From Fomitopsis serialis (Eukaryota > Basidiomycota > Agaricomycetes > Polyporales > Fomitopsidaceae), in NCBI RefSeq assembly GCF_022376445.1, contig NW_025955013.1, positions 124,001-188,000 of the forward strand: 64,000 nt of DNA, given 5' to 3'. The notes under the pieces were generated by a model. The model was not told the DNA's origin. It saw nothing but the letters and a program-made list of their open reading frames with translations, and searched no databases. This document shows positions 1 to 64,000 of this stretch, piece after piece. Positions within the stretch are counted from its first letter, which is position 1, and every line of letters starts with the position of its first letter. Both the position numbers and the translations under genes were made by a program.

Positions 1-400
1 TTCATACCACTGCTTTTGCTTCGGCATATCTGGTTTCTAAATGTGATAATTGCCTTTCTAACGTCTTGCTAGTCAGACTGGGGACACATGCTTTTCACTG
101 AACCCACCATTAGTCGGTCTCTCATTGTCATGATCATGCCGGAGCCCTGCAACTGCGAAAACTACTCGCACCACGACTACGACACCATGACCAGGTGACA
201 AGCCGATCGCATTATGTTCCTCAATGAGTCACCTATCTGCACAAGGCATGGGACAGGGAAGATGACCCCGTCTGGTACGTTACAGACTGCTTCCGGTTGT
301 GACTTTAAATTGTTCTCTCACCTACTCTCATCTAGACCTATACCACGCCTAACCGCGGCTTCGGAGTCGACTCCGCCCTTCTCCCGGGTGTCGACAAGCC
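1..400 (+). pseudogene. Decayed duplicate of the middle of the MYND zinc-finger gene
   Basis: This stretch aligns base for base, with scattered substitutions and small indels, to 3835-4225 inside the MYND gene downstream. Both share the run from the 'tgcttttgcttcggcatatc' block through the segment coding for the HHDYDAMTKYQADRM region and on to the 'aaccgcggct' block. The copy has an extra A in the homologue of 'gaaactactcg' and a TGA where the intact gene reads through, so it cannot code for the same protein. It begins at the window edge, so its full extent is unknown. It is probably the remnant of a local duplication, with the live gene about 3.8 kb downstream. Confidence 0.8.
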
Positions 401-1718
401 CATAGAGAGGACTCGGAGCGGGTGGCCATCTGGGCACCTATGTATCTCAACACTATGTATGCAATTCGTTCTACCGCAAAACATCAAGACCGTACGCACC
501 TGCAACAGTCGGACAAAGAAGGGCTTTCGGTGCCCATAGGTTGATATCGGCCACCTACTGGCACGTGGGCGCCCATCATGAAAAGTTGAATCATGTTACG
601 CCAGGACGGCCAGTGGCGCTGTCAATGTGTCTAGATAACGGTGATGGTCGCACACAGATGCTGCTGGTATGTGTCATAAATCGGGCCATAGGTAACTCAA
701 TCTACACCCGAAGCGACATACGATGATGGGATGGTCAGAGTTGTATACAGGTTCAAACCGTGACCCCGATTGGCCGGTAACCCCCAACGGGTCGTCCTCC
801 ATAGTATCAGGAGATCATAAGTATGAACAAAAGGAAAATTCTGCGCAGACATCCGCTGACACTGCCTCGGGGGTGGCCTGGCGCACCTCCAATTTGAAAG
901 GTGGCCCGGTACCGACACATCGGGGGTGTAACTGTAAGTCTGTAACGCCAACAATCTGTGTTTTACAACAATCAAGCTCAAGTGCCAGTGGGCTGACGTG
1001 CCACTTGCGACGGCTTGAGCACTCAGTGGTACATGCGGTGCACCTTGAGGCAGTAACCAACCATCGCACCGTCAAGCTTCAAGCTTCACTGCCAGTTCCC
1101 ATATCGCAAGCAGCACACGGGCGGACTGCGAGTCTCATGACTTACCTGCAAGAAAGAGGAAGTCTAAACCAAGGCAAACTTCGCATTTATCCCCCTCCTG
1201 CTACCCCGGCTACCTGTGGCGATGTGACAGCCGAGACAGCTTTAGGCGACCATCATGAACGCAGGTCCCGTCGGACAGTAAGTATATTATGGGAAGCCTT
1301 ATTGCACCTTTACCTACTGAATACTGATTCTGTCTGTCGAGGAGAACGCTAGTCAAACGTCGGGCGTCGCTCGTCGTTGAAAAGAACTTGAAGACGACGT
1401 CCGCGATGCCATGCGCTACAGCCGCCTTTGTTCTCGCCACGCAAGACGTCGGGCGCCTCGCGAATCGCGACTTAGAAAGTGAATCACGAAGGCCAAAGAA
1501 GACCATTCACGAGCATGTCTTGGACGGTGGAGACTGTGCCTACATTCTCTGGCAGATTACTCGCGACAGGAAAGAGACCCCGGAAACTGGAAATGTCATT
1601 TCTTCGCGCTCACATGTACGTTTGGTTGCTACACTCACAGCCAGCATGCCTCTGCTTATGCTGTCTTCCTTTGTATCGCTCAACGCCTCTACCCTGTCAA
1701 AGCATGGCCTCCTTGGTC
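401..1718. other. No gene recognised (1.3 kb)
   Basis: Only short overlapping open frames on both strands with no recognisable domain. A 209-codon frame on the plus strand at 723-1352 has no low-complexity or family signature and overlaps equally long antisense frames, so I treat it as chance. The last part must hold the promoter of the secreted protein gene that follows. Confidence 0.5.
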
Positions 1719-1725
1719 TATAAAA
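1719..1725 (+). promoter_or_regulatory. TATA box of the RlpA-like secreted protein gene
   Basis: A TATAAAA motif about 105 bp upstream of the start codon at 1827, followed by a pyrimidine-rich stretch running up to the ATG, as in strongly expressed basidiomycete secretory genes. The spacing leaves room for a short 5' UTR. Confidence 0.65.
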
Positions 1726-1826
1726 GACCTCAATTTTCTGCTGGGTCCTTAGGCTCCTCGGTCCTTTCACCCTAAACACCTCGCACTCCTTCGCCCTTCC
1801 GCTCACTCCCTCTTCTGTCCTTCAAC

Positions 1827-2470
1827 ATGTTCTTCTACAAGGCTGTCATTACCCTCGCCCTTGCCGTGTCCGCGCTGGCAATGAGCATTCCTCGTGCCAT
1901 CAATTCCACTCAAGGCTCGTACATCGAGATCGCCTCCACGACTGTGAGGTCCGAGCCTTCCTGGTTGTACGGTACTCAGACTGGTGACGGTAAGGCTGCA
2001 CGCGTCCGATGTTGTGGATATTTCAGCTGAACGTCATGGTTGCGTCTAGCTACCTGGTACGAGACCGGCCTGGGTGCCTGCGGTATCACCAACACCAACT
2101 CGGATTACATTGTGGCGGTGTCTGAGAACCTCTTTGATAACTACCCGTAGGTTCCCCATGATTTTGCATTGTATGGAACGCAATTGTTAAGTCGACTTAC
2201 AACAGTGGCTACACTGGCGGCAATCCGAACAACAACCCCGTCTGCAACAAGCAGATCACTGCCTCTTGTACGTCTCCCTATACTCTTGCTCGTATCACAG
2301 GCTCATGACATGCTGCGCATCCAGACAACGGCAAGTCTGTCAAGGTTACTGTCACCGACCGCTGCACCGGCTGCGCCACCACGGACCTCGACTTCAGCCC
2401 GTCGGCGTTCCAGCAGCTCGCAGACCTATCCGTGGGCCGTCTCCATGGCATGACCTGGGTTTGGTCGTAG
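1827..2470 (+). CDS. Secreted RlpA-like double-psi beta-barrel (barwin/expansin-type) protein
   Basis: Four exons (1827-1989, 2050-2146, 2216-2277, 2325-2470) join in frame to give 155 residues. The first 18-20 residues are a signal peptide (MFFYKAVITLALAVSALA). The mature part has the double-psi barrel hallmarks: ATWYETGLGACGITN near the start, KQITASYNGKSVKVTVTDRC in the middle, and the pair CTGCATTDLDFSP followed by AFQQLA and a C-terminal GMTWVW. Cysteines in GACG, VCNK and DRCTGC are the likely disulphide partners. Such small RlpA/EXPN-like proteins of Agaricomycetes are secreted, bind cell-wall carbohydrate and are often induced during host or wood contact; no catalytic activity can be assumed. 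A TATA box lies about 105 bp upstream. No frame break is seen. Cerato-platanin is an alternative barrel family, but the motif order fits RlpA better. Confidence 0.9.
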
Positions 2471-3146
2471 ACACGGCCTTCACGTCCGCGCCCGGGCGCC
2501 GCCCACGTCAATCCCCATAGATCTCCTCGTCTCTCAGCATCCCCGGTCTCAGCGCGACACGTAATTATTTATCCTTTCTTTATGAATTCGGTCTTGTCGG
2601 TCTAGAAAGTCTCGGCGCCCGGGGCGCCCCTACTCCCGCTGCTGCTTGCAGAGCATGTGGAAGGCTAGGAGACGCACAACATTTGTATTGTCTGTACTAC
2701 ACATGGGTTGTTCTGCGTAGAGCTACTCACGCGCTTCGTTCCCGAGATGTAACTCTACAATGTTGTAGAATCACATAATGCAGTGAGTTCACGCGAAATG
2801 GAGAATATACGACGCTCACCCACCGTCTCGGAGGAATATCTCACGTACGAACACCATGTGCTCAATCTAGACTCTGCAGTGTCACAAGTCAAGGATATTT
2901 CGTACAGGAGTGAGTGCCAGAATCAACTGGTATGGATATCTTGTAGTAGTAAGGCTCGGAGTGAGACTAAGTCTCGCTTGACCGAGTACCGGCGTGGGCG
3001 GGGGAAGGTGGTAGCGCGACCACGTGCTCTGTGTATCACGGTTCCATCGCTCACGGATCCGCCGTCGTCGCGGCTTTGGTTCGGAACGCCCACCCGGGCA
3101 CCGGCACTGAACTCAACACTTGAATCTCACTAAAATACGTGCAGAT
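2471..3146. other. Intergenic region, no gene seen
   Basis: This spans the 3' flank of the secreted protein gene and the promoter of the MYND gene. Open frames are short and overlapping. I see no tRNA, repeat or motif I can name. Confidence 0.5.
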
Positions 3147-4668
3147 ATGGACGACCTTGCATCCGCCTTCTCGGGCTACCTAGTTCGTCTCCTACTACCC
3201 TGCGCGTGTTCCCAGTCTGATCTCACTAACCACGCGACGACCGGTAGCTTCAACCCGATGATGATGCTCAACAAGAGCGAGACGAGCGCTGCGCGCCGCC
3301 TACTGCAGTGCACGGGGCTCGGGCTCTACATGAACGACATCTCGTCCAAGTTTGCGCCGCCGGCGACGCGCGCACCCGACCTCGCGCCCGACGACTTCGC
3401 CGCGCGCAGGACGGTCGTGAACCAGGTCGCGCACTGGTGCGAGAGAGATGGGGCCAGGAAAAGGTGGAGTGGGTCCCGATTTTGTACTTGTATGAGGTGC
3501 GTCTGCCGGAGCAGAGTTGCAGCTATTCGCAACCCTAGAGCGATCGTACATATATACGGCCGGGGCTCCCTTGCGGACTTCGAGACCGCTCTCCTCTCGT
3601 CGAGTGCCGTAGCCATTGGTATCATAGGACGGCTGCAACAAAAGGCTATAAGTCGGTATTCCGACCATATGTACGTCGCTCGGGGGTGCTCAATGATACG
3701 CCTGGAAGACAAGAGAATACGCATGTCGACGCAGACGGCATGTCCTATAGATCGTCAAAGGCTCCGCAAAGCGCCACGTAAGTATCTGGAGGATACCCCG
3801 AAGCAGCAGCATGCGATTGTGACCGTCTATGTGTCCATACCTTGCTTTTGCTTCGGCATATCTGGTTTCTTAGTGTGATAACTGCACCTCTAACGTCTTG
3901 CTAGCGAGACTGGGGACACATGCTTTTCACTGAACCCACCATCAGTCGGTTTCTCATTGTCATGATCATGCCGGAGCCCTGCAACTGCGAAACTACTCGC
4001 ACCACGACTACGACGCCATGACCAAGTACCAAGCCGATCGCATGATGTCCCTCATTACCTATCTGCACGAAGCATGGGGTGGGGAAACAAGCCCGCCTGG
4101 TACATTCTGAATCGTTTCCGACTGCATCGTTCCTCTCACCTAGTACTCTCCTCCAGGGTACGCGCAACTTACACTACGCCGAACCGCGGCTACAAGGTCG
4201 ATCCTGCGTGCCTTCCCGGCACTGACAATCCTGTGACACCGTCCAAGGGCGCGCCCCCGTTCTTTCACACTACACGAGACTCGTTCACGCCGACGCTACT
4301 CGACAGCGAGATCGAGAAGATCGACAACGTGTGCGCGCAAGGGCAGGAAAAGCAGGCGGGGCAGACGGCCGTGGAGGCGGCGCGCAAGCGCGTGTTGGGA
4401 TCGAAGGAGGACATGCCGGACGTGGGCGACGCATGGATGAACAAGAACCCGAGGGAGTGTGCGAATTGCCAGGTGGTGAAGGATAAGGCGCTGCTGAAGT
4501 GCTCGAGGTGCAAGTTGGTGAACTACTGCAGCAAGGAGTGGTGAGAGGCACTGTTGCTGCGTTACGTATTGCACTTTCGGGTCTAATTTGTCACTCAGTC
4601 AAAAGGCGCACTGGCCGCACCACAAGGTTTGGTGCAAGACCGCAAGCAAGGCCACCACAACGTCTTGA
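3147..4668 (+). CDS. MYND-type zinc-finger protein
   Basis: The start is the ATG of MDDLASAFSG at 3147. Coding segments include SFNPMMMLNKSETSAARRLL, the VNQVAHW region, EKVEWVPILYLYE, and a mid exon reading YDAMTKYQADRMMSLITYLH. The C-terminal exons then give YTTPNRGYKVDP and the finger. The MYND cysteines are CANC, CSRC, the YC of NYCSKE, and CQKAHWPHHKVWC, which crosses the last intron; the stop TGA is at 4666-4668. MYND fingers mediate protein-protein contacts, and in fungi such proteins are often uncharacterised regulators. Two problems show. One base is missing in the GG at 3436-3437, between VNQVAHW and VRERWGQEKVEW. The intron joined near 4098/4157 also leaves the wrong phase. Both would be repaired by one added base, so they may be consensus errors. 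Exon borders between 3525 and 3990 are not resolved. Confidence 0.75.
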
Positions 4669-5108
4669 AGAGCAGTTAACGCCGTTATCTGACCAAGTTG
4701 ATTCCGTATTGTTAGACCCCTTCTGGAGAAGGCGTCAGGTGAGGCCAGGTGGAGGTCGTCAGGTCTTTGTCCGACCTTCTCAGCGAGCGACCCTTGCCAG
4801 TCGATCTCGGCCATAATTGTTAGCCTAGCTCGCCCTCGCCGGCATTCTTCTTGATATGTATACTAGAACTGTAACTCACTCACAATCGGCGTGTACCTGC
4901 TTACCCATGCGTTGCAATTGTAGAAGCCCTGGTATGCATATATTCCTGTCAATGTACCTACACGTGAAGTGTAGTCGTTAAAATAGTGCATTCAAGAGGG
5001 ATCAGATTTACATAAGTTACATCTGGGTCATGGAACTCCTGCTACAGCTACACCACTCAATTCACGTACTACCTCTGTGCACATGCCGCAGAGCGCTCAT
5101 ATCGCTCC
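4669..5108. other. Convergent 3' intergenic region
   Basis: About 440 bp between the stop of the MYND gene on the plus strand and the stop of the HET-C gene on the minus strand. It should hold both transcript ends. No open frame or repeat of note. Confidence 0.5.
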
Positions 5109-8100
5109 TTACCATTGACGATACGGATCATCATTCGGTGGGTATCCTCTCCTAGCCTCTGGGAAACCAGGCGCTCCTCCAGGCTGCGGGAAGCCCGCAG
5201 GGCCCTCAGGCGCAGGGTATCCGCCACCCGAATGGTGCCCATGATGTCCATGGTGGCCTCCATGATGCGGCTGGGCACTCGGGAACCCAGGAGCAGACTC
5301 GCCGTACCCTCCGCCTCCGTATCCTCCGGGGCCACCGCCACCAATGTAGGACGGCGCATACCCGCTCGGCTCGGCACCCGGGAAGGCAGGCGGCGGACCC
5401 GAGGGCGGGGCGTAGCTCGACTCGTAGCTCGTGCGTATCTCTTCGCCGGGCATGCGCACCGTCTGGCTTTCCCCGTAGTACGTCTGTGCGTGGCCGCCGC
5501 TGTGATGTCCGTGGCCACCATGATGCTCACGATGATGTGCGGGCACCGTTTCCTGTACCACAGTTGTTTGGACTGCTGGCACACCGCCCCCTGAGCTCAA
5601 GTAACCGCTCTGCACGCTCCGCGCAGCACCGGCACCATACGGGGCGCCATCCCGCAGACCAAAAGCGCCAAGAATGTCGCTTTGCGCTTGCATCCCCGCC
5701 TGTTGCGCCGTTCCGAAGCCGTGTGATTGACCGCCCTGGCCCTCATGACCGATGCGCACGTTCATGTGGTTCCGCACACTCTGCTTGGTGAGTCTCCGGA
5801 GAACCTCGTTACGGTCAGAGCCGAGCTCGTCTACCCATCTCTTCATGAAATCGAGCATTTGGCGCTGAATCTCAGAGCCGCGGACGTGGAAGTCGGGGTG
5901 GAACCTATTTCGAGCATTGACTCATCAGACGTCCCAGGCGGTAGGAATGCGGATGAGTAGCCTACAAGCTGTGGAGAACATCTTCTGTCACGTCGTGTGG
6001 GTTGATCCCGACATCGTCCCAGGCCTTGACGACACGCGTTACGGTGTATTGCTACTCAAGATGTTACGGGACGGCCTTGAATGATAGCAGTCGCACAGCA
6101 CAAGACATACCAGGATGATCTTGCCCAATTGTCCAGCGGGCTCGTTCAGAATCAGGTTCTACACACGCACACGTCAGTCATATAAAGAGTTTAAAACATC
6201 ACAGTCACACTCACAAAGTGATCTTTACTCATGAACGAGTGCGTGGGGTCAGACTGAGATTTTGTCAGTACCCTGGGGTGAGCATACGCTCGTCCGACTC
6301 ACCGCGTTGGGGTTATCGAAGACCTAAGGGCATAGTCATTAGGCAGCCGACTCGTCGCGCGACGTGCATGCGTACCTCGTACTGGTCCTGCTTATCGATG
6401 ACTTCGCCGGACGCTGCGGAGAGACCAGTCGTCGCCTGCTTCATGATCGGCTTCAAGAAAGGCTATGTACCATAATCAGTCAGAGACTCAGTGCATGGCT
6501 CCAAGGCCAACGAACCTCAAGTGTGGTAAACACGAAGACTGTATCGAGTATCAGCTCACACCCCGAGGAGAACTGTTCATGTGCATACCAGAGACGGAGT
6601 CCGTGATCTTGTCGAGCAACGAGCTCAAGCCAGGTATCTTGGCTACACGCCTGCTCAGCAAAGCCCACTGCTCGCCAGACTGACCACTCACTGATGATGA
6701 CGGAGACCTTCTTCATCACTGCGCAAGCACGGGTCAACACCGCCCGTACCCAACGTCCCTACTCTCAGCACTCACCCGAGTCCCTGAAACTCAGCACCTG
6801 CCACAACACCGCATGCAACTCCTGGGGGCTCATCTGCTCCGGGGCCTTCATATCGGCTCCTTGTCCGCCATACCCACCGCCGCCACCGCCATATCCACCG
6901 CTGCCCCCGTACCCACCGCCACCGCCGCCGCCATACGCTGCCCGCTCGCCATACCCACCACCGCCCCCGCCACTGCCCATGTCCCGACTCCGCTGGCCCG
7001 CCGCGCGAATTCGCTCGACGCCGGCCATCTCGCGTGTGAGCTCACCGCCGCTCCCGTCGGGCAGGCTCGTGAGGAGCTCGCGGAGGTTATTCGCGGACGA
7101 CGTGTTCGAGGACGCGCGCGCCTTCTCGAGCTGCGCGTTGAGGTCGACGACGGAGGCTTGGCTCTGCGGGAGGGCGGTCAGTGGAGGTTCGCAGAGATGT
7201 GGGTAAGACCTACGATGTGGTCGCTGGCCTCTGGACCGGTGTTAATTCACAAGCACGTCTAGAACAAGTGTGTGACTTACCGCCTAGCAGACTGTGGATA
7301 AAGTCACTCGAGCCAAAGGTGCCTGCAAGCGATGTTCCATACCAAGGAAGGTCACTTAAATGTACTGTACGCACCAGTTACCAGAGGGGCGACGTGCTTG
7401 CCGTCGGGAGCCTGAATACGGACGCGATCGCCGACATGTACGAACACGTCGGTGTGGCCCATAGCCACGAGCGAAAGCTCGCAGAAGTTCGAATGTGCCG
7501 CAAAGTCTTCCATAGTGTGCAGCTGTTCGTGATCGCACGCCTCAGCAAGACGGCATACTAGGCGATGTGGGGTGCTACGCACCGCCTGGCCCAGCAGCCT
7601 GTACGCCTCATACAAGTCATCCTTCTGGTTGGTTTGGCGGTACCGTCTACCGATATCAATGCACTGGTGCAGCACGCGCCTCACGAGCGCCTTCGACGTA
7701 TCCCATCCGCCGTGCTCGTTCGCGATGTAGTTCTTCATGCCTGTCTTGCGGTCAATTTCGAGCTCCTGGGGGTTGACGGGCCCGCGGAGACGCGAGTCGA
7801 AGCTGCGCGCGTTGTCGGGATAGCCCTTGGGGTTGTCGATGTGCTCGGTGGGGAGGTAGACACCGAGCCGTTCGATGGTCACTTCGAACTCGCCGGTGGC
7901 GTAGCCGTGCGCGAGGAAGCCGAGGACCATGCACAGGTTGACGATCGTCTGCAGTTGAAGCTTTGACAAACCGGCAGTATCGACAGCCTGTAGAGCATCA
8001 ATCATCTGGGCAACGCAGGCAGTCGATCGTCAGGGCACGCACCTGACTATAGTCCCTCAACCAGTTGCCAAAGTACACCCGCTTCACGTCCAACGCCTTG

Positions 8101-8457
8101 AACTTCTTCCCGCCGCCCGCGCCCAACAACGCGCCGAGCGCAAATCCGCCCGATGCGGCGCGCTTCGCCATATCGGCGAGCACATCCTCCTGTGGCGGTG
8201 ACTAGATTCAGTACCCCACCCGCGTCCATGCTCGCTGCGTTACGCACGATATCTCCATGGCGGAACGCCTTGCCCTCCAAGTACGCGAAGCTTCATGCAC
8301 AACCGGCGAGCGGTCAGGCCACTTCCTCACGCGATCGAGATGGCACGCACCTCGGGATGTTACCCGCACCGAACGCATACACCCCGCTGCCCGGCAGGCA
8401 GAAAACGAGAATACATAAGAATATGAGGAATAAATGGGCGTGGCTGGTGGAGGCCAT
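5109..8457 (-). CDS. het-c: HET-C family protein (heterokaryon incompatibility protein C homologue)
   Basis: The start at 8457 gives a signal peptide (MASTSHAHLFLIFLCILVFC), as in known HET-C proteins. Resolved exons are 8457-8351, 8290-8248, 8189-8043, 7987-7375, 7322-7281, 7230-7214 and 7163-6776, followed by several more to 5109, and phases agree at every junction I checked. Family landmarks: SFAYLEGKAFRHGDI, KRVYFGNWLRDYSQ, HIDNPKGYPDNARSFDSRLR, KTGMKNYIANEHGGWDTS, KIPGLSSLLDKITDSVSVFV, TRVVKAWDDVGINPHD and MLDFMKRWVDELGSDR. A Gly/Tyr-rich stretch lies near 6850-7000, and a His/Gly/Pro-rich tail (about 200 residues) ends in PPNDDPYRQW. In Neurospora, het-c alleles control vegetative incompatibility and the product is a plasma-membrane-associated glycine-rich protein; a role in basidiomycetes is inferred only. 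The gene appears intact. It includes a 17-nt exon. Confidence 0.93.
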
Positions 8458-8921
8458 GATGGCAAGGAGAGGGAATGAGGATTATCGCAGACATCGCGCT
8501 GGGCACATAAGAGGCAGCGCGGCGGATGCCAAGCCCAAATATGGCAGCGCCTTGTGACGTCAGCCCGTATACTGAACGACCCCCGGCAATCCCCAGGACC
8601 CCTCTTCTCCCGGCGGGCGGCGGGCACACATCAGGCCAAGGTCAAAACGTCCCCGTCAAATGTACAAGTACCGCGCTCATGCAGTGTTATAGAGCTTGGA
8701 GACCGCGGTAAGTCGATACCGTGGAATTCTGCCAGTGTTCTCCTTTGGCAAATCTGACGAGCTGTTTAACCATTATGAGTAGCTTGAGACGTACGTACTT
8801 AAGAGGGACGAGAATGGTGGTAGTACAATCAAGACAGCGTCAATACTAGTATTACAACGTCCCTCTCTAGTCGTTACAACAAGTTCCTCTTCCGGTCCTT
8901 CGAATGACAGGTCAAGACACA
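8458..8921. other. HET-C promoter and 3' end of the wax-synthase-like gene
   Basis: Non-coding interval upstream of HET-C and downstream of the acyltransferase stop. Open frames here are short overlaps of the HET-C exon 1 region. No motif I can name. Confidence 0.45.
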
Positions 8922-10315
8922 CTAAGACTTCATCGGGGACAATATAGCGTAAAACAAGACTGTCCCCGCATTCGTACTCGAAGACATTAGATTGATCAAC
9001 GAGAACGGAACCCGATCCGTGTCCATGACACCCTCCTTCAGACTCCAGTCGATGTACCACGGACACGATATGTTCATCCAAATGAACACCCATGCGAAGC
9101 CGACGAGACGCGCGAGTCCATTTGGCAAGCGCAGTCGTGCCCTGCGGGCCGCGCCGATGACTACGTCTTCCACGGTGATGGCGATGGCCTGCGAGAAGAA
9201 GAAAAGGAAGGACGACCCGAAAAGCTTGCGGCTGACCGTGAAGTCGCCTCCGCAGTGAATGAGGCCTGAGACGGCGAAGCCAATGTAGAGCTGGGTGTAC
9301 GAGGATGCCCATGATCCTGGCCTGAGATCTAGCATCCGGCAAACCATCTTGCCGGTTGAAGCCGTCAACTATCAATGCACGATGAGCACTGAGATAAATG
9401 CAATCTAGAATGATACATCGCTGGTCCTTACCCTGCGTAACGACTGGTGATAGGAACGACTGTATATGTTCCGCTTGAGTACACGTGCAAGCGAGGAAAA
9501 CATGCAAACCGACTCACCCCCATAATCGCCTAACAGTGTATGCATCAGACCACCGACCGTAGATGTCCGGCCAATCTCTGGGAAGTGACAAGTCGAATGC
9601 CACCATCGCGGCAGCAAGGAGCGCATGCTGCATGGCGATCGATCCGGCTACGCTGGCCACACGCACGAATATATTGACAGGACGGAGGAGATAGCCCTGT
9701 GAGGATACCGATACATCCTCGCCTCGAAGGGAGAACAGAGGATTGCGCTGTTCGTAGTTCTGGAAGATGTCGAGGAGCATATACCAGTATATTGCACGCC
9801 TGAGTCGTCGGCGCACGAAGGGCCATCGAGCTTCAGTGGGCAATGGCGGCACGTTCGCAACCTGTTCGTGAAACACGGTGAAGCACGGGGCCACTTGGTT
9901 GTAGCAGCGTTACGTACCTGACAGGTCCATCCAACTCCCCGAGGATTGTTCATAATACACAGCGCCCAGTACACTCGACGCAGGAATGACAGCTCCTCCG
10001 GTGCGGCGTAATCGCGCTCGTGCCGGAAGTCGCGTGCGGGGTCTGTCATCCAGAGAAGATAGACAGCAGTGAACGCTTGTATCATGAGTATGCACCCGGT
10101 CGGATAGTCGCTCTGACTCAGGCTCTCCCCCGAGCCACCATAAATGCAGCGACCAAGAGCACAAAACATACGACAGTGCCCCCAAGTCGCCATAAGAACG
10201 GTGGCGAGGAAGCCAGCAGCGATGCTACAACGACGTTGAGCGTAAGTAGCAGAAGCGCAACGGGGGCCATTTGATGGTCGCCGGGCGTGTTTCCTGCCAT
10301 ACTCCCCTCGTACAT
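8922..10315 (-). CDS. Wax-synthase-like membrane-bound O-acyltransferase
   Basis: A polytopic membrane protein of the fungal wax synthase/MBOAT-like group that acylates alcohols, often in terpenoid clusters. The start is the ATG at 10315 or 10300. The N-terminus has hydrophobic helices (VALLLLTLNVVVASLLA, TVVCFVLLVAAFMVA). The middle reads YPTGCILMIQAFTAVYLLW, then FVRRRLRRAIYWYMLLDIF. The family block SLPRDWPDIYGRWSDAYTVR leads across an intron into SYHQSLRR. The catalytic-type histidine lies in FAVSGLIHCGGDF, followed by FFFSQAIAITVEDVVIG and a final helix, FAWVFIWMNISCPWYIDW. One base appears missing in the C5 run at 10127-10131 (G5 on the coding strand): MVARG continues into ESLSQSDYPTGC only with one more G. 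No terpene cyclase or P450 neighbours are visible, so a cluster is not supported. Confidence 0.85.
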
Positions 10316-11413
10316 GGGCCAGCGTAGTGTGTGCACAACACGACTGGGGTAGTGAACCTATTTGTATCAACCGATGTGACCGCAGATGAAATAGAATTAG
10401 TGTCACACAATGAACAGTTCGCCGCTGGCATGGGAGTAACGTACCACGGTGTTTCAATATGCCGGCAACTAGGGGTAGCAACGATGTGGAATCGAGCGAG
10501 CTGAACTAGACGAGCCTCCATATTTCCCTTGAAGATGCGCCGCTACCCGTGCTGATACACTGATAAGCCTTGAAGCCGGACGCGGAGCAGGCAAGAACAG
10601 CGCTGTCATGGATGAAAGACATGTCCGGCTGTGACGAACTCCGACCAGTCACCAGCCGTGAATTGCAGCAATCTCAAGGGCACGGACGAGCCATGCGACG
10701 ATTATCAGGTGCTTTTGCCAGTGGCTTGATTGGATTGGGCAAGGGTTCTTCGAGTTGAGTACAACCGCACTAGTCCTACAGTACCACGGAGCAGCCGTGG
10801 CCTTGTAGCGAGAAAACCCGAGACGCCTAAGAAACAGCGGCCTTGCAGAAATGGACGAGTAGTCAGTGTGCCAGTCATGCTGGAACTACTACCATCAGGC
10901 TGGTTACGACGAGATGGACTCACCTAGGCTCCTCGGAATCCTGATGCCCATGGCACTTTGTACGCGGAGCGAATGTAGGGACAGTATCTTTCGGATGCTA
11001 GTCTTCATGTCATGATACTGACGAGCTGAATGCAGAGTGAAGTTGCGACCACCGCATACTAGTAGTAAGCGTACGAAACGATCCAACTGAGACGTCGGAG
11101 GCTTACCTAGAGCTTGCTATGCTGCACCGTTCTCTGATCGAGAGGTGACGTTCGCGTGAGCTACAAGTTGGACGATTTGAGTCCTCGCATCCTTTGAGGT
11201 CCTCTGTCGGCGAAACGGGGCGCCGAGTCCCGGCCTCGACTCTCGACTCGAGCTCCGAGTCAGGCCAACCTGGGGTGGTCAGCACTTCGTGATTGCGGGA
11301 AACACGGAACCACGACCTGAGCCTGTAGTATCGGCACCACTGCACATGCGCATGCAGTGAAGCACATGGTCTAGACTTCCTGCAACGACCGCTGAGACGA
11401 AAAAGACAAGGGC
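10316..11413. other. Intergenic region, no gene seen
   Basis: About 1.1 kb between the acyltransferase start and the conserved upstream block of the kinase array. It contains the acyltransferase promoter. Short open frames on both strands show no family signature. Confidence 0.45.
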
Positions 11414-11816
11414 TTGAACAAGCCACATTCCATATCGGGCGGACAATGGCTGCGGCGCTGATGGGGCGGTGAGACAAACATCCACATATGGCAGGTCAAT
11501 CGAACACGTGCATGGCGCGTTGGTGGCGAAGTTGGGCGCTCCCTGTGACCCTGTCCTCCCTCATCGTCCTCGACGCGTCAGACCGCTACCGCCCTCCGTG
11601 TAATCCTCGCTGGTCGCGCGTAAATTGAACCCTAGCACTGCCATTGTCGCAGAGTGAAATAATTGCACCGTGTCAGTGCGGAAGGTAAGTCATATCGCAG
11701 CTACTCAGGTGCGGCGAGAACGCGTCGCTGAGTCACAAGTTGAAGCCACACAGTTATCCGTGGCCCATCAGCCAATACGTCCATTTTTGGCGAAGTGCTT
11801 GTGCCCCAAAATCGAT
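11414..11816 (+). repeat. Upstream block shared by the FunK1 kinase copies (copy 1)
   Basis: Starts with TTGAACAAGCCACATTCCAT, continues through the 'cgggcggacaatggctgcgg' segment, and ends at the kinase ATG. The same block precedes kinase copies 2 and 3 in direct orientation and copies 4 and 5 in inverted orientation. It includes a probable 5'-UTR intron with donor GTAAGTCATATC after 'gtgcggaag'. Because it is duplicated with each gene it should contain the promoter; no classical TATA box is evident. Confidence 0.75.
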
Positions 11817-12954
11817 ATGCCTCGCCGCTCAAAAGCTTCGGCAGTGCGGGTTCCTCCCCCGCATTTCCCCCCTTCTGACTACGACAGTACTCGAACCGCC
11901 TGCTGCACCGCTGAGGACGTCGAGATGGCCGACAAGGTTACACCTCATAAAGGTCCTCCGCAAGGTGAGGCGACAGACGGTGCGAGCAAACGGCAGAACA
12001 GCGAGAGAAACGCAAAACGTTGGAAAGCCGAGATCTTCGGGCGGATCGTTGAGCCCACGCCGGAAATCGAGACTTTCTTGGAAGAGTTCGTCCCGTCGGA
12101 TGACAGCCACCTCGATTGTCTCGATACCGAATTCATGGCAGAGGTTCCCGCTGTTGAAGGGAAGGAGCTGACGATGTATGGGCCACTAGTAAGCATCACT
12201 CAGGCTCGTGCAGATATCCTGTGCATATATCCTCTCTCGATCCTGACGACGAGTCGCAGGTGGAAGGCCTCACAAGCCTAGTCCGCAACTTTCCAGAAGA
12301 AAAACGACCCGTGTTCAGCAACCATGCCCACAAGACGATGCGCTTCCCGTTCGCAATGTGCGACGACGAAGAGCATTCCACGATGCCGGATGTCACTGCT
12401 ACCATCCCCGGGCTTCCGTGCATCCCGCCTGTTGATCGTTGGCGGAACGTCGTCCTTGTCTTCGAAGCCAAAGCCACTGCTACACAAGACCCCATGGTAC
12501 GATATACGGAGCATCACGAGAAGACGCTCGTCCAGCTTGCGATGAGTGCGCGTAACATCATGCTCGCTCAGGGGAGGTTGTTTGCGTTCGTCGTCGGAAT
12601 CTACGGACACGAGGCACGCATCTTCCGGTTCGATCGAGCAGGAGCTATATCTTCTCCGCTGTTCAACTACGTAACGGAACCCCAACACCTGCATAACTTC
12701 TTGTGGCGGTTTCTCAACCCTGTGGAGGAGGATTGTTTGGTGGTCGGTGACGATCCGACGTCCACTCTCGGCACCCACGAGGACCGTCAGCTGGTGCAGG
12801 ATCTGACAGCTGCCCACGACCCTGAGTACGAATATACGCAGGAAAACAGGAAGGCGGTTCGTCGATTCGTGGTGCATCACGGCGAGAACGACAAGACGGA
12901 GTATCTGGCATACAAGCTGATATCCGTTAACCCGCGGCTCTTCTCGCGCGCGAC
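11817..12954 (+). pseudogene. FunK1 fungal protein kinase copy 1, 5' half (split by transposon)
   Basis: The ATG at 11817 begins MPRRSKASAVRVPPP. Exon 1 is 11817-12188 and exon 2 runs from 12260 to 12954, where the transposon starts inside the codon after LFSRA. This half carries the N-terminal part of the Pkinase_fungal (FunK1) domain, with VEGLTSLVRNF, DRWRNVVLVFEAKA, AQGRLFAFVVGIYGHEARIF and RKAVRRFVV, but lacks the catalytic residues. Reading continues 34 codons into the transposon and ends at a stop near 13058, so a truncated fusion of about 390 residues could be made. The rest of the gene resumes at 18519 in the exact phase. Without the insert the gene would be a normal array member, so this is a recent disruption rather than long decay. 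Confidence 0.9.
12947..12954. repeat. Target-site duplication, left copy (CGCGCGAC)
   Basis: The eight bases CGCGCGAC directly left of the transposon recur directly right of it at 18511-18518. The four other kinase copies have the site only once, in the coding stretch for LFSRATTIWEAF (copy 4 with a single base change). Confidence 0.93.
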
Positions 12955-12992
12955 CAAGGGGCAATCTATCGGAGAATTTTGGACCGCAGGTC
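12955..12992 (+). repeat. Left terminal inverted repeat of the transposon
   Basis: Positions 1-8 (CAAGGGGC) and 26-38 (TGGACCGCAGGTC) match the reverse complement of the right end exactly. The 17 bases between are diverged. The inner 13-mer is the likely transposase-binding site. Confidence 0.88.
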
Positions 12993-13091
12993 TCAAAAGC
13001 TTAGCGCCGTCCCCCGAACACCAAACCGACCACCACCACTCTGATAAGATGGTAGATTAGATGAAAATAAGCAATCCGCGCGATCGTACAG

Positions 13092-16000
13092 CTAACGGCG
13101 TCGAGTCGACTTCGTTCCTCGCTCAACTACAACATTCGACTGAGATCTCATACGCTTTTTCCCCTTCTTGTCCTGGCTGCCCTCGATTTCCTTGCTGTAT
13201 TGTTCTATATCATCGCTCCCAGGTATCTCGTGTTTGATGCGCCAACCTTCAGTAACATCGCGGTCGACTTTCATCAAGGTCTCCTCCTCCAAAGAGATGT
13301 GCATATCGACCGCGAGCTGCAACGGGATGGGCGGCATACGTTCTCCGTCGACATCCATGTGCTCCTTTGCTAGGTGGAACAGTACATTGTACTTCCAGAT
13401 GGTGCGTGGTTGACCGGTCCGTCCTGTCGGGCAGAGTGGACAGTGGATCGGAACATTCGTACACGGTGTTGCCTTGCTGACGGATTTGGCCGAATTGTAG
13501 CTCATCGAGGTGTAATGATATGGGCAGCTGCTTGTGATCGAAGCGGAGTTATTCTTCTTGGTGAGTTGCACGACACATCCGTCTCTTCCACAGAATCCAC
13601 ACGGCTCGATGCCGAGCTAGTATGCGCAGCGGCGAACATCAGTTACGACTCGGAAGACCGTTTGGTGAGTATGATAGCTCACATTGTCTATATTGCATGC
13701 ATCCTCATCAATGCCTCGCATTGCGTAGAGTATATGGTGCCCGACGTGATTGCGCATGTTCTTAACGAGGTGGCGAATACCGCAGATGAAGCAGGCAACC
13801 GAAGCTGTACCAGCTTGTTTTTCGACTGTTAGCCATGTCGGGACATCGAGCACGGCGAGTACTTCATTTCCTGATTGATTGTGAGCCACTGTAAACGGTT
13901 ACACTGAAAGGCCGCGACCTTACCTAGCTTGTCCTTGTAAGGCAATTTCGCTGCGGTGAGTGGCGGGACTTGTTCGAGATTGCTAATGATGTCCTCTGTA
14001 TCAGGCGATAGTGATTCCCAAGCGAACGTCAGGATGGTATCAAGCTGGGAGTGCGTGAGTGACCATGTCTTCGCGATTTGTGAGCTTTCCATGGCGCAGT
14101 GCCGAGCGATGTCGGACTGATCAATGTCTGTCACAGGTTGTCGTGCAAGTGCGACGACAGATGGACCGAGGGGATGAATGAGCTTCCCCGGAATTTCAAG
14201 ACTGTGCTGGCGCTGTGTCATGCGCTCTCCGCTAGCTTGTACATCGAAGCGAATGTACGAATGTGTTCACTGCCATGTGCGCTTGTCGGTGGGTACGGCA
14301 GCGGATTCCGGCGTGAACATATCCAACACTTGGGTGGACACGGTATGTGAATCAGTGTCGTCTTCCAAATCTTCTACATTGACACTTGAGATCCAGGTTG
14401 TGTCATCGCCTTTCCCCCTCCGGAAACCAATGATCTCAACAACCGCGAGGCACACGGTAGACCGCACACGGAGCAGTGATGCGGCGAGATCTCCCATCTT
14501 CACTATGTCGCCATCAAGCAAGTCAGTCGAGTTCAGGTTGCCCTTCGCGCCGCGATCTAGGTCTTCAAACGTCACTCCACGATTGCGCAATGTCCGCAGT
14601 GGGACCTTCCGTGCGCGGCTTGTTGTGAGCAGTGCCGTGACCACAGATGATTTGAAGAACTTCTTGTTATCAACAAGCAGGAAATGATCTTCGGGCGATG
14701 ATGCCAAGGTCACGTCATTCTCGAGGTCGTCCGTAGTTTCTGGCAAGAAGTCCTCGATGTCAAGGCCTATCGGTACGTCGTCATATTCATCTTCATCAGG
14801 TACTGGTGATTCAGTGTTGTTATTGTCGCTGCTAGGGACTGCGCTTTCGTCGGCGTCGGTACGATCGTCGTCCGGATCGTACTTGACTCCAACATAGGTA
14901 CCTCCCGGTCGGAGTAAGTCGCAGTCTGTCTGCGTGTACATGGTATTGAAGCTCTCAGCAGCATCAATTCCAAGGTACTGCGTGATGAGCTTTTGGGCAT
15001 TCACCCGACCCCTGGCCCATTCCGATGCAACATCAACTTGGCCCACTCGAACATCGCCGACCCATGAGCGTGGATTGACGCGATCAACACCCTTCGCGTC
15101 TTTAAGATCAAGCCGTCTGTGTCCACGATCGAGGTCAGGATTACGTTCGAAGATCAGACTGATCTCCGCAGCGATACTGAGCTTCTGACATAGCTGCAGA
15201 ATATCGAAATTCCGGCTGTGATCCTGTGTGCGACAATCACCGAAGAGGGTTTCAAGTCGATCTGTGCCCTCAAGGATGATGTAGAATGGTATGTCATCGT
15301 CTAGAAGCTGGAGTCGCAGGGTAGTGATGATGATATTCTTTACAATTGCTTGTGAGTCGGCGTAGAGAGCTCCGGTCATGAAGGCAGTCCCGTGCCGCAG
15401 CCACATTGCTGCGAGCAAGTGGGAGTATGTCGCGAGGGAGCATACTTGTGTAGATAGTGACATGCTGACTGTTATGAATGGTTGCACAAAGTAGCCAAGG
15501 ACCTCGGCGAAGAACGACAACAAGTGATGGCGATGAGCCCTGGCTGGCAATAGCTCAGCTGTGGGCAGCTCTTTGACATTGAGCAACTCCTGCACCAAAC
15601 GGACTGCTTTTGGTACGTTTTGCTTGTCTGCGGGATCGAGAAGCCTTCTGGCATCCTCTGATGACATGTTCGGCAGATCGAGGAGATGCGCCAGGAAGTC
15701 AGACCGTTGAAAAAGTGTGTCGTTAACCATGATACCACGAGGATTGCGTATCAGTGTTGCAAATCCTAATGAAAATGTAAGTCTTGGTTGAGGTGTCTGA
15801 CGACTGAGACCTACGCTTGATGACGTGCTTTGGATCACAGGTGGCAACAATACCACTTGAACTTGTTGCTAGATTCATACCTCGGAGCTGACGTAGCTGG
15901 CGGCCAAGGGAAGTTGCTTCGGGTACAGTATGTGTGAAGCAGAAAATATACTTCGCGAGCCGAAATGCTGCGTCACCATCGCTCCCTAGTGCCCATATTG

Positions 16001-18069
16001 GCCCTTGTGCTGTTTCGCCATTCGGATCACTTTGCCAGGCATCACAGTAGGTCTGGAGCCACTGTGCAAGCTCACGACCTGTCTCGCTTTTGTTTGTTGG
16101 CGAGGCAATAAGGGGCAGGGCACTGGGGTGATCGGTACGTGCATACGGTGCCATTGCTACGACAGTCGCTTCTTGCCCACAAGAGATCTTGCCGTCACGA
16201 AGAGAAGCCGCAACTTCTTGCAATGCCTCGTATGTCGTAACCTGAACTGACACTTTATGGGCATCTTCTCGGCTCAGGCCGACTATTGCATTACTGGATG
16301 GAAGGTAACGGCACCGCTCTTCGAGACTGACACCGTCAATCATCACGATAAGACCTGCAAAGTCGTTCGACGCGCCATATCGGGGCGGTGGAGGTTTTCG
16401 CGAGGGATTGCAGAATGATGTGTAATTCGTCTTCGCATCCTGACGCGAAGGAATAGAAATAGATGGTAAGAGCTCAGGGATCTTCTGCTTGCGATTCGTG
16501 GTGGATACTGATGCAAGTCCGTGGGATTTGGATAGGGCATACAATAGACGTGGGCCACCGAGTGCTTTCACGAGGAATGCGATATCGATATCGCGTTCCT
16601 CAAAGTGTGCACGATCACTGTACAGCCCTGTGATAGCGCGTTCAATCTGCGCAATCAATGCTTTGGGACTCGCCCCCTTGCGCAGTGCAACAGAGAGTAA
16701 GTGGTGGAGCCGCTTGACATCATGATTTGCGAGCAGTGTAACGAGACGCTGGTGGTCGTTGATCTTGCCACGAAGTCGAGACAGATTACGATCTGCATTG
16801 CGACTCTGCCGATGATGGTGAGTCACAATGTTCATACAGAACACAAATGTTCAGTGCTTACCTTGAGCCGCAGGAGTCGGTTCTCGCTGACGATCTTCTT
16901 ACAGAGTGCAACAATTTGACGGTAATTGAGGTACTCCCATGGCGTGTAGTCACTCGCAGATATGGCCCTATCCAAGAACTTGCGATATCGTTCGGACGCG
17001 GGGATCATTTGACAGGCTGTGCAGCATCCGTCTTTGCTGATTGTTGATCGGGCGCAATCCTTTGCACGAAGGCGGAACCATTCACCATTCTCGATGCTGA
17101 CAGGCTCCCATGGGTACTCGCGAAGCGCATGCTGGTGGTACGGGTACGTGTCCCACACAGAACCTGCTTTCCACTGAATGAGCACGCCTTTGCAGGCGAA
17201 CCCGTTCTCCGTGGATCGGGATTGACGCGATGTCCCGGCGTCTTTAGCAGCAGCAGGAGGTGGTCGCATACCCGTAGGCAGCGGCGGCATACTCGTAGGC
17301 AACGGCGGCATACCCATGGGCAGCAGCGGCACATCCGTGAGCAGCGGTGGCATACCCATAGGCAGCGGCGGCATATCCGCAAGTGGCGATGGCATACTCG
17401 TGGGCGGCGGCTGTCCTCGGCCAAGGTCATGGTCCATCCCCGAAGGAACTTCTGGCGCAGGCGATGAAGCATGTAAGTCCCCAAATGCGAATGTAAGCTC
17501 ATCCGGCTGATCATCGCCAGACAGTCGGCGAGTCGATTCAGATGGTTCGTCGACTAGCGAGGTTGTCGCAGTAGGAAAATGCGACTCGGGCATAGGCTGA
17601 AAATGTGGCGTGGCAGGAACACTAGCATTTAGAGGCTGGTAATTCTGAGCTGCACTAGATGACTCGCAGGGCCCGGGATCTGGTGCAGCTCGCAATTGAG
17701 CCTGTGTTGTCCCTACTAGTGGAGATGATCATAAGGTGCTTTCTGTTGACGTGAAAATTCACCGCGCTTACCTCCAGGCCTTTGCTCAATATTCTCAGGC
17801 TGGAAAAGTGCTCTGCGCGCCGCGGATGCAGCTTCGCGCTCGCGCCGATGCTGAGCTTTCCGCTGCGACTGAGTACAACTATCAGACCCGCGGTGTTCAT
17901 TCAAGAATGCGTGCGCGTGGCCGTGTTTCGTCAGGGTAACTTGCTTGCCGCAGAGGTCACAGTGTACTACGTGTCGTCTCTTGTCTGCGTCCCATTGCGT
18001 CCAAAGGACCTGTCCATCGGAAGTGCGTATCTCGATGCTAGCCTGAGCAGGCGGAGTCGGAGTAGCCAT
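13092..18069 (-). CDS. Putative transposase with DDE-like core and four zinc-finger-like modules
   Basis: Encodes roughly 1,550 residues in six or more exons; start MATPTPPAQASIEI at 18069, stop at 13092. In order: an N-terminal Cys/His module (HCDLCGKQVTLTKHGHAHAF); a 7-residue repeat rich in MPPLP; CKGVLIQWKAGSVWDTYPYH with a CARS..CTAC cysteine set; a helical region (LRLKVS to LLYALSKSHG); then a core with MIDGVSLEERCRYLP, ALGSDGDAAFRLAKYIFCF, ATCDPKHVIKRFATLIRNPR and EGTDRLETLFGDC. The spacing of Asp-Gly, SDGD, DPKH and the late Glu resembles the RNase-H-like fold of P-element/THAP9 transposases; that assignment is inference. An acidic linker and three C-terminal Cys/His modules (CFICG, CGFCG, CPLCP..H) follow. 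A TGA at 14267-14269 interrupts the frame between KRTWQ and THSYIRFD, unless a 39-nt intron removes it. The family recurs as uncharacterised proteins in Agaricomycetes. Confidence 0.75.
17277..17408 (-). repeat. 21-bp coding minisatellite in the transposase gene
   Basis: About six tandem 21-bp units of the type ggcagcggcggcatactcgta, imperfect, all in the minus-strand reading frame, encode heptads such as MPPLPMG, MPPLLTD and MPPLPTS. The length is a multiple of three throughout, so this is a protein repeat and not a non-coding satellite. Confidence 0.85.
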
Positions 18070-18472
18070 GTTCGAGTGTATGAAGGGCAGTGGTAGGGCG
18101 CAATGCTGTTGATACTGCAATAGATACTATTGCCATGTGTACTACGTGACTTATACATGCTGTCTACATGTGCATGCCGTGCGGAGACCATGCCTTGGAC
18201 TTCGATCCTGCGGTGGCTGCAGGAATCTTACTCGTCCATAACGGGAATCCCGGCGCTTCAGCTCAGTACGACTGATATTCAACGTTCGCGCCCCGTACTC
18301 ATTATACTGCCATGGGAACTACACGGGCGTGTTTCTGCATACATATACTTCATATAATATGAAACCCGTGTATGTATCTTGCCTCCGTGTCAAGTAAAAC
18401 GAAGTTTCGCCGATAATGGTCGAGAAAGTGAGGTCGAGGACCCCGTACACCGATTTGGGAGGACCACCAGTG

Positions 18473-18510
18473 GACCTGCGGTCCACTTTCCGGCGCGTGC
18501 GCGCCCCTTG
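18473..18510 (-). repeat. Right terminal inverted repeat of the transposon
   Basis: The reverse complement starts CAAGGGGC and has TGGACCGCAGGTC at positions 26-38, matching the left end. Here the inner site extends to a 19-bp interrupted palindrome, AGTGGACCTGCGGTCCACT, so it could bind a dimer. Confidence 0.88.
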
Positions 18511-18518
18511 CGCGCGAC
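18511..18518. repeat. Target-site duplication, right copy (CGCGCGAC)
   Basis: Identical to the eight bases at 12947-12954. Kinase coding sequence continues immediately after it with GACGATCTGG. Confidence 0.93.
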
Positions 18519-20705
18519 GACGATCTGGGAAGCATTCGAGCTTGACAAAAAGCGCATAGCGACGGGCAAGCGTGTGGTCATCAAGGAGGCCTGGCGGCAA
18601 TTTGTGCGGCCATCGGAGATAGACTTCTATCTGACAGTTCAGGAGGCTATAGAGGAGGTGGAGGAAGGTGTGGTATTATCGCAATGCGGGATTGCCGACC
18701 TCGAGTACGGTGATGATCTGGGCTTGCGCGAGGCGAAGGACCTCGATAAAGACGCCATTACGCCATCCGAAGACGACGAGTATACTGGTGACTTCCCGAG
18801 GCTGAAGGTGCCTTGCTCGTGGGTGCTCGGACACCGGACTATCAGTGCCGGTCGTCGGGCCAAAGGCATCGAAACGGACGAGCGAGCTCAGATGCGGCTG
18901 GTTTTCAATACCGTCGGAAGGCAAATTACTGATTTCGACTCGACGTACGAGGTGGTTAGTGCTCTGCGTGACGCAATTGAAGGTGTGTTTAGTCTCCACC
19001 ATCTGTTCGCCGCGACGTTAACAAGGTCTGCTGCGATAGGGCATCGGCGAGCGTACGAGGCTGGAGTCCTTCACCGGGATGTCAGTCGTGGCAACATCAT
19101 GATGGGCAGGAGACCCGATGGAACCTCCTTTGGCTTTCTTCATGACTTCGACTACGCATCCAACTGGAAGGTGTTCTTGGCGAGCAAGAACATCCTGGCC
19201 GGTTTGGTACAGTGGGAACAGTACGCTCGGAAGGAATATGGACTCGACTGGCGGGAGCGGGTGAAAGGGTGGTCCGACAATGATGATGGACCCGGCGACG
19301 AGCTACTAACGGCCTTGGATCACTCGGACTTTGAGGATAGTCAACCCTCGTCCAGCGATTCAAGTGACGACCCAGTTCAAAGCACACCGAACAACTCGAC
19401 CGGCCAACGCGAGCAACCCAACACTAAGCAGTCGAAGTTTGATCATAAGCAACGCACGGTGAGCCCGTTGTCCTGTGCGTGTGCCCGACGGTTGCTAACC
19501 GCTGACAGGGAACGTTATATTTCATGGCCGTTGAGGTACTCGATGAGAACTTCAGCGTCACGCATGAAGCTCGGCACGACCTTGAATCCTTCTACTGGCT
19601 GTTGGTGTGGATAGTCCTCCGTCATACAGCATACCATCACATTAACGGTGACCGTGCGTGGCACGCACTCTTTGATGCGCCGACAATCGAAATCTGCCGG
19701 GGGCTCAAGATACAGTGGCTGGTCAATCCATCGCGGCCTCTCGAGTTTAAGAAAAATCCGAATCTCACGTGGCTATTGGAGCAGTTCCGAAACCGCTGCC
19801 AGACGAACTATGATAATGTTAACCTGGAAAACACCTGCATGACGCATAAACAGGTTCTCGATCTCTTCGATCGCGCATTGAAGAATCGGCGTGCTTGGCC
19901 GAAGAACGACCGCGCAAAAGCATGGACCCCGCCCAAAGGCAGAGCGGACGAACCAGACGCTATGAGGAAGCGGTCAGGGCAGCTTCGCACGAAGGGAACC
20001 CTCACCTATACGTCTCAGGGCGCGGGGCGCAGCGCATCCGAGCGTGCTGCACAGCGTCGAGCAGAGAAGCGCCCAGCGGCCCCTTCCCCTACTCCTTCCG
20101 ACTCGGACGCCCAATCTGACGGACAGGCGGGCGGCATTTCCTTGCCTGATGCCAACGTGCCGAACGTAGGTGCTTCCAAACGTGGAGCGGCATCAGGTGC
20201 AGTTCGAGGCAAGCGACGGCCTGCTGCTCTACATACCTTGACTACGTCGCCCCATACATCAGGAGGCCACGAAGTCCCGCCTTCGACCAACAGCAACTTG
20301 GTGCAGAAGCATCCGCGCTATAATCTGCGCTCGGCGAAGACGAAGGTAGACGAGGATCAGCAATCAGCGAGGAGCACGTCTCGCGAGATGGGACCTCCGC
20401 CCGCCCCAAGGACACGTTCTGGCCGCTCGCAGACCCAGTCTTCAAGCCGTCCTGCTACCGAGCAAGATGTGAGGCCGAAGAGGGGAGTAGCGCAACGAAG
20501 CGGACGCGTGCGCGCGGAGGCGATAACGAGATTGAGGAAGACACTGATGTATCGCATTCCTCGAAACGTCAGAGGACGCGCAGCCAGCCTCGGGCGGACC
20601 AAAGCTCACGCAGGTCCCAGGTTAGGCGGTGATAGCATTGTTGTGGTGCAGTGTTCGTTGGTTAGACGGGCTGTTGTTGATATTGAGTTTCATTCTGGGC
20701 CATGA
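18519..20705 (+). pseudogene. FunK1 fungal protein kinase copy 1, 3' half (split by transposon)
   Basis: Resumes at TTIWEAFELDKKRIATGKRV in the phase left by the 5' half. Segments: rest of exon 2 (18519-18982), exon 3 (19040-19458), exon 4 from 19509. It holds the putative ATP-binding lysine (RVVIKEAWRQF), the catalytic loop HRDVSRGNIMM, HDFDYA in place of DFG, and GTLYFMAVEVL followed by HEARHDLESFYWLLVWIVLR. A basic Ser/Pro/Arg tail follows. Compared with copy 2, the G run at 20482-20485 has four bases instead of five. This shifts the frame and extends the tail to a stop at 20705; with one more G it would end RSQVRR at 20632. With the transposon excised and that base added, exon lengths are all consistent. 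It lacks its own promoter and start. Confidence 0.88.
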
Positions 20706-21300
20706 CTGTGACTCTGTCTGTACTTTACTTATTTGTACTCTTGCAGCAAATCGAGACGGTGTGTGTTTCAAACGGCGAGTACTTACGTTATATATTTGCA
20801 GCGCAACGTCCAGGCTTCTGGCGCCTCGGGCCAAAGGAACATAAATTTGAACAGCAACAACTACAAGCCGGGCAATGAAGGTACCTCGACAAAGCTGCGG
20901 TGATTCTTATTGTCAATGACTGCACGGCACCCCGCACAGTAGCGTCGTGCTTCCTGCCAGTGAGGTGCTGTCATTCTCAGCCGACACGAAACACGTGTCC
21001 CGTTGCCAGTGAAACGAGAATGTGGACGAAATTGACCTAAAATACAGGTTTATTGTGTATAAGTATGTCTAGTCGTCCATACGTCTGCATAGCATCTATG
21101 CAATGCGCATTTCCTTGCTCGCAGCAAGCACGGTAACAACAAGAACGGGGAACATAGTAGTGAATCCGAAGGAATCACTTGGCTAGCAATCGTCATGCGC
21201 CCGTTCACCGTCAGTATCACAGCCGTTGTACAAAAATAAGTGTCAATACACCACAGTGTGGGGTCAGCATTCCGTGCGGCGAGCAGACGAATTCCAGGGA
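20706..21300. other. Spacer of the kinase tandem unit
   Basis: Non-coding sequence between copies 1 and 2. It is recognisably homologous to the spacer between copies 2 and 3 (about 24950-25428), including the 'gactgtgactctgtctgtac' block. The duplicated unit therefore contains promoter, gene and 3' flank. Confidence 0.7.
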
Positions 21301-21695
21301 TTGAACAAGCCACATTCCATATCGGGCGGACAATGGCTGCGGCGCTGATGGGGCGGTGAGACAAACATCCACATATGGCAGCTCGATCAAACACGTGCAC
21401 GGCGCGTTGGTGGCGAAGTTGGGCGCTCCCTGTCCTCCCTCATCGTCCTCGACGCGCCAGACCGCCCCCGCCCTCCGTGTAATCCTCGTAGGTCGCGCGC
21501 AAATTGAATCTTAGCACTGCCATTGTCGCAGAGTGAAATAATTGCACCGTGTCAGTGCGGAAGGTAAGTCATATCGCAGCTACTCAGGTGTGGCGAGAAC
21601 GCGTCGCTGAGTCACAAGTTGAAGCCACACAGTTATCCGTGGCCCATCAGCCAATACGTCCATTTTTGGCGAAGTGCTTGTGCCCCAAAATTGAT
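21301..21695 (+). repeat. Upstream block shared by the FunK1 kinase copies (copy 2)
   Basis: Near-identical to 11414-11816 up to the kinase ATG, with a few small gaps. It begins TTGAACAAGCCACATTCCAT. It is the candidate promoter of the best-preserved kinase copy. Confidence 0.75.
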
Positions 21696-24600
21696 ATGCC
21701 TCGCCGCTCAAAAGCTTCGGCAGTGCGGGTTCCTCCCCCGCATTTCCCCCCTTCTGACTACGACAGTACTCGAACCGCCTGCTGCACCGCTGAGGACGTC
21801 GAGATGGCCGACAAGGTTACACCTCATAAAGGTCCTCCGCAAGGTGAGGCGACAGACGGTGCGAGCAAACGGCAGAACAGCGAGAGAAACGCAAAACGTT
21901 GGAAAGCCGAGATCTTCGAGCGGATCATTGAGCCCACGTCCAAAATCAAGACCTTCTTGCAAGAGTTCGTCCCGTCGAAACAGAAGACCTTCAACTGTCC
22001 CGATACACAATTCATGGCGGAAGTTCCGACTGACAAAGGAAAGGAGTTGAAGATGTATAGGCCGCTAGTAAGCATCACTTGTGCAGACATCCTGGCCGCT
22101 ACTGAAAGCACCTCGCAGGTGGAAGGCCTCACAAGCCTGGTCCGCAACATTCCCGACGACAGGCGGCCTACGTTTAACAACCATGCCCATCAAACCATGC
22201 GATTCCCGTTCGCGATGTGCGACTACGCAGAGCACTCCACGATGCCAGATGTTATAGCGACAATACCGGGGCTTCCATACATCCCGCCTGCTGATCGCTG
22301 GAGGAATGTCGCGCTTGTATTCGAAGCCAAAGCTACTGCCGAGCAAGACCCGATGGTGCGGCATGCGGCTGAGCATGAGGAGACGCTCATCCAGCTGGCG
22401 AAGAGTGCGCGTAACATCATGTTCGCGCAGGGACGATTGTTCGCGTTCGTGGTTGGGATCTATGGACACCAGGCACGCATCTTCCGATTCGATCGAGCAG
22501 GGGCTGTATGTTCTCCGTCGTTCAACTACGCAGAGAATCCCAAGCTCCTGCACGAGTTCTTATGCCGCTTCCTCAACCCTACGCTCAAAGCTTGCGTGGT
22601 AGTCGGCGGCGATCCCACGTCCAATCTTGGCACCCACGAGGAGCGTACGAAGGCGCAGGAGCTGGCGGCCGAACACGACCCCTCATACAAGTATACGCAG
22701 GAAAGCAGGAAGGCGGTTCGTAAATTCGTGGTGACGGAGGGCAAAGTCGAGAAGACGTATCTAGCCTACAAGCTGATATCCGTCAATCCACGGCTCTTCT
22801 CGCGCGCGACGACGATCTGGGAGGCGTTCGAACTCGACGAGGCGGGCGAGGCGACGGGCAGGCGCGTCATCATCAAAGAGGCATGGCGGCAGTTTGTACG
22901 GCCATCGGAGATAGACTTTTATCTCATGGTGCAAGAGACTATGGAGGAGGCGGAGGAAGGTGCAACATTAGCGGAATACGGGGTTGCCAAGCTCGTGTGC
23001 AGCGATGATCTAGGCTTGCGCGAGGCCAAGGCCCTCAATATGAAGGCCAAACCGAGGGCCAAGGAAACGGAGTATGTTGGCGATTTCCCGAGGCTGAAGG
23101 TGCCTTGCGCGCGTGTACTGGGTCACCGGACTGTCTCTGCCGGGCGTTATAAGAAGGGACTTGAACATGTCGAACGAGCCCAGATGCGGCTCGTTTTCGA
23201 GACCATTGGAAAGCCAATTATCGATTTCGACTCGACGTACGAGTTGGTTAGTGCTCTCCGTGACGCAATTGAAGGTGCGTCGTGGCTCTACCTTTTGTTA
23301 TGATGACGTTGACGAGGTGTGCTGCGATAGGGCATCGACGAGCGTACGAGGCTGGAGTCATTCACCGTGACGTCAGTCGTGGCAACGTCATGATAGGCAG
23401 GAGAGCGGACGGAACCTCCTTTGGCTTCATTCATGACTTCGACTATGCGTCCAACTGGAGGGCGTTCTTGGCGAAGGTGGAGACGCTGGCCGATTTGAAG
23501 AGCTGGGAAGAACACGCCCGGAAGGAATATGGACGCGACTGGCAGAAACGGTGGGGCAACAGCGATGCCAATTCTGGTGACGAGTTACCAACGGTGGTGC
23601 GGCATTCCGATCGCAATCGCAAGCAACATACGTCCCGTGATCTGAACAACGAGCGAGCCCACCGCACATCGCGCAACTCGCGTGCTCACCAACCACCAAG
23701 CGGTTCCAAGAAGGACGAACACGGACAAGCAGCTACGGCAGATCCGAACCTCGATCATAAGCAACGCACAGTGAGTCCGTCCCCTCCGTGTTCCTATCAG
23801 CGACTGACTACTGGCAGGGGACTCTGCATTTCATGGCTGTCGAGGTACTTGATCCGGGATTTAACGTTACGCACGAAGCTCGACACGACCTTGAATCCTT
23901 CTTCTGGCTGCTGGTATGGATAATCCTCCGTCACACAGCATACGATAAGCCCAACAGTGACCAAGCATGGCACGCGCTTTTCGATGGGACGACCATAGAC
24001 AGCTGCCAGTCGCTCAAGATGAAGTGGCTGATTGGCCCACCGTACCCTATCGAGATAGAGGACAATCCGATGCTTGCCTGGCTTTTGGAGCGTTTTCGGA
24101 AACTCTGCCAGAAAAACTTCAACAGCCCTGATCTGGCGAAGCAGTGCATGACGCACAAGGATGTTCTTGATCTGTTCAATCTTGCTCTGCAGGATCGCGA
24201 TGCATGGCCTGAGAATGACCGCGCGAAACCATGGACTCCGCCTAAACGCGATGCGCATGAAACTGCTGCTATGGCGAAGCGGTCAGGGCAACTCCGCACG
24301 AAGGGGACCCTCACCTATACCTCTCAGGGCGCGGGGCGCAGCGCATCTCAGCGCGATACACGTCGTCGAGCAGAGAAGCGCCCCGCAGCTCCGAGCCCTA
24401 CCTCCGACTCGGACGCCCAGTCTGACGATGGACAGGCGGGTGCAAACGTGCCGGATGTAGGTACTTCCAAGCGTGGAGCGACATCAGGTGCAGGTCGAGG
24501 CAAGCGACAGCCTGCTGGTCTGCATGCCTTGACTGTATCGCCCTATACATCAGGAGGCCACGAAGTCCCGCCTTCGACCAACAGCGACTCGGCGGGGAGG

Positions 24601-24933
24601 CAAGGTTCGTCCCGCTACGATCTGCGCTCGGGGAAGACAACGAAGGTAGACGAGGTTCGGGAATCCGCGAGGAGCACGTCTCGCAAGATGGGACCCCCGC
24701 CCGCTCCAAGGACCCGCTCTGGAGGCTCGCAGACCCAGTCTTCAAGCCGTCCTGCTACCGAGCAAGATGTGAGGCCGAAGAGGGGGAGTAGCGCAACGAA
24801 GCGGACGCGTGCGCGCGGAGGCGATAACGAGATTGAGGAAGACGCTGATGTATTGCATTCCTCGAAACGTCAGAGGACGCGCAGCCAGCCTCGGGCGGAC
24901 CAAAGCTCACGCAGGTCCCAGGCCAGGCGGTGA
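21696..24933 (+). CDS. FunK1-type fungal protein kinase, copy 2 (only copy with an unbroken frame)
   Basis: Exons 21696-22067, 22119-23274, 23331-23770 and 23818-24933 give 1,027 residues without any frame break. The domain is the Pkinase_fungal/FunK1 family, expanded in Agaricomycetes and of unknown substrates. Order: N-terminal FunK1 region (SLVRNIPDDRRP, RWRNVALVFEAKA, GRLFAFVVGIYGHQARIF); RVIIKEAWRQF with the putative ATP-contact lysine; PRLKVPCARVLGHRTVSAG; catalytic loop HRDVSRGNVMI (Asp and Asn present); HDFDYA replacing DFG; GTLHFMAVEVL; and HEARHDLESFFWLLVWIILR. A tail of about 240 residues is rich in Ser, Arg, Pro and Lys with nuclear-localisation-like clusters (KRGSSATKRTRARGG, SSKRQRTRS). 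Intron 1 is 51 nt with no in-frame stop, so retention would add 17 residues. The kinase is plausibly active and nuclear; both points are inference. Confidence 0.92.
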
Positions 24934-25428
24934 TAGCATTGTTGTTGTGTAGTGTTCGTTGGTTAGACGGGCTGTTGATCTGAGTCTGTTCTGAGCCACG
25001 ACTGTGACTCTGTCTGTACTTTACTTATTTGTACTGTTGCAGTAAATCGAGACGGTGTATATTTCGAACGGCGAGTCGCGCAACATCGCGGTGATTGTTG
25101 TCAATGACTGCACGACACCCCGTAGCGTCGTGCACGCTTCCTGAGGTGCTGTCATTCTCAGTCGACACAGAACGCGTCCCATGAAACGGAAATGCGGACA
25201 AGGTTGACATGGAATACTGTTTTATCAACAAGCACGGTGGCGCGGCGTAGTGACAAGAACGCGGATGTAGTTAGTGAATTCGAAGGTTGAATCACATTCG
25301 ACCAGATTGACTGGTGATCACCATGCCTCCTTCTACCGTCAGTATCACAGCGGTTGTACAGCAATAAGTATCAACACACCGCAACGTATGGTCAGCATTT
25401 CGTGCGGCGAGCAGACGGGTTTCAAGGA

Positions 25429-25822
25429 TTGAACAAGCCACATTCCATATCGGGCGGACAATGGCTGCGGCGCTGATGGGGCGGTGAAAAAACATCCATA
25501 TATGGCAGGTCAATCGAACACGTGCATGGCGCGTTGGTGGCGAAGTTGGGCGCTCCCTGTCCTCCCTCATCGTCCTCAACGCGTCAGACCGCCCCCGCCC
25601 TCCGTGTAATCCTCGCTGGTCGCGCGTAAATTGAACCCTAGCACTGCCATTGTTGCAGAGTGAAACAATTGCACCGTGTCAGTGCGGAAGGTAAGTCATA
25701 TCGCAGCTACTCAGGTGTGGCGAGAACGCGTCGCTGAGTCACAAGTTGAAGCCACACAGTTATCCGTGGCCCATCAGCCAATACGTCCATTTGTGGCGAA
25801 GTGCTTGTGCCCCAAAATCGAT
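25429..25822 (+). repeat. Upstream block shared by the FunK1 kinase copies (copy 3)
   Basis: Same block as before copies 1 and 2, starting TTGAACAAGCCACATTCCAT 4,128 bp after the copy 2 block. That distance gives the tandem unit length. Confidence 0.75.
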
Positions 25823-28800
25823 ATGCCTCGCCGCTCAAAAGCTTCGGTGATGCGGGCTCCTCCCCCATACTCTTCCTCTCGTTGCCACGACCGCCCTTGC
25901 ACGGCCTGTTACACTATTGATCAGTCCGACATGGCCGACAAAGTCACGCCTCGCAGGGGCGGCGATCCCGGCGAGCCTACGAATGCGGCGGATAAACGGC
26001 AGCAGAGCGAGAAAGACGCAAAGGCTTGGAAAAGCCACATACACAAGCGGATCGTCGAAGCTGTGGAGGACATCGGTTCCTTTCTGACGGAATTTGTTCA
26101 CTCTGAAAAGCCCGTCCCCGCTTGTCCAGACGTTACGTTCAGCGCGAAGGTGCCTACTGGGAAAGGAAAGGAACACCGCATGTACGGGCCTCTGGTCAGT
26201 TGGCTTTACTTACTCATCTTCGCCAGCCACCTCTCACGCGGATCCACAGGTAAAAGGCCTGACCAGCCTAGTGCGCCAGTTCGAAAAGAAGAAACGACCG
26301 GAGTTCGTGAACCATGCACACAATGTCATGCGATTCCCATTTGCTCTCGGCGACGACGACCAGCATGTCACAAAACCGGACGTCGTAGCGACCATCCCCG
26401 AACTCCCGTATATCCCCCTCTTGATCGCTGGCGAAATGTCGCCGTGGTTTTCGAGGCCAAACCATGTGACACGGATGATCCCATGGTGACTTGCACGGAG
26501 GCGCACGAGGAGACGCTCGTCCAGCTGGCCAAGAGTGCGCGCAACATCATGCTTGCGCAGGGCCGATTGTTCGCCTTCGTCATCGGGATCTACGGACACA
26601 AGGCACGCATCTTCCGTTTTGATCGAGCAGGGGCCGTATGTTCTCCGCCATTCGATTATATGAAGGAGCCCCAAATTCTGCACGCGTTTTTCTACCGCTT
26701 TCTCAACCCGAAGCAGGAGGGTTGCGTGGTTGTTGGCGACGATCCGACCTCTAGTTTGGGCACTCATGAGGATCGCGCACGAGTGCAGGATTTGACGCAG
26801 AAGTACGATCCTTCGTACACGTACACGGCGGAGAATAGGAAGGCCGTCCGTCGATTCATAGTGACTAATGGCAAAGAGAAGACGACGTATCTGGCGTACA
26901 AGCTGATATTCGTTAACCCACGACTCTTCTCGCGCGCGACGACGATCTGGGAGGCCTTTGAACTTGACGAACAGGGCGAAGGGACGGGCAAACGTGTCGT
27001 TATCAAGGAGGCCTGGCGACAATTCGTGCGGGCATCGGAGATCGGCTTCTATCGCTTATTTCAGGAGGCAGCAGACGAGGCAGAGGAGAGTACAGCATTG
27101 TCTTTCGCCAACATCGCCGAGTTCGAATATGGCGATGATCTGGGCTTGCGAGAGGCAAGGAAGCTGGCCGGCGAGGACAAGGACACTGTGGCACCGTCTA
27201 CCGCAGATGAATGTTTCGAAGATTTTCCTGAACTGGATGTGCCTTACTGGCACGTCGTGGGACATAGGACCGTAACCGCCCGCTGCCGAGACGGGGACAT
27301 CGAGTACAACGAGCGCAGTCAAACGCGGTTGGTTTCGAAGACGATCGGAGTGCCGATCACTGACTTTGAGTCAACGTACGAGTTGGCTACGGCTCTCCGG
27401 GACGCCATAGAGGGTACGTCGAATTGCTACAATGGGAGATGAATGAAGTGTTCACGTCGGATTTTCCAACAGGGCATCGACAAGCCTATGTGGCTGGAGT
27501 CGTCCACAGAGACATCAGTAATGGCAACGTCATGATTGCCCGCAGACCGGATGGTTCAATCATAGGCTTCATTCATGACTTCGATTACGCATTCAGCTGG
27601 AAACGATTCCTGCGGGGCTCAGGGAGGCCCGTCAACATGAAGCAGTGGGACAAATACGTTCGAGATGAGTACAAGGACGTCATGCAGACCATGTTACAGC
27701 GAATGGTAGCCAAGATGCGCGGCAACTCCACCGGCGAACCTGCGCCGAACCCTAAAGACCCAAAGAACGACCACAAGCAGCGAACGGTAGGCCAGCCATT
27801 CTACTCGTGCGCCCATGACTAATACATGATCTAAGGGTACACTACACTTCATGGCGATCGAAGTTCTCAACGAGCACGCAGACATTCCACACGAAGCTCA
27901 GTATGACCTCGAGTCCTTCTACTGGTTGCTGGTGTGGATCGTCCTGCGGCACACTGCCTATCTGCATCTTGATGGCGAGCAGGCCTGGCACCGTCTATTC
28001 GACGCAAGGTTGCACGAAAGCATAGCTCTTAAAGAGTCATGGCTGAGGAAAGAACCGTCAGTGATGGTCGAATCCAACGAAGCGTTGACAGGCCTCCTGG
28101 AGGACTTCAGGAAGCTCTGTAAGAGAAACCACGAAGACCCTGACGCTCGTATGACTCACGAGGAAGTCCTGGCGATTTTCAACAAGGCATTGGAGAAGCG
28201 CGACGCTTGGCCCAAGGACGACCGCGCGAAACCCTGGACTCCACCCAAGTATGACCCAGTCGGTGAGATACCGGGTATGGAGAGGCCATCTGGTCAACGC
28301 CGCAGCAAGGGCACCCTCACCTACACCTCTCAAGGGGCATCGCGCGACATATCGAGTTATCTTCCCCGGCCTCCCGTTCCGACTCGCCGTGCCAACGAAC
28401 TTCACGAGGGACAGCAAACGGAGACGGAGACGGATTCATCCGATACCGATGCGCAGGATGCAGCGAAGGCAGCCAGGCGGAAGGGTCGGGCGAGAGTTGC
28501 CCGCGGTCAATCGACTGGAGGACGAACCGCCACTACGCGTACCTCGACTACAGAGTCTAACGCTGTTGGCACCCACGAGATCCCCCCATCAAGTGACGGC
28601 GGTTCATCTCAATCACACCCGTCCGGCTACCTTCTTCGTTCGGTGAAGACCAAGAAGGCGGACGAGGTTCAACAGTCAACCAGCAGCACCTCTCCCAAGA
28701 TGGGACCTCCCCCTGCTCCGAGGACCCGCTCTCGAGTCCGAGGGTCGCAGAGCCAATCGTCCAAACGGCCTGCTAGTAGACAGGGCGGCGCCTCGAAACG

Positions 28801-28960
28801 AGGGAGCAGCGCGACGAAGCGGACTCGCACTCGTGAAGAAGAGGACGAAGACGACGTCGGAGATGACGCTGGGTCGTCTCACTCATCGAAACGTCCGCGG
28901 ACTCTGAGCAACCCTCGAAACACTAGGTCATCGCGCAAGCCACGGGGCAAGCGTACATGA
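25823..28960 (+). CDS. FunK1-type fungal protein kinase, copy 3 (one apparent frameshift)
   Basis: Exons 25823-26194, 26250-27413, 27473-27786 and 27836-28960. Exon 2 is one base short of the phase its neighbours require. The break is in the C5 run at 26414-26418: the frame before it ends IPELPYIPL, and the frame after it reads DRWRNVAVVFEAKPCDTDD, so one C is missing. Otherwise the protein is complete: RVVIKEAWRQFVR, HRDISNGNVMI, HDFDYA, GTLHFMAIEVL, AQYDLESFYWLLVWIVLR and a basic tail ending KPRGKRT. It is more diverged from copies 1 and 2 than they are from each other (for example MADKVTPRRGGDPGEP near the N-terminus and GEGTGKRV before the lysine). Either a very recent pseudogene or, more likely, an intact gene with a consensus error. 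Confidence 0.85.
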
Positions 28961-29566
28961 AGGCTAGCTCACCAGCGTCGTGTTATGTGGCCGCAAATTG
29001 TTGTCGCGTAGCTGCTAGCGTTACTACCACGGATTACTTGACAACGGAGAAGCATCGTTTCTCTGCAAGTGGCGTATTATGTAGATCGTGTACGTTCTGG
29101 CTTTCCACTGTATTGATCTTGTGTAATTGTACTGTAACATACGAGCTATCCGCAATCGTCGAACGGTAGAAGACAGGTGTTTCCCATCATATTCCAATCG
29201 CCCCGGACATCCTCCCTCCACCCGTCTGAACCACCCGTACAGAACAAGTGACCCACACATAAATGAGCAGCATAGACGTGGAAAGCATGCCATTTCGAGA
29301 ATGTTGCAACAACAGAAAGCGACGACTGGTGACACTAAGCTACGCAACTCGACATCAAGATCGTTAGAACACAGACAAGCGTTTCGTACTTTTCGCGGCG
29401 CGCCCCCGGCGCGCGACCGTCCACTGGATGCTGGTCCGTCTCCCCAAAGAATGCAAAATCACAACCCGCCAGCCCAGACCAGAGGACACCCGCACGCCGT
29501 GCGCCCGCCCACCCCCTCTCGCCCACTCCACTCACCACCACGGCCACCACCGAAGGGATTAGCAGT
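28961..29566. other. Intergenic region, convergent 3' ends
   Basis: Lies between the stop of kinase copy 3 and the stop of the RNA-binding protein gene on the other strand. The plus-strand frame at 29127-30011 overlaps the RGG-coding exon antisense and is rejected. No gene seen. Confidence 0.5.
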
Positions 29567-31273
29567 TTACTTTTGCGGCGGCGGTGCACCCCGTCCACGC
29601 CCGCCAGGGCCTCCGCGCCCGCGGAAGCCACCACCCCGTCCCCGGTCGCCACCCATCGGCCCGCCGCGCGGCGGCGGGCGCTCACTGCGCTCCTTGCGAG
29701 TCTCCACGAAGATCCTCGCGTTGCCCTCCGCGCCCTCGATGCGGATGCCGCCCTCGCCGCCCTGCGGAATCGGGAGCGACGCGACGATCGCGCGCCGTGC
29801 CGCGTCGAGCTGCGTGAACTCGAGGAACGCGCACGCCTTGTTGCGCAGGACCTCGCACTCCTTGATCGGCCCGAACCGCTCGGTGAGCGTCTTCTTCAGC
29901 GCCGCGTCCGAGATGTTCTCCGTCACGCTCTGCGGAGGGGTCAGTATCACGGTCACGCGCTCTGGGGATGAACGTACCTTGACGAAGCACTGGGGCGTCG
30001 CGACTGTCTGAGCAGCGACCAGGCTCGGATGCGCGTGTTGCACCGTTGGCCGCGTCGTCACATGCGGCGCGGGCGACTGAGGTCCGTTGACCGGGACTGG
30101 CGTGCCCGTCATCACAGGAGCCTCGCTCACACCACGCGCGTCATTTGCCACCGCCGCGCCCCACTTGTTCGAGTCCTTCGCCGCCAGGTTTGCCCAGGTC
30201 TTCCGCTGAGGTGGCTGCTGAGGCTGGGGAGCGGCAGGAGCAGGAGCAGGAGCAGGCTGAGCCACTGGTGGTGGAGCGGCCTGTGGTGGCGGCGGCTGCG
30301 GTGCGGGGACAACTGGTGCGGGGAGCGGCTGCTCCTTCGGTGGGGGCGACACGGGCGGGGGCGACGCTGTTGCTGGTGGCTCCGGGGCGGGCGATGGCGA
30401 CCTGGGGGGAGTTAGAATAGCTTCCTGTTCGTGCTCCGGGTGCACACCGTTGGGCTGCTGCTGCACAGGCTCAGGTGTAGGTGCAGGTTCGGGAGTAGGA
30501 GGCGCCGGGGGCTCCTCCGGCGCAGGAGCAGGCGGGGGCGTAGGTGACGCGACGGGCTCCGGAAGGAACTCAATGGGAGCGGGTGGCACGGGCGACGGCG
30601 AAGAAGGTGCTGGCGGAGCAGGGGAGACCTGCACGGCAGGGGCCGTGGAGCAGCAGAGTCAACATCACTCGCCTGGTCGTCCTCAACGGCCTCCTCCTTG
30701 AGGAAACGGAAGATGTCGTTGAGCACAAAGTAGCCGTTGGGCTGCTCGGCGAGGAAGAACGTCTGGACAAACTTGCGCCAGGGCTCGCCCTGATTTGACA
30801 TCTCACCGATGACCTGGATGATGATGCCGCCGTTTGCAGAGGACTGAGCGTCGACCGAGTGTATGAAGACTTTGCAATCTTGGAAACCGATGGAAGTGAT
30901 TTTATTGTGAATTTCCTGACACGAACGTCAGCCCGACGCCCTGTACCGGTGACTGCGGTGTAATGCGAGTTCCGCGAGTGCAATGCATCCGCTGGGAACG
31001 GGAGGCCCGCCAGTGCCGACGCGCTGAGCGCACCCTGGCCTCCCACGCGTATTACGAAGCACGACGCGTCAGCACCGGGCTGGATGGGATACGCACCTGC
31101 TGGCCAAAGCACGGCTTGATATCCTCGCCCTCCAAGCCATGGACAAATGTAGAGGCTTTAGTGTAGAAGCAGTGCAAACGATTGGGCTGTTTGTTAACAA
31201 ACGTGTAGTATTGCGGGACGAATTGCCAGCCGACTTCGGAAGGATTGACGGTGGAAGTGCCGTTGGTGTTCAT
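29567..31273 (-). CDS. G3BP/Nxt3/Bre5-like RNA-binding protein (NTF2-like + RRM + RGG)
   Basis: The start at 31273 reads MNTNGTSTVNPSEVGWQFVP. The N-terminal NTF2-like domain spans QYYTFVNKQPNRLHCFYTKA, then EIHNKITSIGFQDCKVFIHS, QVIGEMSNQGEPWRKFVQTF and GYFVLNDIFRFLKEE. A long Pro/Ala/Glu-rich linker follows. Next come RKTWANLAA, an RRM (LKKTLTERFGPIKECEVLRN, ACAFLEFTQLDAARRAIVAS) and an RGG-type tail (GGDRGRGGGFRGRGGPGGRG). Family members act in stress granules and as cofactors of the Ubp3 deubiquitinase. The reading frame changes between QASDVDSAAP and VQVSPAPPAP near 30644-30648, which one added C would repair. An alternative is a 35-nt intron with a weak donor (GTTGAC), which I think less likely. 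Confidence 0.9.
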
Positions 31274-32226
31274 GATGGTGCTACTGCGGTCTATTCAGCA
31301 TAAGAAACGTGCCCTGAAGAGATGTGCTCACCGTGAAAATGGGAGATGATGCGGGGGAGAAGGTGCGTGTGGGCCACGGAGGCAGCAGAGTCGAAGGACA
31401 ACAAATTACCAGACGCCCTGACGCGACCACCGTGCCACTCATTCGCACTCCGTCAAGCTCCGCGGTACTCTGCCACAACACATCGACGCTGGAATAGACA
31501 ACGAGTTGTACCAGTGGCCCTTTTGTCGCAGGCCAGGTTGTCGCTGCCGTGGCCGTACACGACGCCTCAAATGCTGGTGCATCAATATGATGGGAATACG
31601 ACCATGTGGGCCACCCTGGGCCACCTCGTCTCGCCCTGTCTGGCCGAGACTTGCAAGTCTTATCGGAGCCCGAATATCGTGGAGACGCCTCACATTTCCC
31701 TTCAGTTCGTCGCAAGTTCGTCGTCTCGACTCTCGAGGGCATCATGCTCTTGAGCATCATTTCGTTTGCCGTCTTGCGGGATAACTGCAATAGCTTTCTC
31801 TGCCCTACACATATGGACGGTCGATATAGCTCTCTGTGACAAGCTGACCGGCATATTAAATGAAGAGTAGGCCTACACTCTCTCGTGAAGCATGCCCAAA
31901 GCATGCCGCCCGCTCGCAGCTCACCGAACGTGTTGAGCGAAGGTGGCGTAATGATACAGGTGTACTCAGTGGGTTCCAATTTCTCTTCGAGTTGGTGACC
32001 TAATCTATGTGATGCCCAGAGTTCAATTCGAGTTAACAACCGTTAAGGGACGCATGCGGTTTTTCCCAAAACACACCACTTTGGCAGCAACCGAACGCGA
32101 AGTGCGTGGTCAGAGGACGTCGGAATATTCGATTCATATGCTAATGTACAATCCTTTCGTATACAGGTGTGTCCTATGCTGTTCGCAATCGCCGTTGTCT
32201 ACATTCGGCTGTTTTCGTACCACATT
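31274..32226. other. Intergenic region, no gene seen
   Basis: Contains the promoter of the G3BP-like gene and the 3' flank of the secreted protein gene. A 252-codon minus-strand frame at 31281-32039 has no signature and competes with several opposite-strand frames, so I do not call it. Confidence 0.45.
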
Positions 32227-32752
32227 TCAAGACACCGTTGTGGCGGTCGCGCTCGAGCTCGAGACGTCCGTTGACGAGGCCGATGAGAAGGCGCTGTCCG
32301 TAGTCGACGAGCTGACGGTGCCGTTGTCGCTGTGGTGGTGGTGCCCCTGACTGGTGCCGTTCGTGGGAGCAGCAGACGAGCCGCTGGACGTCGGGGTCGG
32401 GAGGCAAAGCAGCGGCGGGATGGTGATGGTGAACGGCTGCGTGCCCAACACACCGCTCAGCACGGTCCCGTCGTCGGAGCTGTCCTGGCGCTTCTGCACT
32501 TCCGCACCACCGCCGTTCATGTCGGCGGGAGGCGTGGCCGACGCGGTGGCGGTCGTAATTGACTGCCTCGTGATCGTCTGCGTCACCGTCGTGGTCGTGA
32601 GGGTGATAGAGATCGGCCCGGCGGGCGCTGCGGGAGGTAGGGTAAGGACAACTGCTTCATGGGGTTTGGCGGTACTCACAGGCTTGGGCACCGTAGGTGC
32701 AAGCTGCCACGACGACCGCGGCAAGGGAAGTGAACTTGGCGTTGAAGATCAT
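32227..32752 (-). CDS. Small secreted Ser/Thr-rich protein
   Basis: Two exons (32752-32680, 32627-32227) give 157 residues. The first exon encodes a signal peptide (MIFNAKFTSLAAVVVAACTY), and the intron follows directly after it. The mature protein begins PAGPISITLTTTTVTQTITR and is rich in Thr and Ser. It has a hydrophobic segment (FTITIPPLLCLP), a GHHHHSDNGT patch and a Ser/Thr/Ala tail, suggesting O-glycosylation and a cell-wall or extracellular location. No known domain. The secreted gene at 34048-34333 on the opposite strand has the same architecture (signal peptide, short intron, Thr-rich TVT repeats), so the two may be distant relatives. A TATATA motif lies 92 bp upstream of the start. 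Confidence 0.72.
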
Positions 32753-32843
32753 GGCGGACCGGTGCTGGCAGGCGAAGATGTGCGAGCAAAAACGTGAATG
32801 CGGCGGATCGATAACTGTGTCCCCGGACCCGGACACCGCTGTC

Positions 32844-32849
32844 TATATA
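32844..32849 (-). promoter_or_regulatory. TATA box of the 32.7-kb secreted protein gene
   Basis: TATATA 92 bp upstream of the ATG at 32752, at the same distance as in the divergent partner gene. Confidence 0.55.
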
Positions 32850-33957
32850 CTCTTCGAAGTTTAGGTCAGAGTCACGAAGCCCTGCAATGACGATACCAAT
32901 GTGTCCTCGGCGAGACCATGTCCCGAATACGTCTGCTCGGTAACAAATGAGGCATGCAGGTCGTCAGGCCGCCCCGGATTTCAACGGCCCGCATTGCATG
33001 CTCCCAGCGGCCTGCTCCTTCACTGCATCATACCCGACCGAGCCCGCTGCCTAAACACATCGCAATACCCGCCGCTCCCCTCCTTGCGCACGGAATAACC
33101 ATGCGTAATGTGTTATGTCACTCCATCGTTGTCGGATGCTACCATCAGGCTGGGCCTTCAATTTTTCCGCACGGCGATACGATTCGCCACCTCGGCGGCC
33201 CCGTCGTTCGTGTTCAAGCCCCAAGGTACGAATGTCGGTGTGTTTTCAGCTTAGCAACTATGCAGCCCCAAACTCACAAGGTTTAGGAATGACCGCTCCA
33301 CCGTATGGCACCGCGGCGGAACCAAAGGCGCACAGTCTAAATCGGGACTTCCCGCCTGTCCTACTTACGCGCTACATATGACGCGTACCAATGTGTCGGC
33401 AGTTGGTGAGTTACTCAATGACATCCTTGCGAGATATCAGACTGCGATAGTGGAGGTCTCACATATTAGCAGCACGGCCCAACGGCACAAACCGCGATAA
33501 CTTCTTCACCACAGCTGAGTTACTCATTGGAATTTGGACGATCCCCGCTTCACTCGGTGTATCGTTGAAATCCACAGCGCTCCACAGAAAGCGGCACCGA
33601 TAATACTGACGCGCTCGATCGTGTGTGGGCGTTCAGGAACATCCGGCGATCGAGCTGTCGTCGGCTCCGACGTTGCAACCATGATTGGACTCCGGCCTCA
33701 ACGTTCAACGTTCAACGCTTACCGGGATGAAGGGGAGAACAGTTCTGTAGTTGTTTTGCCTTGTCGTGTGACCTCTCTGTTGCTGAATATGATGTGTTGT
33801 ACGTCGCATGAAATCAAGCAGACCTGCGGAAGATGACATCACGCAACGCCGAGCCTCACGAAAGGCCTGCTCGATGACCACACGAACGTCGGAATCTCCG
33901 CTCTGTAACCGACTTGGCGTGACAAACGGTGGACAGCTCGCCGACCGACATGACGGG

Positions 33958-33963
33958 TATATA
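33958..33963 (+). promoter_or_regulatory. TATA box of the 34.0-kb secreted protein gene
   Basis: TATATA about 90 bp upstream of the ATG at 34048. Confidence 0.55.
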
Positions 33964-34047
33964 GCATGCGTGAATGGTAAACTAAGATTCACAACACAGC
34001 CCACCGCCGCACATTTGCAGAGACACCTCGATCCTCTGTTCAACACG

Positions 34048-34333
34048 ATGTTCGGCTCCTCGAAGACAGCGCTTGCCCTTCTCGTCGCAGCATGCGCAAC
34101 ACTCGGTGTCAACGCCGGTGAGTAACCTCGCACCTTCACTAGTAGTCCGCCTTCCCTGATTCTGACCCACCCTCGTCTCAGTTCCTGCCCCGCCGGCGGA
34201 ATCCACCCAGACGCGCACCGTGACCATCACGCACATCACACGCACGACGACGTTCGTCCCCGAGACGATCACCGTCATCCGGCCGACGCACACGACGAGC
34301 GCAGACTCCGGCGAGGTGAGAGGCGCCAGGTAG
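34048..34333 (+). CDS. Very small secreted Thr-rich protein
   Basis: Exons 34048-34117 and 34182-34333 give 73 residues. The signal peptide is MFGSSKTALALLVAACATLG, with cleavage likely after VNA. The mature part, about 50 residues, starts VPAPPAESTQTRTVTITHIT and continues with Thr/Val-rich TTTFVPETITVIRPTHTT; it contains no cysteine, which is unusual for effector-type small secreted proteins. No domain is recognised. Its intron sits just after the signal peptide, as in the divergent gene at 32227-32752, which supports a shared origin. It could be a wall-anchored or secreted peptide; function unknown. Confidence 0.65.
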
Positions 34334-34864
34334 CGGACCACCCTGAAGCCCCCGGACCGATCTTTACGGGCTTCCCGTCCGGGCACTAATACGACCTGCG
34401 GCGAGGTGAACGCCATAGATTGGATGGCGAAGGAAGGAACTGGTGGCAATATTTTGTACGATACTTAGTTTGGCATAGTTTGACGTCGCAATTCAGTCCG
34501 ACCAACGATTAGAGTGGTGTATGCTTGAGCCTCAAACAAAGATCTTGAGTGGTGGAGGTTGTCCGATTAGGAGACGGGGATATAATGCTTTGTTCACTCT
34601 GCACCGTACTATCGTCCACAGCTGTTCCCGGAGCGGCGTGTCTCTGGCTAGCGTACATAGTGGGCAGTACTCCGTACGACGAATTCCATGAAGCCTGCTT
34701 GAGAATTGCGATACTCCGGAGATGAGTTGGTTTCAGCCACTTGCTTCCGCGACGTATTGCGTTCACAGACCACATCCTTCAAAACCAGTTTTCAGTCAGA
34801 CCGCACTTGTGATCCGGGACATGATACACGTACCGTCATGACTTTCAAACTATATCATTCCTAG
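34334..34864. other. Intergenic region, convergent 3' ends
   Basis: Between the small secreted protein and the HPP-family gene. No supported gene. Confidence 0.45.
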
Positions 34865-35657
34865 TCACTTGTTTTTCATTCGTGCTAGGCGCAGGAGCGG
34901 CAGCCGTGGTTGAGGAAGACATGCTCGCGGAGCCGTTCGCACAATTCTGCTGTGCGTTTGGTGCGCCCAGATCCGCAATGTCTTCGCCACAGCCGGTATC
35001 GCCGGCGTGAACCAGAACGTCGGGTACCTCCTCTGCACGTTGTTCACCAGCAGCGCCGTCACTAGCACGAGCATGCTCGACAGGAGGACGACGGGGAGGT
35101 AATACCAGCTGAGGTGCCATACGTCGTCGTCTAGCGCGGGAAGCAGGGCCGTCGCGCCTGCGGGCGGATGTGTCGTTCCGGTGATTTGCATTGCGACGAT
35201 GGCGGCGGACGTGGAGAGGGACGCGGCGAGCCACCGGATGGACTCGAAGTGCGGGCTGAGCGAGAAGAGCTTGGTGATGCATAGCCCCAAGAGGGCAGAG
35301 ATGAAGTGTCCGCCGATGAGAGCGCGAGGCTGCGCGAGAGGTGCCTCGATCGCACCGTAGCATAGGACGGCTGACGCACCCTGTTCAGATTCTATGTGAG
35401 CCTACTACGTTCAAATCTTTTCACGAATTGACTCACATAGGATGCAATCATGGAAGGCACGCCGCGGTCAATGAAATATCGTGCGTGGCCAAACACGGCT
35501 TGTAAAACGCATAGTCCGGAGAAAGCACCGATGAAGACCAAAACCAGACGAGGTACTGCGAGCGGTTTGGCGGCGGTGTTGCACGATACCCAAGCCAACG
35601 AGTAATCCATGGTGGATAGTGAGCGAGACGATGAGTTGAATTCGGCATGTATGACAT
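34865..35657 (-). CDS. HPP family integral membrane protein
   Basis: Start 35657 (MSYMPNST) or 35648 (MPNST). Exon 1 runs to 35437 and exon 2 is 35380-34865. The family's N-terminal block PPWITRWLGYRA and YLVWFWS precede the first membrane helix (VFIGAFSGLCVLQAVFG). Then RGVPSMIASY joins GASAVLCYGAIEAPLAQPRA and GGHFISALLGLCITKLF. The diagnostic motif ITGTTHPPAGATALLPA follows, and then a helix, YLPVVLLSSMLVLVTALLVN. HPP proteins have four membrane helices; plant and cyanobacterial members act in nitrite transport, but the fungal role is not established. One T is missing on the coding strand (AA at 35534-35535): WFWS should run directly into FIGAFSG. Exon 1 is 221 nt where a multiple of three is required. 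Confidence 0.88.
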
Positions 35658-36713
35658 TGAGTATAGGAGGGTCAGCAACAACTGACTAGTCCAGAGGAAA
35701 TACTGATCGCTTGATGAAATATTCGAGTATTACCCGCCGTGCCTTGAACTGGACTGAATGACACCAGAGGTGGGCGGGGCGAACCTGAGGAGTTGAGCGG
35801 TGAAAGACGGCCGGCCATGCATGGATATCCACAACCGTATAAATATTTGAGGACGTCTTCTGCGCGCCTGCAATGCCCTGCGCCGTGACTCAAGCAGGCG
35901 GACTCGGAGGAGGCTCGGAACTACATCTGGCGCTCAATGAGCAATGTTTTCGCAACTACCCGGGACAGGCCGGAGCACATTACCATATATAGAATTTTAG
36001 TATAGGCTTACGTGCGCGGCTCTGCCAACTTGACCTTCCAAGCTTCCTCGCCCGCGGGAGGAGGGACCATCATGGGGCGTCCACGTCGTCGGGATTTCTC
36101 ATCGATCCATCCGAGTAGCTTAATTCAACCGGTGAGTAGGAGTGTTATTTATGCGTCGGACGCAGCGGCCGGTGAATATCGAGCTCCAGGGCGGTGAGTA
36201 AAAGGGCCTGCGGTTGAGAATTGAAGGCCAATACACCGAAGGTACTAGCTATGCACGCACTGAACACATCGCTAGCCAGCTTGAGGTTTCGAAGATCAAT
36301 CCGAGATTTCTCTAGTCAACCAAGTTGAGATAGCACATCAATAACGTGGACACGGTACGTTCGGTGCTTCCAGTAGGCACGGACCTATATCAACGCAGGA
36401 CTCCAGAATTGACGCCACCTGAACTCCATACGTACTATCGGGAAAGTTAAATGATAGTGATAGGAGTCCCGATATCACCGTACTCGCGCCTCAGATTCAG
36501 ACGCGAAAACGACCAAGCAGCGCCACGCTACGGCGTCAGAATGATTCCGTCTCCTCCATAATGACGCGCACGAATAAATACAAGCCAGATACAGATACTT
36601 CGGAGACGAACTACTAGTATGATACAGTCCACAATGTCAGTATCACCTCATGCGTCATACACCAGGCCAACTATTATACCGTCTGACCGACGAAAGCACA
36701 GACCGGCATTCTG
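35658..36713. other. Intergenic region; distal part matches the 3' flank of kinase copy 5
   Basis: Upstream of the HPP gene and downstream of kinase copy 4. The last 150 bp or so resemble the sequence just downstream of kinase copy 5 (about 41500-41641), including the 'atgtcagtatcacctcatgc' block, so they belong to the duplicated unit. No gene seen. Confidence 0.5.
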
Positions 36714-39700
36714 TCACCGCCTGGACCGGGGCTTGCGAGAGCTCTGGCTGGTCCGAGGCTGAGGCTTGCTGAGCGTCCTTTGACGTTTCGACGAATGCGA
36801 TACATCAGCGTCGTCCTCAACCACGTCGTCGCCTCCGCGCGCACTGGCACGAGTCCGCTTCGACGTGCTGCTCCCCCTCTTCGACGCCACGTCTTGCCTA
36901 CCAGCAGGACGGCTTGAAGACTGGGTCTGCGAGCGGCCAGAACGCGTCCTTGGGGCGGGCGGAGGTCCCATCTCGCGAGACGTGCTCCTCGCGGATTGCT
37001 GACCCTCGTCTACCTTCTTCGTCTTCGCCGAGCGCAGATCATAGTGCGGATGCTTCTCCACCGAGTCGCTGTTGGTCGAAGGCGGGACTTCGTGGCCTCC
37101 TGATGTATGGGCCGACGTAGTCAAGGTATGTAGAGCAGCAGGCCGTCGCTTGCCTCGAACCGCGCCTGAAGTTGCTCCACGCTTGGAAGTACCTACGTTC
37201 GGCACGTTTGCACCCGCCCGTCCGTCATCAGACTGGGCGTCCGAATCGGGGGTAGGATTTGGAGCTGCGGGACGCTTCTCTGCTCGACGCTGTGTATCGC
37301 GCTTAGATGCACTGCGCCCCGCGCCCTGAGTGGTATAGGTGAGGGTCCCCTTCGTGCGTAACTGCCCTGACCGCTTCTCCATAGCATCCGGTTCGTCCGC
37401 TCTACCTTTGGGCGGAGTCCATGGTTTTGCCCGGTCGTTCTCAGGCCACGCATGCTGTTTCTCCAGAGCGTGATTGAAGAGATCGAGGACCTGTTCATGC
37501 GTCATGCAGCTGTGCTCCAGGTTAAGGTTATCATTGTTCGTCTTGCAGAGCTTTCGGAACTTCTCCAATAGCCGCGTGAGCCTCTCATTTCCCTCGACTT
37601 TGAGAGGCCGCTTTTTTGATTTGTTCAGCCACTTCATCTTGAGTGACAGGCAATTCTCTATTGTCCCCCCGTCAAAAAGTGTATGCCACGCACGGTCTCC
37701 TTTGGCATGAATGTACGCTGTATGGCGTAGGACTATCCATACCAGCAGCCAATAGAAGGATTCGAGGTCGTGCCGAGCTTCGTGCGTGACGCTGAAGCTC
37801 TCGTCAAGTACCTCGACGGCCATGAAATATAACGTCCCCTGTCAATGATCAGCAATCGTCAGACACGCGAACAAGATGACTGGCTCACCGTGCGTTGCTT
37901 ATGATCAAGTTTCGAGTCCTTCGTGGTGGGTTGCTCGCGTTGACTGGTCGAGTTGTTCGGCATGCATTGAGCTGGTTCGCTACTCGAATTGTCATCACTG
38001 TCGCTCCATTCCACCGCACTCGACTCTCCCGCCTGCTCCCGCCAGTCGCGTCCATATTCTGCCCCAGCGTATTGTTCCCAGCTGTGCAATTCGGATGGGA
38101 TGTTCTTGCTCACCAAGAACGCCTTCCAGTTGAATGCATGGTCGAAGTCATGAATGAAGCCGAAGGACGTTCCGTCTGCTCTTCTGCCTATCATGACGTT
38201 GCCGCCACTGACATCTCGGTGAATAACGCCAGCCTCATACGCTCGTCGATGCCCTATCGCAGCACACTCGTCAACGTCATCATAACAAGGTAGGCACGAC
38301 GCACCTTCAATTGCGTCACGGAGAGCACTAACCACTCGTACGTCGAGTCGAAATCGTGATTGGCTTTCCAATGGTCTCGAAAACGAGCCGCATCTGTCCT
38401 CGCTCGTTGTGTTCAAGGCCCTTGCCATAATGCCCGGCAGAGACAGTCCGGTGTCCCAGTACACGCGCGCAAGGCACCTTCAGTCTCGGGAAATCACCAA
38501 CGTACTCTTTCGCCTTGGACTTCGTCTTGGCCTTCTTATTGAGGGCCTTGGCCTCGCGCAACCCTAGATCATCGCTGCACACGATCTTGGCAACCCCGTA
38601 TTCCGCTAATGTTACACCTTCCTCCGCCTCCTCAGCCACAGCCTCCTGCACCATGAGATAAAAATCTATCTCCGATGGCCGTACAAACTGCCGCCAGGTG
38701 TCTTTGATGACAACGTGCCTGCCTGTCGCTTCGCCCTCTTTGTCAAGTTCGAACGCCTCCCAGATCGTCGTCGCGCACGAAAAGAGCCGTGGATTGACGG
38801 ATATCAGCTTGTAGGCTAGATACGTCTTCTTGGTTTTGCCCTCCGTCACTACGAATCGACGGACCACCTTCCTGTTTTCCGGCATATACTCGTATGAAGG
38901 GTCGTGCTCAGCCGCCAGCTCCTGTGCCTGCATACGTTCCTTGTGGGTGCCAAGACTGGACGTGGGATCGCCGCCGACTACCACACAAGCTTTGAGCGTA
39001 GGGTTGAGGAAGCGGCAGAAGAACTCGTGCAGGAGCTTGGGATTCTCTGCGTAGTTGAACGACGGAGAACATACAGCCCCTGCTCGATCGAATCGGAAGA
39101 TGCGTGCCTCGTGTCCATAGATCCCGACCACGAATGCGAACAATCGTCCCTGCGCGGACATGATGTTACACGCGCTCTTGGCCAGCTGGATGGGCGTGTC
39201 CTCATGCTCGGCCGCATGCCGCACCATGGGATCTTGCGCGGCAGTAGCTTTCACTTCGAATACAAGCGCGACGTTCCTCCAGCGATCAGCAGGCGAGATG
39301 TATGGAAGCCCCGGAATCCTCGCTATAACATCCGGCTTCGTGGAGTGCTCTTCGTCGTCGCACATCGCAAACGGGGATCGCATGGTTTGATGGGCATGGT
39401 TGTGAAACATAGGCCGCTTGTCATCGGGAATGTTGCGGACCAGGCTTGTGAGGCCTTTCACCTGCAAGGTGCTTTCAGTAGCGGCCAGGACATCTGCACG
39501 AGTGGTGCTTACTAGCGGCCTATACATCTTCAACTCCTTTCCTTTACCAGTCGGAACCGTCGCCATGAATTTTGTATCAGGACATTTGAAGGTCTTCTGT
39601 TTCGACGGGACGAACTCTTGCAAGAAGGTCTTGATTTTTATCTCGGGCTCGACGATCCGCTCGAAGATCTCGGTGTTCCACGATTTTGCGTTACTCTCGC

Positions 39701-39878
39701 TCTTCTCCAGGTTGCTCGACACGTCTGTCACCACAGGTTGCAGAGGGCCTTTGTAAGGCGTAACTTTGTCGGCCATGACAATGTCCTCAGCGGTACAGCA
39801 GGCGGTTCGAATACTCTCGTGGTAAGGGAAGAAATGCAGAGGAGCCCGCACCGCCAAAGCTTTTGAGCGGCGAGGCAT
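36714..39878 (-). CDS. FunK1-type fungal protein kinase, copy 4 (two apparent frameshifts)
   Basis: Exons 39878-39513, 39461-38305, 38253-37889 and 37838-36714, in inverted orientation to copies 1-3. The N-terminus is MPRRSKALAVRAPLHFF. Motifs: RHVVIKDTWRQF, HRDVSGGNVMI, HDFDHA in place of HDFDYA, GTLYFMAVEVL, HEARHDLESFYWLLVWIVLR, and a basic tail ending SSRKPRSRR. Two single-base losses relative to copy 2 lie close together near the end of exon 2: one near 38353-38358 (IIDFDSTYE becomes ITISTRR) and one near 38331-38336 (YELVSAL). Together they leave exon 3 out of frame. With two breaks this copy has the strongest claim to real decay, but the same error pattern is seen in unrelated genes. 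The upstream region is also more diverged than in the other copies. Confidence 0.82.
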
Positions 39879-40250
39879 ATCGATTCTGCGACACAAGCAA
39901 TCAAATGGACGTGTCGGCTGAAGCGCTGATGGTCCACCAATATCTGTGTGGTCAGCGATACGTTCTGCCAAACCTAATCTGAAGTTAGTAGCTGCGATAA
40001 GACTTATTTTCTGCACTTGCGCGATGTTTTGAACTCACTGCGCAGAAATGAAGGTTCTAGCGTTAATTCGAGCGCGAGCGGCGAGCGGTACACGGTGGGC
40101 GTTCGCGTTCTACGGTCGCGTTGAACAGGAAGCACCCGAATCCGCCACCAACGCGCCGTGCACGTGTTCGTACGACCTGCCATATGTGGACATTGTCTCA
40201 CCGCCCACATCAGCCATTGTCCGCCCGATATGGAAGGCACCTGGTTCCAA
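39879..40250 (-). repeat. Upstream block shared by the FunK1 kinase copies (copy 4, diverged)
   Basis: Inverted relative to copies 1-3. It keeps the 'cgatatgcctcgccgctcaa' context, the start of the upstream intron and the 'ccatatgtggaca' and 'cgggcggacaatggct' segments, but with more substitutions and gaps than the other copies. Confidence 0.6.
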
Positions 40251-41641
40251 CTCAGTCCCTTGTGCTGTTTTGCTTAACGGTCGTCGAGAGAAGTCTAGAT
40301 CATGCCTTTCCAGACGCCACTGCGTGCTGATGATATCGGCTCGGTAGCGATACTCAAAAAGGTACAGCTGTAATTCACCGACGATGCAAGCCAGGATAGA
40401 GATAGTACTCAGGCTTATGCTAGTAGAGTCTGTCACAATATTGACTCGTCACGTTTCCCCTAGTACCGCTACTACTCAGTGGTACGGGTGTTCGAGAGAT
40501 ACTTATGTAGGGCCGATCGACCGGTATCTGGCGCTCAACATTCTGAGCCAGGTGAAGTCCTGCCTACTGGTGCATGACGCGCCGGACCGTGATGAAACAA
40601 GTCTTCTATAGGGAAAATGACCGTGACCTTGCTTCTTGACGGTACGATCATCTTACAAATTTGTATTGCGGATTCAGATTGTCTTTGCGGACTCTGACTG
40701 CATGTAGTGCGGGTATAGTTACTGGCTCGTGTGTCTGACGGCCGACGACAGTTGCTGTTGGCCTGCGCGGTTCTAGCTGTGTCAGTAGATGTAACTGGTC
40801 AGACTCAGGCCGTCGTCGAGGACTCGGAGGACATAGCTTCGGGGTCGCGCGAAGGGCCAAATGGCGTACAGAATCTACAGCTATATACGGATCAATTCTC
40901 CTCACGAACTTGAAGTCTCATGAAAAAACAAGCACTAGTATACAGTCACCTAGACGACACTGGGTCCCTAGTCTCATCAGGTCTGCCGCATCCCAAAGTC
41001 AGTCATGAGCTCTTGAGTCCGCTGGCACCCGGACCCTGTGTTGTCCGTGCATAGCAGCCTTCAGGAAGCACCAGAAGCCGTGCACAGAATGCCATACAAC
41101 CCTTGAAGCGTGAAGCCACATACGAACCCATTGCAGTACAATTGACATGGATCTTCGTGCAGTTCGTGGCAAAGGGGTAGTAGTTCTGAGTAGGTATTGG
41201 AAGATCGATCTGAAGTCCTCGGGGCAATGTATGCCGGTGGCAAGTAGCTGCTATGGTTGGATGTGCGGCAGTGCGACATAATCACGACATGAGGAAGTCG
41301 CTGGGAACTCGTACTCACTGGCAGCGACGATTATGAGAAGAACGGCCATGCGCCGAGCCACTGTTGAGCTGCGCTCACTTGCACTGAGACTGGCCTGGTG
41401 AGTAGCGCTAGCGCCTTGTATCTTACATAAAATACGAAGATTGATGTAGTCCAACCCGGATCGATTCGAGAACTGACGGCACGCAGCCAGCCATGAAGAG
41501 GTAGAACATGCGAATCGCTGCGAGTGTACGAAAAGTACAAAGTAGAACCTCAGAGACGAGCTCAGATACTGTTACAATGTCAATACCACCTCTCATGCGT
41601 CATGCTTAAAGCGAACTACACAATACCGACGCACGGTTTCG
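40251..41641. other. Spacer between inverted kinase copies 4 and 5
   Basis: Non-coding. 40350-40920 is homologous to 45300-45700 upstream of copy 5 (shared 'acgatgca.gccagga' and 'cgacgacagttgctgtt' blocks), and 41500-41641 is homologous to the flank downstream of copy 4. The inverted pair therefore shares long flanks on both sides. No other gene seen. Confidence 0.6.
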
Positions 41642-44600
41642 TTATCGCCTGACCCGGGACTTCTGCGAGCCCTGGCCCGTCTCAGGCTGGCTGAGCTTCC
41701 TTTGCCGTTTCGACGAGTGCGATGCGCCGGCATCGTCCTCGACTTCCACATCGCCTCCGCGCGCACGAGTCCGCTTCGTTGCGCTACTACCCCTCTTCGA
41801 CGCCACACCCTGCGCACTGATAGGGCGGCTCGCAGACTGGCTCTGCGACCCGCCAGAGCGGGTTCTCGGAGCGGGCGGAGGTCCCATCTTGCGAGACGTG
41901 CTCCTCGCAGATTGCCGGACATCCTCCACCTTCGTCGTCTGCACTGAGCGCAAAGCATAACCCGACCGATGCCGCTTGAGTGACTCGCTGCCACTGGAAG
42001 GCGGAACCTCATTACTGCCCGATGCATGAGACATTGTGGTGGACGTGTGTTGGCCAGCTACTCGTCGTTTGCCGGCAGAGCGCGAGCGTGCCGTCCGTTT
42101 CGCAGGACCTCTGTCGGACTCATCGACATCGGACTCGGCTGTATCCGTGTCCGTATGCTCTTCATTTGGCTGTGCTTTCGAGGTCGAGGGGGCTGGTGGA
42201 CTCTCGGGACGCTTCTTCGGTTGAAGTCGAGCGCCGAGTCGAGATGCACTACGTGATGCTGCCGCAGAAGTGTAGGTCAAGGTACCCTTGGTACGAGCCT
42301 GACCTGAGCGCTCTTCCATGCCCGGGACCTGGTCTGATTGGTCGCTCTTCGGCAGAGTCCAGGGCTTCGCACGGTCGTCCTGAGGCCAAGCGCCAGGATT
42401 CTCCAGAGCCTTGTTGAAAATATTCAAGACGTCTTCATGGGTCATGCACTGCTTCTTCAAATCCTCGTTGTCGAAGTTCGTCTTGCACAGCTGTCGGAAC
42501 TCCTCCAGGAGCGTAGTGAGCGGCATATTTTGCATTACCATGACTGGAGTGTAGCCTCGCTTGAGCCACGACTCCTTGAGTGTGCAGCAGCTCGCGATCG
42601 TTCCAGCGCCAAAGAGCTCGTGCCATGCCCATTCCCCGTTCGGATGAATGAATGCCGTGTGTCGGAGGACTATCCACACCAGGAGCCAGTAGAAGGATTC
42701 CAGGTCATGGCGAGCTTCATGGGTAACGTGGCCAGAAAGAACCTCGACAGCCATGAAATGCAGCGTGCCCTATTACAGTGCATTAGCAGTCGGCTACAAT
42801 ATATCGACGATGCGAATCACCGTGCGTTGCTTGTTATCCACCTTAGGATCCCCTGTGGTCGCCGGTTTCTTGTCGTCGTTGCCTGCTGGGCCCCCGTTCA
42901 TCTTTCGCATCATATTCTCTAGTATGCGTTGCTTGATAGGCGCGTATTCGCCGCGAGCGTGTTGTTTCCAGCTCTCCAGATTGACGGACTTCCCTTTGCT
43001 CGCCAAGAAGCGCTTCCAACTGCACGCGTAGTCGAGGTCGTGTATAAAGCCCGAAGAGGGACCGTCAATCCTCCTTGCAATCATGACGTTGCCTTTGCTG
43101 ATATCCCGGTGAACGATACCAGCCAGGTATGCCTGCCTATGACCTGCCATAAAACAAGTGTGAGATTTACGTACACTATTCGATGATGAGTTCCGCGCAC
43201 CTTCGATGGCATCGCGCAGAGCGCGAACGAGCTCATATGTCGACTCAAACTCTGTGATGGGCGTGCCGATCGAGTTCAAAACCAGACGCACATGCCCGCG
43301 CTCATTGTGCTCGTGGATTGCGTCACGACAGCGCGCGGTAACGGTCCGATGCCCCAAAACTTGCCAGTAGGGCACCTTTAAGCGGGGGAATGCGTCCGGG
43401 TCATTCGGTTCTTCGGAAAAGGAAGCCGCGGGAGTGTTGTCATCGTCGCTCGTGCCAGACGCATCGCGGCGGGCTATTTTGTCAAGCTCCATCGCCTCGC
43501 GCAAGCCAAGGTCGTCACCGTACTCGAAATCAGCGACACCGGATAGGGACAATGCCGCACCCTCCTCCGCCTCGTCTGCCGCCTCCCGCATCGCCCGGTA
43601 GAATCCGATCTCAGACGGTCGCGCAAACTGTCGCCAAGCCTCCTTGATGACGACACGCTTGCCCGTCCCTTCGCCCTTTTTGTTAAGTTCAAAGGCCTCC
43701 CAGATCGTCGTCGCGCGCGAGAAGAGCCGCGGGTTGACGAATATCAGCTTGTACGCCAGATACTCCGTCACGCCCTTGTCGTGAGTCACCTTAAAGCGAC
43801 GGACCGCCTTCCTATTCTCCGCCGTGTACTTGTAGAAAGGATCGTACTTCTGCGTCAATTTTTGCACCCTTGCGCGGTCCTTGCGAGTGCCCATATTTGA
43901 TGTCGGATCGTCACCAACTACCACGCAACCCTTCGTCTTCGGGTTGAGAAAGCGCCATAAGAACTCGTGCAGAATTTCGGGTTTCGTCACGTAATTGAAC
44001 AACGGAGAACATACGGCCCCTGCACGATCGAAGCGGAAGATGCGTGCCTTGTGTCCGTAGATCCCGACGACGAAGGCGAATAATCGCCCCTGGGCAAGCA
44101 TGATGTTGCGTGCGCTCTTCGCCAGCTGGACGAGTGTCTCCTCGTGCGTCTCCGTGATGGTCTCCATCGGATCGTCGCTGTCACAAGATTTAGCCTCGAA
44201 GACGAGCGCAACGTGTCGCCAGCGATGCGTAGGTGGGATACACGGAAGCCCGGGGACTGTCGCGATGACGTCCGGCTTTGTTTCATGTTGCTCCTCGTCG
44301 CACAGAGCAAACGGGGATTGCATCGTACGGTGCGCGTGATTAAGGAATGTCGGTAATTTCCCCTTGGGGAAGTGTTGAACCAGACTGGTGAGGCCCTGTA
44401 TCTATGAATGCGCGCAACAGTCAATCGGTGAGTATGAAGTGGGGCAACGCCACTCACTAGAGGTTCGTACATGCTAAACTCCTTTCCTTTCCCCGTAGGC
44501 ACTTTAGCTTTGAACCTGTTGTCGGGACAAGGGGGATCGGCTTCTCAGAGTGGACAAACTCTGCCAGGAAGACATTGATGTCAGGCACTGCCTCGACAAT

Positions 44601-44849
44601 GCGGTCGTACACTTCGATCTTCCACGCCTTCGCGTTTTTCTGGCTCTGCTGCCGTACGTCGGCGGCGTTAGTGGGTTCCCCTTGCACAGGACCTTTGTGA
44701 GGCGTCACTTTGTCCGCCATATCGATGTCCTCAGCGGTGTAGCAGGCGGTTCGAGTACTTCCGTGGTGAGAAGGGGGGAAATGCGGAGGAGGAGCCCGCA
44801 TCACGAAGCTTTTGAGCGGCGAGGCATATCGATTTTGGGGCACAAGCAT
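41642..44849 (-). CDS. FunK1-type fungal protein kinase, copy 5 (altered start, one apparent frameshift)
   Basis: Exons 44849-44458, 44401-43201, 43143-42821 and 42769-41642. The usual ATG (MPRRSKAS) runs into TGA because one base is lost near 44803. A second one-base loss at about 44848 creates a new upstream ATG that restores the frame as MLVPQNRYASPLKSF. Later in exon 1 the run at 44531-44535 (C5 on the coding strand) is one base short, between FVHSEKPIP and the expected CPDNRFKAKVP. Exons 2-4 are clean: AQGRLFAFVVGIYGHKARIF, RVVIKEAWRQFAR, HRDISKGNVMI, HDLDYA (Leu instead of Phe in the DFD-type motif), and LHFMAVEVL with no DEN/DES insert before HVTHEARHDLESFYWLL. The tail is basic. It groups with copy 3 by sequence (for example TVTARCRD, KYDPFYKYTAENRK). 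Confidence 0.84.
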
Positions 44850-45225
44850 TCGCCAAAAGGACGTATTGGCTGATGGGCCACGGATAACTGTGTGGCTTCA
44901 ACTTGTGACTCAGCGACGCGTTCTCGCCACACCTGAGTAGCTGCGATATGACTTACCTTCCGCACTGACACGGTGCAATTATTTCACTCTGCGACAATGG
45001 CAGTGCTAAGATTCAATTTGCGCGCGACCTACGAGGATTACACGGAGGGCGGCGGCGGTCTGGCGCGTGAGGACGATGAGGGAGACAGGGAGCGCCCAAC
45101 TTCGCCACCAACGCGCCGTGCACGTGTTCGATCGACTGCCATATGTGGATGTTTGTCTCACCGCCCCATCAGCGCCGCAGCCATTGTCCGCCCGATATGG
45201 AATGTGGCTTGTTCAGGCCTTGTAT
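44850..45225 (-). repeat. Upstream block shared by the FunK1 kinase copies (copy 5)
   Basis: Inverted copy of the block before kinases 1-3, well conserved, ending (minus strand) at the motif AAGCCACATTCCATATCGGG near 45200-45220. It contains the presumed 5'-UTR intron donor GTAAGTCATATC. Confidence 0.75.
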
Positions 45226-46605
45226 TTTTCGCTCAACGGTCGTCGCGAGAAGTCCAGATCATGCGCTCCCGCGTGCTGATAACATGGTCTCGGTAGCGAA
45301 TTCGACAAAGCGAGTGGCCACCGACGATGCAGCCAGGAAGATACGCTCAAGTTCGTAACGTACGTTGGCAGCAACTACTTATAGACTTGGACATACTATT
45401 GATCGATCGACCGTTATATGCGCCCATCATCATCTGGGCGTGGTTGTGCTCGGTGTTGACTGGTAATGACGCCCCGGACTGTAATTAAAACAGGGTTTCA
45501 CTCTTCAGTCTACTAGGGGGAACGGCCTTGCCGTCCTTGGACTCGGAGCACGATTATCCTCCGAATTTGTGTTTGCGGATTCGGTTATCCAAGTATGCGG
45601 GCCGCTCTGACTTGCGTAGCGCAGGTATGGTTACTGGTTCGTGTGACGACAGTTGCTGTTAGCCGACACGGGGTCAGCGAGGAGGGCATAGCCTGACATA
45701 GCTCCGAGTGACTCATGATCGTGCGGAAGGGGCCGAAGTCGTGCGAATCACAATTACATACGATAGGACGTGGGGCTCCATAGCTGAGCCTGTTTAACAC
45801 ATTGCTATGACGTCGTTCCTTCCTCTCTATAAACTGACAGGGGGATGCGTAATGATGCAACGGCGGTCACCGCGACGGGATTGTACATCTACGCCCCACT
45901 CCGAGCTGACTACCATCCGAGCGCGACATCAATCTCCTGAAGAGTCCCGAAAGAGAACAAGCAGTGGCAGTGCCAGCCATATGTGCATGTAAGGCGCGAC
46001 GGGGAATGGAAGCAAGCTCATTCAGGTGACAAGCGTCCGTGCGTATGTTGTCCATCTTGAAAAACAAGCACCGAAGTCCGATGTAACCGGATGATCTACA
46101 TTGAGTCCCGGCTCTAGCATGGCGAGCGACCGCCGCCACCAACCGCCCACCGCCACAAAACAGCAGCGAGGCACTGCACGTCCATACGGCGTCTCACAGC
46201 CCAACGCCAATATGGAATCCACACGCCATCATGACACAGCGGACGCGGACGGCGAAATGAGCGCCAATACTTGTACGAGAACATGCGACGTGAATTGTGC
46301 AGGCGCACGTATGTTGGTTCAGGTATAAAGTACACGACGGAGTAAAGCACAACTTGGACTGCACGTAGGCTATGTAACCCGACCCGCGACCCCAAGCAAG
46401 CAAGCACGGCTCAGCCCGCCGCCCGCAGACGCGCGACACAGCGTCGATCCGACGTACGTATACAAGTGAGAGATGGACAGCAGCGGTATGATTGACGACG
46501 AGATGGTCTGGAGATGAATTGGGTGTATATACGGCATGTGGATATGGGTAGGGTGTCTGGAAGACGAATGGGCGGGACGGGGTGACGGGGCAGCGAGGGC
46601 GTGGC
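45226..46605. other. Intergenic region, no gene seen
   Basis: The first 500 bp are the far upstream part of the kinase unit. The rest lies before the MAP kinase stop. Open frames overlap on both strands without recognisable features. Confidence 0.45.
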
Positions 46606-48175
<1,570 letters not shown>

Positions 48176-50473
48176 GGTGGTGGGCGTCGAGGAGGGGGTC
48201 GGGGGTGGAGGGAAAGGCGGAGACAAGCGGGGAGTGGCTGGTGTCTATATAGTGTTTGTTGTCTGGATACCGAGTTTCGGGCAGCGATTGTGTAACCCAG
48301 CAACAGTGCGCGGCTCTTTGTCTTCCCGCGCAGCGCCTCTCGTCTTGAGCCTCCCCCGCCCGCGGATCTGCATGTCCGACCACGTCCCTCTCCGGCCTGA
48401 AACCGTCAGCGACCTCCACCTGCGACAATTGTGCACAGCTGCCCAGCCAGACGTGACGGCGGCAATCGCGCGCTGCCTGATCATCAGCCACCGCGCCATG
48501 CGTGAGCCCCTTCGGCGAGCCTTCTCTCCTCAGCGGCTCGTGCCACGGGCTTCAACGGGAATGAGGACTGCCGGAGCATCGTGAAACAGCGAATGCATGA
48601 AGGAGAACGCAGCGAAGACAATTGTGCAGCAATTGCGAGTGGGCGTCCTCTCACGCGACGTGCCTGGCTTCGTTCCGCGAGCCATTTCCGTTTGGTGAGA
48701 ACTTCTCTCGGTTTGGACGGCAAGCAGTGCGACAGACAGCCTCCTGTCTCTCCTTTTGTCTGACACTGCTCAGCCTCGTCCAGGAGTCGTACGGCTGGAC
48801 ACACGTAACAACACTTGACTCTTGAGTTAGTACAGCCATTACACACATCGTATGTGACGACGTCAATTTGCGTTGTCGATCAGACGCTTGTAAGAGGCCG
48901 TCGCTATGCGACGGAGGCAGAACTGTTCCCTTGAATTCTTACTTACTGGGAAAGCAGTCAAGGGTTTCGCAGCCTGTCCAACCTCACCTGACGTCAACAG
49001 TAGGTATGTATCGTACACTGCCACCATTCACACCAACTGACCAGCGTCCAGATATCTTTCTTTCCCTTGGTTGCACAATATGTCGGCAGTCCTTGCGGGC
49101 AAGAAGCGGATCGACCTGTCATGGGATAGGTTGTGCAGCGACTGCTGCCACCTCTCGGCGGCGGAACTGGTCGTGTCACTTCGGCCGTCTGATCTTCCCG
49201 TGTCGTCATACTTAGACATCCCACGGTTCGTACAAGACATCGCATTCGACCGGAACGTCTGGCTGTGTCCGCGATCAGTCGTCTGTTTGTGGCGCAGTCT
49301 CACTCCGTATGTTCAGACGTACGTCAGACATCTTCCTTCCTTCCCTCCGTATACTGATAAAGTACCCTTGTCTCCCACAAGTCGCCACGGATCAACACAA
49401 CCAACGTCCCACCGAGTGCTCTACTGCACTGATAGCTGTCAGCCACGGTCTCTATAGGCAGGTCTCACTCTGAGACATCCGTGGATGAACGTATCTCAGT
49501 AAGTTCCTATCCATGGACGAGATTACATGTGATCGTAAGATACGCTTACCTGCTTTCTGTCATGATCTGCCACGGAGACTAGTGTATGATGCGTTTCGAT
49601 CGCCTCCGAGGTCGAACGAAGAAGGTGTTGACAGGTTGAATGCATCAGGTCGTCGCGATGTGGAACATTCCTGATCCCAGAGCTGGTTGGAATATTAGTC
49701 CGATCGTTGGTAATGCACCTTGTATCACATATTTGAGATGCGGTTCTGAATTTCTGCGCTGCAATCCGGTTAGCTCTGATAGTTGTCCGCATATCCTCGC
49801 TGCGACACTCACTCAAACTTTTAGAACAGCTGCAGTGTACCGACACTCCTTTTCATGCCATCGTTCCTGTTCACATCGACGCTCCCGCAACTGGTAGTCA
49901 TGAAAGTCAGCAGATACTAGGTTCGACACAAACCCCGCACGTGAACGTGAGGGGGTCTTGCGGCGAGACTAAGCAGATACAATGATCCAGTACATCAAAA
50001 CGCAGTTCAAATCCAATAGTCAAACTCTTGTCGAAGCTCAGATACCGGAAGTATTGCATGCAGAGACAGATATTGTATGTTCTCTACTCATAATTTATCC
50101 TCAAAGTACAACTATACAATCGTGTAGAGACATGAATCACCAGATGCACGGAGGTTTGAGTCAGTAACACTGTCAGGACCCTCCAAGGACCTCTGATAGG
50201 AATGCGACAGACCTGAGCGCGTCGGGCTAAGCGCCGAAGTCACTCCCAAGACCGCCGCTTGGGACATGGCATGACAGACACTGGTAGCTATCGAGAAGAT
50301 CCACTGATTATATATGCTGTGAAAGAGTGTCAATAGTGTCAATACTCTGTACATGTGGAACTCCTATACGACCCGATCAGACACCAACCTCGACATGCGT
50401 GCGTATCCATACGAAGGCAATTGCGAGGTACTACCCCCAAGTTTATATACGAACTTCAAAAACGCACACTCCA
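48176..50473. other. Long intergenic region (2.3 kb), no gene supported
   Basis: Starts with the MAP kinase promoter (TATATA at 48246-48251). A 128-codon plus-strand frame at 49071-49457 has no recognisable domain and no splice partners I can identify. I do not call it. Confidence 0.45.
48246..48251 (-). promoter_or_regulatory. TATA-like box of the MAP kinase gene
   Basis: TATATA about 70 bp upstream of the start codon on the minus strand. Confidence 0.5.
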
Positions 50474-53400
50474 TCATATGCTCTGCATCTCGATCCCCGT
50501 TGGGACCGCAACGTTGCTGGACGACCCCGGCGCCGTGCACGAGTTCTGGTCGGCGTGCTGCTTCTGCTTCATAAACTGGCGCATCGAAAGCTGGAGCTTG
50601 TCGTTCGCTTGCTGGTACAACTCGCGCATCTTCTGGCGGATCGAGATTTCACCGCCTTCCCAGATGGTGTACAGACATAGGACGAGCAGAATCACTGCCA
50701 GGCCCCATGCCGTTGACGCCACAACGAGGGTTGCGGTGTCCTTGACGCGGAAGTTCTCGAAAGCGAAGGCAAGAAGGAACGAGACGACTCTGGTTCGCAG
50801 ATGGTCAGCACGGTTTCAGCGACGGATGAACGGTTGTCTTGACTCACGCCCACATGAGCAATGCATATGGCAGGCTGTGTACAATGCCCAACACCTCCAG
50901 TCCTAGCCGCGGGTGCCTGCGGGTTTCCAGGTACGTTACCTACAGACACGATGAATTGGCATCCTATATCAGTGGATAGGACGGTGCTCACGGCGTCGGT
51001 CGCCGTCTCTTTGGGTCTCACTCGGTGTTGGCGGATGATGAGCAGCCCTATGACAACCGCGGCAATGCTGCAGATGGTGGACACGTAGCTCGCAAGTTGT
51101 GCCGGCGTCCGAGGGCCAGTGCCAGAGTCGACGTCATTGATAGTCAAGAACGATATATTGGCATTCAGGACCACGGTCGCCTGGTATACATCACCACGAT
51201 AAGATGTCACCTTCGTCGTGTTGGTCGGTATGCTGATAGACCTACCGTCAACACCGCCTCTTCCCAGTCCTTCTGCAGCTTGTTGATACATTTGGTCCAG
51301 AATATTTCGTTAATCGTCCCGTCGATCCATGCTCGCTCCAGAGTCTGAAGATGCATGTCGGGCGCATTGAAGAGGGCACACGAGAGAAGTGTGAATAACG
51401 CCGATCGCTCTTTCGTATTGGTGTCGTAGACGGGCTGAAAGCGATCGATTTGTGCGGCCTTCTGTCCAAACGAGAAGTTGTACCTGTTATGAACTGGAAG
51501 GCCTCAGTCTCTCGTTTGCGCACTGAAGGTATGTTAGTCTCCGTACCAAAGTATGCATCAGACGTCCTTGCGTACTCGTTAATCACTGTTACCTTTGTGA
51601 AGAAGATACCTACCTATGACAGAGGCAGTATAGTCATTGCTACCGAGCTCTACGTCTTTGGTGAGTTTAAGGCACACCAGTGATCTTGAACACGAAACCC
51701 TCACTGACCTTTCGATATCTCAACCATCTTCGTGAGATTAAGCATTTCGTCGGGCTTCATGGAGACGGTCGATGATTCTGATATGATTTGGTCTGAACGA
51801 CGCAGAAAGTGATTAGGATAAAGTCTCATCGAACTGTATAACGCAGACCCACCGACATTGGCATGCACGAGAATGCACAGTACCTCAATCCTCAAAGCTT
51901 CCGTGATTGTTTGCCCCACCGGGAAGTACTCCATATGTTTCCTACCAAGCATGTCAACCTCGGTACAGGTAGCCTACAAAGAAGATGAGCTCCAGGCATG
52001 TAGGACGTGGGATGGAGTTACATACAACAGCGCGACGTGGTTTCCTACCAATAATATGATTCAATGACAAGTTCTGTGGCCGGCGAGATTACGTCAAAGG
52101 GTTATTCCAACACACGATGCTATGGCAAAACCCACTGAATGTGAATCCGATTGTATGTGTTGACTTGCTGTACTTGGTTTCGAGGTCGTTTCTTTCAACC
52201 AAAAGAGTACCCTCTCCGCATGGTTGACATAGTAATATGTCCATAATGGGCGCAATGGCGAGATGGAGCATATGCTCTTCCGGGACATCTTCCAGCTCGA
52301 GCACAAGTCTGCATGGGTGGTAATACGAGTTATTCTCCTGCACTTCTTCGACCAACCGATGCGCGAAGTCTCGATCTCTTCTAGTATTGCCGGGTCATAA
52401 ATCCATGCTTCTGTATATATCCTCTGCAAATAGTTGCCGGTGAGAAGCACGAGTCATGAGGAGGCAACATACACGAGTCGATCGAAAAAGTACAAAGCGC
52501 CTTCCGGATGGGTATGTGCTTCCCAATGACCTGAAGCTCAGCCCTGCGATTGTCGTTACGTACCTCGAGAGTTACAGTAATCATCGAAGACGCACAGTTT
52601 GTAGACATCTTCATGGGCTCAACTTTATACGCGCATTCCCTTTGTTCCCTGATTAAGCGGATGTCAGTGCTGGGGTTGGATGCACCATACTACTACTCAC
52701 CAATCCTTCGCCTTTGTATATCTTCCTGTTTCAACTATGGGGTACGTCTTCTGACTTCGTCTCTCATGCAACAACCGGCCAGCAGGCATGGCTACGTTAT
52801 GCTGGCTGACCCATGAACTATTGCTATGTAGTGTGGCAGTGGAGTGAGACGGGGATGCCGTAGGGGTTCGTCTTCGGGTAAGATTTCGCTGTTTAGATCT
52901 TGATGACTGCCGTCGAGAGTCAGAGGGAGTGATCAGACGAGAATCACGATCATCTCTGGTGCGCATCGAAATACGGGAGGATGGACGCGACATGTTGACG
53001 GAGACGTGGTCATCGTGTACACTGGTATGGTAGAGCGATGAATCCTTCGTGCTTGCAAGGGAGTGTTGAGACGGATTCTGAATCGTAATTGAATACGGGC
53101 TGCTTCCCCGTTCGCTCCCAGATAAATACGCGTCCGGTTTCGAATGTGCATAGCTTCCGGAAGGGTCGGTGTCGGGAGATCGGTGACTCCAAGACCGTGC
53201 CCGTCGATCCTCAAGCGAGGGATACGTACTAGGTTCGTCACTTGCATATACAACGGCAGAGGAGTGATTGTCGAGCACGGCTTTGCGGTAGCTCGCATGC
53301 GAAACGGGGGAGGGTTTAACGACACCGTCGTCGTCTTTGGCGTCAGGGGGTAGACCCCGGTCTGCAGTCCTTCTCATGAAACGTCGCCAAAGGAGCCGGA

Positions 53401-53491
53401 GGAAAGCAAGAGGCCGCGCGAAGTGCTGAGGGAGCCACGAGAGGATATACCGCAACAGTGCACGTAGCTGCTGAAGCGGAGAGCGAGACAT
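50474..53491 (-). CDS. Agaricomycete-specific protein: basic Ser-rich N-terminus, HPEG-like module, C-terminal membrane segments (paralogue A)
   Basis: Start MSRSPLQQLRALLRYILSWL at 53491. The Ser/Arg-rich N-terminal region ends KTYPIVETGRYTKAKDW. Later exons read CAYKVEPMKMS, QRIYTEAWIYDPAILEEIE, RLVLELEDVPEEHM, WTYYYVNHAERVLFWLKE, HMEYFPVGQTITEALRIEVL, FSFGQKAAQIDRFQPVYDTN, ALFNAPDMHLQTLERAWIDG and NKLQKDWEEAVL. The C-terminal membrane helices are VLNANISFLTI, LASYVSTICSIAAVVIGLLI, LGIVHSLPYALLMW and STAWGLAVILLVLCLYTIW, followed by a charged tail. I recognise the family as common, multi-copy and unannotated in Agaricomycetes; no function is known. At least two single-base losses interrupt it (near 52369-52372 and 52242-52246), each placed by comparison with paralogue B. 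Exon borders between 51500 and 52500 are only partly resolved. Confidence 0.72.
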
Positions 53492-54497
53492 GGCTGACGA
53501 CCAGCACAGAGAGGGCAAGAGTCGAGGTGTCGAGCACAGCCGCAGAAGGCTGTAGTCGCACGTTATGAGGCCGATAAGGGCCTTAGTCCTTCGATAGATA
53601 TATAAGCTTTGGAACATTCCAATGCGCCCGTCGTTTATGAGTTTAGAGACGCCGAGCGTGCACGACGCACAGGCGTTCGGAACCAGTCAATACATGCGAT
53701 GGATCGGACACGTACCTTACTATCACTACTTCATTGCTGCTACCTGGCCGCGTACTGTATACAACAGCGTCGCTGAAGCTCGCCGGTAAGTGTTCCAGCA
53801 TACACACATCTGAGAATAGGACTCACGCTTCAGTTAACTTGCGCCCTTCATACATCAGATAACATCTGTGAGCTCCGGACCGCAAGGCACTGGCGCTAGA
53901 ACTGAGAACCACACTTAACGCCACTATGAAGACACTCACGGGAACGTGAAGAGCACTGAGGCTATGCGTTCGAGGCTCTTGCACTGCACACGAATGAATG
54001 TTCATATGTCGTTCCATTGCGTTAGACTGCAGCATGCTCACCAGAGAAGTAGGCTTTTCGCTGCGCTTGGAAGACGTTGTCTGCCGGATACAGCAAGAGT
54101 TGTACTTGCCATCCACAAGTCGTCGACATGCATCGCAATACACTTGCCAATTCCAACCAGTATAGACACCAAAACTCGAAGAGTCCATGCGACTCATCGT
54201 ACATAGATCAGTCCACGATACGAGACCACGAGTGCATGGTTTCTATTCAATGAAGCACAGGTACACGCTATGAAGCGTCGTCCAAGAGCAGTTAATACTC
54301 GAGAGCTGTTACGCGTTTGAACTGGTCATTTGCTTTGAACGTTCCGAATCAGAGCTCCGATGAGACATTGTTCTGACCATGTTTGCGAAGAACGGCAACG
54401 TCGTATTAGACAGAGTATACGTACAGTCCTGTTTCGTGATCAGAACGCCACATTGGGCACACGTGTACATGATTAGGGAGGACTCACCCATAGGTCA
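53492..54497. other. Promoter of paralogue A and 3' end of the RMD1-like gene
   Basis: TATATA at 53599-53604, about 108 bp upstream of paralogue A. No gene seen in the remainder. Confidence 0.45.
53599..53604 (-). promoter_or_regulatory. TATA-like box of paralogue A
   Basis: TATATA about 108 bp before the ATG at 53491. Confidence 0.5.
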
Positions 54498-56510
54498 CTA
54501 CATTGAGCCTCCACCCGCTATGCGCTCCAGAATGACCAAAGCTTCCTCCTTCGAGAGCGTACTGAGCGCAGCCGCCGCATTCGTACATGTCGTGGAGGCA
54601 GCAATCGCTTTTGAGCTACCCATAGTCGCGTGAACGACCAGTCTGGCAATGACCTCGCCCTACGGTGGTATTCATGAGCACGATACCATAGCATTGAGGC
54701 GGGACGCGGCATGTATCTAGTAAGGGCGAACGGTGGTGCACTTACCATTTCAACAAGACAAGCTACAACGATAAGCCTACACAACGTCAGTACGCTTCAA
54801 TCACGCAAATGACGGACATGAGCCCACCAGATGATAATCCATGTGATACGTTCCATAGCGCTGTTGTTCAAATGGTCGTGTATCGCTCCTAACTGATGTC
54901 GCCAGGACACAAAATGAGCTCCAGCACAACACTTCCAAGCAAGCGGAAAACACACCAAATCCTCCGCCACTGCCAGTTTCTCGTTCAATACCTGCACACG
55001 CCCGCCAATCTCCATGTACTCCCTCACCGCGTCGTACAGCGCCTTCAGGCTCGCCTCGCTCCAGAACAGTTCCGGCACGTCGAGCACATTGCTGACGAGA
55101 TTGACGTCACGGCGCAGGGTGAACAACCGGCCGGTCAGGCGGAGCGCTTCCTTCCGTGGCAGCGAGAGCACACCGGTCAACGCGAGCTGCTGGGGAATCG
55201 ATACCGTGCGCGGCGAGGACAGAATGCGCGTTGCATGCGTCTCGTAGTGCGCTAAGAGAGTGGACTGAGCAAGGGCATGCGCGACGGAGAGCTTCAGAAG
55301 ATGCGAGTGAGTCTTGAACGCTAGAGTGCTTCGTTGTAAGGGCTAATGAGACTAAGCAATCGCAAGCGAAACGCACTGAAGAAGTCATTATATATCCTTG
55401 GATATGCGATATTCGGGTCATGCTGGCAAGTCCAGTGAGCATTCAACACCCATACGGCGTACTGTCAGACATACATACCGCATAGTGGCATTCCTCGACC
55501 TCCCAATCATCCTCCACGAACTTCTTTCGCATTACGCCAGCCCCCTCCACGTCTTCCAAGATACCTCTTTCTTGCTGTTCAGTCAGCCCAAAGAATACGA
55601 CCACACCGTAGGTGAAGAATATAGCCTCCGCGTAATCTTCGCCATTCGCGCCATATTCGGCCTTGTCCTCAGCCTTGCTGCCTTTCCTACGCTTTTGTCT
55701 TTTCCTCGGCGGGGCTGGGTTCGTGTCGGCGGAAGGTTCTCCAGGCGATAACATCGACGGAGGAGACACTACGCTCCCACCCGTAATGGGAGGAGACGAC
55801 GATATCCAGCCGTCTTGGGGAGGTACGCCGCTAGCCTCTGGCGCGGAGTCGAAATACGTGCCTCGGTAGCCCTCTTCTTCTGCCTCTGATAGCCACGACG
55901 AAGGATCGTCCGAGCCTGAAGAGGTCGGCGCAGCCGAGGAGCGGATGTTGGAGTGCGGGCCGTAGCCGGGAGTAGTGGCAGGTAGTATATCTATAGGTTG
56001 TAAGGAGAGTGCATCTAATGGGTAAAGTAACGCTCACAAGATACATTGCCTCGTCAAAGACTCGCGGCTGCACGTTGTGTTCGCGCTTCACATACGTCGC
56101 GAGGAGCTTCATCTTGAACTCATCCGCAACACAGTACGCCGTGATACGCTTGAAATCAGCCTTCCCCCGCTGCACCTTGGTCATGCGTTCGCCAGCACTC
56201 TTGTAGTCTCGGACCCCGCGATCCGTTTCGAACCATGAAAGCCATCATCCTCTTCTTCTGGTGGTGGAAGTGCTTTAGTCTGCGGCTCCGAAGGAAGCAC
56301 TACGAGTTTCTGGGTCGTTTTTGAGGATCTCTGTGCTTTCGGAAGCCCTGAGACTGGATTCAGGTTGCCGGTGAGAGCAAGTCCTGATACAGATGGCCGA
56401 CGTCCGACGACGCTTCTCGGGACGCCCGGATTCATCGAGCGTGCAGGTACTGAACGTCGGGTTGTAGGCCTGGTGGTGGCCGTCGCGCGGGTTGTATCAG
56501 GCTTCGACAT
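54498..56510 (-). CDS. RMD1-like protein (DUF155 family), mitochondrial/membrane associated
   Basis: Start MSKPDTTRATATTRPTTRRS at 56510, a basic Ser/Thr/Arg-rich leader that could target mitochondria; stop at 54498. Family segments: KADFKRITAYCVADEFKMKL, YAEAIFFTYGVVVFFGLTEQ, FVEDDWEVEECHYA joined to HDPNIAYPRIYNDFF, then FKTHSHLLKLSVAHALAQST, LLAHYETHATRILSSP and GVLSLPRKEALRLTGRLFTL. Next come NLVSNVLDVPELFW, YMEIGGRVQVLNEKLAVAED and AIHDHLNNSAMERITWIIIW. A transmembrane helix (LIVVACLVEMGEVIARL) follows, with a C-terminal EEALVILERIAGG. Yeast Rmd1/Rmd8 act in sporulation and related DUF155 proteins support mitochondrial translation. An insert rich in Pro/Ser and Lys/Arg (PPRKRQKRRKG) precedes the core. 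All phases checked agree, so no frameshift is evident. It shares its promoter region with RAD52. Confidence 0.9.
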
Positions 56511-57137
56511 ATTGAACTGCCAGTGATCGGGTAAATATTACTACGCGTCCCGGTGAAAGCGGTGAGTGATATCCAGAGACAATGACAAGTGACAGTGAGC
56601 TCCAGTAGAATGAGTAGGCGGAGACTCTCGCAAGGAGGGCAATGCGTGCAGCAGAAGAGCGACAACGACGACGACGACAGCAAGCACGACTTGAAGGAAG
56701 AGAAAGTACTACAATGACGCGCACCTTCCTAGTACGGAAGTGATCCCGCTACGGATATCATGTGACGTGGCCACTCGCGAGGTTCTCGACGCGCCTCAAA
56801 GCCGCGACGCGTTTTGGCGCCTATTTTCAACTTGGCTCTCGCCGCCACAATCGTTGCACTTAGCTCAGGTTCGCACTCATCTGTGAAGGAGCTGTCAAAA
56901 TCACGTTCAGGTTCTAACCGTCTGTACGGGTCGCTGTGAAATCGTATCGGTAGCATATACGCGCTGAAGATCACTGTTGACTGCGTGCTTCCGCCAGGCC
57001 GTTCTTTCTTGAAGCGCAGAATTCGCTGACGCGACCCCATCGAAGGTTTGTTCAAGCGACTTGTGGTTTACGTGTGATTTGCTCCGTCTGACCAAAGCGC
57101 CGCATACATCGCCCAGCAAGATCCCGGCGGCCGCCGA
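56511..57137. promoter_or_regulatory. Bidirectional promoter region between RMD1-like gene and RAD52
   Basis: 627 bp between the two start codons. It contains ACGCGT at 56543-56548 and a composite ACGCGTTTTGGCGCC at 56807-56821, plus CAAAGCGCC about 40-45 bp before the RAD52 ATG. A 108-codon minus-strand frame at 56729-57055 lies entirely in this region and has no recognisable family. Confidence 0.55.
56807..56821 (+). promoter_or_regulatory. MCB plus E2F-like composite site upstream of RAD52
   Basis: ACGCGT (MluI cell-cycle box) overlaps TTTTGGCGCC, which fits the E2F/DP consensus TTTSGCGC. It lies about 320 bp upstream of the RAD52 ATG. MBF/E2F-type factors drive G1/S genes including repair genes in fungi, so S-phase regulation is plausible. 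Confidence 0.5.
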
Positions 57138-59415
57138 ATGGCAGGGGCATTCAGCGGACATCTGCTCGAGGGTTTTGAAACAGCACAACGCGGTTTGAAG
57201 GGCCCCTTCGGACAACCATTGCAAACTACCTCTAACATCTCCGTGCACGGTTCGATGTCATTCGCACCCCAGATGCACGGCGCCGTCCCCGGTCAATCCT
57301 CCTTTTTCCAAGACACTACCTTGGTCGACTTGAGCGACGAAAGTGCCAAGAAAATTGCAACACTACAGGCCAAATTAAACAGGAAACTTGGTCCTGAATA
57401 TATCTCGCAGAGACCAGGGCCAGGTGGCGGTCCTAAGCTGACCTACGCTGAGGGTAAGCCGGTTTGAATGCCGTCCTGCTGCCCACGAATTGACGTTCCC
57501 TCTCAGGATGGAAGATTATCAATCTTGCAAATGAAGTGTAAGTACCGACGCCACCATACTTCAGTCGCCCTTTTGACGCGCTTCGTAGCTTTGGGTTTAA
57601 CGGCTGGAGTTCGAGTGTAATCAACTTAACGACAGACTTTATCGATCAAAACGAGCAATCACAGAGGTATTCAGTGGGAGTCACCGCTGTTGTCAGAATA
57701 ACGCTACGCGATGGTGCGTTTCATGAGGACGTTGGGTATGGGCTGCTGGAGAACTCCAAGAGTAAAGGGGCTGCGCTCGACAAGGTAAGTTCCAGCACGA
57801 AATGTCTGCTGCGCCACTTACATCTCATGACGCATACAGTGTAAGAAGGAAGCGGTGACAGACGCCGTTAAGCGTGCTTTGCGCAATTTCGGCAACCTTC
57901 TCGGGAATTGTCTGTATGACAAGTCGTACACGCAGGAGGTTGTGAAGATGAAGGTCCCGCCAGTGTGTCTGATCCGCGTGTCTCGTCTGAAACGCTCTAA
58001 CGACTGAGCCGATTCTCTCGCGGTTGATTGTAGCCCAAATTCAACAAGGATGAACTCCACAGGCGGCCTGAATTCGAGGACACGAAAGGCCCGGCAGGCG
58101 TCAGCACGAACACGAATGCGACCGCGTCCAGCAAACCAGGGCCATCGACCAACAAGCCAGCCCCGCCTGTAGTGAAGACCGAAGCGACGTCTCGTATGGA
58201 AGCCATTCTCAGTGCATGTAACGCGTCAGCACAGCCCGCCCCAGGTGTAGCTCCTGCTCTACCTCCACATATGCGCTCAGCGTCTGGTCAGGCGGGTCCG
58301 GTCGCGACATCCACGCCCAATATGAAGGGGAAATCCTCTGCTGGTCCGGATGCTGGTGAGGCGAGCTTGATACACCATCTGACGTCGCCACGTCCCGGGT
58401 CGGTCCGAGCGGTCAAAACCAGAAACCACAATATCGTCCGCAGGAGACGTCAGCAGCGCATACCACAGGAGCTGCACAGGCTCGAAACCAGCAATCGGAC
58501 CAGAGAGATCAAGGACCACCACAAGGAGGGCAGCGGGTCTCTTTTGCGCCACCGCCCATCGCAAACACGTCCTCGACGGTGGCTGTTCCTCCACCAGCTC
58601 CAGCTGGCGATGGTGATGACGCCGACATCCCAGATGACACGTCCGAGTTCCATTTCAACTCGGATGACGACGCCTTCCTGGCTGAAGTGGACCTCGGTGA
58701 GGAAGGGATAGGTGGACCGATCAACTTTGACGAGGGAGTTGGTGGCCTTGAGGTGGGCGAGGACTCGAGGGACGTTGAGCACAATTCACGACGGACGGAA
58801 CACTTTCCTCCTCAGGAGCGGGCACACCCGCCTCAGCCACAGCGCTCTTCGGAACCTCCAGCGGCGAAGCCTCTACAGCCGTACCACGCTGTGTCCGGTT
58901 CGAGTTCCACGACTCATAGATACCAAGGCACGAACACAGGCAATCCCACTACCCATCAGACTCGAAGGATGCCTCGTCCGCCTTCGCACAATCGCCGCCC
59001 ACGATGGGCGGCTTCCATGTCCCAGTCGCTTCGGTACGCACAGCTTGTTAGCCTACCATATGCGCAAACATGCGCTGATGCTGTTCTAGACTTCGCATCC
59101 GAGTAACCCGCAACATTCCGCGCACGCCGCCCGACCCAACTACACCTCCTCCGCCGGTGGGAGTTCAATCGGCTTCAAGCGCACCGCAGATGTCATGCAG
59201 TGCGTATCTCCGGCGACACGCAGTCTATTATGCTTATTGTCGTCATTCAGGGGAAATTCCGGTGCTGCTGCGGCGTCGCGAAGACCAATGCAGGGATGGG
59301 CCTCGCACCGCCTCCTGGCCCGGGCACCCGGCAGGGCGCCGGCGGACAGAGGAGAGAGCCTCTCGCGGCATTGGACTTTGGTGATGGCGGGGACATGAAA
59401 CGAATGAGACGTTGA
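57138..59415 (+). CDS. RAD52: RAD52 homologous-recombination mediator
   Basis: Exons 57138-57453, 57507-57537, 57589-57784, 57840-57962 and a long exon from 58034, with a last exon ending at 59415. The conserved N-terminal DNA-binding and annealing domain reads KLNRKLGPEYISQRPGPGGG, KLTYAEGWKIINLANEV, FGFNGWSSSVINLTTDFID, YSVGVTAVVRITLRDGAFHE, DVGYGLLENSKSKGAALDK and AVTDAVKRALRNFGNLLGNC. The divergent C-terminal half includes an acidic stretch (DDTSEFHFNSDDDAFLAEVD) of the kind that contacts RPA or Rad51, and ends REPLAALDFGDGGDMKRMRR. The product promotes annealing and Rad51 loading at breaks in the nucleus. In the low-complexity part the frame changes near 58355-58366, from GPDAG to ELDTPSDVATS, again by one missing base; further slips before 59195 are likely but hard to place. 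The core is intact. Confidence 0.93.
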
Positions 59416-60378
59416 CCTTTCTCGATGGGCTCGGTTTGTGGTCTTCTTTGAACATTCAAGTACACTTCATAATTGTGAGCGGTGCACGACTCTCGGAATC
59501 TTAGGATTGGATACAGGTTCCGTACCTGATGTAATGACAGAATTCTCGCCTGGTATTCCATCGTTGGCTGATTCCTGACCCGTACGCTTATGTTGCGAGC
59601 TGAGCGCTCAGGTATTTGGGTTATGACGCCGGAGCGGTAGCGGTCGCTATTCGTCCCACGCCGGGCTCTCAAAGGCTGGTATAGCGGATTCGGTCGTGAG
59701 ACTCGATAGAGGATAGAAAATATCTCAAACACGTCTATATGCTCGTGCAGATCGCACTGGCAGTGACGATCTACAGTACTACGCAATATCGCGGCCACTG
59801 TGTGGCGTCAATTTGAATATCAGATATCTGGCAGATCTACGTGCCACCGGCGTGATGATGCTCCTCAGCTCGCACGCGCCCCATTATGTATCTGGTCACC
59901 TCGTGGTCGATGCTCAGCTCAATCTGTGCAGCAATGTCGGCAACGGAAGCCAGAAGGCCAGTACACGTTGTGGGCTGCATGTCTCGGATCGAGCTCACAT
60001 AGTGCAGTACTATTGCCACCGGTGGCATTAGTATTGGCGTTCCATTAGCGCTTATCGGTGCAATGGAGACAGGTGAGGACCAAATGCGCTGGGCCTTGTC
60101 AGCGTGGAACGCTACCCACCTGAATTACGGTATCCTCCGCCCAGCCACCACTGGGACCCTGATATACGCATACATGCCCTCGAATCTCATCCATCATCGA
60201 ATCGCCGCCTGTGTCGCGCCTCAGAACTGAATCGCCTCAACGCGAGCCTGCTCAATCGCATACAATTCGCATAACTTGCAGCTGCCGTTTTCATGACCTC
60301 GTCTCTGAAGGTGTTGCTCTCATCAACCATCACTCCTGCGGTTCACAGCTTGTCTTTCCATAGCGACTCTGGGCCAAT
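59416..60378. other. Intergenic region, no gene supported
   Basis: Between the RAD52 stop and paralogue B. Short overlapping frames only. The promoter of paralogue B must be here. Confidence 0.45.
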
Positions 60379-63300
60379 ATGACGCCGCTTACCCTGCGAC
60401 GGCTGTACTACGCGTTCTTGCGTCTCCTCTTGCTGCCAGGATCTCGTCACTCTCCAAAAATTGTCCTTGCATGGCTTTGGGACGTGTTGAAACGTTGTTC
60501 GATACTCAAGGCAACGATCAGTAAAATGATCTCAGGGCAACGCCATCGTCCAGTGCAGCCGGAGCTGAAGCCGATGAGCAGATTGGATCCGGCAATAGTG
60601 CTTCTGGGGTGATCTACCTGAGCGAGGAGCCCGCGTACTATCCCGATGTAGACCTGGAACGAGGGCTTACAGATGACACCAAGGTTCGCCAACAAAGAGA
60701 TCCGGATCGAGCAGTAGCCATCTCCCACTCTGCGCCCACATACAACCACCAACACGCGCTTGGAAAACAAACCGCATCTCAAGATCTGCCTCCGCATCCT
60801 TATATAGTCGAACGCGAACCTCACGACGGTAGCCAAACACATCTAGGCACTTGCCACCTTGCCTGCCACTGTGGCGATGACGGCCTGACCCCTTTTCATA
60901 TTCCGCTTTGTCCACGGTAAGCATCTCCCAACTCTATAAAAACCGCACTCCCTCATCGCACCGACCCCAGTTCTGCAGCAGACCAGGTCCCATTCTCGAC
61001 AACACCATCCCAAGTGACAATACAATCCGCCTCGACAACGCCTTCTGCCATGTCTGTGGCGACACAGCCTGAGGACAACACCTCGCTATCCTCGGAAAGT
61101 GCCACTGTTCTGGGTCCTGAAGAGCATGCGAAGCAACGTCCCAAGCAGACGCAGAAGATGTATCCGACCATCAAGACACATAGATACGACAGAGGTACGA
61201 AACTGTAAGTGGCGTCTGCCTATGTGTGGTGGCCTTGATGTGGCGCTGACAGGAAATGTCGCCAACAGGCAAGAATGCCCTTCCAAGTACACCGTGCAGC
61301 CCATGCAAACAAAGTACCCGCTGTGCGTATCGACTCGGCTGCCTCCCGTACTAGTAGGGCTGCAACACTGACATTCGCGTTAGGGAGGGCGTCCCGGATG
61401 GCTGGGAAGCCGTTACACATCCGGAAGGGGGCTTGTACTTCTACGACCCAGCTCGGGTACGTGTGGCCACCGTGCATACCTGAGTCTGCCTGACCCTTCA
61501 ACGCCACAGAAAATATACACCGAGGCGTGGCTATGCGATCCAGACGTACTGGATGAGATCGAGGACTTCGCTGCCCAACTGAGGCGGTCGCGCTTGATGC
61601 TGGCATGATCATACCACCGGACTCAGAGTCGTCCTTGAGCTTGAGGTGAACCCGACGAAGGAGACCAAGCACTACTGGACGTACTACTTTGTCAACCATG
61701 ATGAAAGAGTCCTCTTCTGGGTTCACGATATACCGTCTCTGACGAGTTGGGGGATTTGAGAGGCCTCTATTCCGCTCTCATATCAGTATGTCCCGTCGCC
61801 AGTGGTCATAAGGCCCTCTAAAATCCTTACTTTTACAGAACATGGGATTGAGGCCTACTACTGGTAAGGGGTTCAGTCTAGGTATGTGTCACCTCGCACT
61901 TTTCTCTTACGAAGCGATCCTTATTCCCTGATTTAGTTTGCAGCCGTGCCACTGCGACTGAAATTTGTCTACAAGGCATCACTGGGAGTCCTTTCCTGTT
62001 GGTCAGGTTGTCACGGACAAGCTCCGAGACGAAGCTTTGTGTATACTCATACATGCCAACATTGGTAATGCGACGCACGCCACATCCGCGTCGCTAGTGG
62101 AACACTAATGCGGCTTCATAGACCGGACGACGTCGGCAACATCCACCGTTGGGATGATATCTAGCGACATGGATCGGCTGACGTCGCTGCTCAAGTTGTC
62201 GAAAGGTGATTGATCCGAAGTGATGGTGTTCTTTTTGGCACTCACACACGGCGACTAGACCTCGGGAGTAGTAATCAGTACACTGCTTGGGTTCTTGGTA
62301 AGTGTCGGCCTTTTTGCTCATTTATGCGCGCAATAAGAACAACTTTTCAGGACGGGTGATGTGCCTTTTCGGTATGTACACCTACGCAATGATCGACAAG
62401 ACGAGTGACATAACTCGAAAATGTTAGCTAATGACAGATACCTCAACTTCTTTGGCCAAAAGGTTGCGCGTCTCGATCGCCTTCAGAGCCTCTTTGACAA
62501 CGACAACAGCACTCGGACGCCCTGGATACGCTCGTTTTCCGTCATTTTGTTTAACCATCCCCTAGCGCATCTGCGGAGTCTGGAGAAAGTGTGGATCGAT
62601 GGTATCATCAATGCGAACTCCTGGGAGAGATTCGTCGCCGACCTGCGAAAGGAGTGGTTGGAAGCAGCGATCCCCGTACGTGCCCGGACTATCCACAGTC
62701 CGACGTCAGCTAAGTCTGTGTACAGGCGGCGGTGCTGCTATGCGCAAATGTATCCTTCCTCGGTATCGCAGATGTCAACGCCAATGCTTCGCCGCAGCGG
62801 ACGCCTGCGCAGATTACGAGCTTGGTGTCCACGATCGCCTGCGTCTTCTCTGCGATTATTGGCATGCAGCTGATCCGCCAGTACCGCGTGAAACCCAGGG
62901 AGACAGCTGAGGAAGCCGTATGCACTACGTTCCTTCGTCATGAAATGCTCAGCTCACGACACGGTTTCATTCACAGGCTACGTACTTGCACGGCCAGTGG
63001 CGCGCTCGACTGGGCATGGAAACCCTCGCTATCGTGCATAGCCTTCCGCACGCATTGCTACTGTGGGCGTGAGTCTCATGTTCGCTTGCTCTTCTGCACG
63101 AGGGATGTCAATGCTACTTCCTAGGGTCCTTGCGTTCATGGCAGCGCTCGCGCTTGAATGCTTCGGCTGGCAGGACAAGCCTACAGTGATCGCAACCGCT
63201 GTTGCTTGGGGTTTAGCGGCAATATCCACTGCGCTGTGCGTCCGCTCTTGCTGGGAGGGCAGCGTTGGTCATTCGCTGCATGATTGGGCGCTCCAGGTGC

Positions 63301-63407
63301 GAAACAAGGTCGGCGACACGTTTGATGGCTCGTCGCAGCACACCAGGAGTGCATCGACCCCAGGCCTTCCCGACGATGATATTCGAGACGACGTTGTTGA
63401 AGTATAG
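60379..63407 (+). CDS. Paralogue B of the Agaricomycete-specific HPEG/membrane protein family
   Basis: Start MTPLTLRRLYYAFLRLLLLP at 60379. It matches paralogue A exon by exon: KMYPTIKTHRYDRGTKL, ECPSKYTVQPMQT, then the clearest HPEG module VPDGWEAVTHPEGGLYFYDP (resembling a WW-type Trp/Tyr signature). Further segments are KIYTEAWLCDPDVLDEIEDF, VVLELEVNPTKETKHYWTYY, FVNHDERVLFWVHD, WESFPVGQVVTDKLRDEALC, LNFFGQKVARLDRLQSLFDN, ILFNHPLAHLRSLEKVWIDG, a helix LVSTIACVFSAIIGMQLI, METLAIVHSLPHALLLW and AVAWGLAAISTALCVRSCW; the C-terminus is DDIRDDVVEV. Two single-base losses (near 61578-61582 and 61620-61627) break the middle. Function unknown. It forms an inverted pair with paralogue A around RMD1/RAD52. 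Confidence 0.72.
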
Positions 63408-64000
63408 ATTGTGCGCGAATGATCCGGTAGCAGTATGATGAAGGGCCCGTCACGATACACTCTTCGTGGCATTTTTACGTTCCGTTTAAGTATGCGTGTA
63501 TTGTATTGACCTCTGTATTGTTGTCTCTGTCCGTGTACCAAGTAGCCACTGTGGCAGGTTATGTATGTATCGTGATGTCTATGTCAATGCTCTGAGCTAT
63601 ACAGGCGCCGCGGAGGCGCACGCTCATAGCATTGTAATCTGAGGCTGGCCCAATCGTTCGCCTGCGCAGCGCGTTCAAACTGCTGACAGTGACGCAGGGG
63701 CCTCCGGCGGGCCAGTGCTGGCAGAGACGCTATTATACAATAATGAGTCATTTAATGAATATGCAACATACCTACATCTATCTGCCTGAGTTCTCGACGA
63801 AAATTTACACGACGGAGACAGTCTAACATCTTGTGCCAGGCAGTGCACAGTGATCCGTCGCCATGAGTAGTCACGGCACCGAACGTACTACGCAGCGTTG
63901 TACTTGCTTACCTAAAGCGGACACTAATAGGATCAAGATCTGATCTGAGATCGTGCATGTCGGCGAGCGCCACCGCTCCTACAGGTGTGGCTTACCTTCT
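63408..64000. other. 3' flank of paralogue B to window end
   Basis: No open frame or motif that I can support. The next gene is outside the window. Confidence 0.45.

Follow-up and report, generated by a model that had tools for sequence, protein, structure and literature searches.

We analyzed a 64,000-nucleotide stretch of DNA from the wood-decayer Fomitopsis serialis (hereafter the window; C479:124001-188000 in a 66.2-Mb assembly of 806 contigs), in which a kinase gene is interrupted by a 5,556-bp insert. This insert is probably a member of a P-element-like family of cut-and-paste DNA transposons of mushroom-forming fungi. Membership of the P superfamily, which we consider likely, comes mainly from the predicted fold of the transposase. 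It is accompanied by other traits of that superfamily, namely an 8-bp duplication in all eight copies with established borders and a combination of outer and inner inverted repeats, the inner ones being clear in seven of these eight.

The insert and its borders

The insert is flanked, exactly to the base, by two copies of CGCGCGAC (Table 1). When 500 x 600 candidate pairs around the first-reported ends were scanned for an exact 8-bp repeat combined with 6 or more matches among the 14 terminal bases, 12955/18510 was the sole pair that qualified. The termini of the window copy match at 9 of 14 bases and, because 27 other pairs in the wider region reach at least 11 by chance, these borders could not be selected by terminal repeat alone. 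Their support is the duplication, together with the shared CAAGGGGC and the kinase paralogues.

The two 120-bp flanks, fused with one copy of the repeat, were aligned to the kinase genes of the window, and they match four related genes, near 22.8 and 26.9 kb and, on the opposite strand, near 38.8 and 43.7 kb, without any gap at the joint. All four alignments contain a 3-bp gap ~50-80 bases upstream of it. The exact 8-mer CGCGCGAC is present in three of the four paralogues, and one base is different in the paralogue near 38.77 kb. Moreover, the kinase frames adjoining both borders are still open, with coding ending at the left border and resuming after the right repeat. The initial annotation had proposed a DNA transposon of this exact size and position, kinase copies 2-5 uninterrupted at the site, and coding that resumes in phase. 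The duplication, the shared termini, and the paralogues confirm the first of these, the gapless joints the second, and agreement with the four paralogues the third.

The window harbors, between 11500 and 45131, five related fungal kinase genes, some direct and some inverted, which we take to be FunK1-like. Over ~1.45 kb, copies 2-5 share 74-84% identity with copy 1, and the uninterrupted paralogous frame 21537-23303 matches Pfam Pkinase_fungal with an E value of 3.1e-29. A second version of part of the kinase array is found on contig C498. We rejected it as a clean empty allele: the 901 bases at its joint correspond to kinase copy 2 (98.9% identity) and not to copy 1. Judging from sequence, C498 appears to be a haplotype or a paralogous array without the interrupted copy. 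Elsewhere in the window, a short tandem repeat with a 42-bp period occupies 6865-6972.

Table 1. Features of the interrupted kinase gene and of the element inserted in it (window coordinates)
Feature	Position	Strand	Remarks
Kinase copy 1, portion 5' of insert	11658-12954	+	outer limit approximate
Left 8-bp target site duplication	12947-12954		CGCGCGAC; single copy at site in four uninterrupted kinase paralogues
P-like DNA transposon	12955-18510	-	5,556 bp; minus-strand transposase
3' end relative to transposase	12955-12992	+	CAAGGGGC (outer 8 bp), then AT-rich spacer, then GGACCGCAGGTC (inner 12 bp, 27-38 from the terminus)
Exon 6	13092-13616	-	Cys-rich C-terminal module PCGFCG...WKYN...H; stop codon; homologues exist
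Exon 5	13683-13870	-	C-x2-C...H-x3-H motif from translation
Exon 4	13924-15765	-	helical insertion, predicted catalytic E, premature stop
Premature TGA	14267-14269	-	codon 1214 of 1565; Trp in most aligned homologues
Predicted catalytic E	15251-15253	-	exon 4
Exon 3	15815-16805	-	RNase H-like domain; predicted first and second D; DPKH motif
D of DPKH motif	15834-15836	-	exon 3
Predicted second D	15978-15980	-	exon 3
Predicted first catalytic D	16335-16337	-	exon 3
Exon 2	16862-17715	-	21-bp tandem repeat; conserved C..W..GSVW.TYPY..H...C..C domain
Exon 1	17772-18069	-	start codon; C-x2-C...H...C zinc-finger-like motif from translation, similar in homologues
5' end relative to transposase	18473-18510	-	CAAGGGGC (outer 8 bp), then GC-rich spacer, then GGACCGCAGGTC (inner 12 bp, 27-38 from the terminus)
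Right 8-bp target site duplication	18511-18518		CGCGCGAC
Kinase copy 1, portion 3' of insert	18519-20705	+	outer limit approximate

Related copies and recent movement of the family

A genome search for other copies had been suggested at the outset, with the proviso that a sequence found only once would point to an assembly join. This is half the case. By DNA search, which skips very common words, the full-length insert was found once, the runner-up (C379) being 72% identical over 415 bp. Protein searches revealed nine further loci, one each on C379, C364, C124, C168, C130, C485, and C112 and two on C590, while C614 yielded a short C-terminal match only. Elements of the family measure 5.6-6.4 kb.

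Borders were established for eight of these ten copies, i.e., the window copy and seven of the nine relatives. For the relatives, a first scan demanded an exact 8-bp repeat and a second ranked pairs by terminal match alone. In all seven, the same border pair came out on top of this ranking, with 13 or 14 of 14 bases matching, and its flanks carry an exact repeat that is 8 bp long and no longer; the three pairs ranked next have repeats of 0-3 bp. The duplication is different at each site, as the initial annotation had anticipated. For the two C590 copies, terminal-match ranking found no border pair. These copies (L032 and L033) have a perfect 4.6-kb inverted repeat in common, and an AT-rich 3' end is the only family end there.

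The elements on C124 and C168 share 99.77% identity across 6,396 bp and those on C130 and C485 share 99.57% across 6,304 bp, with duplications that differ within each pair and alignments that end within one base of the borders. Since these two pairs are 99.6-99.8% identical from end to end and lie at different sites, the family has been mobile recently. Recent movement is thereby evidenced directly for the family, but not for the window copy. A protein of F. serialis, P0227, has two aligned parts that are 95.7% and 98.5% identical to the C112 element.

For the window copy itself, a recent insertion had been deduced from the identical target repeats, and this claim is partly supported. A perfect 8-bp repeat is a poor guide to age. 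A young insertion is favored by the kinase frames, which are open at both borders, but only tentatively, as the transposase is already broken and no near-identical second copy was found from which an age could be estimated. As for the choice of target, we scanned 10 of the 28 stop-to-stop frames flanking the relatives, from six copies (L025, L026, L028, L029, L030, and L031). Because none of the 10 gave a Pfam match at E 0.001, a preference of the family for kinase genes is without support.

The ends are bipartite inverted repeats

Comparison of the termini indicates that the ends are bipartite inverted repeats, a design common to most of the family. In the window copy, the inner repeat GGACCGCAGGTC is identical at 12 of 12 positions between the two ends, and none of 20,000 random pairs matched as well. 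The outer inverted repeats are identical over 8-14 bp in all eight bordered copies, with the family sequence CA(A/G)G(G/A)GG, and the CA..TG ends match in the seven relatives. Between the two repeats, at terminal positions 15-26, just 2-6 of 12 bases match in these eight copies. The inner 12-bp stretch, which starts at position 25-30, then matches at 10-12 of 12 bases in seven of them (0-16 of 20,000 random pairs as good). It is not clear in L025, with 7 of 12 matches and 3,142 of 20,000 random pairs as good.

The spacer (positions 14-26) has a higher GC content at the 5' end than at the 3' end of the transposase gene in every one of the eight copies, which amounts to six of six families when near-identical pairs are counted once. 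The gap is small in L026 (0.62 vs. 0.46) and L031 (0.46 vs. 0.31). The "asymmetric inverted ends" that had been described are therefore part of a bipartite design common to most of the family. The spacers do differ, but the ends are not simply asymmetric.

The transposase gene

The insert contains one gene, on the minus strand between 18069 and 13092, which consists of six exons separated by five GT-AG introns of 49-66 bp. Homologues run on across the joints at introns 3, 4, and 5, and introns 1 and 2 were placed by splice signals and reading frame only. After splicing, the frame comprises 1,565 codons with one premature stop. The single large gene of the initial annotation is thus indeed one gene, corrected to six exons with an in-frame TGA. 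Because of this stop, the full-length transposase would be lost, and the window copy probably makes none any more. The region past the TGA would hold the Cys-rich C-terminal modules. In exon 2, seven units of the 21-bp repeat (17266-17411) encode a Pro-rich linker of the MPPLP type.

Database searches returned 173, 267, and 62 relatives in overlapping sets. Names and hosts were taken from the best 120 of the 173 and the best 120 of the 267, and the named relatives among the matches listed are presumably all from mushroom-forming fungi. In these matches, the relatives are labeled as hypothetical, uncharacterized, or unnamed proteins, and a few UniRef names cite a zinc-finger domain. One relative, P0287, is a transcript. 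Five alignments were made: A1 with 94 of 226 proteins and two window exons, A2 with 30 proteins and two window exons (32 members), A3 with 35 of 287 proteins, two loci, and two window exons, A4 with 37 of 287 proteins and one window stretch, and A5 with 8 of 108 KDZ matches.

No Pfam transposase family was found in the exon searches or in the 32 members of A2. The Pfam P-element models gave nothing above cut-off in any member scanned and nothing at E 1 in the 32, 11 of which match PF18574 (zf_C2HC_14), at best with an E value of 0.00076. Three of 15 distant relatives match PF21787 below cut-off, all at the first-D motif. These matches are near noise, as unrelated models are as strong in the same or similar scans (BUD22, 0.00057; TSCPD, 0.0035; SpoIIE, 0.02). 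Searching the genome with P-element profiles gave two sub-threshold matches outside the family loci, or nothing, and the controls also gave no signal. Queried against the sequences of the PDB, one exon, two profiles, and one protein did not match any P element chain. A THAP domain is absent from the 18 Pfam families listed for the 32 members, several of which have complete N termini. We found no description of the transposase family in the literature searched, which largely consists of papers outside subscription. The earlier view that the element matches no named fungal family therefore holds for Pfam, but by its predicted fold the family groups with the P element.

Predicted fold and catalytic residues

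The fold is predicted from a structure model of P0078, a relative that is ~35-40% identical to the window exons, rather than of the window protein. This model (pLDDT 82.2, pTM 0.84) exhibits an RNase H fold with D, D, and E as putative catalytic residues, in which an insertion that is helical throughout separates strand 5 from the helix bearing the E. D130 lies on strand 1, D248 immediately follows strand 4, and E474 belongs to a late helix, while D296-x-x-H299 opens the helical insertion. These residues are conserved in most of the 96 sequences of A1 (D130 in 86, D248 in 88, D296 in 92, and E474 in 95), the remainder being nearly all gaps.

When solved structures are ordered by their fit to the P0078 model, two P element transposase entries come on top, followed by Transib, ISCth4, RAG1, and Hermes, a ranking that covers the superfamilies with solved structures listed and leaves room for others. 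The predicted fold thus puts the family with the P element, to which it is 14-16% identical over the fold match. To our knowledge, there is no solved KDZ structure, so the fold match cannot alone separate P from KDZ.

Alternative explanations

That the interruption is an assembly join rather than an insertion is hardly credible. The single full-length copy at the DNA level would fit a join, but the exact 8-bp repeat at the borders, the outer terminal repeat common to seven other loci, and the coding that resumes in phase with four paralogues led us to reject it, and it is strongly disfavored because seven relatives have CA..TG ends and exact, different 8-bp duplications. The duplications likewise speak against CACTA, Plavaka, and Transib, for which 2-5 bp would be expected, since all eight copies have 8 bp. 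They would suit a KDZ (Kyakuja-Dileera-Zisupton) or hAT element of unusual sequence, both groups having 7- or 8-bp duplications in fungi, and we nevertheless regard this origin as very unlikely. KDZ elements are abundant in the genome, with 108 matches, two of them below cut-off, and PMC12730594 reports 8-bp duplications in Zisupton and Dileera and CA..TG ends in Kyakuja. Against this, no member of the 32 has a PF18758 match at E<=1, none of the 108 matches is at a family locus, and profile comparison with eight KDZ matches gave hhalign probabilities of 0.2% and 0.1%. The C-terminal dimerization domain of hAT is similarly absent from the 18 families listed for the 32 members. With these diagnostic domains absent and no profile similarity to KDZ, neither candidate is supported. 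Several of the 108 KDZ matches have identical scores on different contigs.

A closer rival, although a doubtful one, is that the family forms a superfamily of its own, a sister to P, Transib, and RAG1, and does not belong to P. It would account for Pfam P models that all remain below cut-off, for an identity to P of just 14-16%, for bipartite ends with spacers of ~13-18 bp, and for zinc-finger-like regions where a recognized THAP domain would be. Somewhat less probable still is a more specific version, a distinct superfamily between P and Transib/RAG1 that is spread through mushroom-forming fungi and recently mobile, whose transposase would recognize an RSS-like signal (outer repeat, ~13 bp spacer, inner 12-bp repeat) and whose ends would be told apart by spacer base composition. 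If true, it would offer a fungal view on how the asymmetric pairing of ends, known from V(D)J recombination, came about.

A proposed model for transposition and its significance

On the preferred reading of a P-like element, the transposase would bind the inner repeats via either the zinc-finger-like region at its N terminus or the helical region that precedes the catalytic domain, pair one GC-spacer end with one AT-spacer end, and cut at the outer CA(A/G)G(G/A)GG repeats. The element would then be joined to the two target strands at positions 8 bp apart, and repair would yield the 8-bp duplication. In the window, the insertion fell within one of five kinase genes and cut its reading frame. 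GTP may be used by the transposase.

The P element is the classic transposon tool in fly genetics, and a strand transfer complex of its transposase has been solved. A P-like lineage of mushrooms that is divergent, contains introns, and has recently been mobile would extend the range known for this class of enzymes and would let the generality of GTP use and of asymmetric ends be tested. Mushroom genome projects would gain a transposon family that is missed by Pfam models and mostly appears as "hypothetical protein" in databases.

Comparison with known systems

KDZ elements resemble the family in being basidiomycete DNA transposons with 7- or 8-bp duplications and, in Kyakuja, CA..TG ends; the family differs from them in that we found neither a KDZ domain nor profile similarity. 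Transib and RAG1 fit the family model much more weakly than P does, and Transib makes 5-bp duplications. The hAT elements (Hermes, Ac) are like the family in their 8-bp duplications and their CA..TG-type ends. PMC12730594 gives 8-bp duplications as the rule for hAT, 2 to 5 bp for the CACTA/Plavaka/Transib clade, and 7 bp, without terminal inverted repeats, for the two Kyakuja families described first.

The P element and THAP9 share more with the family: 8-bp duplications, terminal and inner inverted repeats, two ends that are unlike, and an RNase H fold (predicted for the family) in which a large helical insertion precedes the catalytic E. The insertion domain of the P element occupies the same place in the fold as the predicted insertion of the family. 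In contrast to P, the family shows an identity of 14-16%, no recognized THAP domain, an outer repeat of 8-14 bp instead of 31, a gene of ~1,565 codons, Cys-rich C-terminal modules, and a length of 5.6-6.4 kb. P elements are already on record from fungi: PMC4438587 lists P-element among the superfamilies present in all groups surveyed, fungi included. In P element ends, the spacing between terminal repeat and binding site is 9 vs. 21 bp, which PMC7776569 likens to V(D)J signals.
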